Below, piece by piece: positions 1-64,000 of a stretch of 64,000 bases of DNA. Source of the DNA: Ewingella sp. CoE-038-23 (GTDB taxonomy: Bacteria > Pseudomonadota > Gammaproteobacteria > Enterobacterales > Enterobacteriaceae). The translations under genes were made by a program, and so were the position numbers. Below the pieces are notes generated by a model. That model saw only the letters and a program-made list of their open reading frames with translations. It was not told the DNA's origin and ran no database searches. Numbering within the stretch: the first letter of the stretch is position 1; every line of letters starts with the position of its first letter. The stretch is from NCBI RefSeq assembly GCF_040419245.1, contig NZ_JAZHOH010000001.1, positions 186,001-250,000 of the forward strand. The letters are read 5' to 3'.

Positions 1-16
1 AGAAGGCGGCTATAGC

Positions 17-325
17 TCAACAATCCAAATAACTCTCCAAACTCCCCGGCTGTTCTTTCACCAGTTTCTCTTTCTGCGCTTTCGTCAGTTTCTTCACTTT
101 TAGTTCAAGCTTTGAGGCCAGTGAGCGATCTCCGGCGGCGCAGTGGAACACTAATTCTAGTTCGCCTTTACCGCGCAGCGCTTTGGCGCCTTTACCCGAC
201 TGATGCTGGGTCAGGCGGCGTTCGACTTCGGTGGTGATGCCGGTGTAAAGCATGCCGGACGGCGTGCGCAGCATGTATAAAAACCAGCGTGATGGCTCGG
301 CAGACTCGGACATTTTGAATGGCAA
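17..325 (-). CDS. yhbQ: GIY-YIG domain protein YhbQ
   Basis: Small single-domain GIY-YIG protein of 102 residues, the usual family length. The GIY-YIG core is residues 17-31, with Y17, Y27, G29 and the following R36/R37, then a conserved [11 protein letters not shown] stretch shared with E. coli YhbQ. Family members are predicted or shown to act on DNA; no specific substrate can be read from the sequence. It lies divergent from yhbP, as in E. coli. M5 (position 313) is an alternative start; neither start has a strong ribosome-binding site, and the first residues are not conserved. Confidence 0.92.
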
Positions 326-417
326 CGCGATGCTATGAATTGAAGTTGAACGGCAAGTTTACCTTATCGCGCCGATAGCGCGCTAAACTGGCGGCAGTTA
401 ATTTTGAGGGGCAGTGC

Positions 418-858
418 ATGACTGACGCGACCGATGTAAAACATATCAGCACCTTTCTTGATGACAATCACGTGCTGGCGCTGTGCGCGTTGGCAGATGG
501 GGAGATGTGGAGCGCCAACTGTTTTTACGTGGCGGACACGGAAATCATGACGCTCTATTTCATGACCGAGCTGAAAACCCAACACGGCGCGATGATGGCG
601 AAAAACTCGCAGGTGGTGGGCACCATTGCACCTCAGCCGGAGAGCATTGCGCTGATTCGTGGCATTCAGTATCGCGGCGAGGCGGTGATTCTCTCTGGTG
701 ATGAAGAGCAGGCGGCGCGCCAGCGTTACTGCCAGCAGTTCCCCATCGCGGCAACGATGAAAGCCCCCGTCTGGGCGTTAAAACTCAATGAAATCAAGAT
801 GACCGACAATGATCTCGGGTTTGGCACCAAGTTGAGATGGCAGCGTAGCGAAAGCTAG
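418..858 (+). CDS. yhbP: YhbP family protein (FMN-binding split-barrel type)
   Basis: A 146-residue protein matching E. coli YhbP along its whole length, including ELKTQHGAMM, the ALIRGIQYRGE block (around residues 77-87) and the C-terminal NDLGFGTKLRW. The family belongs to the pyridoxamine-5'-phosphate-oxidase-like split-barrel group, whose members often bind FMN; the exact reaction is unknown. The start is supported by a GAGGGG ribosome-binding site about nine bases upstream. It converges on yhbO, with a shared hairpin between the two genes. Confidence 0.92.
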   Translation: MTDATDVKHISTFLDDNHVLALCALADGEMWSANCFYVADTEIMTLYFMTELKTQHGAMMAKNSQVVGTIAPQPESIALIRGIQYRGEAVILSGDEEQAARQRYCQQFPIAATMKAPVWALKLNEIKMTDNDLGFGTKLRWQRSES

Positions 859-871
859 ATTGGCAGACACC

Positions 872-895
872 AAAAGGGCCGGTTCCCCCGGCCCT
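872..895 (-). terminator. Intrinsic terminator of yhbO
   Basis: Eight-base-pair G+C-rich stem (875-882 with 888-895, five-base loop). On the minus strand it is followed by a run of T (872-874 and beyond), so it should end yhbO transcription. It also sits just past the yhbP stop and may act weakly the other way. Confidence 0.75.
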
Positions 896-948
896 GTGGT
901 TCAAACTATTCAGTCAAACTATCGCATTAGTTTGGCTATTTAGCTGAG

Positions 949-1470
949 TTATGCCGCCAGCACTCTAAGCGACTCGCGGTTAAACGCAGGTAAGTCATCT
1001 GGCGTGCGGCTGGTGACCAGCGTGTCGTTATCGACCACCACTTCTTTGTCGAAGAACTCGGCTCCGGCGTTTTTCACATCAACCACCACCGGTTTCACTG
1101 TAGTCAGCTTGCGTCCGCGAATGACATCCGCGTTAATCAGCAGCTGTGGCCCGTGGCAAATGGCGAAAATAGGCTTGCCGCTTTTGGCGAATTGGCGAGT
1201 AAACTCGACGAAGCGATCGTCGCCGCGCAGAGTATCTGGCGAGTGGCCGCCCGGCAGCAGCAGAGCGTCGAAGTCAGCGACTTTGACATCATCAATAGAT
1301 TTATCAATGGTGACTTTGGCTTTGCCCTGCTTGCCATGAATGACGTTTCCGGCTTTATGCTCAATGGTGATCACTTGGTGGCCGGCTTTCTTATAGGCTT
1401 CCGCTGGCGAGGTGAATTCTGAGTCTTCAAATTCGTCAGTGATTAGGACTGCAATTTTCTTGCTCATCAT
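949..1470 (-). CDS. yhbO: DJ-1/PfpI family protein YhbO
   Basis: 173-residue DJ-1/PfpI-family protein, nearly the same length and sequence as E. coli YhbO. The nucleophile elbow AICHGPQ carries the catalytic Cys105; the conserved acidic residue lies in the early DEFEDSEF segment and the LLPGGHSPD loop is intact. E. coli YhbO is a stress-protective protein reported to have protein/nucleotide deglycase activity, a role still debated. Two adjacent ATG codons (1470 and 1467) follow a GGGAG ribosome-binding site; the second matches the E. coli start. A cytosolic monocistronic gene with its own terminator. Confidence 0.95.
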   Translation of the reverse strand: MMSKKIAVLITDEFEDSEFTSPAEAYKKAGHQVITIEHKAGNVIHGKQGKAKVTIDKSIDDVKVADFDALLLPGGHSPDTLRGDDRFVEFTRQFAKSGKPIFAICHGPQLLINADVIRGRKLTTVKPVVVDVKNAGAEFFDKEVVVDNDTLVTSRTPDDLPAFNRESLRVLAA

Positions 1471-1660
1471 GTCTCCCGTTGCTTAATGGAAAATGTCTTG
1501 ATGTATAAAGCTTGGACCCCATGACGGCTGAGGTCAAACCGGATTCGTCCGAGTCTGTTTCTCCATCTGGCTTATAATCAGTCAGTAACAAGATATGTCT
1601 GATGGCGCTCCCGCGCAGAAAAGACAACGCTACGCGGCTGAATCGACATAAGGAAATATC

Positions 1661-2299
1661 ATGGCAAAAGTACTTTTGCTGGGGGCCAGCGGGCTGGTGG
1701 GGGCGGAGCTGCTCTGCCTGCTTGAGCAAGACTCACGTGTGAGTCGCATTGTTGCCCCGACGCGGCGACCATTGGCCTCACTGAGTAAGCTGGTCAACCC
1801 CGTCGGCGATGATATCCCCGCGCTGGTGGCGGACCTGGATGAGCCGATAGACCTTTTTTTCTGCTGCTTAGGCACTACTCGCAAGCAGGCGGGAAGCGCG
1901 GCGGCTTTTCGCGAAATCGAATTCAAGATGGTGGTGAACAGCGCCATCGCAGCGCGTAAACTCGGCGCCAGCCATTGCCTGCTGGTCAGTGCCAACGGTG
2001 CCAATCTTCATTCGCGTTTAATCTATAACCGCACTAAAGGCGAGATTGAACAGGCGCTGATTGCGCAGAAATGGCCACTGCTGACGCTGGTTCGCCCCTC
2101 ATTGCTGGTGGGACAGCGCCAGCCTCCGCGCTTACTTGAACAGCTCAGCGCGCCGTTATTCAAGCTGCTGCCCGGCAAATGGAAAGCCATCGATGCCCTC
2201 GACGTGGCGAAGGCGATGCAGCAACAGGCATTCAATGCCGGTCTGGGCGGTATCACCGTGCTGGAGTCCAACCAGCTGGCCGCTATCGCCCGTCAATAA
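1661..2299 (+). CDS. yraR: NAD(P)-binding oxidoreductase YraR
   Basis: 212-residue Rossmann-fold protein with an N-terminal LLGASGLVG dinucleotide-binding loop (residues 6-14), an APTRRP segment, FCCLGTTR, and a YNRTKGE motif that fits the Tyr-x3-Lys pair of atypical short-chain dehydrogenases. It matches E. coli YraR closely; no substrate is known. The order yraR-yhbO-yhbP-yhbQ is also found in E. coli. It converges on phnP with only 12 bases between stop codons, and I see no terminator in that gap. Confidence 0.9.
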   Translation: MAKVLLLGASGLVGAELLCLLEQDSRVSRIVAPTRRPLASLSKLVNPVGDDIPALVADLDEPIDLFFCCLGTTRKQAGSAAAFREIEFKMVVNSAIAARKLGASHCLLVSANGANLHSRLIYNRTKGEIEQALIAQKWPLLTLVRPSLLVGQRQPPRLLEQLSAPLFKLLPGKWKAIDALDVAKAMQQQAFNAGLGGITVLESNQLAAIARQ

Positions 2300-2311
2300 A
2301 GCCCGTGATAT

Positions 2312-3061
2312 TTACCAACTCAGCGTCTGCCCGTCTCGCGCCGCGATGACGTTTTCCGGCAATGGGTTGCTCTGGAGCCATAAATCCAGCTTGTGGCTGA
2401 TATGGGTCAGATAGGTTTTGCCCGGTTTTAACTGCTCATGGATAGCCAGCGCCTGATGAACGTCATTGTGATTTTTGTCGGGGATGTCGCGCGGCGGGTG
2501 GCTGCAATCCAGCACCATGGCATCCAGTGGGATCTCCTCCAGATATTTTGCCGTCGCCAGCGGCAAACCGGCGGTATCGGTGAGGTAAGCCAGCGTCGCC
2601 CGCTCGGTTTTAATCAAATAGCCGAAGGTGATTTTAGAATGATTGAGCGGCAGCGGCGTCAGTTGCAGGTTGCCGAAATTACGGGGGACAAAGGGTTGAA
2701 ACGGCGGCTGAAAATTCAGAATGCCCGGATGTTTGAACAGGTCGTCACAGCCGTTTTCATCCGGCGGACCATAGACCGGGATCGCATTTCCAACACCCCA
2801 GCGCAACGGAAATAACCCCTGAACGTGATCCATATGATAATGTGTAAGCCAAAAACGCTGAATTTCGCCCGCCGCAAACTGTTGGGCTAACTCCGGCAAT
2901 CCTGCATCAATCAGCGTCACTTCCCCCTGATATTCCAACTTTGCACTGCAAGGCTGACGGCGAAACGCCGGGTCTTTACGCGCCTGTTCACACACGCCGC
3001 AGTCGCAGCCAAAAACGGGCACCTGCTGTGCTCCGCCGGTGCCGAGAAAGGTCAATTGCAT
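2312..3061 (-). CDS. phnP: Phosphoribosyl 1,2-cyclic phosphate phosphodiesterase PhnP
   Basis: Metallo-beta-lactamase-fold enzyme that opens the cyclic phosphate product of C-P lyase to ribose 1,5-bisphosphate. Visible ligands are the HYHMDH metal motif (H74, H76, D78, H79), a DTAG motif, a CSHPP segment, THISHK near the C terminus, and a Cys cluster GCDCGVC (residues 18-24) that binds a structural zinc in E. coli PhnP. The ATG at 3061 has an AAGGA site about eight bases upstream and matches the E. coli start; a longer frame beginning with TTG at 3088 is less likely. Last gene of the phn operon. Confidence 0.97.
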   Translation of the reverse strand: MQLTFLGTGGAQQVPVFGCDCGVCEQARKDPAFRRQPCSAKLEYQGEVTLIDAGLPELAQQFAAGEIQRFWLTHYHMDHVQGLFPLRWGVGNAIPVYGPPDENGCDDLFKHPGILNFQPPFQPFVPRNFGNLQLTPLPLNHSKITFGYLIKTERATLAYLTDTAGLPLATAKYLEEIPLDAMVLDCSHPPRDIPDKNHNDVHQALAIHEQLKPGKTYLTHISHKLDLWLQSNPLPENVIAARDGQTLSW

Positions 3062-3084
3062 GCACGGATCCTTTAATGGAGTAC

Positions 3085-3720
3085 TCAAAGGTATTTTTCG
3101 ACAAAGCTTTCGAGGTTGCGGAAATCAGGCATGCGCGCTCTTAGCGTCTCGTGATCCCAGTTCCACCACTGGCTGCGCTCGATTTTCTCAATCAAGCCGT
3201 CGTTAAAACGCATACCAATCTTCTTCGCCGCCACGCCCGCCACGATGGAGTAAGGCTCGACGTCTTTGGTCACCACGGCTGAGGTGCCAATCACCGCGCC
3301 ATTGCCGACTTTCACGCCCGGCATAATTACCGCGTTGTGGCCGATCCAGACATCATTGCCGACGGTGACGTGATGCTCGCGGCGCCAGTCGAAGAAATTC
3401 ACGTCATCTTCACCCAAATCATAGGCCGAAGCGCGATAGGTAAAGTGGTGCTGAGCAATGCGATTATAGGTCGGATGGTTGCCCGGATTGATGCGCACAT
3501 AGGTGGCAATCGAGACAAATTTGCCAATGGTGGCGTAATGAATCTGGTTGTTACCGGCGGTATAGGAGTAGTCGTCGATAGTGGATTCTTCAAAGATGGC
3601 GTTATCGGAGATGTGAACGTAGCGCCCGGCACGGGACTTATTCATCACCACGTTTTCGCCAATTTTAGGCTGTGAGAAGTCGATTTCAGCGTTTTGCGGG
3701 TTTTCAACAATATCACTCAT
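3085..3720 (-). CDS. Phosphonate-operon hexapeptide-repeat acetyltransferase
   Basis: 211-residue left-handed beta-helix protein with hexapeptide repeats: VTVGNDVWIGHNAVIMPGV, then GNGAVIGTSAVVTKDVEPYSIVAG. The family is the transferase hexapeptide protein found inside phn operons (chloramphenicol/xenobiotic acetyltransferase-like). By position it fills the slot E. coli gives to the GNAT enzyme PhnO, which acetylates aminophosphonates, so acetylation of aminoalkylphosphonates is a reasonable but unproven role. Its start codon overlaps the phnN stop by four bases (ATGA), and phnP follows after a 23-base gap. Confidence 0.9.
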   Translation of the reverse strand: MSDIVENPQNAEIDFSQPKIGENVVMNKSRAGRYVHISDNAIFEESTIDDYSYTAGNNQIHYATIGKFVSIATYVRINPGNHPTYNRIAQHHFTYRASAYDLGEDDVNFFDWRREHHVTVGNDVWIGHNAVIMPGVKVGNGAVIGTSAVVTKDVEPYSIVAGVAAKKIGMRFNDGLIEKIERSQWWNWDHETLRARMPDFRNLESFVEKYL

Positions 3721-4307
3721 GGCTCAACCTTCTGGGGAGAAATAGGGTAGAGAAACGCGGTGGAAGGCGCAGCGAGTAGCTGCAACAGTCCTGCCAGCGT
3801 CTGTTGTAACTGGCCGTTGTTTTCCAATCTCTGACAATGGGCGGGCATCTGATTGGCGTACTGCGCCGCCCGTTGCAAACGATGCTGGATCTGCTCGCTG
3901 TTTTCCCGCCCGCGCTGCTCTAAACGCTGGCGCAAAACGTCTTCGGACACCTGCAAGCAGACTGGGATAAGCCGCTGGCTGTAGCGCTGCATCGCCTGTT
4001 CCAGATAAGCACGAGAGCCGTTGATCACCACGTTGCAGCCTTGCTGCATCCAGTGGTCTATCTCAATGCCGATCGCGTAATGGCAACCGTGAGCCTGCCA
4101 CTCCAGCGCAAACAGGCCGCGCTCGGCTCGCTGGGAAAACTCATGCTGGCTGAGGGCAATATGGTTCTCCGAGCCTGCATTGGCAGGGCGAGTGATGTAG
4201 CGATGCGCCACCATCAAATTGGGTGGCAGGTCGTGGCGCAGGGCATCCAGCAGGCTATCCTTGCCTGCTCCCGATGCGCCCATCAAGTAAACGAGTCGGC
4301 TCATCAA
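3717..4307 (-). CDS. phnN: Ribose 1,5-bisphosphate phosphokinase PhnN
   Basis: Converts ribose 1,5-bisphosphate to PRPP with ATP, the last step that returns the C-P lyase sugar to metabolism. The 196-residue protein has a P-loop GASGAGKDS (residues 10-18) typical of guanylate-kinase-like PhnN, followed by AHRYITRPANAGSENHIALS and VINGSRAYL, all shared with E. coli PhnN. It starts 11 bases after the phnM stop and overlaps the next gene by four bases, so it is translationally coupled. ATG at 4304 is an equally possible start. Confidence 0.97.
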   Translation of the reverse strand: MMSRLVYLMGASGAGKDSLLDALRHDLPPNLMVAHRYITRPANAGSENHIALSQHEFSQRAERGLFALEWQAHGCHYAIGIEIDHWMQQGCNVVINGSRAYLEQAMQRYSQRLIPVCLQVSEDVLRQRLEQRGRENSEQIQHRLQRAAQYANQMPAHCQRLENNGQLQQTLAGLLQLLAAPSTAFLYPISPQKVEP

Positions 4308-4318
4308 TCATTCCTTTA

Positions 4319-5455
4319 TCAAAACACCTGAATTCCCTGACGCCACACGTTCTTCACATAGTGGTGGTCGGCGTGGGTGCGAGCCAGCACCAAATCGGCG
4401 CGTTTTCCTTCAGCGATCACGCCCCGGTCTTGCAGACTCAGCGCGCGGGCCGGGTTACGCGTCACCAGACCAACCGCCTGCGGCAGCGTGAAGCCGTTGC
4501 TGTCGTCATTGGCGATACGGAACACGGCGTCGAGCAGGCTGGCCGGGTAGTAGTCAGAAGACAGGATGTCGAGAATACCCAGTGACGCCAGATGATGCGC
4601 GGCGACATTGCCAGAATGCGAGCCGCCTCGAACGATATTTGGCGCACCCATCAACACTTGCAGGCCACATGCGTGTGAGGCCCGCGCAGCCTCTTCAGTG
4701 GTCGGGAATTCGGCAATCACGCTGCCCAGCGCGCGCGACTCTTCGACGTGCGCGGTGGTGGCGTCATCGTGACTGGCCAGCGCGATGCCCAGATTGCGGC
4801 AGTGCTCGGCGATGGCGTAGCGGTTCGGTTTGGCCCAGCGCAGGGAGTTCTGGATTTGATCTTCCTGAAACACCTCCATCTGGTCGTCATTCAGGTTGTA
4901 TTTGCCCTGATAGTATTCGCGGTACTTTTGCGGCGTGGCGAACTGGCGCTGGCCCGGCGAGTGGTCCATTAGGGAGACCAACGACAGCACTTCGGTGTGC
5001 ATCAGCTTCTCAAACAGCGGCAGAGTGCTTTCGTGCGGCAGCTCGCAGCGCAGGTGCAGGCGATGCTCGGCGCGGTTCAGGCCCGCCTTGCCGCTGTTGA
5101 CCACGGCGTCGATCATCTTTTGCAGGTTTTCCAGACGATGGCCACCGTCGCGCACGTCTCCCACCGCCACCGCGTCGAGCACGGTGGTAATGCCGCTGGC
5201 GACCATCAGCGCGTCGTGGCTGCTCATCGCCGAGTGGGCCGGCCAGTCAACTTTCGGGCGCGGTGTGAAGAACTTGTCGAGGTTATCGGTATGCAGCTCG
5301 ATAAGCCCCGGCAGCAACCAGCCGCCTTCAGCATTGATCGCCTGCGGCAGTTGGCTGCTGGTGTCGGCGAAGGCGGTAATGACGCCGTCCTGCACTTCCA
5401 GCGAGCCTTTAACTACCTGATCTTCTAGAACCAAATTGACATTATTAATGATCAT
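4319..5455 (-). CDS. phnM: Alpha-D-ribose 1-methylphosphonate 5-triphosphate diphosphatase PhnM
   Basis: Amidohydrolase-fold enzyme that removes pyrophosphate from ribose phosphonate triphosphate to give the C-P lyase substrate. Its 378 residues equal the E. coli length. Metal-site motifs are visible: GLIELHTDN near residues 50-58, [21 protein letters not shown], and [13 protein letters not shown] before [10 protein letters not shown]. The start codon overlaps the phnL stop by four bases (ATGA), the usual arrangement in this operon. Confidence 0.98.
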
Positions 5456-6159
5456 GCTGGGATCTCCGCAGAGGGCGCTGGTGTCATGGCATAGAGTCTA
5501 TCGGCGACGCGCTCGCGCACGTCTTCATCGTGGAAAATCCCCACTACGGCGGCTCCGCGAGCTTTGGCTTGCTGGATCAGGGTCACCACCGCGGCGCGGT
5601 TGGTGGCATCCAGTGAGGCGGTCGGTTCGTCGAGCAGTAAAATCGGGTAGTCGACGATAAAACCGCGCGCAATGTTCACGCGCTGCTGTTCGCCACCGGA
5701 GAAGGTGGACGGCGCGAGGTGCCACAGGCGCTGCGGCACGTTGAGGTGAGTGAGCAGGCGGCTGGCGCGATCTTCGGCTTCGGCTTTGTCGACGCCCAGT
5801 TCAATCAGCGGCTGCATCACCAGATTCAGGGCGCTAATGCGCGGAATAACCCGCAGGAACTGGCTCACCCAGCCGACGGTGTGGCGGCGCACGGCGAGAA
5901 TTTCCCGCGCTTCTGAGCCCACCATGTCGATCCACTGGCCCTGATGCTCGACCCAAATGTGGCCGCTGTCCGGCAGGTAGTTGCCGTAGAGCGAACGCAG
6001 TAAGGTGGATTTTCCGCTGCCGGAGTGGCCGTGAAGCACTACGCACTCTCCGGCATCAACTTGCAGACTGGCGTTATTGAAAACCGGCAACCGTGCGCTG
6101 TTCTGGTTATGTAATACAAAGGTTTTACTAAGGTTTTCGACCCTGAGCTTTGTCGTCAT
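5452..6159 (-). CDS. phnL: Phosphonate C-P lyase system protein PhnL (ABC-type ATPase)
   Basis: 235-residue ABC ATPase with Walker [10 protein letters not shown] (around residues 44-52), signature [14 protein letters not shown] and Walker [13 protein letters not shown]. PhnL is needed with PhnG, PhnH and PhnI for attaching the phosphonate to ribose triphosphate and is not a transporter ATPase; no permease is encoded nearby. It follows phnK after a 13-base gap and is slightly longer than E. coli PhnL at the C terminus. Confidence 0.97.
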
Positions 6160-6172
6160 TTTTGGTCACCTA

Positions 6173-6964
6173 TTAAGACAGCACGGAAGACACGAGTAAC
6201 TGCGTATAAGGATGATGCGGATCGTCGAGCACGCGGTCGGTTAAACCACTTTCCACCACCTGACCCTGCTTCATCACCAGTAGACGGTTGGCCAGCAGGC
6301 GCGCGACGCCCAAATCGTGGGTCACAATCACCACCGCGAGCTGCATCTCCACCACTAAGGTGCGCAGTAAGTCGAGCAGGCGGGCCTGTACCGACACATC
6401 CAGACCGCCGGTCGGCTCATCCATAAACACCAAGCGCGGGTGCGTCACCAGATTGCGGGCGATTTGCAGACGCTGCTGCATGCCGCCGGAGAAGGTGGTT
6501 GGCATGTCGTCAAGGCGCGACACCGGGATTTCCACATCTTCCAGCCACTTTGCGGCCTGTTTGCGGATGTCGCCGTAGTTACGCTGACCAATGGCCATCA
6601 GGCGCTCGCCGATATTACCGCCAGCGGAAACCTGACGACGCAGGCCGTCCATCGGGTGCTGATGCACCACGCCCCAGTCGGTGCGCAGCAGGCGACGGCG
6701 GTCGCTCTCCGGCATGTCATAAAGCGACTGTGGTGCCTGCTGGCCGTTGTTATAAATAACCTGCCCCTGCTGCGGCGCGAGGCGCGCGGAGATTGACTGC
6801 AACAGCGTGGTTTTGCCGGAGCCAGATTCGCCCACGATGCCCAGCACTTCGCCCGGATAGAGATTAAAAGAGACATCGCTGAAGCCTTTGCCCGGCGCAT
6901 ACAGGTGGGTCAAGTTGTTGACCGACAGCAGAGGTTCAGCGTTGAGTTGGCGTGGAGTGGTCAT
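6173..6964 (-). CDS. phnK: Phosphonate C-P lyase system protein PhnK (ABC-type ATPase)
   Basis: 263-residue ABC ATPase with Walker A GESGSGKTT, signature FSGGMQQRLQIARN and Walker B LVFMDEPTGGLD, plus a C-terminal segment ending PHHPYTQLL like oligopeptide-type ATPases. In E. coli PhnK docks on the PhnGHIJ core complex at PhnJ. Its ATG overlaps the phnJ stop by one base (TGATG). About ten residues longer than E. coli PhnK at the N terminus. Confidence 0.97.
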   Translation of the reverse strand: MTTPRQLNAEPLLSVNNLTHLYAPGKGFSDVSFNLYPGEVLGIVGESGSGKTTLLQSISARLAPQQGQVIYNNGQQAPQSLYDMPESDRRRLLRTDWGVVHQHPMDGLRRQVSAGGNIGERLMAIGQRNYGDIRKQAAKWLEDVEIPVSRLDDMPTTFSGGMQQRLQIARNLVTHPRLVFMDEPTGGLDVSVQARLLDLLRTLVVEMQLAVVIVTHDLGVARLLANRLLVMKQGQVVESGLTDRVLDDPHHPYTQLLVSSVLS

Positions 6965-7854
6965 CAGTGTTGCGCCTTATTCTGGGTTTGTTGGCTGTTC
7001 AGTTCGACCTGCTGGGCGCAGAAGTCGGTGTCTGAGCACACGAACATCCGGTTGCCGAGGTCGTCGAGCACCACTTCGTCGAGATAGCTGTGGTGCGAGC
7101 CGCAGATAGCGCAAGGCTCGTCCCACTGCTGCACGGTGAACGGGTGGTCCTCGAAGTCGAGGCTTTCCACCTTGGTGAACGGGGGCAGGGCGTAAATGCG
7201 TTTCTCGCGACCGGCACCAAACAGTTGCAGCGCCGGCATCATGTGCATTTTCGGGTTATCAAATTTCGGGATTGGCGACGGGTCCATCACGTAGCGATCG
7301 TTCACCTTGACCGGGTAGGCGTAGGTGGTGGCGATATGGCCGAAGCGCGCGATGTCCTCATACAGTTTCACCTGCATCACGCCGTACTCTTCCAGCGCGT
7401 GCATCTTGCGCGTCTCGGTTTCGCGCGGCTCGATAAAGCGCAGCGGCTCAGGGATGGGTACTTGGAAAATCAGCACCTGATCTTCGGTCAACGGCGTTTC
7501 AGGGATGCGGTGGCGGGTCTGGATCAGCGAGGCATCAACGGTTTTCTCGGTGGTTTTCACCCCGGCGACGCTCTGGAAGAACTTGCGAATCGACACGGCG
7601 TTGGTGGTGTCATCCGCGCCCTGATCGATGACTTTCAGCACGTCTTGCTGACCAATAATGCTGGCGGTGATCTGAATACCGCCGGTGCCCCAGCCGTAAG
7701 GCATTGGCATTTCGCGACCGGCGAACGGCACTTGATAACCGGGGATCGCCACGGCTTTCAGAATGGCGCGACGGATCATGCGTTTGGTCTGTTCGTCGAG
7801 ATAGCCGTGGTTATAGCCAGCGATGATGGGGGCGTGGTTATCACTGCTTTTCAT
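6964..7854 (-). CDS. phnJ: Alpha-D-ribose 1-methylphosphonate 5-phosphate C-P lyase PhnJ
   Basis: Radical-SAM-type enzyme that breaks the carbon-phosphorus bond, releasing methane or another alkane and the cyclic phosphate taken by PhnP. The 4Fe-4S and thiyl-radical cysteines are all present in CAICGSHHS and FVCSDTDFC (about C248, C251, C273, C279, spaced C-x2-C-x21-C-x5-C as in E. coli PhnJ). I chose the ATG at 7854 because AGGA lies eight bases upstream; an ATG at 7884 would add ten residues with no homology. The start lies inside the end of phnI (14-base overlap). Confidence 0.97.
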   Translation of the reverse strand: MKSSDNHAPIIAGYNHGYLDEQTKRMIRRAILKAVAIPGYQVPFAGREMPMPYGWGTGGIQITASIIGQQDVLKVIDQGADDTTNAVSIRKFFQSVAGVKTTEKTVDASLIQTRHRIPETPLTEDQVLIFQVPIPEPLRFIEPRETETRKMHALEEYGVMQVKLYEDIARFGHIATTYAYPVKVNDRYVMDPSPIPKFDNPKMHMMPALQLFGAGREKRIYALPPFTKVESLDFEDHPFTVQQWDEPCAICGSHHSYLDEVVLDDLGNRMFVCSDTDFCAQQVELNSQQTQNKAQH

Positions 7855-8938
7855 GGTCTGAGTCCTGTGAAGTCGTTGAATCATGCTGCTGGCGCAGGCG
7901 TTTCAGCAGTTCCAGTTCGGCCTGGAAGTCAACGTAGTGCGGCAGTTTGAGGTGGGAAACAAAACCGGCGGCTTCGACGTTGTCGGCATGGGACAGCACG
8001 AACTCTTCGTCCTGCGCCGGGCTGTTCACCAGTTCGTTGTACTCTTTGGTCTGCAATGCGCGGTCGACCAGCGACATCGACATCGCCTTACGCTCGGCGC
8101 GGCCAAACACCAAGCCGTAGCCACGGGTGAAGTGCGGCGGCTTGTCGTCCGGGGTGACAAAGCCGTTCACCATTTCGCATTCGGTCAGCAGGATCTCGCC
8201 GATATCAATCGCAAAGCCCAGCTCTTCCGGCACGATTTCCACCGTCAGCCATCCGGTACGAATTTCGCCAGCAAAGGGGTGGGTGCGGCCATAACCACGC
8301 TGGGTGGAGTAGCTCAGGGAGAGCAGGAAACCCTCGTCGCCGCGCACCAGCTGTTGCAGGCGAGCCGCGCGAGAAGCGGGGTAAACCGGCGGGGTGCGGG
8401 TGATGTCTTCAGGCTCGCTGCCGTCGTCCTCTTCTTTCACCGCCAACTGTTGCGCGGTCAGCAGGTCAAACACGTGGCTGCACTGCTCTGGCAGGGTTTC
8501 GTCGGCGATGGGCGTGAACGGCGCTTCGCCTTCGGCCAGCAGGGCGAAATCCAGCAAGCGGTGGGTGTAATCGTACGTCGGGCCAAGCACCTGTCCGCCC
8601 GGCAAGTCCTTATACACCGCAGAAATACGGCGTTCGAGGCGCATATCGCTGGTGTCCAGCGGCTGGCTGGTGGCGAGGCGTGGCAGAGTGGTGCGATAGG
8701 CGCGCAGCAGGAAAATCGCTTCGACCAGGTCACCGCTCGACTGTTTGATAGCCAGCGCGGCCAGCTGGCGGTCGTAAATTCCGCCTTCGCTCATCACGCG
8801 ATCTACCGCCAGACCCAGCTGCTGTTCGATTTGCGCGCATTCCAGTTCATCAACGTGGGTGTCGCCACGGCGCTCGTGCGCCAGAAGTTGATGGGCGGCA
8901 GCAATGGCTTTTTCGCCCCCTTTAACGGCTACGTACAT
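7841..8938 (-). CDS. phnI: C-P lyase core subunit PhnI (nucleosidase / phosphonylating subunit)
   Basis: 365-residue PhnI, the subunit that with PhnG, PhnH and PhnL displaces adenine from ATP and couples the phosphonate to ribose. It opens MYVAVKGGEKAI like E. coli PhnI and keeps LERRISAVYKDLPGGQ, GPTYDYTHRLLDF, DITRTPPVYPASR, STQRGYGRTHPFAGE and the C-terminal FVSHLKLPHYVDFQAELELL. The ATG at 8938 overlaps the phnH stop by one base (TGATG) and is preferred to a TTG six bases upstream. Confidence 0.97.
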   Translation of the reverse strand: MYVAVKGGEKAIAAAHQLLAHERRGDTHVDELECAQIEQQLGLAVDRVMSEGGIYDRQLAALAIKQSSGDLVEAIFLLRAYRTTLPRLATSQPLDTSDMRLERRISAVYKDLPGGQVLGPTYDYTHRLLDFALLAEGEAPFTPIADETLPEQCSHVFDLLTAQQLAVKEEDDGSEPEDITRTPPVYPASRAARLQQLVRGDEGFLLSLSYSTQRGYGRTHPFAGEIRTGWLTVEIVPEELGFAIDIGEILLTECEMVNGFVTPDDKPPHFTRGYGLVFGRAERKAMSMSLVDRALQTKEYNELVNSPAQDEEFVLSHADNVEAAGFVSHLKLPHYVDFQAELELLKRLRQQHDSTTSQDSDHEKQ

Positions 8939-9519
8939 CAGCAAACCTCCACGCGGGTGGTGCGCGGCACGGCAATCAGCTCGTCACCGCAGGTAAACAT
9001 GAAATCCAGCCCCAGCGGGAAGCGGTGCGGACGGTTAAGCAGGTATTGGCGTACCGCGTCTGGCAGTTGCGGGGTGATCACCCGCTCGGACTCAATGCCC
9101 GGCCCGGTCAGGCGCAGCGCAGTTCCGCCGCTCAAACCGTCGAGCTGCACAATCACGCTGGTGGCAAGCTCTGGAGACATTTCGTCGCCGCACGGAAAGG
9201 CCAGCAGGGTGGCGCTGTCGAGGGCCGGGTCTGCCAGCGCGAAGCTGACGGAGGACGGCTCTTCGGTCAGAACCGCGCCGGTATGGAAACGCAGGTTTTT
9301 ACGCAGAATGTCGTCATTGAGCGCGGCGCTTATCCAAAGCGGCGTGTCTTGGTCAATCAACGTTAACAGCACGCAGGCGCTGGCAGAGCCAAGCGCGCCG
9401 AAGCCCGGAACGGCAGGCAGTTTGACGCAGGTTCCCGGCTCGCTAAGGGCTTTAAGGATGCGGCGAAAGCTGAACTGCGCATCGGCGACGGGATTTTGGA
9501 AGCTGGCAACTAGTGACAT
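8938..9519 (-). CDS. phnH: Phosphonate C-P lyase core subunit PhnH
   Basis: 193-residue PhnH, a pyridoxal-dependent-transferase-like fold protein without a known active site of its own, part of the PhnGHIJ core. Conserved stretches are DAQFSFRRILKALSEPG near the N terminus and PHRFPLGLDFMFTCGDELIAVPRTTRVEVC at the end, shared in pattern with E. coli PhnH. It starts three bases after the phnG stop and couples to phnI by a TGATG overlap. The middle of the protein is more divergent, as is usual for this family. Confidence 0.96.
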   Translation of the reverse strand: MSLVASFQNPVADAQFSFRRILKALSEPGTCVKLPAVPGFGALGSASACVLLTLIDQDTPLWISAALNDDILRKNLRFHTGAVLTEEPSSVSFALADPALDSATLLAFPCGDEMSPELATSVIVQLDGLSGGTALRLTGPGIESERVITPQLPDAVRQYLLNRPHRFPLGLDFMFTCGDELIAVPRTTRVEVC

Positions 9520-9522
9520 GAA

Positions 9523-9966
9523 TTACTCTCCGCGAACCAGGGTGAAGAAGTCGACGCGGCTGGCTGCCACTTCCCGAGCGCGCTGTTCGCGGCGCTCTTG
9601 TTGGGTAGCGGCCAGCGGGGCGATCAGGGATTTGTGCAACAGCTCATCCATGCCGTTTACCTGTAAAAGCGCGTCGATAATGGCGCACAGTTCGGCATGG
9701 GCTTTGTCGCGACCGGCGACATAGCTGTAGCCATAAACGCCGGAGTCGAGCTGCACCACGGCGCGAGTGACGGTCATATCACCCATCACAAAGCGTTTTC
9801 CGGTGCCACCCATGCGGCCTTGCAATTGGGTCAAGCCGGTTTCTGCGGCGCGCAGGCGTTCAAATTTTGGCGAGAGGTTCAGCGGTTGCCACAGCGCCAG
9901 AAGTTCGGCGGGCTGGCTGTGTGCCAGCACTGACATCCAGCGCTGGCGATTTTCGAGGGCGTGCAT
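9523..9966 (-). CDS. phnG: Phosphonate C-P lyase core subunit PhnG
   Basis: 147-residue PhnG, a small subunit of the PhnGHIJ complex. It opens RQRWMSVLAHSQPAELLALW and contains LRAAETGLTQLQGRMGGTGKRFVMGDMTVTRA and YSYVAGRDKAHAELCAIIDALLQ, the known conserved blocks of the family. The start codon directly follows the phnF stop, so regulator and core genes form one transcription unit. Confidence 0.96.
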   Translation of the reverse strand: MHALENRQRWMSVLAHSQPAELLALWQPLNLSPKFERLRAAETGLTQLQGRMGGTGKRFVMGDMTVTRAVVQLDSGVYGYSYVAGRDKAHAELCAIIDALLQVNGMDELLHKSLIAPLAATQQERREQRAREVAASRVDFFTLVRGE

Positions 9967-10695
9967 TCAGTGCTCCATTGTCAATTCAATCATGTCGGCG
10001 CGGGTCAGCCCGACGGAGTATTCCGCCACGTTGCCACTGCCGTCACAGGTGTTGAGAGTTCGCACGCACAGCAGCGGGGCCTGCGGGACGATTTCGAGTA
10101 ATTTGCTTTCTTTCGCCAGTGCGCGGCGGGCGTTAATGCGGGTAGTGCGGCGGGTCAGAGTCTGTTTGATTTCAGTACGGATAAAGTCGTGCAGTGAACC
10201 ATTGTGGAAATTTTGCAGAGAAGGCCACCAGTCGAGATCCGGCAGGTAGTGGTCGATAACGCTGACCGGCACCCCGTTCACCCGTCGCAGCGTGCGCAGG
10301 TGGATCACCGTGTCGCCCTCTTGCCGCGAAAGGGCCGTCGCGACGTGGTCGGTGCAAGGTCGCAGCACGGCTAACAATCTTTCGCTGGTGGGGTGACTGC
10401 CTTGCTCCAGCAGGTTCTGACTAAAACGGGCCTGCGAGTGCAGCGGGTAATCGTAAGGGCGCATCAGCACCAGGGTGCCAATCCCCTGACGGCGTTGCAG
10501 CCAGCCGCGCTCGACCAGCTCATCCACAGCGCGGCGCAGGGTGTGGCGATTGACTTGAAAACGGTCGGCCAGTTGTTGCTCAGGAGGAAGATAGTCGCCA
10601 CAGCGATAGCCGTTGCGCAGTTCGAGTTCGAGTTCGGCAGCAATTTGCTGATATCGCGTGGGGTAACTGGTCGGATGTCTAGATAAGTTCATCAT
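9967..10695 (-). CDS. phnF: GntR/HutC-type repressor PhnF
   Basis: 242-residue GntR-family regulator: N-terminal winged helix-turn-helix (RYQQIAAELELELRNGYRCGDYLPPEQQLADRF, about residues 14-75) and a C-terminal UTRA ligand-binding domain. It heads the phn operon, as in E. coli, and probably represses it in response to a phosphonate or phosphorylated intermediate. GAGG lies about ten bases upstream of the first of two ATG codons. A 25-bp inverted repeat and a Pho-box-like array lie between it and ccdA. Confidence 0.96.
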   Translation of the reverse strand: MMNLSRHPTSYPTRYQQIAAELELELRNGYRCGDYLPPEQQLADRFQVNRHTLRRAVDELVERGWLQRRQGIGTLVLMRPYDYPLHSQARFSQNLLEQGSHPTSERLLAVLRPCTDHVATALSRQEGDTVIHLRTLRRVNGVPVSVIDHYLPDLDWWPSLQNFHNGSLHDFIRTEIKQTLTRRTTRINARRALAKESKLLEIVPQAPLLCVRTLNTCDGSGNVAEYSVGLTRADMIELTMEH

Positions 10696-10788
10696 AATGA
10701 AAACCTCGCACGGTCTTAACGAGCAGACAAAACCTAAAAAGTTGAGCTGGCGGGGAAGCGATGAAGAGAGGGGAATACGCTTTCATAG

Positions 10789-10813
10789 TGCCAACCTCGT
10801 TTCGGTGTTGGCA
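10789..10813 (-). promoter_or_regulatory. Inverted repeat upstream of phnF (candidate PhnF operator)
   Basis: Perfect 7-bp arms TGCCAAC (10789-10795) and GTTGGCA (10807-10813) separated by 11 bp, located between the Pho-box array and the phnF start. The position, downstream of the expected promoter, suits a repressor operator for PhnF, but it could also be a hairpin in the mRNA leader. The sequence does not match a PhnF site I know. Confidence 0.4.
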
Positions 10814-10827
10814 TCAGAATGGCCGAG

Positions 10828-10882
10828 CTAAGTGACAATTTGGTGAATGGCGGGTTGCAGATAAATGAATAGTGGAAGACAG
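10828..10882 (-). promoter_or_regulatory. Tandem Pho-box-like array of the phn operon
   Basis: Read on the minus strand, five 11-bp units follow one another: CTGTCTTCCAC, TATTCATTTAT, CTGCAACCCGC, CATTCACCAAA, TTGTCACTTAG. The best neighbours, CATTCAC-CAAA-TTGTCAC, resemble the PhoB site (CTGTCAT-AWAW-CTGTCAY), and the 11-bp phase is that of PhoB half-sites. PhoB control of phn operons is well established in E. coli. Individual units are weak, so this is a candidate, not a proven site. Confidence 0.55.
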
Positions 10883-10982
10883 CTCGCAGGAAAGTGAGAG
10901 GGGAGTTTACGGGGCAGGAGTGTTCAAATTACACTCAATGAGCAATAGGAAAAGGTAAGTCTCTCTCACATAAGGAATATGT

Positions 10983-11144
10983 ATGTCTGAAGCAAATAAT
11001 ATGGATTTTCAGCCTGCCGGAAAGCCGGTATTACCCGAAACCGCCGCCGAAATTTGGTTGCGCGAAAATCAGCAAGGTCTTGAGGCAGTCAAACGATATG
11101 CCGAAGAGAATGGCGCTTTCTCTGATTACCAGCGGGCTTTTTGA
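10983..11144 (+). CDS. ccdA: Short CcdA-like antitoxin
   Basis: 53-residue protein whose last 31 residues (EIWLRENQQG.. to ..FSDYQRAF) align with the toxin-binding C-terminal tail of F-plasmid CcdA (ERWKAENQEG.. to ..FADENRDW). The first 22 residues (MSEANNMDF, then a Pro-rich stretch) do not look like the ribbon-helix-helix DNA-binding domain of the 72-residue F CcdA, so this antitoxin seems to lack it. The start is fixed by AAGGA six bases upstream and by an in-frame stop at 10971. Its stop overlaps the ccdB start (TGATG). Base composition is more A+T-rich than the flanking genes. Confidence 0.82.
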   Translation: MSEANNMDFQPAGKPVLPETAAEIWLRENQQGLEAVKRYAEENGAFSDYQRAF

Positions 11145-11458
11145 TGGAGCAGTACGCTGTTTATGAGAATAAAGGTGGAGGAAAGGCCGCTTATCCTTTT
11201 CTGCTGAACATACAGCACCCTCTGGTTGAGGGCATTAGCCCTACCGTGATGGTTCCTTTAGTTCCGCTGGTTAAGTTAGCTGCTTTTCCGCCCAAAAAGC
11301 TGTGCCCACTGCTACGAGTGGAACATCAATCCTATGTTGCCATGACACACATGCTGGGTGGCGTACACTCGTGTGAGGTTGGGGAGCGGGTCAGTAGGCT
11401 TGATGGAGAAATTTACGACGTCAAAAATGCCTTTGATTTTCTACTGAATGGTATTTGA
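11144..11458 (+). CDS. ccdB: CcdB-type gyrase toxin
   Basis: 104-residue CcdB family protein; members trap DNA gyrase GyrA in a cleaved complex. Shared pattern: YPFLLNIQHPL, TVMVPLVPL, LCPLLRVEHQSYVAMTHMLGGV and the C-terminal DVKNAFDFLLNGI (F-plasmid CcdB: DIKNAINLMFWGI). The last two residues Gly-Ile, important for gyrase poisoning, are kept; the Trp before them is Asn here, and chromosomal relatives such as the Vibrio CcdB also lack that Trp. ATG at 11144 overlaps the antitoxin stop. A terminator hairpin follows directly. Confidence 0.88.
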   Translation: MEQYAVYENKGGGKAAYPFLLNIQHPLVEGISPTVMVPLVPLVKLAAFPPKKLCPLLRVEHQSYVAMTHMLGGVHSCEVGERVSRLDGEIYDVKNAFDFLLNGI

Positions 11459-11463
11459 ATAAT

Positions 11464-11492
11464 AAGAGAGAGGAGTGAGATTCCTCTCTCTT
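11464..11492. terminator. Hairpin between ccdB and nrdG
   Basis: Perfect 11-bp stem (11464-11474 with 11482-11492) and a 7-base loop, starting six bases past the ccdB stop and 17 bases past the nrdG stop on the other strand. T-rich sequence follows on both sides, so it may end both convergent transcripts. Confidence 0.65.
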
Positions 11493-11508
11493 CATTTACC
11501 TCACCACT

Positions 11509-11994
11509 TCACCTCAAGTAATGAATCACCTGATTTGAGCTGCCGCGCCAGATAAGCGCGGGGTCTTTCAGCTCTTGCACAAATTTGCCGTCTACCAACA
11601 CGTTGATTAACTCGACCACCTGCTGCTGGTCGGCGGTTAATTCATCAAGCTTGTAGCCGGTCCACATCCAGACGTTTTTGCCGGGGCATTCGGCCTGAAC
11701 ACGTTCTAGCAGATGGCGAATTGCCGACAAATTTTGTGGATGCAAAGGGTCGCCGCCGGACAGCGTCAGCCCTTGGCGCGGGATCAATTCGTCTTGCAGG
11801 TCGGCAATAATCTTATCTTCATCTTGTTGGGTGAAGGGTTTGCCCGAGTCCAGCCGCCAGGTGCTTTTGTTGTAGCACCCGCGACATTCATGGACGCAGC
11901 CGGAGACGAACAGCACGCAGCGCGTTCCCGGCCCGTTGACGACGTCCACACTGTAATATTGATGGAAGTTCAAAGCGTTAGCCCAATTGCCCAT
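11509..11994 (-). CDS. nrdG: Anaerobic ribonucleotide reductase activase NrdG
   Basis: Radical SAM activase that makes the glycyl radical on NrdD. The cluster motif CVHECRGCYNKSTW (C-x3-C-x2-C) and LSGGDPLHPQN are present; E. coli NrdG is 154 residues, this frame 161. The ATG at 11994 lies inside the end of nrdD (17-base overlap) and adds eight residues before the conserved FHQYYSVD; a TTG codon at the E. coli start position (about 11970) is an alternative. Co-transcribed downstream of nrdD. Confidence 0.95.
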   Translation of the reverse strand: MGNWANALNFHQYYSVDVVNGPGTRCVLFVSGCVHECRGCYNKSTWRLDSGKPFTQQDEDKIIADLQDELIPRQGLTLSGGDPLHPQNLSAIRHLLERVQAECPGKNVWMWTGYKLDELTADQQQVVELINVLVDGKFVQELKDPALIWRGSSNQVIHYLR

Positions 11995-14161
11995 TGCCTA
12001 AATGCTTGACGCGGCGTTTCACCTCTTCCTGCTTACCGGCGTTGAACGGGCGAGCGTCGGGGCTGCCGAGATAGCCACAAACCCTGCGAGTGACCGAGAC
12101 GCGTGACGGCTCGTGATTGCCACATTTCGGGCAGGTGAAGCCTTTGCTGGTGCAGTCGAACTCGCCGGTGAAGTGGCATTCGTAGCACTCGTCAATTGGC
12201 GTGTTGGTACCGTAATAAGGCACCCGCGAGTAGCTATAGTCCCAGACATCTTCCAGCGCTTTCAGGTTATGTTGCAGGTTCGGGTATTCGCCATAGCAGA
12301 TGAAACCGCCGTTGCTCAGTGGCGGATAGGGCGCTTCAAAGTCCAGCTTCTGATAAGGGTTCACCTTCTTCTCTACATCGAGATGGAAGCTGTTGGTGTA
12401 GTAGCTCTTGTCGGTGACGCCGGGGATCAGGCCGAACTCGGCGGCGTCCAAACGGCAGAAGCGATCGCACAGGTTTTCGCTCGGCGTACTGTAGAGGCTA
12501 AAACCGTAGCCGGTTTCCTCTTTCCACGCCTCGGTGGCTTCTTTCAGGCGATTGACGATGGCGATGGCCTTCTCGCGCAGCTGAACGGCGTCGAAAACGT
12601 GGGTCTGGTTGCCATACAGCGCGTTGATGGTTTCATGCACCCCGATATAACCCAGCGAGATTGATGCGCGGCCATTTTTGAAGATGGGCGCGATGTCGTC
12701 GTCAGCTTTCAGCCGGACGCCGCAGGCCCCTTCCATATAGAGGATTGGCGCGACGCGGGCTTTGATGCCGTCCAGCCGTGCAATGCGCGTCATTAAGGCC
12801 TTTTTCGCCAGCAGCAGTCTTTGGTCGAGCAATGCCCAGAAGGCCGTTTCGTCGCGGCCCGCTTCAAGAGCGATGCGCGGCAGGTTCAGGCTGATCACGC
12901 CAATATTGTTACGCCCGTCGTGCTGCATCTCGCCGTTCTCTTCATAGACACCGAGGAAGCTGCGGCAGCCCATTGGCGTTTTGAACGAGCCGGTGACTTT
13001 GACCACCTGCTCGTAGTTGAGAATGTCCGGGTACATGCGCTTGCTGGCGCACTCGAGCGCCAATTGCTTGATGTCGTAATTGGCATCGGCGGGCTGGCGG
13101 TTAAGGCCGTCGCGGATAGCAAACACCAGTTTGGGGAACACGGCGGTTTTGCGGTTTTTACCCAGACCGGCAATGCGATTACGCAGGATTGACTGCTGAA
13201 TCAGGCGCGATTCCCAAGAGGTACCCAGCCCGAAGCCAAAGGTGACAAAGGGCGTTTGGCCGTTGGCGGTGTGCAGTGTATTCACCTCATATTCCAGCGA
13301 CTGGAAGGCGTCGTAACACTCTTTCTCAGTGCGGCTGCGGGCGAAGGCTTCACAGTCTGCCACCTGCCACTCTTCGGCCACGGCTTTGTGTTTGTTGAAA
13401 CTCTCGGTCACAAAGGGGGCGAGGATCTCATCGATGCGATTGATGGTGGTGCCGCCATAAATATGGCTGGCGACCTGAGCGATAATCTGTGCCGTGACCG
13501 CCGTTGCGGTGGAAATTGACTTAGGAGTGTCAATTTCCGCATTGCCCATTTTGAAACCCTTGGTCAACATGCCTTTTAGGTCAATCAGCATGCAGTTAAA
13601 CATTGGGAAGAAGGGAGAATAGTCGAGGTCGTGATAGTGAATTTCACCGCGCTCGTGTGCCAAAACCACGTCGCGAGGCAAAATATGCTGTTTGGCGTAG
13701 TGCTTGGCGACAATGCCCGCCAGCAGGTCGCGCTGGGTGGGAATGACTTTGCTGTCTTTATTGGCATTCTCGTTGAGCAGCGCCACGTTGCTTTGCTCGA
13801 CCAGCCCGCGAATCTCCTGATTCAGCCTGCCGCGCAGCTCGCGCGTCACATCGCGGTCATGGCGATATTCAATATAGGCGCGGGCGAGTTTTTTGTAGGG
13901 GCCGGACATCAGCTGGTTTTCCACCGCGTCTTGGATCTCATTGATATCCACCTGCGATTTATACAGCAGCGCCTCACTCACCACTCGGGCGACCTGTTGG
14001 CAATACTCTGCGTTATCGATCCTGGCCGCACTCGCCGCGCGGCTGACAGCTTGATAAATCAGGCTGCTATCGAAAGGCACTTTGCACCCGTCCCGTTTGA
14101 TGACGATCGGCAGTTGGTGGGGGGTATTGACGGGATCAGATTTCAACAGGTCAGCCTTCAC
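11978..14161 (-). CDS. nrdD: Anaerobic ribonucleoside-triphosphate reductase NrdD
   Basis: 727-residue class III reductase making dNTPs from NTPs without oxygen. An N-terminal ATP-cone (about residues 17-110) precedes the ten-stranded barrel; near the C terminus lie a zinc site (CYECHFTGEF and FTCPKCGNHEP) and the glycyl-radical loop RRVCGYLGSPDARPF. Lengths and motifs match E. coli NrdD (712 residues), with a slightly longer N terminus. The upstream region holds an NrdR-box-like pair and an FNR-like site. Forms an operon with nrdG. Confidence 0.98.
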   Translation of the reverse strand: MKADLLKSDPVNTPHQLPIVIKRDGCKVPFDSSLIYQAVSRAASAARIDNAEYCQQVARVVSEALLYKSQVDINEIQDAVENQLMSGPYKKLARAYIEYRHDRDVTRELRGRLNQEIRGLVEQSNVALLNENANKDSKVIPTQRDLLAGIVAKHYAKQHILPRDVVLAHERGEIHYHDLDYSPFFPMFNCMLIDLKGMLTKGFKMGNAEIDTPKSISTATAVTAQIIAQVASHIYGGTTINRIDEILAPFVTESFNKHKAVAEEWQVADCEAFARSRTEKECYDAFQSLEYEVNTLHTANGQTPFVTFGFGLGTSWESRLIQQSILRNRIAGLGKNRKTAVFPKLVFAIRDGLNRQPADANYDIKQLALECASKRMYPDILNYEQVVKVTGSFKTPMGCRSFLGVYEENGEMQHDGRNNIGVISLNLPRIALEAGRDETAFWALLDQRLLLAKKALMTRIARLDGIKARVAPILYMEGACGVRLKADDDIAPIFKNGRASISLGYIGVHETINALYGNQTHVFDAVQLREKAIAIVNRLKEATEAWKEETGYGFSLYSTPSENLCDRFCRLDAAEFGLIPGVTDKSYYTNSFHLDVEKKVNPYQKLDFEAPYPPLSNGGFICYGEYPNLQHNLKALEDVWDYSYSRVPYYGTNTPIDECYECHFTGEFDCTSKGFTCPKCGNHEPSRVSVTRRVCGYLGSPDARPFNAGKQEEVKRRVKHLGNGQLG

Positions 14162-14233
14162 AATTTAACTCCTTTTAAGCGCAATGCCGCACTGCTCAAG
14201 GCCTGGAGCCTTAACAGCAGAGAATAGGGCATA

Positions 14234-14280
14234 ACGCTATATGTTGGGTTGTTTTTCTTAATCGGCCCACAATATATAGT
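14234..14280 (-). promoter_or_regulatory. Candidate NrdR-box pair upstream of nrdD
   Basis: Two A+T-rich near-palindromes, ACGCTATATGTT (14234-14245) and ACAATATATAGT (14269-14280), lie about three helical turns apart, 75-120 bp before nrdD. Both resemble the NrdR box, which occurs in pairs ahead of ribonucleotide reductase operons in proteobacteria. The second is the better match. Confidence 0.55.
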
Positions 14281-14318
14281 CTATAAAGAATTTCTGTATT
14301 CTTGAAATACGCCTTCCC

Positions 14319-14332
14319 TTGACCTAAAACAA
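14319..14332 (-). promoter_or_regulatory. Candidate FNR site upstream of nrdD
   Basis: TTGACCTAAAACAA matches the FNR consensus TTGAT-N4-ATCAA at eight of ten positions. nrdDG is activated by FNR under anaerobiosis in E. coli, which supports the assignment; its promoter was not located with confidence. Confidence 0.4.
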
Positions 14333-14599
14333 AGATTCCCCGCATAAGTTTATAGAATGAGCAAACGGCCAAAACGGCCTGTTAAATGGCGTAAAAATTG
14401 CTTCCTTTTAAAGCAGTTATCGAGGTCACATTTCCCTGCAAATTGCCTGCAATAAGAGAAAATGCGGTGTCGGCTTGCTTGATACTTTAGGTTTAAACTG
14501 AATTGACCGCTGAGGGTCTACAGGGCAGGGCACGGACATGAAAAGATAGCCTCAACAGGCAGAGCGATGCCTCTCATATTACCTATTGAGGAAGTGAAA

Positions 14600-15127
14600 A
14601 TGTCATCGATTTTAGTGTTAAGCGCCCACCGCACGCCGGACCAGTCTCGTATCAATAAGGCGCAGGTTGCCGCGCTGCGCGAGGTTCCGGGCATCACCGT
14701 GCACGAACTAATGCGTGAATATCCAGACTATAAAATTGACGTGGCGCGTGAGCACGAGTTGCTGAAAAACCACCAGCACATCGTCATGATGTTCCCGTTT
14801 TTCTGGTATAGCTCACCGGCGATTTTGAAAGAGTGGGAAGACGCGGTATTAACCTACGGTTTCGCCTACGGTACCAACGGCACGGCGTTGCAGGGTAAGA
14901 CTTTGCAGGTGATTGTTTCGACAGGTGGTGATGAAAAGGCTTATACGCCAGAGGGTTACAATCGTTATCCTGCCAAAGACCAGCTGTTGCCGTTCCACGC
15001 TGTGGCTAATCGTACTGGTATGGACTGGTTGGAGCCGCTGCTGATCCAAGGCGCGAACAACATGACTGACGAACAGGTTCCTCATCATGTTGAACGCACT
15101 CTGGCATTGCTGAAGAGCCAGCTTTAA
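14600..15127 (+). CDS. KefF/KefG-like NAD(P)H oxidoreductase (flavodoxin fold)
   Basis: 175-residue protein of the NQO1/KefF family: SILVLSAHRTPDQSRIN at the N terminus (flavin phosphate loop), IVMMFPFFWYSSPAILKEWEDAVLTYGFAYG and IVSTGGDEKAYTPEGYNRY. The family reduces quinones with FMN or FAD, and some members are ancillary subunits of Kef K+ channels. No kef gene is present here, so a free-standing quinone reductase is more likely. The ATG at 14600 has GAGGAAG eight to ten bases upstream; a frame from 14567 adds residues with no homology. A single gene between nrdD and treC. Confidence 0.85.
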   Translation: MSSILVLSAHRTPDQSRINKAQVAALREVPGITVHELMREYPDYKIDVAREHELLKNHQHIVMMFPFFWYSSPAILKEWEDAVLTYGFAYGTNGTALQGKTLQVIVSTGGDEKAYTPEGYNRYPAKDQLLPFHAVANRTGMDWLEPLLIQGANNMTDEQVPHHVERTLALLKSQL

Positions 15128-15151
15128 TCGCGCTGGCTCTGGGCTACTGCT

Positions 15152-16789
15152 TTATAACAGATAGAGGCACTCGTACGGTCGCAGGCAGTTGGCGACCGGC
15201 GCATCAGCATAGTTGCTGAAAATAGGTGCCTGCTGGTGGTTATCAATATTGAGGATCTGCTGCTCGCCGCTGAGGTTAGCAATCACCGTTAGCTGCTCCC
15301 CGTGCCAAGTACGACGATAGCACCACAGGTGTGGGTTATCTGGCAGCAGGTCTTGATAATCACCGTGCGTCAGCACCGGCAGCTCTTTACGCAGGCGAAT
15401 CAGATACTGATAGGTGTAAAACACCGAATCGGTGTCCGCCAGCGCCTGCTCGGTGTTGATGTGGGTGTAATTCTCGCTCGGGGTGATCCACGGTGTGCCG
15501 GTGGTGAAGCCCGCATTGGCCGAGGCGTCCCATTGCATCGGCGTACGGCCATTGTCGCGGGATTTCGAGGCCAAAATCTCCAGCAGTTCTGCCTCGTTTC
15601 GGCCACTGGCCTTCAGCTCAGCAAACATGTTCAGGCTTTCCACATCGCGGTATTGCTCAAGATGCTGGTAGCCCGGATTGGTCATCCCCAGCTCTTCACC
15701 CTGATAGATGTAAGGCGTGCCCTGCATGCCGTGCAGCACCATCGCCAGCATCTTGGCGGCAGGCACGCGCAGCTTACCGTTTTCACCAAAGCGGCTCACG
15801 ATGCGCGGCTGGTCGTGGTTACACCAGAACAGCGCATTCCACGCGTGGCCGTGCATCCCTTGCTGCCACTCATTGAAAATCTGCTTGAGCTGCACGAAGT
15901 CTGGCGCGGCCTTGGTCCACTTCTCACCGTTGGGATAGTCCACTTTCAGGTGGTGGAAGTTGAAGGTCATCGACAGCTCGCTGCCATCGTTGGCGGCGTA
16001 TTTGCGGCAGTGCTCCAGCTTGGTTGACGACATTTCGCCGACGGTCATCAGGCCCAGCGGCTTGAAGACGTCGCGGCTGAATTCTTGCAGGAACTCGTGA
16101 ATACGCGGGCCATCAGTGTAGAAACGGCGGCCATCGCCGATGTCGTCGGACGGGAAATCCTGCTGCTTGGAAATCAGGTTGATCACGTCGAGACGCAGGC
16201 CATCCACCCCTTTTTCCGCCCAGAATTGGCAGATCTTTTTCAGTGCTTCGCGTACCGGCGGGTGCTCCCAGTTAAGGTCCGCCTGCTCGCTGGCGAACAG
16301 ATGCAGATAGTACTGCTCGCTCGCCTCGTGCCACTGCCACGCGCCGCCGCCAAACTTGGAACGCCAGTTATTTGGTGGACCTCCGGCGCTGTCGGCATCG
16401 CGCCAGATGTAGTAATCGCGATAAGGACTGGCGGGATCTTGTGCCTGTTTAAACCACTCGTGATGGGTCGACGAGTGGTTAAACACCATATCCATAACAA
16501 TGCGGATCCCGCGGCGATGGGCTTCGGTGGTTAAATTTTCGAAATCTTCCAGCGTACCGTAATCCGGGTCGATAGCGCAGTAGTCGGCTACGTCGTAGCC
16601 GTTATCAACCTGCGGAGAAACGTACATTGGCGTTATCCACAGCGCATCAACGCCGAGGGTTTTCAGGTAGTCCAGACGGCGGGTGATACCGTTGATATCC
16701 CCCATGCCGTTGCCGGTGGTGTCCTGAAAACTCTTCGGGTAAATCTGGTAAATCACGCCGTTTTTCCACCACGGCAATTCACTGCTCAT
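15152..16789 (-). CDS. treC: Trehalose-6-phosphate hydrolase TreC
   Basis: 545-residue GH13 enzyme that splits trehalose 6-phosphate into glucose and glucose 6-phosphate in the cytosol. Signatures: PWWKNGVIYQIYPKSFQDTTGNGMGDINGI at the start, DMVFNHSS, GLRLDVINLI (nucleophile Asp), VGEMSS (acid/base Glu) and WCNHDQPR (third Asp). Second gene of the treBC operon, 33 bases after treB. Length matches E. coli TreC (551). Confidence 0.97.
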   Translation of the reverse strand: MSSELPWWKNGVIYQIYPKSFQDTTGNGMGDINGITRRLDYLKTLGVDALWITPMYVSPQVDNGYDVADYCAIDPDYGTLEDFENLTTEAHRRGIRIVMDMVFNHSSTHHEWFKQAQDPASPYRDYYIWRDADSAGGPPNNWRSKFGGGAWQWHEASEQYYLHLFASEQADLNWEHPPVREALKKICQFWAEKGVDGLRLDVINLISKQQDFPSDDIGDGRRFYTDGPRIHEFLQEFSRDVFKPLGLMTVGEMSSTKLEHCRKYAANDGSELSMTFNFHHLKVDYPNGEKWTKAAPDFVQLKQIFNEWQQGMHGHAWNALFWCNHDQPRIVSRFGENGKLRVPAAKMLAMVLHGMQGTPYIYQGEELGMTNPGYQHLEQYRDVESLNMFAELKASGRNEAELLEILASKSRDNGRTPMQWDASANAGFTTGTPWITPSENYTHINTEQALADTDSVFYTYQYLIRLRKELPVLTHGDYQDLLPDNPHLWCYRRTWHGEQLTVIANLSGEQQILNIDNHQQAPIFSNYADAPVANCLRPYECLYLL

Positions 16790-16822
16790 CGTCTTATCCT
16801 TTTCTTAATGCGTCATCTTTTA

Positions 16823-18241
16823 CTAAACAATCGCCAGCTCGCCTTTACGCGCTTTACGCTTGTAAACCAGTACCGTCAGAATGATTGGAATGACGGTAGC
16901 GACCAGCATTGCCAGTGCGAATACGCCCCAGAACTGCGGTTTAATGGACAGAATGCCCGGCAGGCCGCCAACGCCGATACCGTTAGCCGTGACGCCGCTC
17001 AGGCCACAAATCAGGGAGGCCACTGCGGAGCCAATCATCGCGCAGAGCATTGGGAAGCGGTATTTCAGGTTGATACCGTACATCGCCGGTTCGGTTACGC
17101 CGAGGAAGGCGGAGATGGCGGCCGGGACTGAAACTTCGCGCTCGTTGTGTTTCTTAGAAGCAATAATGATGCCGACTACCGCCGCCGCCTGCGCGATGTT
17201 GGAGATAGCAATCAGCGGCCAAACTGGCGTGCCGCCGGTGCTCTGCACCATCTGCATGTCGATAGCCAGCGTAGTTTGGTGCACGCCGGTGATAACCAGA
17301 GGTGCATAGAGGAAGCCAAACAGGGCGGCGCCGATCGGTGCGAAGCTGCCGGTCATCACGGCTTTCACAGCCCATGCCACGCCATCACCAATCATGCGGC
17401 CGAATGGACCAATCAGGGTGTGGGCCAGGAACACGGCGAGGATCAGCGACACCACTGGCACGATCACCAGATAGAGGTAGTTCGGCACGATTTTCTTCAG
17501 GGCGTTTTCGATAATGGCTAATGCCATACCCGCCAGCATAGAAGGAATGACCTGCGCCTGATAACCCACTTTCTCAATAGTGAACCAGCCGAAGTTCCAC
17601 ACTTCAGGAATTTGCTGGCCGAGGTTGTAGGAGTTCATCAGCTGTGGGGAAACCAGCGTGATACCCAGCACGATACCGAGGATCTCGGTGCCGCCCATTT
17701 TCTTCACCGTGGACCAACAGACCGCCACTGGCAGGAACATGAAGATGGCTTCACCCAGCAACCACAGGAAGTCGTAGATGGTTTTCCACATCGGGTGCAT
17801 CTGGGCCAATGTCTGACCGCCGCTCATCGGGATATCACCGATGACGTTGCGGAAACCTAAAATCAAACCGCCGCTGATAAGAGCGGGCAGCAGGGGGAAG
17901 AAGATCTCAGCGAAGTGCGAAATGCCGCGCTCCACCCAGCTCATGTTCTGGCGGGCAGCCACCTTGGCGGCCTCTTTGCCGGTGTCATCTTTACCACTGC
18001 TGGCGATCAGGGCTTTGTAGTAATCGTCAACTTCAGGACCAATAACCACCTGGAACTGTCCGGCATTGGTGAAACACCCTTTGACCATTGGCAACTCTTC
18101 AATGGCTTTCGGATCGGCTTTCTCTGGATTATTTAATACGAAGCGCAGGCGGGTAATACAGTGCGTGACCGTGGCGATATTTTCGCTTCCGCCGACCAGC
18201 TCTATTAGCCGATTAACAGCTTGCTGATTTACTTTGCTCAT
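16823..18241 (-). CDS. treB: PTS trehalose transporter EIIBC component TreB
   Basis: 472-residue inner-membrane permease that imports trehalose as trehalose 6-phosphate. The N-terminal EIIB domain carries the phosphorylated cysteine in ATVTHCITRLRFVL (about C28); the EIIC domain with around ten membrane segments follows from residue 105 on. No EIIA domain is fused, so the glucose EIIA (Crr) would supply phosphate, as known for E. coli. Transcribed from the TreR-controlled promoter upstream. Confidence 0.97.
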   Translation of the reverse strand: MSKVNQQAVNRLIELVGGSENIATVTHCITRLRFVLNNPEKADPKAIEELPMVKGCFTNAGQFQVVIGPEVDDYYKALIASSGKDDTGKEAAKVAARQNMSWVERGISHFAEIFFPLLPALISGGLILGFRNVIGDIPMSGGQTLAQMHPMWKTIYDFLWLLGEAIFMFLPVAVCWSTVKKMGGTEILGIVLGITLVSPQLMNSYNLGQQIPEVWNFGWFTIEKVGYQAQVIPSMLAGMALAIIENALKKIVPNYLYLVIVPVVSLILAVFLAHTLIGPFGRMIGDGVAWAVKAVMTGSFAPIGAALFGFLYAPLVITGVHQTTLAIDMQMVQSTGGTPVWPLIAISNIAQAAAVVGIIIASKKHNEREVSVPAAISAFLGVTEPAMYGINLKYRFPMLCAMIGSAVASLICGLSGVTANGIGVGGLPGILSIKPQFWGVFALAMLVATVIPIILTVLVYKRKARKGELAIV

Positions 18242-18362
18242 GGATTGACCTTATGTTCCCTTTGTACCTGACGCTAAGGAGGAGCCAAGGACGCTAGGGA
18301 TATTGTGATTGTCGTTAGGGTACATTTCGACCTTTAGCATAGCCAAAGGGATGGGAACTTGT

Positions 18363-18378
18363 CCGGGAACGTTCCCGG
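18363..18378 (-). promoter_or_regulatory. treB: TreR operator candidate upstream of treB
   Basis: Perfect 16-bp palindrome CCGGGAACGTTCCCGG, with a further half-site-like GGGAAC about 13 bases away at 18353. LacI-family repressors bind such palindromes with a central CG. On the minus strand it is followed by CGGACA, an 18-base spacer and TATGCT, a plausible promoter. TGTGAT beside it (18391-18396) could be half of a CRP site. Confidence 0.65.
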
Positions 18379-18426
18379 TTTTAAGCGGTAGATCACAATT
18401 TTTCTGCATGGCTCAAAGTGAGGTAT

Positions 18427-19377
18427 TCAGCTGGCCAATTGGCCGGGAATAATAATTTGCCTTAAGTCGGTTTTTTGGCTGAGTTGGGTGAGTAATTGGC
18501 GGGCAGCGGATTCGCCCCCCTTGCCATAACCCAGCTCGACCGAGAAGGTATTAGGGAAGAGGAAGCGGAGCAGGGGGTTGTTACCAATGCCGCACACCTG
18601 AACGCCGCTAACGTTCTGTTGTTGCAGGTATTTCTGTGCACCGAGCGCAATGGTGTCGGAGGCGCAAATCACCGCGTCGGTCTCAGGGAGCAAGACTTGA
18701 GAAATCAGCTCGAAGCCGCTTTCATAGTTCAGTTTGCCCAGAGCCATATGTGGCGTCAGGCCATGTTCCGCGCAGTAGCTTTGGTAAGCCTGAAAACGCA
18801 GCTGGCCGGTGGTGGTATCTTGCGGCGAGACGCCGATAAAGCTTATCTGCCGATGGCCTTTTTCCAGCAGGGTATCCATCAACAGGCGCACCGCGCCCGC
18901 GTCGTCATAGCAAACCGAAGAAAACTGCGGCATTTCGCGCGCCATCATCACCAGATTGTCCTGCCAGCCTTGCAGCATCGCGGCTTCTAACCCGGAGAAG
19001 CCAAACAGCACCACGCCGTCGATATTTCTCTGCTTCAGCACCTGCAAATGCTCTTGCACCCGTTCGGCGCTGAACTGGCTTTCCATCACAATAGGGTCGT
19101 AACCCTGCTCGTAAAATAGCGGCAGCATGGCGCGCACTGCCTGATTCTCAGAGGGAGAATCAAGGCGCGACACGATGATCGCCACAATCTTATCGCTGAA
19201 CCCGCGCATCGCCCGCGCCGACTTCGACGGACTGAAATTATGCTGCTCAATCACCGCCAGCACCCTTTCGCGCGTGCGTGGGCTGACGTTGCCTTCATGG
19301 TTTAGCACGCGTGAAACGGTAGATTTACCGACCCCGCTCAGGCGGGCAATGTCATTAATGGTCAGGCGATTTTGCAT
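18427..19377 (-). CDS. treR: Trehalose operon repressor TreR
   Basis: 316-residue LacI-family regulator. The helix-turn-helix LTINDIARLSGVGKSTVSRVLNHEGNVSPRTRERV (residues 4-38) is followed by a periplasmic-binding-protein-like domain. E. coli TreR is 315 residues and binds trehalose 6-phosphate as inducer. It lies directly upstream of treBC in the same direction, with the candidate operator in the 185-bp gap. Confidence 0.96.
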   Translation of the reverse strand: MQNRLTINDIARLSGVGKSTVSRVLNHEGNVSPRTRERVLAVIEQHNFSPSKSARAMRGFSDKIVAIIVSRLDSPSENQAVRAMLPLFYEQGYDPIVMESQFSAERVQEHLQVLKQRNIDGVVLFGFSGLEAAMLQGWQDNLVMMAREMPQFSSVCYDDAGAVRLLMDTLLEKGHRQISFIGVSPQDTTTGQLRFQAYQSYCAEHGLTPHMALGKLNYESGFELISQVLLPETDAVICASDTIALGAQKYLQQQNVSGVQVCGIGNNPLLRFLFPNTFSVELGYGKGGESAARQLLTQLSQKTDLRQIIIPGQLAS

Positions 19378-19559
19378 GATTTTAGCGCTAATGATTGATC
19401 AGGTTTATGTTTGGTTGCAGTTAACCAGCGTAAACTGCGGGCGTTTGATAACCGCTGTATGCCAATTTGCCGATGAGCTGATGGTTTTGCTCAGCCGATG
19501 AATTGTAATACCGGACGGGTATCTTTTCCTAAACGTTCCTTACCGGAGATAAAAACCTA

Positions 19560-19595
19560 ATGGGACCCGACCCCAATTCTGTAGGTCCGTTGTGA
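19560..19595 (+). CDS. mgtL: mgtL-like leader peptide of mgtA
   Basis: An 11-codon frame encodes MGPDPNSVGPL. Its start M-x-P-D-P resembles the mgtL leader peptide of E. coli (MEPDPTPLP...), whose acidic/proline codons stall or destabilise ribosomes at low Mg2+ and so raise mgtA expression. GGAG lies 11 bases upstream of the ATG. The stop codon is only two bases before a strong stem, a layout that would let ribosome position affect RNA folding. Assignment rests on position, the PDP motif and the structured leader; this small frame has no other support. Confidence 0.65.
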   Translation: MGPDPNSVGPL

Positions 19596-19597
19596 TC

Positions 19598-19668
19598 CGG
19601 TAAGCATCCGCTTTTTAGCTACTGCTTACCGTGACACTAACGCTTGAAAAAGTGCTGTACAGGTAAGC
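19598..19668 (+). promoter_or_regulatory. mgtA leader with mutually exclusive stems
   Basis: Three segments share one pairing sequence. GGTAAGCA (19599-19606) pairs with TGCTTACC (19623-19630), making a 9-bp stem with flanking C-G. The same GCTTACC can instead pair with GGTAAGC at 19662-19668. Two competing hairpins right after the leader peptide fit the known Mg2+-responsive mgtA leader architecture in enterics. About 150 further bases lie between this element and the mgtA start. Confidence 0.6.
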
Positions 19669-19814
19669 GGTGGCGATCGATTTTCGTTCGTCCCCCCAAT
19701 TTTAATTTATCCAATCCCCTGCACGGGCTAGCCACGCCTGCGTGTTGCAGTGGGACGGGTTTTGCTTTTGCCATGCCTAAATTTTAGATTCTGGGCGCAA
19801 CAAAGGGTCGAACG

Positions 19815-22529
19815 ATGTTCAAAACTATTACTCAACGGCTGCTCAATGCACTAAGCCGTAACTTACCACGCCGTCTGGTTCGCCGTGATCCCCTGCTGGG
19901 TGATGCATTGCAACAAAATGTGCACGGCGGCAAAACGCAGGAAATTCCTGCCAGTATCGCCAATCACAGCCTGAAGTGCGCCCGCGCGACGGAAGATCAG
20001 CTCTATCTGCAATTTGGCAGTCATCCTGAAGGGCTGACCGGCCCCGAGGTCGAGGCTATCCGCGAGCGCGTGGGCTTCAACCAGACTGACGATCAGCAGC
20101 CCGCGCCTTGGTGGCAGCACCTGTGGCACTGCTATCGCAACCCGTTCAACCTGCTGCTCACCGTGTTGGGGCTGGTCTCTTACGCCACCGACGACCTGAC
20201 GGCGGCCTTGGTGATTGGCGCGATGGTGCTGATCTCCACCTTGATGCACTTCATTCAGGAAGCGCGCTCGAACCGCGCGGCGGACGCGCTGAAAGCCATG
20301 GTCAGCAACACCGCCACCGTGCTGCGCAGCGATGCTGAAACTGGCCGCAGTGAAACCTGCGAAGTGCCCATCAGCCAGCTGGTGCCGGGCGACCTGATTA
20401 AGCTTTCCGCCGGGGATATGATCCCTGCCGACTTGCGCATTCTGTCGGCCAAAGATCTGTTTATCAGTCAGGCCGCGCTGACCGGGGAGTCCCTGCCGGT
20501 CGAGAAGCAGGCCAACAGCCGCATGCCCGCCAATACCGACCCGCTGGAGCAGGATACCCTGTGCTTTATGGGCACTAATGTGGTCAGCGGCACGGCGATG
20601 GCCATTGTGATTGCCACCGGCGGCGAAACGTGGTTTGGCCAGCTGGCCGAGCGCGTGACGCAGGAAGAGACGCAGCCGAACGCCTTTCAGGCCGGGATCA
20701 GCAAAGTCAGCTGGCTGCTGATTCGCTTCATGATGGTGATGACCCCTATCGTGCTGGTGATCAACGGCTACACCAAGGGCGACTGGTGGGAAGCGGCGCT
20801 GTTTGCGCTCTCCGTGGCCGTGGGCCTGACCCCAGAAATGCTGCCGATGATTGTCACTTCGACGCTGGCGAAAGGCGCGGTTAAGCTTTCAAAACAGAAG
20901 GTTATCGTTAAGCGTCTGGACGCCATTCAGAACTTTGGCGCCATGGACATTCTCTGCACCGACAAAACCGGCACCCTGACGCAGGATAAAATCGTTCTCG
21001 AGCGCCACACCGACGTGCTCGGCGTCACCAGCGATGAAGTGCTGCACTTGGCGTGGCTCAACAGCCATTATCAGACCGGCCTGAAAAACCTGCTCGACGT
21101 GGCGGTGCTGGAGCGCGGTGACATTGCCAATGCGCGCAACTCATTGAAAGTCGATGAGATCCCGTTCGACTTCGACCGCCGCCGTATGTCAGTGGTGGTG
21201 TCTGACCATGCCGACAGCCATCGCCTGATTTGTAAAGGCGCGCTGGAAGAGATGCTGTCGATTTGCACCTTAGTGCAGCTCAACGGTGAGATTGTGCCGC
21301 TGACCGATGTGCTGCTGGCGCGCATTCGCCGCATTACCGATGACCTCAACCAGCAGGGGCTACGCGTGGTCGCCGTGGCGCACAAAGTGATGCCATCGCG
21401 CACCCAGGGTTACGGCATTAATGATGAATCCAGCCTGATTCTGGCCGGTTACATTGCCTTCCTTGACCCACCAAAAGAGAGCACCGCGCCTGCGCTGAAA
21501 GCCTTAAAAAACAAAGGCGTGACGGTGAAAATTCTTACCGGCGACAACCCGCTGGTGGCACGTAAAGTCTGTAAAGACGTCGGGCTGAAAGTGGATGAGA
21601 TCCTGATTGGCAGCGATATCGAAAGCATGGATGACGCCCAGCTGCTGGCGGCGGCGGAGAGCACCACGGTGTTCGCCAAACTGACCCCGATGCACAAAGA
21701 ACGCATCGTGCGCGTGCTGCGCGACAAAGGCCACGTGGTGGGCTTTATGGGTGACGGCATCAATGATGCTCCGGCGCTGCGCGCGGCGGATATCGGTATT
21801 TCAGTAGACTCGGCGGTGGATATCGCCAAAGAAGCGGCTGACATCATCTTGCTGGAAAAGAGCCTGATGGTGCTGGAGCAGGGCGTGACCGAAGGGCGTA
21901 AAACCTTCGCCAACATGCTGAAATATATCAAGATGACCGCCAGCTCCAACTTCGGCAACGTCTTCAGCGTACTGGTCGCCAGCGCCTTTCTGCCGTTCTT
22001 GCCAATGTTGCCGTTGCACCTGTTAATTCAGAACCTGATTTATGATGTGTCTCAGGTGGCTATCCCGTTTGATAACGTGGACGAAGAGCAGCTCGCCAAG
22101 CCGCAGAACTGGAACGCCGGGGATATCGGCCGCTTTATGGTTTTCTTCGGGCCGATCAGTTCAGTGTTCGACATTCTAACCTTCAGCCTGATGTGGTGGG
22201 TGTTCAAGGCCAACACACCGGAAATGCAGACCCTGTTCCAGTCCGGCTGGTTTATCGAAGGCTTGCTGTCGCAGACGCTGATTGTGCATATGATCCGCAC
22301 CCGCAAAGTGCCGTTTATCCAGAGCCGCGCCTCGTGGCCGCTGTGCGTGATGACCCTGTTGGTGATTGTCACCGGTATCGGCCTGATCTACACCCCAGCC
22401 GCCGGATTCCTGCAATTGCAGGCGCTGCCGCTGAGCTACTTCCCGTGGCTGATCCTGATTCTGGCGGGGTACATGGTGCTGACCCAAACAGTGAAAGGCT
22501 GGTTTGTTCGCCGCTACGGCTGGCAGTAA
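19815..22529 (+). CDS. mgtA: Magnesium-translocating P-type ATPase MgtA
   Basis: 904-residue P3B-type ATPase importing Mg2+ across the inner membrane. Visible: actuator TGES (223-226), phosphorylation site DKTGT with D383, nucleotide-binding KGALEEML, hinge GDGINDAP, and about ten membrane segments. E. coli MgtA has 898 residues. The long structured leader with a PDP leader peptide indicates control by low Mg2+. A strong terminator follows the stop codon. MgtB is the close alternative name; leader structure favours mgtA. Confidence 0.96.
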   Translation: MFKTITQRLLNALSRNLPRRLVRRDPLLGDALQQNVHGGKTQEIPASIANHSLKCARATEDQLYLQFGSHPEGLTGPEVEAIRERVGFNQTDDQQPAPWWQHLWHCYRNPFNLLLTVLGLVSYATDDLTAALVIGAMVLISTLMHFIQEARSNRAADALKAMVSNTATVLRSDAETGRSETCEVPISQLVPGDLIKLSAGDMIPADLRILSAKDLFISQAALTGESLPVEKQANSRMPANTDPLEQDTLCFMGTNVVSGTAMAIVIATGGETWFGQLAERVTQEETQPNAFQAGISKVSWLLIRFMMVMTPIVLVINGYTKGDWWEAALFALSVAVGLTPEMLPMIVTSTLAKGAVKLSKQKVIVKRLDAIQNFGAMDILCTDKTGTLTQDKIVLERHTDVLGVTSDEVLHLAWLNSHYQTGLKNLLDVAVLERGDIANARNSLKVDEIPFDFDRRRMSVVVSDHADSHRLICKGALEEMLSICTLVQLNGEIVPLTDVLLARIRRITDDLNQQGLRVVAVAHKVMPSRTQGYGINDESSLILAGYIAFLDPPKESTAPALKALKNKGVTVKILTGDNPLVARKVCKDVGLKVDEILIGSDIESMDDAQLLAAAESTTVFAKLTPMHKERIVRVLRDKGHVVGFMGDGINDAPALRAADIGISVDSAVDIAKEAADIILLEKSLMVLEQGVTEGRKTFANMLKYIKMTASSNFGNVFSVLVASAFLPFLPMLPLHLLIQNLIYDVSQVAIPFDNVDEEQLAKPQNWNAGDIGRFMVFFGPISSVFDILTFSLMWWVFKANTPEMQTLFQSGWFIEGLLSQTLIVHMIRTRKVPFIQSRASWPLCVMTLLVIVTGIGLIYTPAAGFLQLQALPLSYFPWLILILAGYMVLTQTVKGWFVRRYGWQ

Positions 22530-22547
22530 CCGCGCGTTGTTAAGCTT

Positions 22548-22584
22548 AAGGCGGTGATTGTTAACTCAATCACCGCCTTTTTAT
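22548..22584 (+). terminator. Intrinsic terminator of mgtA
   Basis: Perfect 13-bp stem (22548-22560 with 22567-22579), six-base loop, followed by TTTTTATT. It begins 19 bases after the mgtA stop codon. Confidence 0.92.
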
Positions 22585-22660
22585 TACACAAAGGCTATAG
22601 TTAATCCTTTACGATTCAGCAGGCTATGTCAGTCTGCTTTACCTCTAAGGGATCTTGCCA

Positions 22661-25054
22661 ATGCCATTGCCATTCCGTCGTTCCTTATTTGCCTCGTCGT
22701 TACTCCTTGCTATCAGCGCCTCGGCCTTTGCCGCACCCGCCGGGAATTTGCCCCTTATGCCTTGGCCGCAGCAGGTTGAAGTGGCCCCGCAGGCCGGAAA
22801 ATGGGTGGTGGACAACAGCCTGTCGGTGGCGGTCAGCGGAGACAATCTCGGCGCTATTCCCCAGCGTTGGCGTGAGCGCATTGAGCAGCAGACCGGCTGG
22901 ACGCTCCGGCCGCAGCCGACCGACGGCAAGCAGAGCAAAATTCAGGTAGTGATCAAACATAAAGTAGACGCCCTGCCGAAGCCGGACAGTGACGAAAGCT
23001 ATGATCTTGACGTCACGCCGCAGGGCGCGACCATTACCGCCAACAGCCGATTTGGCGCGCTGCACGGCATGGAAACCCTGCTGCAATTGCTGCAAAACGA
23101 CGGCGAAAACACCTTCCTGCCACTGGTAAAAATTAACGACAACCCGCGCTTTGCGTGGCGCGGCGTGCTGCTGGACTCCGCGCGGCACTTCCTGCCGATA
23201 AGCACCATTAAGCGCCAGCTCGACGGCATGGCCGCCGCCAAGCTGAACGTTTTGCACTGGCATTTGACTGACGATCAGGGCTGGCGCTTCGCCTCCGAGC
23301 ACTATCCGAAGCTGCAACAGTTAGCCAGCGACGGCGAGTTCTACACCGTGGCTGAAATGAAAGACGTGGTGGCCTACGCCACTGCGCTGGGTATTCGCGT
23401 GGTGCCGGAAATCGACATGCCGGGCCACGCCTCGGCGATTGCCGTCGCCTATCCTGAGCTGATTAGCGCCCCCGGCCCTTACCAGATGCAGCGCGAGTGG
23501 GGCGTACACGAGCCAACACTCGACCCTTCCAACGAGCAGGTTTACAAATTTGCCGACACCATCGTTGGCGAGCTGACCGCCATCTTCCCCGACCCTTATT
23601 TGCATATTGGCGGCGATGAAGTGAAAGACACCCAGTGGGTGAATTCTCCGGCGATTCAGGCTTACATGAAGAAGCATAATATTGCCGACAGCCACGCGCT
23701 TCAGGCCGCGTTCAACAAGCGTTTGCAGGAGATTTTGCATCTGCATCATCGGCAGATGGTCGGCTGGGATGAGATTTTCCATCCGGACTTGCCGCACGAC
23801 ATTGTTATCCAGTCATGGCAGGGGCCGGACTCGCTGGGGGCCAGCGCGCAGCAGGGGTATCAGGGGATCCTTTCCACCGGCTTCTACCTCGACCAGCCGC
23901 AAAGCTCGGCCTACCACTATCGTAATGAGATCCTGCCGCAGCCGCTGGGCGTGGAGCAAAACGTCGCCGAGGGTGAAAAAGCCCAGAGCTGGGCATTCTC
24001 CATGCCGCGCCTGAAAGGCAGCGCGGTAGACGGCAGCTTTACGCTGATTGAAGGTAAGCAGGGCTGGCGCGGATTTATTGATTTCAAAGGCAAAACTCGC
24101 CGCGCCGTGCGCGATATCCTTTGGCAGAATGACGGCAAAGTCAGTTTCGTGGTAGACACGTGGATGGGTGACACCCGCCCGGTGCTCACCCTGAAAGACG
24201 GTAAATTCGACGGCTATTTCCTGATTGGCAACGCGCGCTATCCGGCTACCGGCAGCCAGCTCAGTGCAGTACCGCAAGGCACGCCGCCGGTGGTGCCAGA
24301 CGCCAAAGGAATGAAAAACATTCTTGGCGGAGAAGCCGCGCTGTGGCAGGAAAATATCACCTCGCAGATTCTCGATCTGAAGCTGTGGCCGCGCGGCTTT
24401 GTGGTTGCCGAACGCCTGTGGTCAGCAGAAGATGTGAAAGATATCAACAACATGTATCAGCGTTTGGCGAAGGTGGATGCCTGGTCGGCGGTGTCGGTCG
24501 GGCTACAGCAGCATGCCGAAACCACCCGCCTGATGACCCGTCTGGCCAACAGCAGCGACATCACGTCGCTGTTGACCCTCTCCTCGGCCCTCGAGCCAGC
24601 GCAGTATTACACCCGCCAGCACCTGAAATTTAAGGCTGGAAACTACACCCAGTTTGAGCCACTGAATCGCCTGGTGGACGCGCTCCCTGCGGAGAGCAAC
24701 GCGGTGCGCGAGCTGGATAATCAGGTCAAGGCCTTGCTGGCTGACGGCAAAGACGCACAGGCCGCCGCCGCCATTCGCAATCAACTGACGCTGTGGCAGG
24801 CCAATACCGCGCAGGTTCAGCCTATTCTGGCGCAAAACTACGTGCTGAAGCCGGTACAGCCGGTGGCGGAGCAGCTTGGCAAGCTGTCCGAGCTGGGGCT
24901 GCAATGGCTGGATAAAATCCAGAAAGGCGAGAGCATCACGGCAGAAGAGCGCCAGCAGGCGCAGGCACAGTTGGACGGCGCGGCGCAGATTCAGGATGAG
25001 TTGGTGATTGCGGCGGTCTATCCGCTGGAAAGACTGCTGCAGGGCGTGAAGTAA
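22661..25054 (+). CDS. Secreted family 20 beta-N-acetylhexosaminidase
   Basis: 797-residue glycoside hydrolase family 20 enzyme. A signal peptide (MPLPFRRSLFASSLLLAIS, cleaved about after AFA) sends it to the periplasm or outside. A GH20b-like domain precedes the catalytic barrel (from about residue 160), with the substrate-assisted pair D319-E320 in HIGGDE. Roughly 110 residues after FYLDQPQSSAYHYR, including a WMGDTRPVLTLKDGKFDGYF segment, interrupt the usual barrel order before LGGEAALWQENI. It likely trims chito-oligosaccharides or glycan GlcNAc ends. The ATG at 22661 has AAGGGA eight bases upstream. E. coli K-12 has no direct counterpart. Confidence 0.92.
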   Translation: MPLPFRRSLFASSLLLAISASAFAAPAGNLPLMPWPQQVEVAPQAGKWVVDNSLSVAVSGDNLGAIPQRWRERIEQQTGWTLRPQPTDGKQSKIQVVIKHKVDALPKPDSDESYDLDVTPQGATITANSRFGALHGMETLLQLLQNDGENTFLPLVKINDNPRFAWRGVLLDSARHFLPISTIKRQLDGMAAAKLNVLHWHLTDDQGWRFASEHYPKLQQLASDGEFYTVAEMKDVVAYATALGIRVVPEIDMPGHASAIAVAYPELISAPGPYQMQREWGVHEPTLDPSNEQVYKFADTIVGELTAIFPDPYLHIGGDEVKDTQWVNSPAIQAYMKKHNIADSHALQAAFNKRLQEILHLHHRQMVGWDEIFHPDLPHDIVIQSWQGPDSLGASAQQGYQGILSTGFYLDQPQSSAYHYRNEILPQPLGVEQNVAEGEKAQSWAFSMPRLKGSAVDGSFTLIEGKQGWRGFIDFKGKTRRAVRDILWQNDGKVSFVVDTWMGDTRPVLTLKDGKFDGYFLIGNARYPATGSQLSAVPQGTPPVVPDAKGMKNILGGEAALWQENITSQILDLKLWPRGFVVAERLWSAEDVKDINNMYQRLAKVDAWSAVSVGLQQHAETTRLMTRLANSSDITSLLTLSSALEPAQYYTRQHLKFKAGNYTQFEPLNRLVDALPAESNAVRELDNQVKALLADGKDAQAAAAIRNQLTLWQANTAQVQPILAQNYVLKPVQPVAEQLGKLSELGLQWLDKIQKGESITAEERQQAQAQLDGAAQIQDELVIAAVYPLERLLQGVK

Positions 25055-25130
25055 GGGACCGTGCGGCTGGGAGTCCATGATTGCGACAGATTTATAAACC
25101 CCGTTGCAACGGAAATAATGATCGGAGGAA

Positions 25131-25161
25131 TGAAAAAAGCCGGAGGGGAAATCTCCGGCTT
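25131..25161 (-). terminator. Intrinsic terminator of yefM-yoeB
   Basis: Nine-bp stem (25137-25145 with 25153-25161), seven-base loop; on the minus strand it is followed by six T. It starts just past the yoeB stop codon. Confidence 0.85.
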
Positions 25162-25166
25162 GGATT

Positions 25167-25421
25167 TTAGTAGTGATAGCGACAGGCTGCGATCATGATC
25201 GCATCTTCGGTCACTGCATAGACTAAACGATGTTCTTCAGTAATGCGCCGAGACCAGAAACCTGTCAGGTTGTACTTTAAGGGTTCAGGTTTACCTTTTC
25301 CTGCAAAGGGTTCTCGTTGTATGTCCTTAATGAGTTCGTTAATCCGTTTAACTATTTTTTTATCCGTTTGCTGCCAGTAGAGATAGTCGTCCCAAGACTG
25401 GCTGGAAAAGGTAAGTTTCAA
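25167..25421 (-). CDS. yoeB: Toxin YoeB (RelE-family mRNA endonuclease)
   Basis: 84-residue toxin that cleaves mRNA at the ribosome; same length as E. coli YoeB and very similar ([40 protein letters not shown]). The catalytic set E46, R65, H83 and Y84 is kept, with the C-terminal CRYHY intact, so the toxin looks active. Its ATG overlaps the yefM stop by four bases. Acts with YefM as a type II toxin-antitoxin pair. Confidence 0.97.
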
Positions 25422-25669
25422 TCAAGTAGCTCCCTCTCAACGCCTTTGCCTGCCCTCAGTTCATCAATAGAATCCATGAGATGTCTGATGTTGGCTGGTG
25501 AGCGTAGCAGGTGAGCTGTTTCTTCTAAGGACTCGTATTCTTCCAACGACATCAGTACGCAAGGCGTCCCGTTTTGGCGAGTGATAAGGATCGGGGCGCG
25601 ATCCTCTGCCGCCTGCACCATGGTCGTTGAGAGATTCTGACGAGCTTCGCTATAACTAACCGTTCTCAT
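25418..25669 (-). CDS. yefM: Antitoxin YefM
   Basis: 83-residue Phd/YefM-family antitoxin: [20 protein letters not shown] (DNA-binding and dimer part), [27 protein letters not shown], and a flexible C-terminal toxin-binding tail. It nearly matches E. coli YefM. The ATG at 25669 has AGGA eight bases upstream; a longer frame adds an unrelated N terminus. YefM, with YoeB as co-repressor, normally represses its own promoter; a long inverted repeat upstream fits that. Confidence 0.97.
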
Positions 25670-25703
25670 CGTGAATATCCTATATCGGTATGTACGGCAT
25701 TCA

Positions 25704-25743
25704 TTGTACGTCAATTTGTACAATTGGACAAATTGACGTACAA
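25704..25743 (-). promoter_or_regulatory. Long inverted repeat at the yefM promoter (operator)
   Basis: Perfect 16-bp arms, TTGTACGTCAATTTGT (25704-25719) and its complement (25728-25743), separated by eight bases; further TGTAC cores occur at 25691 and 25718. In E. coli, YefM-YoeB binds palindromes with a TGTACA core at the same place, so these are very likely the operators. Confidence 0.75.
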
Positions 25744-25763
25744 GTGCTTCTAAGAATTGCCGA

Positions 25764-26975
25764 TTACACCTTCTGGCACGCCGCCGCAGTAAAGATAACG
25801 TCGGTGGAGGAGTTCAGCGCGGTTTCTGCCGAGTCCTGAATGATGCCGATGATAAAGCCGACGGCGACCACCTGCATGGCGATGTCATTGGGAATGCCAA
25901 ACAGGCTACAGGCCATGGGGATCAGCAGCAGCGAGCCGCCCGCCACGCCAGAGGCACCGCAGGCGCAGACCGCCGCCATCACGCTGAGCAGCAGCGCGGT
26001 GAGGATATCTACTTCAATGCCCAGCGTGGTAACCGCCGCCAGCGTCAGCACGGTGATGGTGATGGCGGCACCCGCCATGTTGATGGTTGCGCCAAGAGGA
26101 ATAGAGACGGAGTAGGTGTCTTCATCCAACCCCAGTTTGCGGCACAGATTCATGTTCACCGGAATGTTGGCGGCCGAACTGCGGGTGAAGAAGGCGGTGA
26201 CGCCGCTCTCGCGCAGGCAGGCGAAGACCAGTGGATAAGGATTGCGGCGGGTTTTTACGAATACAATCAGCGGGTTGAAGACCAGAGCGACCAGCAGCAT
26301 ACAGCCCACCAGCACCACCAGCAGGTGCGCGTAGTCATACAGCGCGCCAAAGCCGCTGGTGGCGAGGGTTTCTGCCACCAAGCCAAAGATACCCAGCGGC
26401 GCAAAGCGAATCACCACGCGAACGATTTTCGTCACGGCTTCAGACACATCGCTAATCATCGTCTTACTGGTGTCAGCCGCGTGGCGCATAGCCAGCCCCA
26501 GACCAATGGCCCAAGCCAGAATGCCAATATAGTTGGCATCAATCAGTGCGCGGAACGGGTTCGACACGATGCTCATGATCAGCCCTTTCAGCACGTCGAC
26601 AATGCCGCCCGGCGGGGTGATGGCGACATCGGCGATTTTCAGATCCAGTGTAGAAGGGAACATAAAACTGACCACCACGGCGATCAGCGCCGCCGAGAAA
26701 GTCCCGAAAAGGTAGAGAAACAGGATAGGGCCAAGCACGGTTTTACGGCCCAGCGGGTGGTTCATGATCGAGGCAGTCACCAGTACCAATACCAGCAGCG
26801 GCGCGACGGCTTTTAATGCGCCGACGAACAAACTGCCGAGCAGCCCGACGGAGGTTGCAGCTGCCGGGGCAAGCCACGCCAGAGCAATACCAGCCAGCAG
26901 GCCGAAGAGGATTTGTTTAACCAAACTTGCGTGCAGGATACGTTGAAACAGCGATGGTGTTGATTGTTTTTGCAT
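25764..26975 (-). CDS. sstT: Serine/threonine:Na+ symporter SstT
   Basis: 403-residue DAACS-family membrane transporter taking up serine and threonine with Na+. Hallmarks: [53 protein letters not shown] and the end [12 protein letters not shown]. About nine to ten hydrophobic segments are visible. The ATG at 26975 has AAGGA eight bases upstream and matches the E. coli start; an upstream start at 27008 is unlikely. About 11 residues shorter than E. coli SstT at the C terminus. Confidence 0.96.
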
Positions 26976-27040
26976 GTTGTTTTCCTTGTAGTGTTGCACC
27001 TTTCCCAATCCTGAGAGGTGGCCTAGCAGAATCTAGCTTA

Positions 27041-27072
27041 AAAAATAACGGGCACTTCGTGGTGCCCGTTTT
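27041..27072. terminator. Terminator of alx
   Basis: Nine-bp stem (27047-27055 with 27062-27070) with a TTCGTG loop. On the minus strand ATTTTT follows, as expected for ending alx; on the plus strand TTTT follows as well. Confidence 0.85.
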
Positions 27073-27100
27073 GGCTTCTCATATTGCGAGCTATGCCCGC

Positions 27101-28072
27101 TTATTTTTCTAATTTTGCGCGGTCAGTTCGATGATTGACCCAAGTATTGATCAGCAGCGTCGTTACCAAAATGATCGCGATCACGCCAAGCGATACGCCG
27201 ACCGGAATATGGAACACATCGAGCAGCAGCATCTTGATACCGATGAAAATCAGAATCACCGCCAGACCGTATTTCAGCATCGAGAAACGTTCCGCCACGC
27301 CAGCCAGCAAGAAGTACATGGCGCGCAGGCCGAGGATGGCAAACAGGTTGGAGGTCAGCACAATGAACGGGTCAGTGGTCACGGCAAAGATAGCCGGAAT
27401 ACTGTCTACCGCGAAAATCACGTCGCTGAGTTCCACCATAATCAACACCAGCAGCAGCGGCGTGGCGAACAGCAGGCCGTTGCGACGCACGAAGAACTTC
27501 TCGCCGTGCAGCTCATCGGTCATGCGCATTTTACTGCGCAGCCAGCGAATCATCGGCTTCTCGCCAATCTCGCCATCATCCTCTTTCGCCAGCGCCATCT
27601 TGATGCCGGTAAACAGCAGGAATGCGCCGAAGACGTAGAGGATCCAGCTGAACTGCCCGACTAACCAGCTGCCCGCGAAAATCATCCCGGTGCGCAGCAC
27701 TATCGCGCCCAGCACGCCGTAGACCAGCACGCGGCGCTGAAGGTTTGCTGGAACAGAGAAGTAGCTGAACAGGATCAGCCAGACGAAGACGTTATCCACC
27801 GCCAGCGCTTTTTCCAGCAGATAGCCGGTAAGGAACATCAGCGCCTGTTTGTCCGCCACTTCGCGGCCAAACTCGCCGTTCAGATACCACCAGAAGCCGT
27901 AGTTAAACAGCAGCGACAGGCCAATCCACACCAGCGACCACATCGCGGCACTTTTCATGGTCATCACCTGCGCGCCTTTGCGTCCCTGTAAGAACAGATC
28001 CACGGCGAGCATGATAACCACGACGACGGCAAAACTGCCCCAGAGCATCGGGTTGCCTACGGAATTCATCAT
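27101..28072 (-). CDS. alx: TerC-family inner-membrane protein Alx (Mn2+ homeostasis)
   Basis: 323-residue TerC-family membrane protein with about nine transmembrane segments. Conserved [18 protein letters not shown] and [29 protein letters not shown] carry the acidic residues thought to handle metal ions. E. coli Alx is linked to Mn2+ export/homeostasis and alkaline induction through its riboswitch leader, and the same leader type lies upstream here. Two ATG codons (28072 and 28069) follow GAGG at eight bases. Confidence 0.96.
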
Positions 28073-28095
28073 TCTGTTATCCTCGAAAAAACATC

Positions 28096-28129
28096 AAAAA
28101 AAAACGGCCACGTCAGAAGACGTTAGCCG
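28096..28129 (-). terminator. Riboswitch-linked terminator before alx
   Basis: On the minus strand a stem with arms CGGCTAACGTC and GACGTGGCCG (small internal loop) and a TTCT loop is followed by nine T. It lies between the aptamer and the alx start, so it can act as the expression platform for premature termination. Confidence 0.8.
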
Positions 28130-28146
28130 CTCTTATTGAGCTATAA

Positions 28147-28382
28147 GCAAACCTCGCCTGACGGCAAGGTCTCACTTACAACCCATATGCTTCACTGCCA
28201 AATTGCGGCGAAAAACGCGCAACTTGAATCAATTCACATAGATGCTATTCATTCGATGAATATTTTGAATTAAATAAATAGCTGGATTGCCCGGAAACCG
28301 GGTGGCTGAGACGTGCGCTGCGACAGCGCGGGTCCAGACACCGTAATGACGATTATCCGACGAAGAAGTTACTCCCCTTTGC
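28147..28382 (-). ncRNA. yybP-ykoY (Mn2+) riboswitch of alx
   Basis: Minus-strand leader with the yybP-ykoY conserved elements: GGGGAGTAAC near the 5' end (28370-28377 region) and GAGACCTTGCC near the 3' end (28163-28173), closed by a GCAAA/TTTGC pairing (28378-28382 with 28147-28151). The segment is about 236 nt because of a long middle arm containing CCCGGTTTCCGGG. This class senses Mn2+, and in E. coli the alx leader also answers to high pH. A terminator follows before the alx start. Confidence 0.85.
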
Positions 28383-28389
28383 ATGGCAG

Positions 28390-28418
28390 AAAGTAATCCA
28401 AGACGTGTCTAAAGTCAA
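28390..28418 (-). promoter_or_regulatory. alx promoter
   Basis: TTGACT (28413-28418), a 17-base spacer and TACTTT (28390-28395) on the minus strand. The predicted start of transcription, about 28383, falls exactly at the first base pair of the aptamer, which supports both calls. Confidence 0.6.
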
Positions 28419-28442
28419 ACATTCTGACACATTATGAAATAT

Positions 28443-29189
28443 TCAGCCTGCCAGTGCATTACGCTTGCCGAGCGCCGCAACAAACGACAGCAACAGCCCC
28501 TGAGCCAGCGGCGTATCACTGAGTTGCTGCAATTTCTCAGCATAGTTGACGTTATCCTCAAACGCCTGCGCGTCCAGCCATTCCAGATAGGTTTTCATCA
28601 CAGAACCCGAGAATTCAGGATGGAACTGCGTGCTGATGGCGTTCGGGCCGTAACGCAGGATCTGGTGTGGGTCGACGGAGGAGCGCGCCAGCACCGTGGC
28701 GCAGGCGGGTGGGGTGATCACGGCTTGCAGATGTATAAGGTTTGCCGCGAAGCGAGCGGGCAGGTGCGACAACAGCGGGTCGAGATGGCCGCTCGGCGTG
28801 AGTTCGATGTCCAAAGTACCGACTTCAATACCTTGCGCCAGATAATCCACTTCGCCGCCCAATGCATAGGCCATCAGCTGATGCCCGTAGCAAGCGCCAA
28901 ACAGCGGCAGCTCTTGCAGCATCGCCAGACGCACCCAGTCGGCGGCGGCTTCGCTCCAGTCCAGATGCTCAGTCACCATGCTGCGCGAGCCGGTGATGAT
29001 GGCGCCGCAGTAGTTTTCCGGCGGCAGGGGGCGTTCGCCCGCCTGCAGATCGACAATTTGCAGCTGCTGGGGATTGATGTCCCCCTGACGCAGGAACATC
29101 TGCGGGAAATTGCCGTGGACGTCCTGAATCGGCCCTGGTGCGTGGCCGGTTTGTAAAATCAGCAATGGCTTCAGATTGGCTGCGCTCAT
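28443..29189 (-). CDS. Class I glutamine amidotransferase domain protein
   Basis: 248-residue stand-alone GATase of the GuaA-like type. Nucleophile motif GACYGHQLMAYALGG and the His-Glu pair in QFHPEFSG make a complete triad. Similar enteric proteins are annotated only as glutamine amidotransferases (YfeJ-like); the acceptor is unknown. The ATG at 29189 has GGGAG about seven bases upstream; a frame from 29201 is less likely. It follows ygjR in the same direction after a 23-base gap and may share its mRNA. Confidence 0.85.
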   Translation of the reverse strand: MSAANLKPLLILQTGHAPGPIQDVHGNFPQMFLRQGDINPQQLQIVDLQAGERPLPPENYCGAIITGSRSMVTEHLDWSEAAADWVRLAMLQELPLFGACYGHQLMAYALGGEVDYLAQGIEVGTLDIELTPSGHLDPLLSHLPARFAANLIHLQAVITPPACATVLARSSVDPHQILRYGPNAISTQFHPEFSGSVMKTYLEWLDAQAFEDNVNYAEKLQQLSDTPLAQGLLLSFVAALGKRNALAG

Positions 29190-29212
29190 CTCAACTCCCA
29201 CTCACATGTCGT

Positions 29213-30193
29213 CTATTTATCTGCCGGGAAAACCACGCCGGTCTGGCGGCGGATTTCGGTGAGCAGCTTGGCGGTAATACGCGAAACTTCCAGCCCCGGA
29301 TGGCCTACGAACTGGTTATCGACCAGCAGCGCAAAAGTTTCAGCCTCATACAGCATGGTGTTGATGTGCTGTGGTTGGGTGAGATCTAACTTTTGGCTGC
29401 CGCGAGGCGTCAGGCTAAGTGTCTGGCATTCGGAGATTTTCTCCATCTGCAAGGTGCCTTCTTCTCCTTGGATCTCACTGGCAAGATGGGAGTCAGCGAT
29501 TTTCGAATGGTTAATCACCACCTCGAAATCATCGGCATATTGCAGCACCACGGTGCCCTGACCATCGACGCCGCTTTCCAGCAGAGTGGCAGAGGCTTGA
29601 ACTGAAAGAGGTTCGCCAAACAGGGAAACCGTGCTCGCCAGACAGTAATAGCCAATGTCCATAATCGACCCATTGGAGAAGGCCGGATTGAAGGTGTTTG
29701 GGTTCTCGCCCGCCAGATAACGCGGGTAGCGCGACGAATATTGGCAGTAGTTGAAAATGGCTTTGCGCAGCTTACCAATGCGATTTAGCGCGCCTTTCAT
29801 ATGCAGGAAATTCGGCAGATAGGCGGTTTTAAAGGCTTCGAACAGCACCACGTTGTTTTCGGTGGCGTAGGCAATCATCTCTTCGGCCTGTTGTAGATTC
29901 GACGACAGCGGCTTTTCGCAAATGACGTGCTTTTTATGGCGCAGGAACAGCAAAGATTGCTGGCAGTGCATCGAATTCGGGCTGGCGATATACACCGCGT
30001 CGAGTTCGTCCGAGGCGGCGAGGGCGTCGAGCGAGTCGAAATAGTGCTCCACCGGATAATCGTGACCAAAGGCTTTAGCACCTTCGAGCGTGCGGGAATA
30101 GATCGCAGTGAGCTTCATTTTGCCACTCTCATGAGCGGCATCGATAAAGCGCTGGGTGATCCAGTTAGTTCCAATTACTGCAAAACGAATCAT
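29213..30193 (-). CDS. ygjR: Gfo/Idh/MocA-family oxidoreductase YgjR
   Basis: 326-residue NAD(P)-dependent oxidoreductase: N-terminal Rossmann domain IRFAVIGTNWITQRF, then AVYIASPNSMHCQQS and VICEKPLSSN (the family's EKP motif), followed by the C-terminal alpha/beta domain. It matches E. coli YgjR closely; the substrate, probably a sugar derivative, is unknown. The ATG at 30193 has GGAG five bases upstream and is preferred to 30214. Confidence 0.93.
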   Translation of the reverse strand: MIRFAVIGTNWITQRFIDAAHESGKMKLTAIYSRTLEGAKAFGHDYPVEHYFDSLDALAASDELDAVYIASPNSMHCQQSLLFLRHKKHVICEKPLSSNLQQAEEMIAYATENNVVLFEAFKTAYLPNFLHMKGALNRIGKLRKAIFNYCQYSSRYPRYLAGENPNTFNPAFSNGSIMDIGYYCLASTVSLFGEPLSVQASATLLESGVDGQGTVVLQYADDFEVVINHSKIADSHLASEIQGEEGTLQMEKISECQTLSLTPRGSQKLDLTQPQHINTMLYEAETFALLVDNQFVGHPGLEVSRITAKLLTEIRRQTGVVFPADK

Positions 30194-30305
30194 GGTTGCT
30201 CCAATCCCCTTCATCCTTCGAACTGCCTCGGCGTTATTTGCCTTGATGCAATCCGAATGATTTTGGGTAGGTATGGTGTATTTTGAGAAACACGCACCAT
30301 CAGTA

Positions 30306-30812
30306 TCACTGATAAAGTTTCCCGAATAACTCCAGATGCGTCAGGTACATGCGTGTGTCGAATTCTAGCTGATGGTAGTCGGGCGCCATATGACAGCAAA
30401 GGCTATAAAATGCCTTATTGTGATCTTTCTCTTTAAGGTGCGCTAACTCGTGCACCACGATCATTTTCAAAAAGGCTTCCGGCGCGGTTTTGAATACCGT
30501 CGCCACGCGGATCTCAGCCTTGGCCTTCAACTTTCCGCCCTGAATCCGCGAAATGGCCGTGTGCAGGCCGAGCGCGTGCTTCATGACGTGAATTTTATTG
30601 TCATAGGCGACTTTGCTCAGCGGCGACGAGCTGCGCAAATATTGATTCTTGAGGTCCAGCGTAAACTGATACAGCGACTTGTCGGTGGTGAGTTCGTGCG
30701 GTTGCGGATAGCGCGACAGCAAAACTTGCCCCAGACGCTGCTGGTCAATCAATTGGCGTACCTGAGCCTGTAGCGACTCGGGATAACCTTGTAGATAGGT
30801 CAATTCAGGCAT
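30306..30812 (-). CDS. ygjP: YgjP-family metal-dependent protein (WLM/M48-like)
   Basis: 168-residue COG1451 protein with a zincin-type motif HELAHLKEKDHNKAFYSLCC (HExxH-x8-H pattern). It matches E. coli YgjP almost throughout, including YDNKIHVMKHALGLHTAISRIQGGKLKAKAEIRVATVF. Proteolytic function is predicted from the motif only. Divergent from rlmG across 138 bp. Confidence 0.93.
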   Translation of the reverse strand: MPELTYLQGYPESLQAQVRQLIDQQRLGQVLLSRYPQPHELTTDKSLYQFTLDLKNQYLRSSSPLSKVAYDNKIHVMKHALGLHTAISRIQGGKLKAKAEIRVATVFKTAPEAFLKMIVVHELAHLKEKDHNKAFYSLCCHMAPDYHQLEFDTRMYLTHLELFGKLYQ

Positions 30813-30950
30813 AACTGTTTGCTTTAGCTCTCATTGATCCAAAAAGAGTGCCGCAAGGGCGGCAGATAAAGCCTTTTTAACTGAAAAAACATTTTACTGA
30901 TAGCCCAATTTAAGGGATAAACAGCGCAAATTGAATAATGAGGAGGGCCA

Positions 30951-32102
30951 ATGAGCCAATTCGAACTCGAACAAGGTGATCAACTGCTGCAACTGGAACT
31001 GGAACGTTACCCGCAAGATGAGGCGGCGACGCAGTTGCAGGCATGGGAAGCTGCGGACGAATATCTGCTGCAAACCCTGACCACCGACGCGCTCAATGGC
31101 CGTCCTGTCCTGATCTTTAACGACGCTTTCGGCACGCTGGCTTGCGCGCTGCAACAGTTCGAACCGACCAGCATCAGCGACTCCTTTATGAGTCAGCTGG
31201 CGACGCGCCACAACCTGCGTTTGAACCATTTCGACGAAAGCCGCGTCGCCCAGCAAAGCAGTCTGGTTCCGCTGCCAATCAATCCTGGCCTGGTGGTTAT
31301 CAAGATACCAAAAACTTTGGCTCTGCTGGAGCAACAGCTGATTGCCCTGCGCGAAGTGGTGACGCCGGACACGCAGATTATCGCCGGTGCCAAGGCGCGT
31401 GACATCCACACCTCCACGCTACAGCTGTTCGAGAAGATTCTTGGTCCGACTAAAACCACGCTGGCGTGGAAGAAGGCTCGCCTGATTCACTGCCAGCCGA
31501 CTTTGCCTGCGCAAGCCGCCGAGCCTGTTACCACCGAATGGGCGCTGGATGACAGCGAATTTCGCATCACCAACCATGCCAACGTGTTCTCGCGCACCGG
31601 GCTGGATATTGGCGCGCGCTTCTTCATGCAACATTTGCCGGAAGGCATTGAAGGGCGGATTGCTGATTTAGGCTGTGGCAATGGCGTGATCGGCATGACC
31701 GCGCTGGCGCTGAATCCAGATGCAGAGATGCTGTTTGTCGATGAGTCATACATGGCGGTGGAGTCGAGTAAGCTGAATGTCGAAAACAACCTGCCGGAAG
31801 ATATCAGCCGCTGTCAGTTTGAAGTGAATAACATGCTGGCCGGCGTTGAGCGCGAAAGCCTGCACGCCGTGCTGTGCAACCCGCCATTCCACCAGGGTAC
31901 GGTGATCAGCGATGACACCGCGTGGCGCATGTTCTGCGACGCTAAGCGCTGCCTGCAAACCGGCGGCGAGCTGCGCATCGTCGGTAACCGTCATCTGGAC
32001 TACTACCAGAAGCTGCGCCGCCTGTTCGGCAACTGCACCACCATCGCCACCAATCAGAAATTCGTTATTCTGCGCGCGGTGAAGTCGGCGGCTAGAGGGT
32101 AG
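30951..32102 (+). CDS. rlmG: 23S rRNA (guanine1835-N2)-methyltransferase RlmG
   Basis: 383-residue methyltransferase modifying G1835 of 23S rRNA with S-adenosylmethionine. It has the duplicated RsmC/RlmG layout: an N-terminal inactive half and a C-terminal catalytic half with [16 protein letters not shown] (SAM site) and the catalytic LCNPPFHQG. In E. coli rlmG faces fadH directly; here an extra 1-kb islet sits between them. Confidence 0.97.
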
Positions 32103-32176
32103 GTTTTTAATTTTTAGAATGCCTTCTTGGTGAATTTCAGGATGAAAGCACTGAGAAGGTGTTTCAGGAGAACGTT

Positions 32177-32908
32177 GTGGGAATTGATGTTTCTGCAAAC
32201 AAGGATGTCACCTTTAATGCCACTCATGAGCACCGTGTCATCACGGCCATCCATTTAAATCCCAAAAAATCCAAAGTGGGGAAGAACCCGCGACTGGATA
32301 TCTTCAATATCTATACCCGTACTAAGCAAGGTGATGACCGCCGCGATGGTAACCCTTTGATTTACGGTTTGAAGAATATGCATGGTTTTACATTGAGCTA
32401 TGCGAGCCTGCTTGAATTCAAACCAACGTTTTCAGCAATTGTTGATAAAACCCTCAACGGTTGGTCCTATCCCTATGTTCTCTCGATGCCGTTCTCTTCA
32501 AGGGTGGCTGAGCAGTTTGCGCGGCGTATAGCGCGAAAACTTGGCGCAGTTCTAATCAATAGTGCTTTCTCCAAAAGAACCGCCTCTGAGATCTTGGCGG
32601 ACTACTATTCTCGCCATGTTGTTCCTAAAAGCAGACATAAGTCTGATGTGAATCGAGTATTAGCAGAACTGGCGAAAGTACCACCCAATACTCTGTTTTC
32701 AATGAAGAAAGTCGAAAACAATATCCGCGAATATTTCCGTCCGCTTAAGTTAAATCCGCATTTCGATTTTGCGCCCTTAGTGGGAGGAACGGTCATTTTA
32801 AGCGATGATTTACTTTCGACAGGAACAACGCTTTTGAATGCGCGAGATGCATTGCTTGAGGTCAAGGTGGCTTGTAACCAAGGGGTCTGTTTGTTGAGTG
32901 ATTTATGA
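32177..32908 (+). CDS. ComF-like orphan phosphoribosyltransferase
   Basis: 243-residue protein not found at this locus in E. coli. The PRPP-binding motif VILSDDLLSTGTTLLNARDALLEV (D210, D211) lies near the C terminus, with only about 25 residues after it, as in ComF-type proteins; upstream PYVLSMPFSSRVAEQFARRIARKLGA resembles the ComF barrel start. The first 95 residues are unrecognised. A GTG start at 32177 is chosen because AGGAG lies six bases before it. The gene is clearly richer in A+T than rlmG or fadH, suggesting transfer. No ComF partner genes are nearby. Function unknown; DNA-uptake or defence roles are guesses. Confidence 0.75.
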   Translation: MGIDVSANKDVTFNATHEHRVITAIHLNPKKSKVGKNPRLDIFNIYTRTKQGDDRRDGNPLIYGLKNMHGFTLSYASLLEFKPTFSAIVDKTLNGWSYPYVLSMPFSSRVAEQFARRIARKLGAVLINSAFSKRTASEILADYYSRHVVPKSRHKSDVNRVLAELAKVPPNTLFSMKKVENNIREYFRPLKLNPHFDFAPLVGGTVILSDDLLSTGTTLLNARDALLEVKVACNQGVCLLSDL

Positions 32909-33057
32909 ACGATGGTTTGCAATTAAGCCATGGCTGCCGTAGACTTCTTTCAGAGCCAACATACGCCCTTGGCTCTTTAAATATGAAGCAACTCGCGAGG
33001 GTTGTGGGTTCGCGCAGGCACTTTAGTGTTGGTCCAGTCGGTAAGCGACAAAATTAA
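32905..33057 (+). CDS. Small hypothetical ORF coupled to the phosphoribosyltransferase
   Basis: 50-codon frame starting MNDGLQLSHGCRRLLS, whose ATG overlaps the preceding stop codon by four bases (ATGA), the usual sign of translational coupling. It has no motif I recognise and is rich in Arg and Ser. It may be a real small protein, or the remnant of a longer second gene of a two-gene module. Nothing else coding is seen before the terminator at 33143. Confidence 0.4.
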   Translation: MNDGLQLSHGCRRLLSEPTYALGSLNMKQLARVVGSRRHFSVGPVGKRQN

Positions 33058-33142
33058 CACTTGATGAATGGCAGCGACATTCTCCAACTGGCAATGTTGT
33101 AAAAATGCATACTGGTGTCTGAAAACAGACTTTCAGTAGATT

Positions 33143-33170
33143 AAAAAGCCGCCGCAAGCGGCTTTTTTTT
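33143..33170. terminator. Bidirectional terminator between the islet and fadH
   Basis: Ten-bp stem AAAAAGCCGC (33143-33152) with GCGGCTTTTT (33158-33167), five-base loop, followed by further T on the plus strand and T-rich sequence on the minus strand. It lies immediately past the fadH stop. Confidence 0.9.
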
Positions 33171-33175
33171 CGCCC

Positions 33176-35565
<2,390 letters not shown>

Positions 35566-35582
35566 GGCTGGTCTAGGCTGGT
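35566..35582 (+). promoter_or_regulatory. Direct repeat GGCTGGT x2 upstream of rpfF
   Basis: GGCTGGT occurs at 35566-35572 and 35576-35582, ten bases apart (one helical turn), about 45 bases before the rpfF start. The helical phasing suggests a protein-binding site. The core CTGGTC of the first copy equals a FadR half-site, but the second half is missing, so the binder is unknown. Confidence 0.35.
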
Positions 35583-35623
35583 GCTGCTTCACCCAACCTA
35601 CCATTCCAACCTGGATATAAACT

Positions 35624-36490
35624 ATGAATCTTATTGACCATACGGCATGCCGTCCATTCACCGAAGCTGGGCATTTATCACAAATAGCGGCCTATTATGA
35701 AGAGGGTCGAAATGTGATGTGGATGATGCTAAAAGCCTTCCCGCGCCCATGTTTTAATCAGCCTTTAATTGAAGACATTATGAAACTGACCTATGCGGCG
35801 AAAGCCTCGGGTCTGCGTTTTGATTTTTGGGTAACCGGATCGCTGGTGCCTAATATGTATAATGTAGGAGGAGATTTAAGCTTTTTTGTTGAGTCCATTC
35901 TCAATAATAAGCGTGAGGCACTGCGCGCCTATGCGCGAGCCTGCATTGACTGCGTACACGCCGCTGCGCGCGGCTTTGACGTAGGCGCCATCAGCCTGTC
36001 GATGATTGAGGGATCGGCGCTGGGTGGCGGTTTTGAGGCCGCGCTGGCGCACCACTATGTCTTAGCGCAAAACACCGCCCGGATGGGATTCCCAGAAATT
36101 GCCTTTAATCTGTTCCCCGGCATGGGCGGTTATTCGCTGGTTTCACGCAAAGCGGGAATGCGTCTGGCGGAGGAGCTGATCTCAACCGGCGAGTCGCACT
36201 CTGCGGAATGGTTTGAAAGCCGGGGGCTGGTGGATGTGGTGTTCCAGCCCGGCGAAGGCTTTATCGCAACCCGTACTTTTATCGATACGATGCGACCAAA
36301 GTTAAACGGCATTCGGGCCATGCTGCGGGCGCGCCAGAGAGTGCTAAAGCTTTCGCGCTCCGAGTTGATGGATATCACGGAAGATTGGGTAGATTCAGCG
36401 TTTACGCTGGAGGAGAAAGATGTGGCGTACATGGAGCGTCTGGTGATGTTGCAAAACCGCCATACGGCTTCTCTGCGTAAATCCGGCTAG
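35624..36490 (+). CDS. rpfF: DSF-family signal synthase RpfF
   Basis: 288-residue crotonase-fold enzyme that makes cis-2-unsaturated fatty acid signals (DSF/BDSF) from acyl-ACP, acting as both thioesterase and dehydratase. The two catalytic glutamates are visible: E138 in ALGGGFEAAL and E158 in MGFPEIAFNLFPGMGGYS, spaced 20 apart as E141 and E161 in Xanthomonas RpfF. The length matches the family, and GGAT lies seven bases before the ATG. It converges with rpfR (46-base gap), the same pairing as in Cronobacter and Burkholderia. E. coli K-12 lacks rpfF. Confidence 0.93.
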   Translation: MNLIDHTACRPFTEAGHLSQIAAYYEEGRNVMWMMLKAFPRPCFNQPLIEDIMKLTYAAKASGLRFDFWVTGSLVPNMYNVGGDLSFFVESILNNKREALRAYARACIDCVHAAARGFDVGAISLSMIEGSALGGGFEAALAHHYVLAQNTARMGFPEIAFNLFPGMGGYSLVSRKAGMRLAEELISTGESHSAEWFESRGLVDVVFQPGEGFIATRTFIDTMRPKLNGIRAMLRARQRVLKLSRSELMDITEDWVDSAFTLEEKDVAYMERLVMLQNRHTASLRKSG

Positions 36491-36536
36491 TCTGCTCATG
36501 ATTGTCGTTAGCGCTGCCAGACGCCGTGACTGACGA

Positions 36537-38546
36537 CTAGCGCGTAACGTTGTTCAAACTACCGGGTGAAGCAATTGCTTTCTGCACAAGCCAGTGCTCG
36601 AGCTCATCGGCGGGCATTGGTTTGGCAAACAGATAGCCCTGTTTGCTATCTACGCCAATTTCATCAATCAGCCGCTCTTCTTCATGGGTTTCAACCCCTT
36701 CGGCAACCACGGTCAATTGCAGGGTTCTTGCTACGGCAACGATAGCCCGGACCAGCGCCTGCGACACTGAATTATGATTAATACCGCGCACAAAGCTTTG
36801 ATCCAGCTTGATGCAGTCCAGCGGGATCCGCGCCAGCTGCGACAGGGAAGAGTAGCCGGTGCCGAAATCGTCCAGATGCACTTCCGCGCCCAACTTATGC
36901 AGTTGATTGATCATGGTGACGGCCGCTTTTTCATCTTCCACCAGGCAGCTTTCGGTCAGCTCAAAATCCAGCATGCATTGAGTCATTCCGGCGTTTTGCA
37001 TCGCCTCGGTAAAATCCGACACCAGCGAACTGCTGTTTAATTGGCGGCCTGACAGATTCACCGCCACGCGCAAATTCAGCCCTTTCTTCTGCCACTCGGT
37101 TGCCTGTCGGGTAGCGGTTTCGATAACCCATTTGCCTAGCGGCGCAATCAGTCCGGACTCTTCGGCGTAGGAGATAAAGCTCTGTGGCTGAATCACGCCG
37201 CGCTCAGGCGAGTGCCAGCGCAGCAGGGCTTCGACACTCTTTACTTCGCCATTGTTGGAGATTTTCGGCTGATAATAGAGCTTCAGCTGTTGCTCCTCGA
37301 GGGCTTTTCTCAGATTGGTGTCGAGCCACATGTATTCGGAAACTTTTTTGTTCATCTCCGGTGAGAACACGCAGTGCGCGTTTTTGCCCGCCTCTTTCGC
37401 CACGTACATGGCCGTATCGGCGTTGCGGATCAGGCTTTCTGCATCTGTTCCGTGCTGCGGGCAGACCGCGATGCCGCTTGAACAGCCGGTATAAACTTCG
37501 ATTAACCCGATGCGGAAAGGGGCTTTGAGGCGGCCGAGGATCTGTTGGCTGATGGCTTCCAGCTTTTCGACCGACGCTTGGGTACTAAGAATAATGAATT
37601 CGTCACCGCCCAGTCGCGCCAGGGTTTCGGTGTCTTCTAAACAGCCCTGAATGGCGTGAGCCACCTCTTTGAGCAGACGGTCACCAAACATGTGTCCGTA
37701 GGCGTCATTCACTTTTTTGAAGTTATCTAAGTCGAGATAAATCAGTCCGATAGAGTTGTCACCGCGCAGTTCCAGCGCGCTTTTCAGCTGGTCTTGCAGG
37801 GCGTTGCGGTTGGCAAGGCCGGTGATGAGATCGGTATTGGCTAAGACCCGCAGCCGCTCCTGCGCCATGCGCTCATCGGTGATGTCAGAGCCGGAGCAGA
37901 TGAGGAATTTCTGCTGTTTTCCACTGCCGCTGTGGACAAATTTATTGCGGAATAAGAACAGGCGCTGGCCTTTTACCGTGTTAATCCAGCGTTCTACTTC
38001 ATATGACTGCTCTTTTTGAAAGAAGCCGGTGATGTTCTGGCGAGAGGCGATACCTTCTTCCATCGACATAAACATGTCGTAGGCGCTACGGCCAATCACG
38101 TCCTGCTCGCGCAGGCCGGTGTACTCTTCGCTCAGACGGTTGAAGCGATGCACTTTACCGTCTTGATCGATAATCACGATCACCGAGTTGGCTTCGGACA
38201 CTACCTGTTCGGCGAAGGTCAGCCCCACTTCAAGGTCGTGCGCCACGGACGCGGTATCTTCGTAATCAGAGGCGGTGCCCGCCCAAACGTTGCTGTCTAC
38301 CTTACGGCCAACCAAATAGAGACAAACCGGCACGCCGAACAGCGCGACGTCAATGGTGAAGCAAGAGGTGATGCCCGTCAGTTCGCGAATGCGCGCGGCT
38401 TGCAGGCTGGTGAGGGAAACGGCGACGTTGGTCACGCCCTGTTCCGCTGAGAGTTCTAATGCGTTGCTATCTGAACTTAACCGCCAGTAGGGGCGCGGTG
38501 TACCAAAATGCAGGTATAAAATGGAGTCATCTTGAGCGTCTTTCAT
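36537..38546 (-). CDS. rpfR: DSF receptor / cyclic-di-GMP phosphodiesterase RpfR (PdeR-type)
   Basis: 669-residue cytosolic sensor. The order is: N-terminal FI domain (about 1-95, FGTPRPYWRLSSDSNALEL), which binds RpfF in relatives; PAS domain (about 105-225), which binds BDSF; GGDEF (about 237-395, intact G313-G314-D315-E316-F317); and EAL (about 410-655, E439-A440-L441, DDFGTGYSSL). The EAL domain should hydrolyse c-di-GMP when signal is bound. It is the orthologue type of E. coli PdeR (YciR, Gmr), but here stands next to rpfF, which makes the RpfR role more likely. Confidence 0.93.
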   Translation of the reverse strand: MKDAQDDSILYLHFGTPRPYWRLSSDSNALELSAEQGVTNVAVSLTSLQAARIRELTGITSCFTIDVALFGVPVCLYLVGRKVDSNVWAGTASDYEDTASVAHDLEVGLTFAEQVVSEANSVIVIIDQDGKVHRFNRLSEEYTGLREQDVIGRSAYDMFMSMEEGIASRQNITGFFQKEQSYEVERWINTVKGQRLFLFRNKFVHSGSGKQQKFLICSGSDITDERMAQERLRVLANTDLITGLANRNALQDQLKSALELRGDNSIGLIYLDLDNFKKVNDAYGHMFGDRLLKEVAHAIQGCLEDTETLARLGGDEFIILSTQASVEKLEAISQQILGRLKAPFRIGLIEVYTGCSSGIAVCPQHGTDAESLIRNADTAMYVAKEAGKNAHCVFSPEMNKKVSEYMWLDTNLRKALEEQQLKLYYQPKISNNGEVKSVEALLRWHSPERGVIQPQSFISYAEESGLIAPLGKWVIETATRQATEWQKKGLNLRVAVNLSGRQLNSSSLVSDFTEAMQNAGMTQCMLDFELTESCLVEDEKAAVTMINQLHKLGAEVHLDDFGTGYSSLSQLARIPLDCIKLDQSFVRGINHNSVSQALVRAIVAVARTLQLTVVAEGVETHEEERLIDEIGVDSKQGYLFAKPMPADELEHWLVQKAIASPGSLNNVTR

Positions 38547-38706
38547 GAAAGTTTCTCCGTGTCACCAGCAACCTGATCTGACAATGTTAAGCAACGTGCA
38601 ATTAAAAGCGCGGGCCCTGAGAACAGAGGCCCGCTCTTGATTTTAGATGATTTTTATTACCAGCGATGGCGCTCCACGCGGCGCGCCATCACCTTCTCTG
38701 CGGCAG

Positions 38707-41004
38707 TTATTTCAGCAGGAAGCTACTTTGCTTCACATCCTGCGAATCCAATCCAATGAATACATTGAATTTGCCCGGTTCAGAGGCCCATTTGAGCTTG
38801 TCATTGAAGAAACGTAAATCTTTTTCATTGATCGCAAATGTAACGACTTTTTCTTCACCCGGCGCCAGATTTATTTTCTCGAAGTTTTTGAGCTCTTTAA
38901 CCGGGCGGCTGATAGAGGCCGTCAGGTCACGCAGATAGAGCTGTACCACGGTCGCGCCGCTGCGTTTGCCGGTGTTTTTCACCGTCACGCTGGCAGTCAG
39001 TGGCTGCGTGGCACTCATGGTGGTCGAAGACAATGAAATATCAGAGACGCTGAACTGGGTGTAGCTCAAACCATAACCAAACGGGAAGAGCGGGCCATTG
39101 GTGATGTCGAAGTAGCGCGAGGTGTATTTATCTTCTCTCTGCGGATTCCGTGGTCGGCCAGTATTCAACTCGCTGTTGTATAACGGGATTTGACCAACAG
39201 AGCGCGGGAAGGTCATTGGCAGTTTGCCCGACGGGTTGTAGTCGCCGAACAGCACGTCTGCAATGGCGTGTCCGCCTTCTGTGCCGCTGAACCAGGTTTC
39301 TAGCATGGCATCGGCAATGTCATTTTCCCACGTCAGGGTCAGTGGACGGCCATTCATCAGCACGATCACCAGCGGCTTGCCGGTGGCTTTCAGCGCTTTA
39401 AGCAGGTCGCGCTGGCTTTGCGGAACGTTCAACTCAGTGCGGCTGGACGCTTCGTGCGCCATGCCCTGAGCTTCCCCCACTACCGCAACCACGACGTCGG
39501 CTTTCTCGGCGGTTTTCACGGCTTCATCAATCATTTCCTGCGCTGGGCGCGGGTCGTTAACCACCTGTTTCTCATAGGAGTTCAGGAAGTTGACGATGTC
39601 TTGATCGTTGGTGATGTTGGCGCCACGGGCATATAGCAGGGTGGCTTTGTCGCCAATCGCGTCTTTCATACCTTGCAGCACGGTGACGGTCTGGTTGGCT
39701 TTACCGGCAGCGGACCAGCTTCCCATGACATCACGCTGGCTGTCGGCCAGAGTACCAATCAGGGCGATGGTGCCTTTCTTCTGCAACGGCAAGGTTTCGT
39801 TCTGGTTTTTTAGCAATACCAGTGAGGTACGCGCCACTTCACGCGCCTCTTTGCGATGCAAACGGCTTTCGGCGTTGGTATCAACCGGGTCACTCGATGC
39901 CGGGCCAAGGTGGCGGTACGGATCGATGAACAGGCCCATATCCCACTTAGCATTCAGTACGTTACGCACCGCACGGTCAATCTCTTTGACGCTAACAATT
40001 TTGTCGGCCACTAAGCCTTTCAGGTACTTGCCGTACATGTCATCGGCCATGTCCATATCGACACCGGACTTCAGCGCCATGGCGGCGGCCTGACGGTCAT
40101 CTTCGGCCACGCCGTGTTTGACCAAGCCGCCGATAGCGCCGTGATCGCTAACGGTTAAACCTTTGAATTTCCACTGGTCGCGCAGAACTTGCTGCAACAG
40201 CCACGGGTTGGAGGTCGCCGGAATGCCATTCACCGAGTTCAGCGCCACCATCACGCCGCCCGCGCCTGCATCAAGCGCGGCTTTATACGGCGGCATGTAG
40301 TCGTTGAACATGCGCGTCAGGCTCATGTCCACGGTGTTGTACTCGCGGCCGCCTTCTACTGCGCCGTACAGCGCGAAATGCTTCACGTTGGCCATTACGC
40401 TGTCAGGGGCGGACGGATCGTTATTCTGATAGGCGCTGACCATTTCGTGGGCCAGGCGCGATGTTAAGTAGGTGTCTTCGCCAAAGCCTTCAGAGACGCG
40501 GCCCCAGCGCGGATCGCGGGTGATATCGACCATCGGTGAGAAGGTCATGTTCAGGCCATCGGCCGCGGTTTCAATGGCAGAGATACGCGCGCTGGTGGCG
40601 ACGGCTTGCATGTCCCAGCTGGCGGCAAGGCCAAGGCTGATAGGGAAGATGGTGCGCTGGCCGTGGACCACGTCATAGGCGTAGAACAGCGGGATTTTCA
40701 GGCGGCTGTGCTGTACCTGATCCTGAATGCGGCGAATGTCAGGTTTGGTCACGGTATTGAACATACCGCCAACTTTATCGGCGCGAACGTCAGCCATAAT
40801 GGCTTCTTTCGGGTAGTCGGGACCAACGCTGACTAAGTTAAGCTGGCCGATTTTTTCGTCCAGCGTCATTTGGGTCATCAGATGAGAGACGAAGGCATCC
40901 CGCTCTTTTGTCTGATTTTGGGGAATGCTCGACGCTTGCTCAGCAAACGACGAGGTAGAACCTGCTATTAACACCAACGCGCCAATCAGGTGATGCGTAT
41001 TCAT
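38707..41004 (-). CDS. bglX: Periplasmic beta-glucosidase BglX
   Basis: 765-residue GH3 enzyme, the same length as E. coli BglX. A signal peptide (MNTHHLIGALVLIAGSTSSFA) is followed by the N-terminal barrel with nucleophile Asp in LTVSDHGAIGG and KHFALYGAVEGGREYNTVD, the alpha/beta sandwich (GEAQGMAHEASSRTELNVPQSQ), and a C-terminal fibronectin-III-like domain. It releases glucose from beta-glucosides in the periplasm. The ATG at 41004 has AAGGA seven bases upstream and is preferred to 41022. Confidence 0.97.
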   Translation of the reverse strand: MNTHHLIGALVLIAGSTSSFAEQASSIPQNQTKERDAFVSHLMTQMTLDEKIGQLNLVSVGPDYPKEAIMADVRADKVGGMFNTVTKPDIRRIQDQVQHSRLKIPLFYAYDVVHGQRTIFPISLGLAASWDMQAVATSARISAIETAADGLNMTFSPMVDITRDPRWGRVSEGFGEDTYLTSRLAHEMVSAYQNNDPSAPDSVMANVKHFALYGAVEGGREYNTVDMSLTRMFNDYMPPYKAALDAGAGGVMVALNSVNGIPATSNPWLLQQVLRDQWKFKGLTVSDHGAIGGLVKHGVAEDDRQAAAMALKSGVDMDMADDMYGKYLKGLVADKIVSVKEIDRAVRNVLNAKWDMGLFIDPYRHLGPASSDPVDTNAESRLHRKEAREVARTSLVLLKNQNETLPLQKKGTIALIGTLADSQRDVMGSWSAAGKANQTVTVLQGMKDAIGDKATLLYARGANITNDQDIVNFLNSYEKQVVNDPRPAQEMIDEAVKTAEKADVVVAVVGEAQGMAHEASSRTELNVPQSQRDLLKALKATGKPLVIVLMNGRPLTLTWENDIADAMLETWFSGTEGGHAIADVLFGDYNPSGKLPMTFPRSVGQIPLYNSELNTGRPRNPQREDKYTSRYFDITNGPLFPFGYGLSYTQFSVSDISLSSTTMSATQPLTASVTVKNTGKRSGATVVQLYLRDLTASISRPVKELKNFEKINLAPGEEKVVTFAINEKDLRFFNDKLKWASEPGKFNVFIGLDSQDVKQSSFLLK

Positions 41005-41291
41005 CGAATATCCTTCAGACAAAAAACATGCGGCTTAGGTTAATGACAGCCCCTAGCCAGAACGCGAACAAGGTAATGATCATTATAAGAAAACTATAGC
41101 GTGAGAATCTAATACGTCGCCTCAATTATTAGCAATGAATAGTTTTCTGCAAAAACGACTTATTGACTGCGAGCCGTCACAGCTCGCAATTTACGCTGAA
41201 TTAGGAATTGATGTGCAAATACTGATACGAGATAGCGCGCAATTTCCGTTATTTAGGAATATGCGCACAGTAATAAATAGGGCGAGGGGCG

Positions 41292-41573
41292 TTACAACAG
41301 CGGCATGTCAGTTGGCGTTTTGCTCATGACGTCGAAGAACACGTCTTTGGAGACTGACCAGAATTGCGCAACGGCTTCGGCATTGTAGCTAATACCCATC
41401 AGGCTCATGACGAAGAAACAGGTCACGGTCAGGCCAATCCCGCTACAGACGAAGGCCATGACATTATGGCTGGACTGGCGGCAGCGAATATTTAATTGGC
41501 TGGTGCAAAACATCAGAAACGCGCTCAGTAATTCCCAACGCATCATCATGAAACCTGCAGTTAACGTACCCAT
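41292..41573 (-). CDS. yjcB: YjcB family membrane protein
   Basis: 93-residue protein with two hydrophobic segments (about 9-25 and 38-60). The start TLTAGFMMMRWELLSAFLMFCTSQLNIRCR and the end QTP-like KTPTDMPLL match E. coli YjcB, which is also 93 residues and has no known function. It stands alone between bglX and malT; in E. coli it is next to pdeC and near ghxP. Confidence 0.78.
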   Translation of the reverse strand: MGTLTAGFMMMRWELLSAFLMFCTSQLNIRCRQSSHNVMAFVCSGIGLTVTCFFVMSLMGISYNAEAVAQFWSVSKDVFFDVMSKTPTDMPLL

Positions 41574-41762
41574 CGAACCTATTCCTCAACTGAATTAAGC
41601 ACCTGAAATGCACCAATCCAAAGGCAGTCCTCGGGGGGGCTGAATACCGGGGTGGAGCAAGGAGGCGTAGAAATGAAAATGTGATTTGCGTCACATTGTA
41701 GCGAGGGTTAATTCGATGCGCAAAAAAAAGTCGATATAGGATTTGATCTTCGTCATCGAGCC

Positions 41763-41791
41763 ATAAAAAAACCGCCCTTAGCGGCGGTTTT
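41763..41791 (-). terminator. Intrinsic terminator of malT
   Basis: Stem AAAACCGCC (41768-41776) with its complement (41783-41791), six-base loop; on the minus strand T-rich sequence follows. It starts 30 bases past the malT stop. Confidence 0.88.
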
Positions 41792-41820
41792 CGAGTGAAA
41801 AGGGAATGCGTCGAGCGCCA

Positions 41821-44544
41821 TCAGGCACCGTAACCCATCACTTGCAGCAGGTGTTGCTCATGCTGCACGGCGTCCTGACGGTGGGTCACCCCCAGCTTCT
41901 GATACAGATTGCGAATGTGAGTTTTAATGGTGGTAGAAGCCACGGTCAGCTCGCCGGCAATCTGGTCATTACTGTAGCCGGAGTAGATAAGGCCGAGCAC
42001 TTGCCATTCGCGCTGGGTCAGCGGGCTGGTGCGAATCAGCTCCGGCACCTGAGGATGGGTCAGTAATTTACTGACAAAGCCTTCGTCGAAATGGGCGAAC
42101 TTGTGGCGATGGTGCTGGTTAATGTCGCGCAACACCTTCTGCGCCCGGCGCTGCTCCATCTCCGGCAGAAGATTTAACTGGATAAGCTGGCGCAACTGCT
42201 GCGCCATCATTTCGCCTTCGATAACAAAGTGGCTGACAAAACCCGTGCGGTTGGCTAATTCCAGCGCTTCAATCAGCACGCGCTGGGCTTCATTTTTGCG
42301 ATCGGTGTGCCAATAGAGCAGGTTGCTGAGGATCAGATTGCGGTTGAGGTCACTGACCAGCTTCAGCTGGCGCGCGTAACCATTCAGCTCATCAATGATT
42401 TTTTCTGCTTCCTCATATTGACCCAGCAGGATGTGCACCCGGGCAATGTTGCGCCATTGGCCTTGCAGGAAGTGGTTATCCGCCATACCCGGTTTGGAGG
42501 TCTGGTTCAGCCAGCTGCGCGCCGCGTTTTTATCCCCGACCATCTGCCAGTAAATAACGCGCGGCTTATCAGTGTTGGTCAGCCAGTCAGTGTGATACTG
42601 CCCGCTCTGCAACAGGGCTTCGCAGCGCTGCAAATAGCGATGGGCATTGTCGAGATGCCCGCGCGCCAGCGAGCACTTCGCCAGCATCGCCAAACATTGC
42701 AACTGCTGTTGCGGCTGGAAGTTAGCCAGCACTTCCAGCCCTTCGCGCGCGGCGCTTTCGGCATCGTCGAGGCGCGCCCACGACCACAGCAGCTGTGAGC
42801 GCAGGCGCAGTAAGAATTCGTGCATCGGCAGCTGTTCGAGATGCTGCTCGCGCACCAGTTCGAAGGCTTTATCCTGCGTCTCGTAAGCCGCCTGCAAGAA
42901 GCCCTGAGCGATCAGAATTTCACTCTGCTGGAGCAAAGCCCACAGCGCGTAGTGATAGGCCTCATGGCGGCGGGCGATTTGCTCGGTTTGCTGCATCAGC
43001 GGCAGGGCGCGGGTCAAATCGCCTTTGCAGTGCTGGATCTCGCCGGTCACCGAGGTGGCAACAATGCGGCTGTAATAGCTTGAATAGGGAAGATATTTCA
43101 GCGCCTGCGCCGCCAGCTTCTCGGCTTTATCCTGCTTGCCGTCGTTGATGGCGACCTGCGCTCTCAGGGCGTCAAATTCGGCGCTGAGGGTTTTATCCAT
43201 CTCGATTTGCTCGACCTGCATCTCGTTTTCGGCGCGCTCAAGCAGCATTTCTACTTCGCTGTAGCGGTGCTGGCTCTGCGCTAACCATGCCTGCAACAAG
43301 GCCAGTTTCGGGTTTTGAATCAGCCGCTCATAAGGCAGGGCGTTGAGGCACTCTTCGAGCAGCACCAGCTCGCTTTGGTTGAACAGCGCCCAGGCGTGTT
43401 GCAGCAGAATGTCGCGCAGCATGTCGGTATCTTCGGCGCCCAGCGCGTGGTGAATGGCCTCGGCGGGGAAGCCCAGCGCCAGCCAACCTTCGGCCGCCAA
43501 ACGGTGGATAGCCGGGAGTTCAGCCGCCAGTTCCCACTGGCAGCGCTGGCGCAGGAAAGTGGCAAACAGCGGGTGGAAGTTAAACCATTCGCCGGAATCA
43601 TCCATTCGGTGAATGAATAGACCCTGACGCTCCAGCTCTTCCAGCCGGTGCTGGCCGTTTTCCGCGCCGGTCAGTTGCACAATCAGCGAATCATTCATTG
43701 AGCGCAGTAAAGAGCAGCGCAGCAGGAAGTCGCGGGTTGGCGCGTCCACGCGATCCAGAACCTCATCCACCAGATATTCGGATAGATGGCTGGCATTCAG
43801 CCCGGCAAGTTTTTTGGCCGACTGCTGGGCCGAGGCCGTCGAAGTGTGCGACTGGCGGGCGGAGAGGGCAATCAGCTGGAGCGCGGTGGCCCATCCGGCC
43901 ACGTCGTCGCACAGGCGGCTGCTGTCGGCTTGCTCGATAGGGTCGGCCAAACGGCAATCAAAGAACTGCTGGGCTTCGGAATGGTTGAAAGCCAACTGTG
44001 CGGCATTCAGCTCCAGCAGTTGGTCGCGCACGCGCAGGTTGGCAATGCCAAGCTGCGGCAGGGTGCGTGACAGCACCATCAATGTGAGGTTTTCCGGCTG
44101 ATGGCGCAGGAAGAAGCGCATGCCTTCGTGAATGGCGTCATTGGAAATCAGGTGATAATCGTCAATCACCAGTAACAGGGGGCGATGCCAATCAGACAGC
44201 TCAACAAAGAGTTGCGCAAACAGTGCTGAGAGGCTGGCGTATTGATGCTTCTGACTGAGTGCTTCGCTTTTGGCGCAGTGCCCGCCGGTTGCCTGCTGAA
44301 TAGCGGCAATCAGGTAGCTGGCAAAACGCTCGGGCTGGTTGTCGCTTTCATCAAGAGAATACCAGCCGAGATCGCTTTTACCCGCCGCCCAGTGGGCAAC
44401 AAGCGTGGTTTTGCCGTACCCAGCAGGGCAAGCAACCAGAACGAGTCGGTAATTCTGTGCGCTCGCCAATTTGGTTAATAGGCGATCGCGCACCACCGTA
44501 TTTTGCAGTCGCACCGGGCGACTCAGTTTCGAAGGGATCAGCAT
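41821..44544 (-). CDS. malT: Maltose regulon activator MalT
   Basis: 907-residue STAND-family activator that binds ATP and maltotriose. An N-terminal NTPase domain has Walker [10 protein letters not shown] (39-47) and [10 protein letters not shown]; a TPR-like sensor region fills the middle; the C-terminal LuxR-type helix-turn-helix is [46 protein letters not shown]. coli MalT has 901 residues. It is divergent from malPQ, with MalT-box-like sequences in the 323-bp gap, and negative inputs (MalK, Aes, MalY) are not in this window. Confidence 0.97.
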
Positions 44545-44746
44545 TTTTATAGATTCTTATGAACTGTAAGCAAATGAAAGGTGTGTTTATTTATTTTACA
44601 GCGCGTAATTAATATTATTCCTAAGGTCTGCCAATGCCGAAAGTATTGCAAGGCTGTTACATAATTACGTGTCGTTTAGTTGCTCTTGATCACAGTTTAG
44701 GCCCCTGTTTTTGGCCGAAAAAATCCTGATTACGCTACGCCCTTTT

Positions 44747-44779
44747 CCTCCTCCCTGTCTAATCCTTTACGGGATGATG
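44747..44779 (+). promoter_or_regulatory. MalT-box candidates upstream of malP
   Basis: CCTCCTCCCT (44747-44756, complement AGGGAGGAGG) and GGGATGATG (44771-44779) resemble MalT boxes (GGGGAKGAGG) in opposite orientations, about 90-120 bp before malP. MalT activates malPQ in E. coli from such boxes. The first is a near-exact match; the second is weaker. Confidence 0.6.
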
Positions 44780-44867
44780 CTGCACTTTCTACTTGGTTGC
44801 AGCATAGCCTTATTGTTTCAGCTTTTTACCCTACACCTACTCTACAAATACCCCATAGAGGGAGCTT

Positions 44868-47273
44868 ATGTTGCCATCCACATTAGAGAAAACCCGGTTT
44901 GAACACGCCCTGACGCGCCAATGGCAGCGCTTTGGTTTACAGAGTGCCCAAGACATGACGCCGCATCAGTGGTGGCAGGCGCTGAGCGGCGCGCTGTCCG
45001 ATCAGTTAGCCGCGCAGCCCACGCCTGCCAAGACTCAACAGCAGCAGCGCCACGTAAATTATATTTCGATGGAGTTTCTGATTGGCCGTCTGACCTCCAA
45101 CAACTTGATTAATCTGGGTTGGTTCGACACCGTCAGGGACGTGCTGAAAGCGCAGGGCGTAGAACTGGCCGATGTCCTCGAGCAAGAAACCGACCCAGCA
45201 TTAGGCAATGGCGGGCTGGGGCGTCTGGCGGCCTGTTTTCTGGATTCGATGGCGACCGTGGGGCAGTCGGCCACCGGCTACGGGTTGAATTATCAATATG
45301 GCCTGTTCCGCCAATCCTTTAGCGAAGGCAAGCAGCAAGAAGCGCCGGACAATTGGCATCGCGAGAGTTATCCGTGGTTCAGCCATAACAGCCACCTGTC
45401 GGTGGATGTCGGCTTTGGCGGTAAGTTAGTGAAGAATGAGCAAGGACAGGAGCTCTGGCAGCCGGAGTTCACGCTGCGCGGCGAAGCCTGGGACCTGCCG
45501 GTGGTGGGCTATCGCAACGGCGTTACCCAGCCATTACGTCTGTGGCAGGCGACGGATGTGCATCCTTTTGACCTGACGCTGTTTAACGACGGGCAGTTCC
45601 TCAAGGCTGAGCAAAAGGGCATTGATGCCGCCAAGCTGACTAAAGTGCTCTACCCGAATGACAATCATCAGCAGGGCAAACGCCTGCGCCTTATGCAGCA
45701 GTATTTCCAGTGCGCCTGCTCGGTGCGGGATATTTTGCGCCGTCACCACTTCCTTGGACGCAAAATTGCTGAACTGCCTGATTTTGAAGTAATTCAGCTT
45801 AACGATACCCATCCGACCATCGCTATTCCCGAGCTGTTGCGCATTCTGCTCGACGAGCACCAGATGGAGTGGGACGCGGCTTGGGCTATTACCAGCCGGA
45901 CCTTCGCTTATACCAACCACACCTTGATGCCAGAAGCTCTGGAGCGCTGGGATGAGAAGCTGGTGCGCAGCCTGCTGCCGCGCCATTTCTCACTGATTAA
46001 GCAGATAAACGCGCGCTTCAAAAAGGTGGTGGAGAAGCAGTGGCCGGGCAATAAAGCCGTGTGGGAGAAGCTGTCGGTGCATCAGGACAAACAGGTGCGG
46101 ATGGCGAACCTCTGCGTGGTCAGCGGCTTCGCGGTCAACGGCGTCGCGGCGCTGCACTCGGATCTGGTGGTGAAAGACCTGTTCCCCGAGTATCACCAGC
46201 TGTGGCCGCAAAAATTCCATAACGTAACCAATGGCATCACGCCGCGCCGCTGGCTGAAACAGTGTAATCCGGCACTGTCGGCGCTGATTGATGACAGCCT
46301 GAAAACTGAGTGGGTTACCGAGCTTGATGCATTGCGCGGGCTGGAAAAATTCGCTGAAAATGCCAAATTCACCCAACGTTATCAACAGATTAAGCGCGAG
46401 AACAAAGTGCGGCTGGCGGAGTATGTGCAGCAGCGCATGGGGATCATCCTCAACCCAGACGCCATTTTTGACGTGCAGATTAAGCGCCTGCACGAGTACA
46501 AGCGCCAGCATTTGAACTTGCTGCATATCGTGGCCTTGTACCGCCAATTGCGCGAAAACCCACAGCTCGACAGGGTGCCGCGCGTGTTCCTGTTCGGGGC
46601 GAAAGCCGCGCCGGGCTACTATCTGGCGAAAAACATCATCTATGCGATCAACCAAGTGGCGGAAAAGGTCAATAACGATCCGATCGTCGGCGATCGTCTT
46701 AAAGTGGTGTTCATTCCCGATTATCGCGTTTCGGTCGCCGAGCTGATGATCCCGGCTGCCGACGTCTCCGAGCAGATCTCCACCGCGGGCACCGAAGCCT
46801 CCGGTACTGGCAACATGAAGCTGGCGCTTAATGGGGCGATGACCGTCGGCACGCTGGACGGCGCGACGGTGGAAATCGCCGAGCAGGTTGGCGAAGACAA
46901 TATCTTTATTTTCGGCAACACCGTCGATCAGGTGAAAGCTCTAAAAGCTCAAGGCTATTCGCCGCTGCAATGGCGCAAAAAAGACACATTATTGGATGCC
47001 GTATTGAAGGATCTGGAAAGCGGCCTGTTCAGCCATGGGGATAAATCCGCCTTTAGCCCGATGCTCGACAGCCTGCTGTCAGGCGGCGATCCCTACTTAG
47101 TGTTAGCGGATTTTGCTGATTATTGTGAGGCACAACAGAGAGTTGACGTGTTGTACCGCGATCGGGCGGAGTGGACGAAGCGCACTATACTCAATACGGC
47201 CCGTGTTGGCATGTTCAGTTCAGACCGGTCGATCCGCGATTATCAGCAACGGATCTGGCAGGCGAAACGCTAA
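44868..47273 (+). CDS. malP: Maltodextrin phosphorylase MalP
   Basis: 801-residue GH/GT35 phosphorylase that releases glucose 1-phosphate from maltodextrins. The pyridoxal phosphate lysine lies in [15 protein letters not shown]; other signatures are [31 protein letters not shown] and [17 protein letters not shown]. coli MalP has 797 residues. The ATG at 44868 follows GGGAG by three to seven bases. malQ begins nine bases after its stop, so the two are one operon. Confidence 0.97.
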
Positions 47274-47282
47274 GGAGCAGCA

Positions 47283-49373
47283 ATGGAGAGCAAACAGCTA
47301 GAACAAGCGGCGATCGAGGCTGGGATCGCCGCCGGTTATATCAATGCGCATGGTAAACAACAGGCTATTGCTGCCGCTACTAAACGGGATTTGCTGGAGG
47401 CGATGGGCTGGGCCGCGGGCGTTCCACACGCCGTCGAAGCCCCCGTGCCGGTAGTAAAAGTGTTTATTAAGGGCAGCCGTTTAGCCCTGCCGATTGGCGG
47501 CGAAGGCGAGTTTCAGTGGCAGTTGAAGTTGGAAAGCGGCGCGGTGCAGCAAGGGCGCACCAGCGCCAAAATGACCTTGGCCCTGCCGGGGCGCATTTCC
47601 AGCGGCTACCACCAGTTGACGCTGACGCAGGACGCGCAAAGCTGGGAGTGCAGCATCATCGTCGCGCCAAAACGCTGCTATGAACCCGATGCCCTGCTGG
47701 CGGGGAAAAAGCTGTGGGGCGCCTGCGTGCAACTCTACACGCTGCGTTCCGAGAACAACTGGGGCATTGGCGACTTTGGCGATTTACGCCAACTGGTGCA
47801 GGAGATGGGCAAACGCGGCGGCGCTTTCGTCGGCCTCAACCCCATTCACTCGCTTTATCCCGGCAACCCCATCGCCGCCAGCCCATACAGCCCGTCTTCA
47901 CGGCGCTGGCTGAACGTGATTTACATTGACGTCAACGCGGTGGAAGATTTCCAGCTCAGCGAGGCGGCGCAGGCGTGGTGGCGCGAGCCGCAAACGCAGA
48001 AAATCCTTAAAGAAGTTCGCCGCAGCGCATGGGTGGATTACGCCCGCGTGGTGCCGCTCAAGCTCACCGGGCTGTCGCTGGCGCATCAGCGTTTTGTCAC
48101 CCGTAGCGCGTCCGATCCGCTGCAAAAAGCCTATCGAAAATTTGTCCGCGAGGGAGGCGACAGCCTCTATCAGCAGGCGGCCTATGACGCGCTTTATAGC
48201 CATCTGGCAAAGCAGGGCGAGCAGCCACAAGGCTGGCCGCACTGGCCGGAAAAGTACCGCAGCGCGCAGAGTGCCGCCGTCAAAGCCTTCTGCCAGCAGT
48301 ATGAGTCCGAGGTGGATTTCTACCAGTGGCTACAGTGGCTGGCGGAGTATCAGTTTGGCCGCTGTTACCACGACAGCCAGCAGGCGGAGATGCCGATTGG
48401 TTTGTATCGCGATTTAGCCGTGGGCGTGGTGGAAGGTGGAGCCGAAACCTGGGGCGATCGCGACGTTTATTGTCTGAAAGCCTCGGTCGGCGCGCCGCCG
48501 GATATCCTTGGGCCGCTCGGGCAAAACTGGGATCTGCGCCCGATGGATCCGCACGTCATGGTGCGCCGCGCCTATCAGCCTTTTATCGATCTACTGCGCG
48601 CCAACATGACCAGCTGTGGCGCGTTGCGCATCGATCACGTGATGACCCTGCTGCGCCTGTGGTGGATCCCTTATGGTGAAACCGCCGACAACGGTGCTTA
48701 TGTGCAGTATCCGGTGGACGATCTGCTGGCGATTCTGGCACTGGAAAGCCAGCGCCACCGCTGCATGGTGATAGGAGAAGATCTGGGCACGGTGCCGGTG
48801 GAGATCGTTAGTAAGCTGCGCGAAGGCGGGGTCTACTCGTACAAGGTGTTGTACTTCGAGCGTGACGCGGAGAATAACTTCCGCGCGCCGCAGTCTTATC
48901 CGGTGCAGGCGATGGCGACCATCACCACCCACGATCTTCCTACGCTGCGCGGTTACTGGCAGGGGGATGATTTGGCGCTAGGCAAGAAGTTGGGGCTGTA
49001 TCGCGACGAAGAGGTATTAACCGAGCTGTACGCCGATCGCGGTCGCGCCCGGCAGGGGTTGCTCAACGGGTTGCATCATTATGGCTGCGTGCCGAAAAGC
49101 ACCGGTCACAATGCAGACGTGATGAGCATGACGCCGACGCTCAATCGCGGCCTCCAGCGTTATGTCGCCGACAGCGCCTGCGCCCTGTTGGGCCTGCAAC
49201 CCGAAGACTGGCTGGACATGGGCGAGCCGGTCAACATTCCCGGCACCAGTGACGAATACCCCAACTGGCGGCGCAAACTCACCCGTACTCTGGAAGATAT
49301 GTTCGCCGACGACGAAGTGAATAAGCTGATCAAGGACTTGGATAAGCGCCGCAGGAAGGTGTCGGTGAGTTGA
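47283..49373 (+). CDS. malQ: 4-alpha-glucanotransferase (amylomaltase) MalQ
   Basis: 696-residue GH77 enzyme that moves maltosyl and longer units between maltodextrins. Signatures: WGIGDFGDLRQLV, SPYSPSSRRWLNVIYIDV, GALRIDHVMTLLRLWWIP (nucleophile Asp), VIGEDLGTVP (acid/base Glu) and TTHDLPTLRGYW (third Asp). An AAGGAG site lies eight bases upstream of the ATG. E. coli MalQ has 694 residues. Confidence 0.97.
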   Translation: MESKQLEQAAIEAGIAAGYINAHGKQQAIAAATKRDLLEAMGWAAGVPHAVEAPVPVVKVFIKGSRLALPIGGEGEFQWQLKLESGAVQQGRTSAKMTLALPGRISSGYHQLTLTQDAQSWECSIIVAPKRCYEPDALLAGKKLWGACVQLYTLRSENNWGIGDFGDLRQLVQEMGKRGGAFVGLNPIHSLYPGNPIAASPYSPSSRRWLNVIYIDVNAVEDFQLSEAAQAWWREPQTQKILKEVRRSAWVDYARVVPLKLTGLSLAHQRFVTRSASDPLQKAYRKFVREGGDSLYQQAAYDALYSHLAKQGEQPQGWPHWPEKYRSAQSAAVKAFCQQYESEVDFYQWLQWLAEYQFGRCYHDSQQAEMPIGLYRDLAVGVVEGGAETWGDRDVYCLKASVGAPPDILGPLGQNWDLRPMDPHVMVRRAYQPFIDLLRANMTSCGALRIDHVMTLLRLWWIPYGETADNGAYVQYPVDDLLAILALESQRHRCMVIGEDLGTVPVEIVSKLREGGVYSYKVLYFERDAENNFRAPQSYPVQAMATITTHDLPTLRGYWQGDDLALGKKLGLYRDEEVLTELYADRGRARQGLLNGLHHYGCVPKSTGHNADVMSMTPTLNRGLQRYVADSACALLGLQPEDWLDMGEPVNIPGTSDEYPNWRRKLTRTLEDMFADDEVNKLIKDLDKRRRKVSVS

Positions 49374-49388
49374 GTTTTGGCTCTACTT

Positions 49389-49408
49389 CCTCCCCTAATT
49401 AGGGGAGG
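49389..49408. repeat. Dispersed palindromic repeat, copy 1
   Basis: Perfect palindrome CCTCCCCTAATTAGGGGAGG 15 bases past the malQ stop. The same sequence recurs at 58799-58820. Both copies stand between the 3' ends of convergent genes and can form a long hairpin, so they may act as terminators or be a small mobile palindromic element. Confidence 0.8.
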
Positions 49409-49438
49409 GATCAAATCAAAAGCCACAGCAAAACCGCA

Positions 49439-51499
49439 CTACTCTAAATCCGGGTTATTGGCGATTTGCTCCACCGTCATTGGCCTGCCGAGCAAATATC
49501 CCTGCAACGAATCACAGCCTAGCTCGGTGAGGAAATCTTGCTGTTGGGTGGTTTCCACACCTTCGGCAACCACTTTCAGATTCAGCGTCTGGCCGAGGGC
49601 GATGATAGCTTGCACGATGCTGGCATCTTCGCTTCCCGCAATCAGATCATTAATAAAAGCGCCGTCGATTTTCAGTTCGCTGGCCGGTAAGCGTTTCAGG
49701 TAGAGCAGGCTGGAGTAGCCTGTACCAAAGTCATCAATCGAGGCTTTGACGCCAAAACGCGTGAGCTGCTCGAGGATCTCGACGCTGGCGTCGGGGTTGC
49801 GCATCGCGGTGGTTTCAGTCACTTCCAGCGTCAGCATCTCTGGCGGGATCTGATGCTTCTGCACAGTAGCAATCACCTTTTCCACCAGATTCGGCTGCTC
49901 AAATTGCAGGGCAGAGAGGTTTACCGCCACGGTCCAGGTGCGATGTCCCGCCAAGTGCCACTGGCGCAGCTGGCGACAGGCTTCGTTAATCACCCATTCG
50001 CCGATTGAGATGATCAGGCCGGTTTTCTCCGCCATCGGCAGGAAGACGTCCGGGCTGAGCATCACGCCGTGGCGCTCCCAGCGCAGCAGCGCCTCAAAGC
50101 CGGTCACCGGGCCGTGTGGCGCGACAAATTTTGGCTGATAGTGCAGGCGCAGCTCGTTGTGTTCCACCGCCATGCGCAAATCGTTGAGCATTTGCAGCTG
50201 GTCTTGCGCATTGGCATTCATCGACGGCTGGAAAAAGTTGTAGCCGTTGCGCCCGGCATTTTTGGTGTGGTACATCGCCGCGTCGGCGTTGAGCATCAGC
50301 TCGCGCTCGTTTTCGCCATCGCCCGGATAAACCGCAATACCAATACTCACTGACACCAGCAGCTCGTAGCGCGAAACCTGGAAAGGTTTAGCAATCAGAT
50401 GCCCGAGCTTGTCGGCCAGCGTCGCGGCGTCGTTGGGATCGCCGATTTCCATCAGCAGCACGAATTCATCGCCACCCAAGCGCGCCAAGGTATCCGAGGC
50501 GCGCAGGTGGGCCTGTAGCCGCTCGGTGACGGCAATCAGCAGCAAATCCCCCACGTGGTGCCCAAAAGCGTCGTTCACCGCCTTAAAGCCGTCGAGGTCG
50601 AAAAACAGCAGGGCGAAGGAGGATTGAGTACGCTCCGCTTTCTGGAAAGCCTGGCTTAGACGGTCTTCCAACAGGAGGCGGTTCGGCAAGCGCGTTAGAT
50701 TATCGTGCAAGGCGAGCTGGGTTAGCTCGCGGTTGGCCTGCGTCAAAGAAGAAGCCAGAATCGAGGTGCGCGCCTGCAAGCGGGCATCCAGCACGGAAAT
50801 AATCAGGGTGATGGCGAGCACGGCCAAGGTGACGACAATCACCAACAGCGCCAGCCAGTTATTATTCACCCCGGAAACTGCCGCCATGCTGTGGCTATCG
50901 TGAGGGAAATTGGCGGCGGCCATGCCGATATAGTGCATGCCGACAATCGCGGTGCCCATGACAATCGCCGCGCCGACGCGCAGCATTTTGACATTCGGCG
51001 AGTGCTGGCGCAGGTGAAACGCCATCCACAGCGCGGCACCGGAAGCCACCACGGCGACCACCACTGACAGCGCCACCCAGCGAAGATCGTAATCTATGCC
51101 GGGCATCATGCGCATTGCCGCCATGCCGGTGTAGTGCATCGCCACAATGCCGCCGCCCATCAGCAGGGAGCCAAGCAGCAGGCTCTGGGTCGGCAGCCGG
51201 TCATGGCACACCAGCCAGAGGGCGAACGCGGAAGAAACGATGGCGATCAGCATCGAAAATAGGGTGATAAGCGGGTCATAGCCCATCGACACTGGCAAAC
51301 TAAAGGCCAACATGCCGATAAAATGCATCGACCAGATACCAATCCCCATAGACAGCGCGCCGCCCGCTAACCACAGTTTCGACGCTCTTCCTTGTGTCGT
51401 TGCCACTCGTCCAGCCATGTCGAGCGCGGTGTAAGACGCGAGCATCGCAACGATGAAGGAGAACAGAATCAGGACATCGTTGTAATTACTGGAAAGCAT
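49439..51499 (-). CDS. MHYT-GGDEF-EAL membrane signalling protein
   Basis: 686-residue protein. The N terminus holds a seven-helix MHYT sensor (residues about 1-235) with its three motifs MHFIG, MHYTG and MHYIG; this domain is thought to bind copper and sense O2, CO or NO. GGDEF (RLGGDEFVLL) and EAL (TGFEALLRWERHG; IDDFGTGYSSLLYLKR) follow; both motifs are intact, so it may be a bifunctional cyclase/phosphodiesterase or one domain may regulate the other. The ATG at 51499 has GGAG five bases upstream. It converges on malQ. E. coli has no MHYT relative. Confidence 0.9.
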   Translation of the reverse strand: MLSSNYNDVLILFSFIVAMLASYTALDMAGRVATTQGRASKLWLAGGALSMGIGIWSMHFIGMLAFSLPVSMGYDPLITLFSMLIAIVSSAFALWLVCHDRLPTQSLLLGSLLMGGGIVAMHYTGMAAMRMMPGIDYDLRWVALSVVVAVVASGAALWMAFHLRQHSPNVKMLRVGAAIVMGTAIVGMHYIGMAAANFPHDSHSMAAVSGVNNNWLALLVIVVTLAVLAITLIISVLDARLQARTSILASSLTQANRELTQLALHDNLTRLPNRLLLEDRLSQAFQKAERTQSSFALLFFDLDGFKAVNDAFGHHVGDLLLIAVTERLQAHLRASDTLARLGGDEFVLLMEIGDPNDAATLADKLGHLIAKPFQVSRYELLVSVSIGIAVYPGDGENERELMLNADAAMYHTKNAGRNGYNFFQPSMNANAQDQLQMLNDLRMAVEHNELRLHYQPKFVAPHGPVTGFEALLRWERHGVMLSPDVFLPMAEKTGLIISIGEWVINEACRQLRQWHLAGHRTWTVAVNLSALQFEQPNLVEKVIATVQKHQIPPEMLTLEVTETTAMRNPDASVEILEQLTRFGVKASIDDFGTGYSSLLYLKRLPASELKIDGAFINDLIAGSEDASIVQAIIALGQTLNLKVVAEGVETTQQQDFLTELGCDSLQGYLLGRPMTVEQIANNPDLE

Positions 51500-51761
51500 G
51501 CAAACTCCACACAATAGGATATCTATATTAGGTGCTAATTTTGGCGCGGGATAATCGCATTAAATAATAATAAAGGCTATTGAATTAGCGCCTTTCTATT
51601 AAATTTACTTAAGCTTATTGCTCAATCCTTATAAATTCAGTTGCAAAACTCGTGAGAAGTAAACGTAATAGGAACAAGGTCTTTGCCTTTATAAAATACG
51701 CCAGCGAGCAGATGGTCTATAGTTAACTATTAATTTGGCTAATCAGTTTGGAGTTATAAAC

Positions 51762-52430
51762 ATGATCACGGTTCACCATTTAAATAACTCGCGGTCCCAG
51801 AGAGTACTCTGGATGCTCGAAGAGCTAGAATTGCCTTATCAAATTCAGCGTTATCAACGTGATGAAAAGACCATGCTGGCCCCGGCCTCACTGAAAAAAG
51901 TGCATCCTTTGGGGAAATCGCCGGTGCTGGTGGATAACGACCTGACGCTGGCTGAGTCGGGGGCGATTTTGGAGTACCTGCAAGAAACCTATGATGCACA
52001 AGGGAATTTCAAACCTACCGATCACTTCGCTCGCCAGCAGTATCGCTATTGGATGCACTATGCCGAAGGGTCGCTGATGCCGATTTTGGTGATGAAGCTG
52101 ATTTTTGGACGATTAGGCAAACCGCCGATGCCTTGGCTGATCCGCCCGATTGCCGGTGCCATCGGCAAAGGGGTGCAGCAAAACTATCTGGATAAGCAGC
52201 TGGCGACTCATGGCGCCTATCTTGAACAGCATCTGACTGAAAACACATGGTTTGCTGGCGGCGACTTTAGTGCCGCCGACGTGCAGATGAGTTTCCCGGT
52301 GGAAGCGATGGTGTCGCGCGGAGGATTAGATAAATATCCGAAATTGCATACCTGGCTTTCTACCATTCATGCGCGGCCAGCTTATCAAAAAGCCTTAGAG
52401 CAGGGTGGCCCTTACCAAATTGGTAGCTAA
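51762..52430 (+). CDS. Glutathione S-transferase family protein
   Basis: 222-residue GST: thioredoxin-like N-terminal domain (ITVHHLNNSRSQRVLWMLEELELPYQIQRY, GKSPVLVDNDLTLAESGAILEYL) and an all-helical C-terminal domain ending WLSTIHARPAYQKALEQGG. The active-site residue is probably Ser or Asn in NNSRSQR, as in beta or nu-type bacterial classes. GGAG lies nine bases before the ATG. Its substrate is unknown, and it stands alone between the MHYT gene and ghxP. Confidence 0.88.
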   Translation: MITVHHLNNSRSQRVLWMLEELELPYQIQRYQRDEKTMLAPASLKKVHPLGKSPVLVDNDLTLAESGAILEYLQETYDAQGNFKPTDHFARQQYRYWMHYAEGSLMPILVMKLIFGRLGKPPMPWLIRPIAGAIGKGVQQNYLDKQLATHGAYLEQHLTENTWFAGGDFSAADVQMSFPVEAMVSRGGLDKYPKLHTWLSTIHARPAYQKALEQGGPYQIGS

Positions 52431-52811
52431 TCAAAATTCCAGTGTTCTCTATTTTTCAGCAACGCCGATTTATATTTTCAGCAATACATAAGTGTTGCTT
52501 AATATCTTCGAATCGGCGGGTCTGAATTTTGATAACGCAATAGGAATATTGTTAAGCTATTAATCCTCTCCGGTTTTATTTCTTTATCTCTTGGGCCTTT
52601 TTCCTCCCTTTCAAAATAGCGCGGTCTATTTTCTTTTCTTCTAATGCCTTGCCTGATTTTCCATTTTTTCATCACCGTTTTGGCATGTTGCACAGCCTGC
52701 TAACCATTCAAAATAGGCGGTTTGCGCAAATTCTGTGGCGATCTGGCTTTTTATTGAACAAATCGCCATAAAATGTCGTGAACGGGAGTTGAAAAGAGGG
52801 GGTTAATGGCT
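52431..52811. other. A+T-rich intergenic region, no gene seen
   Basis: About 380 bp after the GST gene with pyrimidine-rich, A+T-rich stretches. I see no convincing gene, hairpin or repeat. PurR-box-like sites begin at its right end. Confidence 0.6.
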
Positions 52812-52883
52812 GGATAATCGTTTGCTTTGCAGTACCCGTGGTTTTTATTTCCGCCTTACGCGATGAGAGTTAAACGTTTGCCT
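52812..52883 (+). promoter_or_regulatory. PurR-box candidates upstream of ghxP
   Basis: GGATAATCGTTTGCTT (52812-52827) and AGTTAAACGTTTGCCT (52868-52883) match the PurR operator core (ANGCAANCGNTTNCNT) at 8 and 9 of 11 fixed positions. ghxP (yjcD) belongs to the PurR regulon in E. coli. A further 15-base palindrome ACGAAACGGTTTCGT (52947-52961) lies nearer the gene. Confidence 0.5.
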
Positions 52884-53006
52884 TGGTTTTGCGCATCGAT
52901 CTTGCAGGTTTTCGAGCACATTACGGCGGTTAGGGAAGCGAACGTGACGAAACGGTTTCGTAATGACCACGCAGGCATTTCAGCAAGACACTTCAGAGGG
53001 TTGCAC

Positions 53007-54374
53007 ATGGCTAGTCAACACAATCAAACGGGCAGTGGCGTTGCGCCTGCCGGTTCGCTTGATGCTTTCTTTAAAATATCTGCGCGTGGCAGTAACGTTC
53101 GTCAGGAAATCATTGCCGGTCTGACGACCTTTTTGGCGATGGTTTATTCCGTCATCGTGGTTCCGAGTATGCTGGGCAAAGCCGGTTTCTCCCCGAGCGC
53201 CGTGTTTGTCGCGACTTGCTTGGTGGCAGGCTTTGGTTCTCTGCTGATGGGGCTGTGGGCCAATTTGCCTTTAGCCATTGGTTGCGCAATCTCCCTGACT
53301 GCGTTTACCGCCTTCAGTCTGGTGCTGGGCCAGCACATTAGCGTGCCGGTCGCACTGGGCGCGGTATTCCTGATGGGGGTGTTGTTCACCATCATTTCCG
53401 TTACCGGGATTCGTTCGTGGATTTTACGCAATTTGCCGATGGGCGTTGCGCACGGCACGGGGATTGGTATCGGGCTGTTCTTGCTGCTCATCGCCGCCAA
53501 CGGTGTCGGCTTGGTGATCAAGAACCCACTCGACGGCCTGCCGGTGACTCTCGGCGCTTTCACCTCTTTCCCGGTTATCATGACGCTGTTGGGCCTGGCG
53601 GTGATTTTCGGTTTAGAGAAACTGCGCGTGCCGGGCGGCATTCTACTGGTGATTATCGTGATTTCTATCATCGGCCTGATTTTTGACCCGGCGGTGAAGT
53701 ATCAGGGACTGTTCGCCATGCCGTCTTTGTCAGACGCTAGCGGCCACTCGGTGCTGTTTAATCTCGACATCATGGGCGCGCTGAAACTGGCGGTTCTGCC
53801 AAGCGTGCTGGCATTGGTGATGACGGCAGTCTTCGACGCCACCGGGACTATCCGCGCGGTAGCCGGTCAGGCGAATTTGCTGGATAAAAACGGTCAGATC
53901 ATCAGCGGCGGCAAAGCGCTGACCTCTGACTCAATCAGCAGCATGTTTGCCGGTTTGGTAGGTGCATCCCCAGCCGCGGTGTATATCGAATCCGCCGCCG
54001 GTACTGCCGCAGGCGGTAAAACCGGCCTGACCGCCACGGTGGTCGGCGTGCTGTTCTTGCTGATGCTGTTCCTCTCTCCACTGTCGTATCTGGTTCCTGC
54101 CTACGCTACCGCCCCTGCGCTGATGTACGTGGGTCTGTTGATGTTAAGCAACGTCACCAAACTGGATTTCACCGATTTCGTCGATGCGATGTCCGGCCTG
54201 CTGTGCGCGGTGTTTATCGTTCTGACCTGTAATATCGTGACCGGTATTATGTTAGGTTTCAGCGCGTTAGTGATTGGCCGCATCTTCTCCGGCGAATGGC
54301 GCAAGCTGAACATCGGCACGGTGATCATCGCCGTGGCGCTGGTGGTGTTCTATGCCGGTGGATGGGCAATTTAA
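53007..54374 (+). CDS. ghxP: Guanine/hypoxanthine permease GhxP (NCS2 family, AzgA-like)
   Basis: 455-residue membrane permease with about 12-14 segments, closely matching E. coli GhxP (YjcD, 449 residues): [62 protein letters not shown] and [18 protein letters not shown]. It imports guanine and hypoxanthine with protons. The ATG at 53007 has GAGGG six bases upstream and starts where the homologue starts; the longer open frame from 52827 is leader sequence. Confidence 0.95.
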
Positions 54375-54414
54375 GATTTTTGGGGGGCGAAAATCTGACG
54401 CCCTTTTAAGGTCA

Positions 54415-54834
54415 AGGTCGTGGGCATCGGCCCACACCGACCAAGGGAGGCGCAAAACAGCACCCACTGAAACGGCACGGTTGAAATGCCTCAAAACCGC
54501 AGTCAAAAATGGCGCTGAGCGAACGGTTCGAGACCTTAGGCTCGAAGCCTGAAGCGAAGGCACCGCCTAAGCGGCGACATTTTGCGGTGAAGAACCGAAG
54601 TGACTGAAACACGTCCATCCAACGAGCGATAGCGCGCAGTAAAGAGCCGGAGATTCTTAAGAGGCGCGGCGATAGGCGCCTCTTAAGGCCGGTTTGGGTG
54701 GCAACCCAAGGTTTTGAATTTGAAGTTAAGTCGGTGTGGGCCGACGCCCACGGTTTTGAATTTAAATTTGAATTTAGTTTTTAAATTAAAAATGCATTAA
54801 AAGGGGCGCGTGTGGCCCCAACCACACCCCTTTT
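54415..54834. repeat. Hairpin-rich non-coding block with long-range inverted repeat
   Basis: No gene is seen in 54375-54939. The block opens with hairpin GTGGGC-ATCG-GCCCAC (54420-54435) and closes with a near-exact inverted copy, GTGGGC-CGAC-GCCCAC (54736-54751); the flanking GTCGGT bases are repeated too. Inside are a 12-bp-arm hairpin (54656-54667 with 54676-54687) and TTGGGT-GGCA-ACCCAA (54694-54709). GGTTTTGAATTT occurs twice (54710 and 54752 regions). A final hairpin (54799-54834) ends CCCCTTTT like a terminator. It may be a composite palindromic repeat or a structured RNA. Confidence 0.6.
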
Positions 54835-54892
54835 CAGCACGCTCTGATTTAAACCGTAACGGTTTTTGATCTACTATTCCTTAGGTATGTGT

Positions 54893-54906
54893 CAGGCGCG
54901 CCTGAT
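54893..54906. promoter_or_regulatory. Palindrome upstream of the antiporter gene
   Basis: Perfect 14-bp palindrome TCAGGCGCGCCTGA about 35 bases before the next start codon, preceded by a small hairpin AAACCG-TAA-CGGTTT (54852-54866). It could be an operator; no regulator is suggested by its sequence. Confidence 0.35.
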
Positions 54907-54939
54907 TGAAAGTCATAAAAATAAGAGTCTAAGGAAAGC

Positions 54940-56589
54940 ATGGAAATCTTCTTTACCATCCTCATTTTGATTCTGGTGGTATCGCTCTCCGGGGTGGTGA
55001 CCAGAATGTTACCTTTTCAAATCCCGCTTCCATTAATGCAGATCGCCGTCGGGGCGTTGCTGGCATGGCCGAATTTTGGCCTGCACGTGGACTTCGACCC
55101 TGAGCTGTTCTTGGTACTGTTCATCCCGCCACTGCTGTTTGCCGATGGTTGGAAAACCCCGACGCGGGAGTTTTTGCATCACGGACGTGAGATCCTCGGG
55201 CTAGCGCTGGTACTGGTTCTGCTCACCGTGGTCGGCATTGGTTATCTGATTTATATGATGGTGCCGGATATCCCGCTGGTGGCGGCCTTCGCGCTGGCTG
55301 CGGTTCTGTCGCCAACGGACGCCGTGGCGCTGGGCGGCATTGTCGGCAAGGGGCGTATCCCGAAATCGATTATGGGCGTGCTGGAAGGTGAGGCGCTGAT
55401 GAACGATGCGTCCGGTCTGGTATCCCTGAAGTTTGCTATCGCAGTAGCGATGGGCACCATGATCTTCACCGTCGGCGGTGCCTCGGTAGAGTTCCTCAAG
55501 GTGGCCATTGGCGGGTTGATGGCCGGTGTGGCGGTGACGTGGCTGTACAGTAAATCACTGCGCATCATGAGCCGTTGGAGTGGTGATGACCCGGCGACGC
55601 AGATCGTCTTCCTGCTGTTATTGCCGTTCGCCTCTTACCTGATAGCCGAACATATCGGCGTGTCGGGCATCCTGGCGGCGGTGGCGGCCGGTATGACCAT
55701 CAGCCAGTCGGGCATCATCCGTAACGCGCCGCTGGCGATGCGCCTGCGTGCCAACAGCGTCTGGGCGATGCTCGAGTTTGTGTTCAACGGCATGGTGTTC
55801 ATCATGCTCGGCCTGCAATTGCCGGGCATTCTGGAGAACTCGCTGGATCAGGCAACCCATGACCCGTCTATCGTCACCTGGCACTTGTTTGCTGACGTCG
55901 GCATTATCTACTTCGCCTTGCTGCTACTGCGCTTTGTCTGGCTGTGGGTGATGAAAAACATCAGTAACCGCTTCCTGAAAAAGAAACCGTTGCTGTTTGG
56001 CGCGTACAGTACGCGTGAACTGTGGGTAGCTTCCTTTGCCGGGGTTCGCGGGGCCATTACGCTGGCCGGTGTGCTCTCCATCCCGCTGTTCTTATCCGAC
56101 GGCACGGCCTTCCCATCGCGCTATCAGTTGGTGTTCCTCGCCACCGGCGTCATCCTATTCTCGCTGATTGCGGGGGTGATTGCGTTGCCATTCCTGCTTA
56201 AAGGCGTGGTGGTGGCCGATGGCACGGCGTATCGCGAAGAAGAGCGCATGGCGAAGTCGATTGCCGCTGAAGTGGCTATCGAAAGCCTGCATAAGATGGA
56301 AGAGCGTCTGGCGGCGGATTCCGAAGAGAATATCGATGAGCAGACGCTTAAAGAGATCAGCTCGCGGGTGATTGGTACGCTGCGGCGACGCACGCTCAAT
56401 AAAGATGATATTGAGACGGCGCTGAAGCTGGAAAACCTCGAGCGCCGCTTCCGCCTCACGGCGCTGCGCGCCGAGCGCGGGGAGCTATATCATCTGCGCG
56501 CGACGCAGAAAATCAGCAATGAAACGCTGCAAAAGCTGCTGCATGACCTCGATTTGCTCGAGGCGCTGCTGGTCGAAAAAGAGGTGTAA
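54940..56589 (+). CDS. yjcE: Na+/H+ antiporter, CPA1 family (YjcE)
   Basis: 549-residue antiporter, the same length as E. coli YjcE and similar throughout. About 12 membrane segments (1-415) include LSPTDAVALGGIVGKGRIP and GEALMNDASGLVSLKFA (the ND ion-binding pair) and SFAGVRGAITLAGVLSIPL; the cytosolic tail (420-549) ends NETLQKLLHDLDLLEALL. It exchanges Na+ for H+ at the inner membrane. In E. coli yjcE also follows ghxP. Confidence 0.95.
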   Translation: MEIFFTILILILVVSLSGVVTRMLPFQIPLPLMQIAVGALLAWPNFGLHVDFDPELFLVLFIPPLLFADGWKTPTREFLHHGREILGLALVLVLLTVVGIGYLIYMMVPDIPLVAAFALAAVLSPTDAVALGGIVGKGRIPKSIMGVLEGEALMNDASGLVSLKFAIAVAMGTMIFTVGGASVEFLKVAIGGLMAGVAVTWLYSKSLRIMSRWSGDDPATQIVFLLLLPFASYLIAEHIGVSGILAAVAAGMTISQSGIIRNAPLAMRLRANSVWAMLEFVFNGMVFIMLGLQLPGILENSLDQATHDPSIVTWHLFADVGIIYFALLLLRFVWLWVMKNISNRFLKKKPLLFGAYSTRELWVASFAGVRGAITLAGVLSIPLFLSDGTAFPSRYQLVFLATGVILFSLIAGVIALPFLLKGVVVADGTAYREEERMAKSIAAEVAIESLHKMEERLAADSEENIDEQTLKEISSRVIGTLRRRTLNKDDIETALKLENLERRFRLTALRAERGELYHLRATQKISNETLQKLLHDLDLLEALLVEKEV

Positions 56590-56598
56590 AGCCTCGCA

Positions 56599-56624
56599 AC
56601 GCGCACGCTATCCGGCGTGCGCGT
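56599..56624. terminator. Hairpin at the antiporter/LysR gene ends
   Basis: Perfect 10-bp arms ACGCGCACGC (56599-56608) and its complement (56615-56624) with a six-base loop, then CTCTTTG on the plus strand. It overlaps the last codons of the convergent regulator gene. Likely a terminator for the antiporter transcript, though the T run is short. Confidence 0.5.
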
Positions 56625-57510
56625 CTCTTTGCTGCTGCTTGAAGTGCTCCCGACACATGGCAATCCACGCCTGGGTGCTGTGCGACATATAACTTCCCTC
56701 CCGCCAAATCAGCTCCAGTTTCCACAGCATCTCCGGCTCGATAGGCATCCACATCAGGCTTGAATCCAGACGGCGGCAGATTGGCTCCGGCAGAATTGCC
56801 ACGCCCATTCCCGCCTGCACCATCGCCGCCAGAAAGTCCCACTGGCCGCTGCGGGTGGCAATTTTAGGCGTGAATCCATGCGCCGCGAAGCTGTCCATCA
56901 GCATGCCGTGCAGCGCAAAATCTTCGTTATAAATCAGGATGCTTTCATCGGCTAATTCAGAAATCGGCAGGCGGGTGCGGTTGAGCCACTTCTCGCTGCG
57001 CGGCACCACGGCGCACATGGGGTAGCTAAAGAGGGGGATCGACGTCAGGCCCAGATTTTCGTCAATCGATAGCAGGTTCATGGCTAAATCCAGCTCGCCG
57101 GAGACAATCGCCGACTGCACCGTGCGGCCGCCAAACTCGGAGATAATCAGCTCAATGCCGGGATATTTTTGGCGAAACGCGCCAATCAGCGGGGCCATCT
57201 GGGTGCCCACCATCGGCGGGATGCCAATCCTCAACTGCCCGCGGGTGAGGGAGCTGATGTCCTCCAGTTCGCTTTCCAGCTGGCGAAACTCTTCCAAAAT
57301 ATTCTGCCCGCGTTGGTACAGCGCCTGCCCGCTGTCGGTCAGTCTTAGGCGGCGGCCATCGCGAATAATCAGCGTACATTCCAGCTCTTCCTCCAGATGG
57401 CGCAGCATCTTGCTGATGGTCGGCTGAGTGACAAACAGCTTTTCAGCCGCGCGGGTAAAGCTCTGCTGGCGAACAACTTCGACAAAATAACGCAGGGTGC
57501 GCACGTCCAT
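56608..57510 (-). CDS. LysR-family regulator, CidR-like
   Basis: 300-residue LysR regulator. The N-terminal helix-turn-helix MDVRTLRYFVEVVRQQSFTRAAEKLFVTQPTISKMLRHLEEEL (1-43) is followed by the effector-binding domain with RIGIPPMVGTQMAPLIGAFRQKYP. It is divergent from a cidAB-type holin pair across 145 bp. The CidR type controls cidAB in Gram-positives in response to acetate and carbohydrate, and the divergent arrangement makes the same target likely here. The effector is unknown. Confidence 0.88.
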   Translation of the reverse strand: MDVRTLRYFVEVVRQQSFTRAAEKLFVTQPTISKMLRHLEEELECTLIIRDGRRLRLTDSGQALYQRGQNILEEFRQLESELEDISSLTRGQLRIGIPPMVGTQMAPLIGAFRQKYPGIELIISEFGGRTVQSAIVSGELDLAMNLLSIDENLGLTSIPLFSYPMCAVVPRSEKWLNRTRLPISELADESILIYNEDFALHGMLMDSFAAHGFTPKIATRSGQWDFLAAMVQAGMGVAILPEPICRRLDSSLMWMPIEPEMLWKLELIWREGSYMSHSTQAWIAMCREHFKQQQRDAHAG

Positions 57511-57655
57511 AATGATCCTCTTAATCAGCTTTTTGCGCAGAAAGGCAAAATATGCCGATTTGGAATGATTTCGATGATTTTAATTCATTTCTATACCGGT
57601 TTGCCGCCAACGTATACTTCTTTCGTCCCCTTTTTAACCCACTGAGGTTATTCCT

Positions 57656-58078
57656 ATGTTGTTGGCGTTGCGCACTCGAGCGCCGTCGTATTTAAGTCGT
57701 TTACAGGTCCCCATTCAGGTGGTGCTGTACGCGGCTCTTTATCTGGTTGCCGACCGTCTGGTAAACCTGTTGCATCTGCCTCTGCCGGCCAACGTCGTCG
57801 GTATGTTCATGCTTTTATTATTGATTATGTCCGGTATTTTGCCGCTGAAATGGGTCAAAGCCGGGTCTCGCTGGCTGCTGGCGGAAATGCTGCTGTTCTT
57901 TGTTCCCGCCGTGGTCGCCGTGGTGAATTACACCTCGTTGTTGATGGTTGAAGGCTGGAAAATTTTCTTGGTGATCGCCATCAGCACCACTCTGACGCTG
58001 GGTATTACGTCGCTGGTGGTGGACAGGATCTATCGTCTGGAGCTGCGTTTAGCGGAGCGGAAGGTGCGCGGTGAGTGA
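57656..58078 (+). CDS. cidA: CidA/LrgA-family holin-like protein
   Basis: 140-residue membrane protein with four hydrophobic segments. ALYLVADRLVNLLHLPLPANVVGMFMLLLLIMSGILPLKWVKAGSRWLLAEMLLFFVPAVVAVVNY is the family core, including the P-x-x-V-x-G-M turn. CidA-type proteins form oligomeric membrane pores linked to murein hydrolase activity and, in newer work, pyruvate or by-product transport. GAGG lies nine bases before the ATG. It overlaps the next gene by eight bases. Confidence 0.88.
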   Translation: MLLALRTRAPSYLSRLQVPIQVVLYAALYLVADRLVNLLHLPLPANVVGMFMLLLLIMSGILPLKWVKAGSRWLLAEMLLFFVPAVVAVVNYTSLLMVEGWKIFLVIAISTTLTLGITSLVVDRIYRLELRLAERKVRGE

Positions 58079-58760
58079 CATTATTATTAGCGCCATCTGT
58101 TTTGTCGTAACCGTGTTGCTGTATTACGCCAACAAGAAGCTCTACCGCCAGCGCCGCACTCTTTTATTAATGCCGCTGGTGTTCACGCCGGTGGTGCTGG
58201 TTCTGCTGTTGGTGGTCGCCCGCGTGAGCTGGCAGGACTACATTGGTGAGACGCACTGGCTGCTGTGGCTACTCGGCCCGTCAACCATCGCCTTTGCCGT
58301 CCCAGTCTACGAGAATATGGCGATTATCCGCCGCCACTGGCTGTCGCTTTCTGCCGGCGTGGTGACGGCGGTGGTGGTCGCGGTGTTCAGCTCCGTCTGG
58401 CTGGCCCGGCTGTTTGCGCTGCCCGAGGTGATTCAGCGCAGTTTATCGGTTCGCTCCATCACCACGCCTTTCGCCCTGGCCGCCGCGAAGCAGGTGGGCG
58501 GGCAGCCGGATCTGGTCGCGCTGTTTGTGGTGATCACCGGCGTCTTCGGTATGGCGATAGGCGACATGATGTTCCTGCGTTTGGCGGTGAAAAGTAAGTT
58601 AGCGAAAGGCGCGAGCCTCGGGGCGTCATCCCACGGCGCAGGCACGGCCAAAGCCTACGATATGGGCGCCGAAGAGGGCGTGGTTTCAAGCTTAGTGATG
58701 ATGCTGGCGGGGGTTGTCACCGTGGTGATGGCGCCGGCAATTGGGATTTTGATGTGGTAG
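58071..58760 (+). CDS. cidB: CidB/LrgB-family membrane protein
   Basis: 229-residue membrane protein with about six hydrophobic segments and the LrgB signature: LGPSTIAFAVPVYE, RSLSVRSITTPFALAAAKQVGG, GVFGMAIGDMM and GASSHGAGTAKAYDMGAEEGVVSSL. The GTG start at 58071 lies inside cidA and has GGAAGG about eight bases upstream. Together with CidA it forms the CidAB/LrgAB-type pair. Confidence 0.9.
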   Translation: MSDIIISAICFVVTVLLYYANKKLYRQRRTLLLMPLVFTPVVLVLLLVVARVSWQDYIGETHWLLWLLGPSTIAFAVPVYENMAIIRRHWLSLSAGVVTAVVVAVFSSVWLARLFALPEVIQRSLSVRSITTPFALAAAKQVGGQPDLVALFVVITGVFGMAIGDMMFLRLAVKSKLAKGASLGASSHGAGTAKAYDMGAEEGVVSSLVMMLAGVVTVVMAPAIGILMW

Positions 58761-58798
58761 TTCGGGTTTGCTCCTTTGTGAGAAATACTCCAGCCCAG

Positions 58799-58820
58799 CC
58801 CTCCCCTAATTAGGGGAGGG
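58799..58820. repeat. Dispersed palindromic repeat, copy 2
   Basis: 22-bp perfect palindrome whose core CTCCCCTAATTAGGGGAG is identical to copy 1 at 49389-49408, and the bases after it (GGGA) match as well. It lies 39 bases past the cidB stop and 16 before the stop of the convergent ABC gene. Confidence 0.8.
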
Positions 58821-58835
58821 AGCAACTGCCCTAAA

Positions 58836-59597
58836 TTAATGAATCACCTGTGATAAAAACTCCCTGGTCCTTGCTGATTTCGGTGCGGCGAAGAACTCCA
58901 TGGGTGGCGCTTCTTCGACGATTTCTCCGCGATCCATAAAGATCACGCGGTCCGCGACGGTTCTTGCGAACCCCATCTCATGGGTCACGCACAGCATGGT
59001 CATGCCTTCCTCGGCGAGTCCGATCATAGTATCTAACACCTCTTTCACCATTTCCGGATCCAGTGCGGAAGTGGGTTCATCGAACAGCATGATTTTTGGC
59101 TTCATGCAGAGTGAGCGGGCGATGGCGACGCGTTGCTGCTGCCCGCCGGAAAGCTGGCCGGGGAACTTGTGCGCGTGCTCGGCAATGCGTACCCGTTTCA
59201 GGTAGTGCATGGCCAGCTCTTCGGCTTCCTTCTTCGGCATCTTGCGCACCCAGCAGGGCGCCAGCGTGCAGTTCTGCAACACCGTCAGGTGCGGGAAAAG
59301 GTTGAAATGTTGGAAAACCATGCCGACTTCGGTACGAACGCGCTCGATATTGCGCAGATCGTCGTTTAACTCGGTGCCGTCCACGACGATCCGGCCCTGC
59401 TGGTGCTCCTCCAGATGATTAATGCAGCGGATGGTGGTGGATTTCCCCGAGCCCGACGGGCCGCATAGCACGATGCGCTCGCCCGGCTTCACGCGCAGGT
59501 TGATGTTTTTCAACACGTGGAACTGTCCGTACCACTTGTTAACGTCTTCCAGGGTGATCATCATTTTTTTAGCATCAATAATGTGATGGTCGCTCAT
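58836..59597 (-). CDS. yhdZ: Amino-acid ABC transporter ATPase YhdZ (AapP-type)
   Basis: 253-residue ABC ATPase of the polar amino-acid group: Walker [20 protein letters not shown], signature [15 protein letters not shown], Walker [16 protein letters not shown] and switch His in [10 protein letters not shown]. It matches E. coli YhdZ over nearly its full length. Last gene of a four-gene operon for a general polar amino-acid importer. Confidence 0.96.
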
Positions 59598-59605
59598 GTT
59601 TTACC

Positions 59606-60715
59606 TCAGTGTGCGGAACGTCCGGTGTGAAAGCGTCTTTCCAAATGTTGGCTATAACGCGACATGCTGAAACAGAAAATCCAGTAAACGGCGGCGGCGA
59701 AGACATAGCCTTCGGTCGACATGCCGAGCCACTCGGGATCGACGGTGGCTTGCTGCACGCTGCTGAACAGGTCAAACAGGCCGATGATGATCACCAGACT
59801 GGTATCTTTAAACAGCGCGATAATGGTGTTGACCAGGCCGGGGATCACCATCTTCAGGGCCTGCGGCAAAATCACCAGCCCCTGAGTTTTCCAATACCCC
59901 AGCGCCAGTGACTCGGCGGCTTCGGTCTGGCCCTTCGGCAGCGCCTGCAATCCGCCGCGCACCACTTCCGCGACATAAGCCGACTGGAACAAAATCACCC
60001 CAACCAGCGCGCGCACCAGTTTGTCGATGTTGGTCCCTTCCTGCATAAACAGCGGCAGCATCACCGAGGACATAAACAGCACGGTGATCAGCGGCACGCC
60101 GCGCCAGAACTCGATAAAAATCACTGACAGCACGCGAACAATCGGCAGGCGAGAGCGGCGAGCCAGCGCCAGCAAGATGCCGAGCGGCAAGGCTCCGGCG
60201 ATACCCACTGCGGCGATGATCAGCGTCAGCGTCAGCCCGCCCCATTGGCGTGTTTCGACCACCGGCAGGCCGAAGAAGCCGCCATAAAGCATGAACCAAG
60301 TGAAAATCGGGAACAGCACCACCCAGGCGGCGATGTATCGGCCACGGCGCGGCATGGCGTGAATGAACATCGGTACCAAGGTGAGCAAGCCGACGATTAA
60401 GGTCAGATTGATGCGCCAGCGCTCTTCAAAGGGGTAAAGGCCATACATGAACTGGCCGAAGCGCGCATGGATAAACACCCAGCAGGCGCCTGCTTTGGTG
60501 CAGTCCGAGCGAGCCGTGCCGACCCAGTTGGCCTGAAAAATCACCCAGTTGAGCAGTGGAGGAACAACCAGCCACATCAGCCACAGGCAGAAAATCGTCA
60601 GTAAGCTATTGAACCAGCTGGAGAACAGGTTTTTTCGCATCCACATCAAAGCGCCGCTAACCGAGGCCGGGTGCTTATTGGTAGGCATGGCAGAGGGGAG
60701 TGTGCTCATCGTCAT
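59606..60715 (-). CDS. yhdY: Amino-acid ABC transporter permease YhdY (AapM-type)
   Basis: 369-residue HisMQ-type permease. An N-terminal extension with membrane segments is followed by the transport core: EFWRGVPLITVLFMSSVMLPLF, ...AEVVRGGLQALPKGQTEAAESLALGYWKTQGLVILPQALK (the EAA loop) and VNTIIALFKDTSLVIIIGLFDL. It pairs with YhdX. The start lies nine bases after the yhdX stop, with AAGGG ahead of it. Confidence 0.95.
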   Translation of the reverse strand: MTMSTLPSAMPTNKHPASVSGALMWMRKNLFSSWFNSLLTIFCLWLMWLVVPPLLNWVIFQANWVGTARSDCTKAGACWVFIHARFGQFMYGLYPFEERWRINLTLIVGLLTLVPMFIHAMPRRGRYIAAWVVLFPIFTWFMLYGGFFGLPVVETRQWGGLTLTLIIAAVGIAGALPLGILLALARRSRLPIVRVLSVIFIEFWRGVPLITVLFMSSVMLPLFMQEGTNIDKLVRALVGVILFQSAYVAEVVRGGLQALPKGQTEAAESLALGYWKTQGLVILPQALKMVIPGLVNTIIALFKDTSLVIIIGLFDLFSSVQQATVDPEWLGMSTEGYVFAAAVYWIFCFSMSRYSQHLERRFHTGRSAH

Positions 60716-60724
60716 TCGATTCCC

Positions 60725-61903
60725 TTAACGTTCGACCAGCGCGATACGCCGGTTGTAGATGTTCATTAAGAACGAAATCGCCAGACTGATGATCAAGTAG
60801 ACGGACATGGTAATAGCAATAGTTTCAATGGCCTGGCCGGTTTGGTTGAGCACCGTTCCGGCAAACAGCGACACCATGTCGGGATACCCGATGGCGGCCG
60901 CCAGTGAGGAGTTTTTGACGATATTCAGGTACTGGCTGGTCAGCGGCGGAATAATCACCCGCATCGCCTGCGGCAAAATCACCTGACGCAGCGTCACCGG
61001 ATTCGGCAGGCCGAGGGAGCGCGCGGCTTCATGCTGGCCGTGGGAAACCGACTGAATGCCCGAGCGAATCACTTCGGCAATAAAGGTCGAGGTGTAGACC
61101 GACAGCGCCACCGTCAGCGAGGCCAGTTCAGGGATAAGCACCATGCCACCGCGGAAGTTAAATCCGCGTAGCGCCGGGATGTCCCAGTGAACCGCAGGCC
61201 CGAAGAACAGGTGCGCCAATGCCGGGAAAATCACCAGCATGGCAATCGCCCACGGCCAAATACGCCATACCCGCCCCGTGTGGATCTGGCGGAAATGGTT
61301 GTAACGCTTCAACGCCCAGATGCCAAACAGCGCCAGCAGCAGGGCGATGCCACTCTCCAGACTGCCCGGAGCCAGCTCGGGAGAAGGCAGATACAGCCCG
61401 CGATTGCTAATAAAGGCCACGCCAAAAGCCTCAAGGCTTTGACGAGGGCCGGGCAAGTTGCGCAAGACGGCGAAGTACCAGAAGAAGATTTGCAGGAGAG
61501 GCGGGATGTTGCGGAAGATCTCAATGTAAAGGGTAGAAACTTTGCGGATCAGCCAGTTTTCCGACAGGCGACCCAGCCCAATAATAAAACCGAGGATTGA
61601 AGCAAAAACGATACAGAGTGCCGAAACCAGCAGTGTGTTAAGCAGGCCAATCACGAACACGCGGCCGTAGGTGTCCCCTTCCTGATAGTCGATAAGATGT
61701 TGAACGATACCAAAACCTGCGCCGCTATTGAGGAAAGCAAAGCCCGAGGTGATGCCTCGTGTTGTCAGGTTGGTGATGGTGTTGTGCAGCAGATAGCCGA
61801 GACAGGCAACCAGCACGACGACGGCGATGATCTGATAGATCCACGCGCGCACGGCTGGGTTGGTCAGCGATAACGCACCTTTTCTAGCTGGGCGTTGTGG
61901 CAT
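60725..61903 (-). CDS. yhdX: Amino-acid ABC transporter permease YhdX (AapQ-type)
   Basis: 392-residue permease with about eight membrane segments and the core YIEIFRNIPPLLQIFFWYFAVL and ...AEVIRSGIQSVSHGQHEAARSLGLPNPVTLRQVILPQAMR. The ATG at 61903 has GAGG eight bases upstream and matches the homologue; the frame continues to 61960 without support. It is separated from yhdW by an attenuator-like hairpin. Confidence 0.95.
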   Translation of the reverse strand: MPQRPARKGALSLTNPAVRAWIYQIIAVVVLVACLGYLLHNTITNLTTRGITSGFAFLNSGAGFGIVQHLIDYQEGDTYGRVFVIGLLNTLLVSALCIVFASILGFIIGLGRLSENWLIRKVSTLYIEIFRNIPPLLQIFFWYFAVLRNLPGPRQSLEAFGVAFISNRGLYLPSPELAPGSLESGIALLLALFGIWALKRYNHFRQIHTGRVWRIWPWAIAMLVIFPALAHLFFGPAVHWDIPALRGFNFRGGMVLIPELASLTVALSVYTSTFIAEVIRSGIQSVSHGQHEAARSLGLPNPVTLRQVILPQAMRVIIPPLTSQYLNIVKNSSLAAAIGYPDMVSLFAGTVLNQTGQAIETIAITMSVYLIISLAISFLMNIYNRRIALVER

Positions 61904-61929
61904 AGAAAGTACCTCAGAGATGAAGCCTG

Positions 61930-61966
61930 AAAACGGCGCGCTGGGGAACGGCCAGCGCACCGTTTT
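61930..61966 (-). terminator. Intercistronic hairpin between yhdW and yhdX
   Basis: Stem of 14 pairs with one mismatch (61930-61944 with 61952-61966), seven-base loop, ending in TTTT on the minus strand. Such partial terminators commonly follow the binding-protein gene of ABC operons and keep it more abundant than the permease genes. Confidence 0.65.
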
Positions 61967-62017
61967 TTATCATTACTTATTTAATTCAACTGCTTGGATT
62001 CCCAAGAAAGAAGGGAA

Positions 62018-63043
62018 TTAGCGAACCGGTGGTGCGTACTGGATCCCACCCTGATTCCACAATGCGTTTTGCCCACGTTTGATTTTCAGTTCGCTGCCTT
62101 CGCCGACGTTGCGGTCGAAGCTTTCGCCGTAGTTACCGACTTGTTTAACGATTTTAACCACCCAGTCATTAGGCAGTTTCAGGTCTTCGCCGTATTTGCC
62201 GGTTTTACCTAACAGGTTGCTCATGTCCGGCGTGGTCGGGTTAGCGGCCAGTTGCTCAACGTTTTTAGAAGTGATGCCCATCTCTTCGGCGTTCAGCATG
62301 GCGAACAGCGACCAGCGCACCACTTCCAGCCAGTCTTCGTCACCACGGCGAACCACCGGGCCTAAAGGCTCTTTGGAGATCACTTCTGGCAGCACGATGA
62401 AGTCATCTGGCTTGCCGAGCTTGATACGCAGGGCGTAAAGCTGGGATTGGTCAGAGGCCAGCGTATCGCAGCGGCCGGAGTCCAGCGCCTTGGCGCTTTC
62501 GTCGGAACGGTCGAAAGTCACCGGGGTGTAGGTCATTTTATTGGCTTTGAAGTAGTCGGCCACGTTCAGCTCAGTGTCAGTACCGGCCTGGATGCAAACG
62601 GTTGCGCCATCAAGCTCTTTAGCACTCTTCAAACCGGCTTTCTTATGGGTTAGGAATCCAATGCCGTCGTAGTAGTTAACGCCCGCGAAGATCATGCCCA
62701 TACCCGCGTCACGCGATGAGGTCCAGGTGGTGTTACGAGAGAGGATGTCCACTTCGCCAGATTGCAGGGCGGTAAAGCGCTCTTTGGCAGTCAGCGGGGT
62801 GTATTTTACTTTTTCCGCATCACCAAAAACGGCGGCGGCGATGGCGCGACAGACGTCGACGTCGATACCGGTGAATTTCCCTTTTGAATCAGCGTAAGAG
62901 AAACCCGGTAAGCCGTCGCTTATCCCACATTGAACAAAGCCTTTCTTCTTCACAGCGTCCAGAGTTGTGCCTGCGTGAGCCTGACCTGCCAGCGTCATCA
63001 TGCTGGCAGCAGCAATAAGGGTAGAAAGCAGTATTTTTTTCAT
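62018..63043 (-). CDS. yhdW: Amino-acid ABC transporter substrate-binding protein YhdW (AapJ-type)
   Basis: 341-residue periplasmic binding protein. Signal peptide MKKILLSTLIAAASMMTLAGQAHA, then the family 3 solute-binding domain: VQCGISDGLPGFSYADSKGKFTGIDVDVCRAIAAAVFGD and NRYVGEGS-like FDRNVGEGSELKIKRG. AapJ/YhdW proteins bind a wide range of L-amino acids such as glutamate and aspartate. The sigma-54 promoter and NtrC-like site upstream link it to nitrogen limitation. The gene is intact here, while I recall a defective copy in E. coli K-12. Confidence 0.96.
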   Translation of the reverse strand: MKKILLSTLIAAASMMTLAGQAHAGTTLDAVKKKGFVQCGISDGLPGFSYADSKGKFTGIDVDVCRAIAAAVFGDAEKVKYTPLTAKERFTALQSGEVDILSRNTTWTSSRDAGMGMIFAGVNYYDGIGFLTHKKAGLKSAKELDGATVCIQAGTDTELNVADYFKANKMTYTPVTFDRSDESAKALDSGRCDTLASDQSQLYALRIKLGKPDDFIVLPEVISKEPLGPVVRRGDEDWLEVVRWSLFAMLNAEEMGITSKNVEQLAANPTTPDMSNLLGKTGKYGEDLKLPNDWVVKIVKQVGNYGESFDRNVGEGSELKIKRGQNALWNQGGIQYAPPVR

Positions 63044-63135
63044 AAGTCGTCCTGTGAGACATAACCAAAATTATTATTGTATGAATGCGCGAGGCACCCT
63101 GTCCGTTGCGGGGCATTGCCCTCTGCAGGGGACAT

Positions 63136-63152
63136 TGCAAAGGCAATGCCAA
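63136..63152 (-). promoter_or_regulatory. Sigma-54 promoter of yhdWXYZ
   Basis: Minus-strand TTGGCATTGCCTTTGCA has GG and GC separated by exactly ten bases and fits the sigma-54 consensus TTGGCACG-N4-TTGCA at the -24 and -12 elements. Transcription would start about 63124 and give an 80-nt leader before yhdW. Confidence 0.8.
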
Positions 63153-63256
63153 CATGCAAAAACACTAATCAATTGGCTTCTGTGATTGTTTCGGCCAGTA
63201 ACATTGATTTGCGTTATAGGATTTATTGCCCCAATCCTGTGCGTGGTCAATATTGC

Positions 63257-63273
63257 TGCAACAAAGTGGTGCG
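63257..63273 (-). promoter_or_regulatory. NtrC-like enhancer site upstream of yhdW
   Basis: TGCAACAAAGTGGTGCG resembles the NtrC site TGCACY-N5-RGTGCA with the TGCA and TGGTGC parts kept. It is about 110-120 bases upstream of the sigma-54 promoter, the usual distance for an NtrC enhancer. Confidence 0.6.
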
Positions 63274-63378
63274 GCTTATTTTACTATTTGGAACTGGATC
63301 TCACTCTGGTTCCGCTCAGTGAGGTCTGGTTCATCTTTAAGCGCTATATGGAAGGTCAAAAACAGAGGGAAGTGGAAT

Positions 63379-63408
63379 TAAAAAACTCTCAGGCGGGCGC
63401 CTGAGAGT
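63379..63408 (-). terminator. Intrinsic terminator of the CTP-synthase-like gene
   Basis: Ten- to eleven-bp stem (63385-63395 with 63398-63408) with a very short loop; on the minus strand six T follow. It lies just past the stop of the gene at the right edge. Confidence 0.9.
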
Positions 63409-63415
63409 CAGAAGA

Positions 63416-64000
63416 TTAACGGGCAGCTTGGATCAACGCGCCGACCAGCGGCGGGAGCTGGCCTTTCAGCGCGGCGCGTTCCGGCTGGAACAGGGTGGCG
63501 ACGAAGAACGGGTGGTTTGGCAACTCGATCACGCGGATTTCACCCTGCTGGTCGTGGCCAGTCAGGCGCAGGGGCTGAGACTCCAGCGCGGCCTGAAACT
63601 CAGTGTTAATCCCGTAGCGGCAGTGATAACCCTCTTCAATATCCGACTTACCGTAGGCGCGGCCCGCGATGCTGTCGGCCAGCAGAGTGATACCCGCCTT
63701 CTTCTCCACCATTTCGCAGGTCAGCGCGGCAATCACCAGCCGACCTTCGGTATCGGTTTCGCCATGGCCCGCATCCTGCCAGCCCATCACGTTGCGGGCA
63801 TACTCGATAATCGCATGCTGGAAGCCGCCGCAGGTGCCGAGGAACGGCCTCTGCTGCTCGCGAGCATAGCGAATGGCGCGCAATGCACCTTCGGTAGAAA
63901 GGTAAGGGCTGCCGGGCACGCACCAGAACGCATCGAACTCTTCAAGTGAAAGCTCAGCGTCAATGGTGTCGGTGTTAAGCCAGGTGGTGTGGATATCAAG
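63416..64000 (-). CDS. CTP-synthase C-terminal-like glutamine amidotransferase (partial)
   Basis: The gene runs off the right edge, so its start is outside the window; 194 codons plus the stop are seen. The frame is open through DIHTTWLNTDTIDAELSLEE to WCVPGSPYLSTEGALRAI and the nucleophile motif LGTCGGFQHAIIEYA. The usual His-Pro-Glu of class I amidotransferases reads Gln-Pro-Glu here (ATLFQPERAALKG), so the triad may be changed. It resembles the stand-alone 'CTP synthase C-terminal region-related' proteins of unknown function. It is divergent in neither direction: same strand as yhdW and upstream of it, with its own terminator. Confidence 0.82.
   Translation of the reverse strand, partial: LDIHTTWLNTDTIDAELSLEEFDAFWCVPGSPYLSTEGALRAIRYAREQQRPFLGTCGGFQHAIIEYARNVMGWQDAGHGETDTEGRLVIAALTCEMVEKKAGITLLADSIAGRAYGKSDIEEGYHCRYGINTEFQAALESQPLRLTGHDQQGEIRVIELPNHPFFVATLFQPERAALKGQLPPLVGALIQAAR

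What the first reader, a model, noticed from the sequence alone, without database searches (positions are those of the whole stretch)
35624..38546. Complete DSF quorum-sensing module RpfF-RpfR in an enteric genome
rpfF (both catalytic glutamates present, E138 and E158) faces rpfR, whose FI, PAS, GGDEF and EAL parts are all intact. In E. coli the PdeR orthologue is without rpfF. Known RpfF-RpfR pairs (Cronobacter, Burkholderia) make BDSF and lower c-di-GMP through the EAL domain, with the FI domain restraining RpfF. So this strain probably makes and senses a fatty-acid signal.
Basis: partly seen in the sequence, partly recalled or inferred. Interest (0 to 1): 0.7.

Follow-up and report, generated by a model that had tools for sequence, protein, structure and literature searches.

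The report
Fatty-acid signal synthase and receptor pair
This bacterium carries an intact, well-known pair of genes for making and sensing a fatty-acid signal; the pair is common in its relatives, so it is ordinary, although comparing it with E. coli suggests how E. coli-type bacteria lost the signal-making half.

Summary
Confirmed, and ordinary. rpfF (35624-36490, +, 288 aa) and rpfR (36537-38546, -, 669 aa) are intact, convergent and 46 bp apart. E138/E158 match the Xanthomonas catalytic glutamates; FI and PAS match the solved RpfR domains; all five BDSF-contact residues and the GGDEF and EAL motifs are present. The kind is known: pairs are characterised in Burkholderia and Cronobacter, and a 2026 review lists RpfF in Rahnella, Serratia, Yersinia and Pantoea. 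In a draw of 295 family genomes, 70 have RpfF, all 70 also have RpfR, always convergent; 30 have RpfR alone.

Extra, comparative: the 30 lone RpfR genes sit at the E. coli pdeR site, where 49 relatives keep rpfF. Two hold rpfF remnants above shuffled controls and a third is marginal. On lone branches FI evolves about twice as fast relative to GGDEF-EAL, and 16 of 29 scored lone receptors have changed a BDSF contact, against 0 of 69 paired. So PdeR-type receptors look widowed by in-place loss of rpfF.

Caution: the signal need not be BDSF; Cronobacter RpfF in E. coli made cis-2-hexadecenoic acid. No chemistry or physiology was testable.

The parts
35624..36490 (+). rpfF, cis-2-unsaturated fatty acid (DSF-family) synthase, crotonase fold, 288 aa
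   Evidence: 454 bits to the solved RpfF chain 6dgn; NCBIfam PRK08788 405.5 bits over cut-off 177; Pfam ECH_1
36035..36037 (+). catalytic Glu138 codon
   Evidence: pairs with the first conserved Glu of Xanthomonas RpfF; E in 81 of 81 RpfF
36095..36097 (+). catalytic Glu158 codon
   Evidence: pairs with the second conserved Glu of Xanthomonas RpfF; E in 81 of 81 RpfF
36491..36536 (.). 46-bp convergent intergenic gap
   Evidence: none of the 5 terminator-like sites lies inside it
36537..38546 (-). rpfR, FI-PAS-GGDEF-EAL receptor and c-di-GMP phosphodiesterase, 669 aa
   Evidence: NCBIfam PRK10060 (cyclic di-GMP phosphodiesterase) 1103.8 bits over cut-off 782
38262..38546 (-). FI (RpfF interaction) domain, residues 1-95
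   Evidence: residues 1-93 match RpfR FI structure 6dga, E 7e-22
37875..38210 (-). PAS ligand domain, residues 113-224, with S168, N171, Y182, R186, N201
   Evidence: residues 114-223 match RpfR chain 6dgg, E 3e-48; contact residues present, equivalence from PMC6361424
37380..37841 (-). GGDEF domain, residues 236-389, motif GGDEF at residue 313
   Evidence: Pfam PF00990 156.7 bits; motif
36618..37316 (-). EAL domain, residues 411-643, motif EAL at residue 439, DDFGTGYSS at 559
   Evidence: Pfam PF00563 237.9 bits; motifs

Best explanation
A conventional RpfF-RpfR signalling pair. RpfF dehydrates a 3-hydroxyacyl-ACP and cleaves the cis-2-enoyl thioester, releasing a DSF-family fatty acid. RpfR binds that acid in its PAS pocket, its EAL domain then hydrolyses c-di-GMP, and its FI domain caps RpfF and limits synthesis. 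Shown here: intact genes, catalytic and ligand residues, domain order, convergent linkage, and co-retention across the family. Inferred from Burkholderia and Cronobacter work: the chemistry, the sensing, the fall in c-di-GMP and the FI restraint. The chain length of the signal is left open (C12 or longer).
For: Homology to solved RpfF, FI and PAS. Catalytic Glu and tunnel Phe44/Phe88 in 81 of 81 RpfF. Each of the five BDSF-contact residues present in 70 of 70 paired RpfR, this one included. RpfF not seen without RpfR: 70 of 70 genomes of the draw. 70 of 70 pairs convergent, as in the characterised pair (PMC6361424, passages). rpfF or rpfR deletion in C. turicensis raised c-di-GMP 3.4- and 3.9-fold (PMC4698668, passages), and C. 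sakazakii spent medium acted on a reporter strain in an rpfF-dependent way (PMC12421807, passages). Lone receptors have a faster FI and changed PAS contacts, so pocket and FI appear constrained where rpfF is present.
Against: No product, binding or c-di-GMP data for this strain. Wild-type C. turicensis did not induce the biosensor; only the strain with plasmid-borne rpfF did (PMC4698668), so real output may be low. 13 of 30 lone receptors keep all five contact residues, so an intact pocket does not prove signalling. The strict NCBIfam RpfF model (NF053515) is not met: 187.5 bits against a cut-off of 550.
Confidence: 0.85

Rival explanations
1. A variant inside the best explanation, not exclusive of it: the main signal is not BDSF. 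RpfF releases a longer cis-2 acid such as cis-2-hexadecenoic acid, and RpfR responds to that or to a mixture.
For: C. turicensis rpfF expressed in E. coli gave cis-2-hexadecenoic acid by LC-MS (PMC10171134, passages). The receptor here is close to Cronobacter RpfR in FI and PAS. C. turicensis RpfF itself was not compared with the window's.
Against: The solved RpfR PAS of Cronobacter binds BDSF (C12) (PMC6361424). Product spectra in a foreign host can mislead.
Confidence: 0.4
2. RpfR acts mainly like E. coli PdeR, as a trigger enzyme on the CsgD pathway through protein contacts; the fatty acid only tunes it or is a by-product.
For: CsgD is present (340.7 bits, over its cut-off of 250) and so is a full-length MlrA homologue at 45%. 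In B. cenocepacia RpfR also works by protein contact with BerB (PMC9684580, passages).
Against: DgcM, the E. coli partner of PdeR (YdaM in PMC9684580), has no full-length relative here: only its GGDEF part and a short stretch before it match. Complete PAS contacts in 69 of 69 paired receptors point to a ligand in use.
Confidence: 0.15
3. RpfF is a general acyl-ACP thioesterase kept for lipid housekeeping, and FI only stops waste; there is no cell-cell signal.
For: RpfF cleaves many acyl-ACPs (PMC6361424 discussion).
Against: In the draw RpfF is found only with a receptor that has the intact PAS pocket: 70 of 70.
Confidence: 0.07

Closest known systems
RpfF-RpfR of Cronobacter turicensis
   Same: FI-PAS-GGDEF-EAL receptor and all five PAS contact residues; convergent genes (PMC6361424)
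   Different: Here at the fadH/bglX site; Cronobacter's own site and RpfF sequence were not looked at. Function is tested in Cronobacter, not here
RpfF-RpfR (BCAM0581-BCAM0580; the second number recalled) of Burkholderia cenocepacia, BDSF system
   Same: RpfF about 451-454 bits over 285 residues (5fus, 6dgn); PAS residues S168, N171, R186, N201 carry the same numbers (PMC6361424)
   Different: Host of another major branch; partners there (GtrR, BerB) were not sought here
PdeR (YciR, Gmr) of Escherichia coli
   Same: Same four domains; 38% FI, 66% PAS, 61% GGDEF, 60% EAL identity
   Different: No rpfF; Leu at the R186 position; sits at the rnb site; its partner DgcM has no full-length relative in this genome
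RpfF-RpfC-RpfG of Xanthomonas
   Same: Synthase of the same wider family (156 bits to 3m6m)
   Different: Receptor there is a histidine kinase with an HD-GYP regulator (PMC4698668); here the receptor beside rpfF is RpfR; RpfC/RpfG were not sought

Membership tests
RpfF (BDSF-type synthase) | Crotonase fold with the two catalytic glutamates | tested here: met
   E138, E158, aligned to 3m6m and 6dgn
RpfF (BDSF-type synthase) | Score over NCBI's strict equivalog RpfF model NF053515 | tested here: not met
   187.5 bits, cut-off 550. It passes PRK08788 (405.5 over 177). The characterised B. cenocepacia and Cronobacter enzymes were not scored against NF053515 here
[quoted passage not shown]
   needs mass spectrometry
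RpfR | FI, PAS, GGDEF and EAL in this order | tested here: met
RpfR | PAS residues contacting BDSF (S, N, Y, R, N) | tested here: met
   S168, N171, Y182, R186, N201; equivalence from PMC6361424
RpfR | Ligand-stimulated net phosphodiesterase activity | not testable with these tools
   needs enzyme assay
RpfF-RpfR pair | Genes adjacent and convergent | tested here: met
   46 bp apart; 70 of 70 pairs of the draw convergent, 65 of them 8-119 bp apart
RpfF-RpfR pair | FI domain binds and inhibits RpfF | not testable with these tools
   no complex prediction offered; interface residues of 6dgn not readable from the text
E. coli PdeR-DgcM-MlrA module | DgcM orthologue present | tested here: not met
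   10 matches, none over the N-terminal part (earliest from DgcM residue 194); best 40% over residues 243-409
E. coli PdeR-DgcM-MlrA module | MlrA and CsgD present | tested here: met
   MlrA 45% over 1-241; CsgD 340.7 bits
Xanthomonas RpfC/RpfG system | RpfC hybrid kinase and RpfG present | not tested
   not searched

The most novel reading that the evidence does not exclude
The lone PdeR receptors of E. coli-type enterics are widowed RpfR: rpfF was deleted in place several times, after which the FI domain and the fatty-acid pocket drifted and the protein lived on as a c-di-GMP trigger enzyme. Natural pairs of neighbours with and without rpfF would let this be tested directly, and would show whether widowed receptors still eavesdrop on neighbours' signals.
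Probability: 0.65. Interest if true: 0.5.

Novelty: new member of a known kind. Interest (0 to 1): 0.33.

Why it matters
The pair itself adds one more genome to a known signalling family. The comparison gives it some use: it suggests that E. coli PdeR, a biofilm switch, began as the receptor of a fatty-acid signal whose synthase was lost in place. It also points to close relatives with and without the synthase in which that can be tested.

Tried and rejected
Idea dropped: loss of the BDSF-binding arginine (R186, Leu in E. coli PdeR) marks every lone receptor. One search refuted it: of 30 lone receptors with a letter there, 28 keep Arg and 2 have Leu, one of the two being E. coli itself. One search agrees: of the 120 proteins listed nearest to E. 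coli PdeR, 104 have Arg, 12 Leu, 1 Ile and 3 gaps, although whether those genomes lack rpfF was not tested. What remains is the weaker statement on any of five contacts (16 of 29 against 0 of 69; the 29 include E. coli MG1655). Lone receptors are related, so this is not 16 events: the independent-pair test had only 3 supported pairs, 2.6 on average in the expected direction, 0.4 without a difference, none against, p 0.25.

Relaxed FI: the ratio of rates is 1.9 (1.68-2.32, 40 column resamplings), but clade against clade it is only p 0.038 (9 against 13 clades; two further paired clades with almost no reference length were left out), and for PAS p 0.11. GGDEF against EAL also shifts 1.6-fold, so the drift is graded from FI and PAS down to EAL, not confined to the sensor.

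Horizontal transfer between Burkholderiales and enterics was considered: Paraburkholderia RpfF is as near (76%) as Pantoea's (76-77%). The RpfF tree puts three named Burkholderia/Paraburkholderia sequences and two unnamed ones (family code f41) in one clade on the side of the window's group. Without an outgroup neither direction nor nesting can be read, so no claim is made. Promoter-like and terminator-like sites were about as many as in shuffles (2 against a mean of 3.2, and 5 against 4.6).

Rows dropped before counts: L159 and L176 (fragments) from the tree; also L197 and L209 from the rate analysis (97 rows left); L209 counted as unscored for PAS contacts. The remnant scan covered 28 of the 30 lone loci, because L176 and L197 are cut at the contig end. 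Only the best 80 of 320 related loci were kept by the tool and examined.

Full report
WHAT IS THERE. rpfF spans 35624-36490 (+, 288 aa) and rpfR 36537-38546 (-, 669 aa), with 46 bp between them. The flanks are a FadH/OYE-type oxidoreductase (33176-35251, -; no NCBIfam model listed for it passes its cut-off) and bglX (38707-41022, -). RpfF matches the solved chains 6dgn and 5fus over residues 1-285 with 454 and 451 bits, and Xanthomonas RpfF (3m6m) with 156 bits; PMC6361424 names 5FUS as the B. cenocepacia enzyme. In those alignments E138 and E158 pair with the glutamates of the Xanthomonas enzyme known as E141 and E161 (numbers recalled). Both are Glu in 81 of 81 RpfF of the window and 80 related loci, and Phe44 and Phe88 are Phe in 81 of 81; these two Phe change position in the FI complex (PMC6361424, section 14 read).

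RpfR matches NCBI's equivalog PRK10060 (cyclic di-GMP phosphodiesterase) with 1103.8 bits. Residues 1-93 match the FI structure 6dga and residues 114-223 the RpfR chain 6dgg. The PAS contacts to BDSF, given as S169, N172, Y183, R187 and N202 in Cronobacter (PMC6361424, passages and sections 8 and 17), are S168, N171, Y182, R186 and N201 here. Alanine at four of these raised c-di-GMP in B. cenocepacia (section 9). GGDEF (313) and EAL (439) are intact.

HOST. Among relatives named to genus, the nearest by RpfF are Ewingella americana E4 (94%), Hafnia psychrotolerans (93%), Rahnella species (91-93%) and Rouxiella aceris (91%); two unnamed Enterobacterales come first at 95%. The window is therefore placed in the Ewingella-Rahnella-Rouxiella neighbourhood. 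Only one match in the genome covers the FI region; the next best begin at residue 111. The genome has 17 EAL matches in all.

HOW COMMON. In a draw of 295 genomes of the family, RpfR FI-PAS is found in 100 (E <= 1e-35) and RpfF in 70 (E <= 1e-80). All 70 are among the 100. In a draw of 398 genomes of the phylum RpfF is found in 11 (E <= 1e-80). All 70 pairs are convergent; 65 have gaps of 8-119 bp between matches and 5 have larger gaps of 414-6304 bp. So the pair is a usual possession of this family. [quoted passage not shown] PMC4698668 (passages) showed the Cronobacter pair to be functional.

SITES. The pair occupies different chromosomal sites: 12 of 70 at fadH/bglX (the window's clade), 49 at the rnb-yciT/yciH site, and 9 elsewhere. 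Of those 9 I looked at two: L129 has a yhjD-type gene beside rpfF, and L123 has NupC- and LysE-type genes. The 30 lone receptors all lie at the rnb site, which is the site of E. coli pdeR.

LOSS IN PLACE. At the rnb site the distance from the rpfR match to the yciT match is 1260-1782 bp in the 20 rpfF+ loci that show yciT, and 337-659 bp in the 27 lone ones that show it. In 28 of 30 lone loci the 700 bp beyond pdeR were scanned for rpfF. L166 keeps 19 residues of the C-terminus at 95% (38.5 bits), L209 keeps 32 residues of the N-terminus at 47% (33.5 bits), and L172 keeps 18 residues of the C-terminus at 78% (29.6 bits). The best of 20 shuffled controls was 28.5 bits, so L172 is marginal by score, but its piece lies at nearly the same distance from pdeR as that of L166. 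Five further loci had hits of 26.6 bits or less, within the controls, and the other 20 had none. L209 comes from a genome that is 49% complete. On a tree of the GGDEF-EAL part the rpfF label needs 10 changes, 3 of them forced by well-supported branches. G166 (with rpfF) and G188 (without, the L166 locus) are of one genus.

DRIFT OF WIDOWED RECEPTORS. The five PAS contacts are complete in 69 of 69 paired receptors and altered in 16 of 29 scored lone ones, E. coli included (S168A 6, N171Y 5, R186L 2, N171H 1, N171K 1, Y182W 1). FI branch length relative to GGDEF+EAL is 1.72 on lone branches, 0.87 on paired branches at the same site and 0.52 on the Yersiniaceae-type branches that hold the window; PAS is 0.53, 0.23 and 0.19. 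The limits of these figures are given under Tried and rejected.

MECHANISM. Most likely: RpfF makes a cis-2 fatty acid, RpfR-PAS binds it, RpfR-EAL lowers c-di-GMP, and RpfR-FI caps RpfF (model of PMC6361424, section 18 read). A possible output is CsgD: csgD and an mlrA homologue are present. The E. coli partner DgcM has no full-length relative, so the E. coli wiring cannot be copied over unchanged. RpfR of B. cenocepacia also makes c-di-GMP and acts by protein contact with BerB (PMC9684580, passages).

LITERATURE LIMITS. The searches listed no paper in which in-place loss of rpfF beside pdeR was evident from titles, abstract openings or the passages read; one search showed 15 of its 56 papers. 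Two PNAS papers looked up on the subject are not held, so I do not claim that the loss is unreported.

VERDICT. It is a new member of a known kind, with a modest evolutionary by-product.

Noticed in passing
window 49439-51514 (-): A second c-di-GMP protein in the window, with MHYT, GGDEF and EAL domains.
   Followed up: no
L166 (G188), L209 (G316), L172 (G542), next to pdeR: Short remnants of rpfF beside lone receptors, the third marginal, consistent with deletion in place.
   Followed up: yes
L210 (G538:C7:1001864-1010730): A second RpfF gene (68% to the window's, 292-aa open frame) about 280 kb from the rpfF-rpfR pair of the same genome.
   Followed up: no
L148, L149, L158, L134, L161: The gap between rpfF and rpfR is enlarged to 0.4-6.3 kb, so something seems to have been inserted between the partners.
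   Followed up: no
9 genomes of family code f12, genus code g26: RpfF-like proteins at 34-38% identity, a distant branch outside this family; receptor unknown.
   Followed up: no
P0001-P0120: Tyr182 of the PAS pocket is Trp in 53 of the 120 proteins listed nearest to E. coli PdeR, E. fergusonii (P0031) among them.
   Followed up: partly
G000:C1:4465130-4465570 (L094): EAL-domain match with one in-frame TGA and a short open frame, perhaps a broken gene.
   Followed up: no
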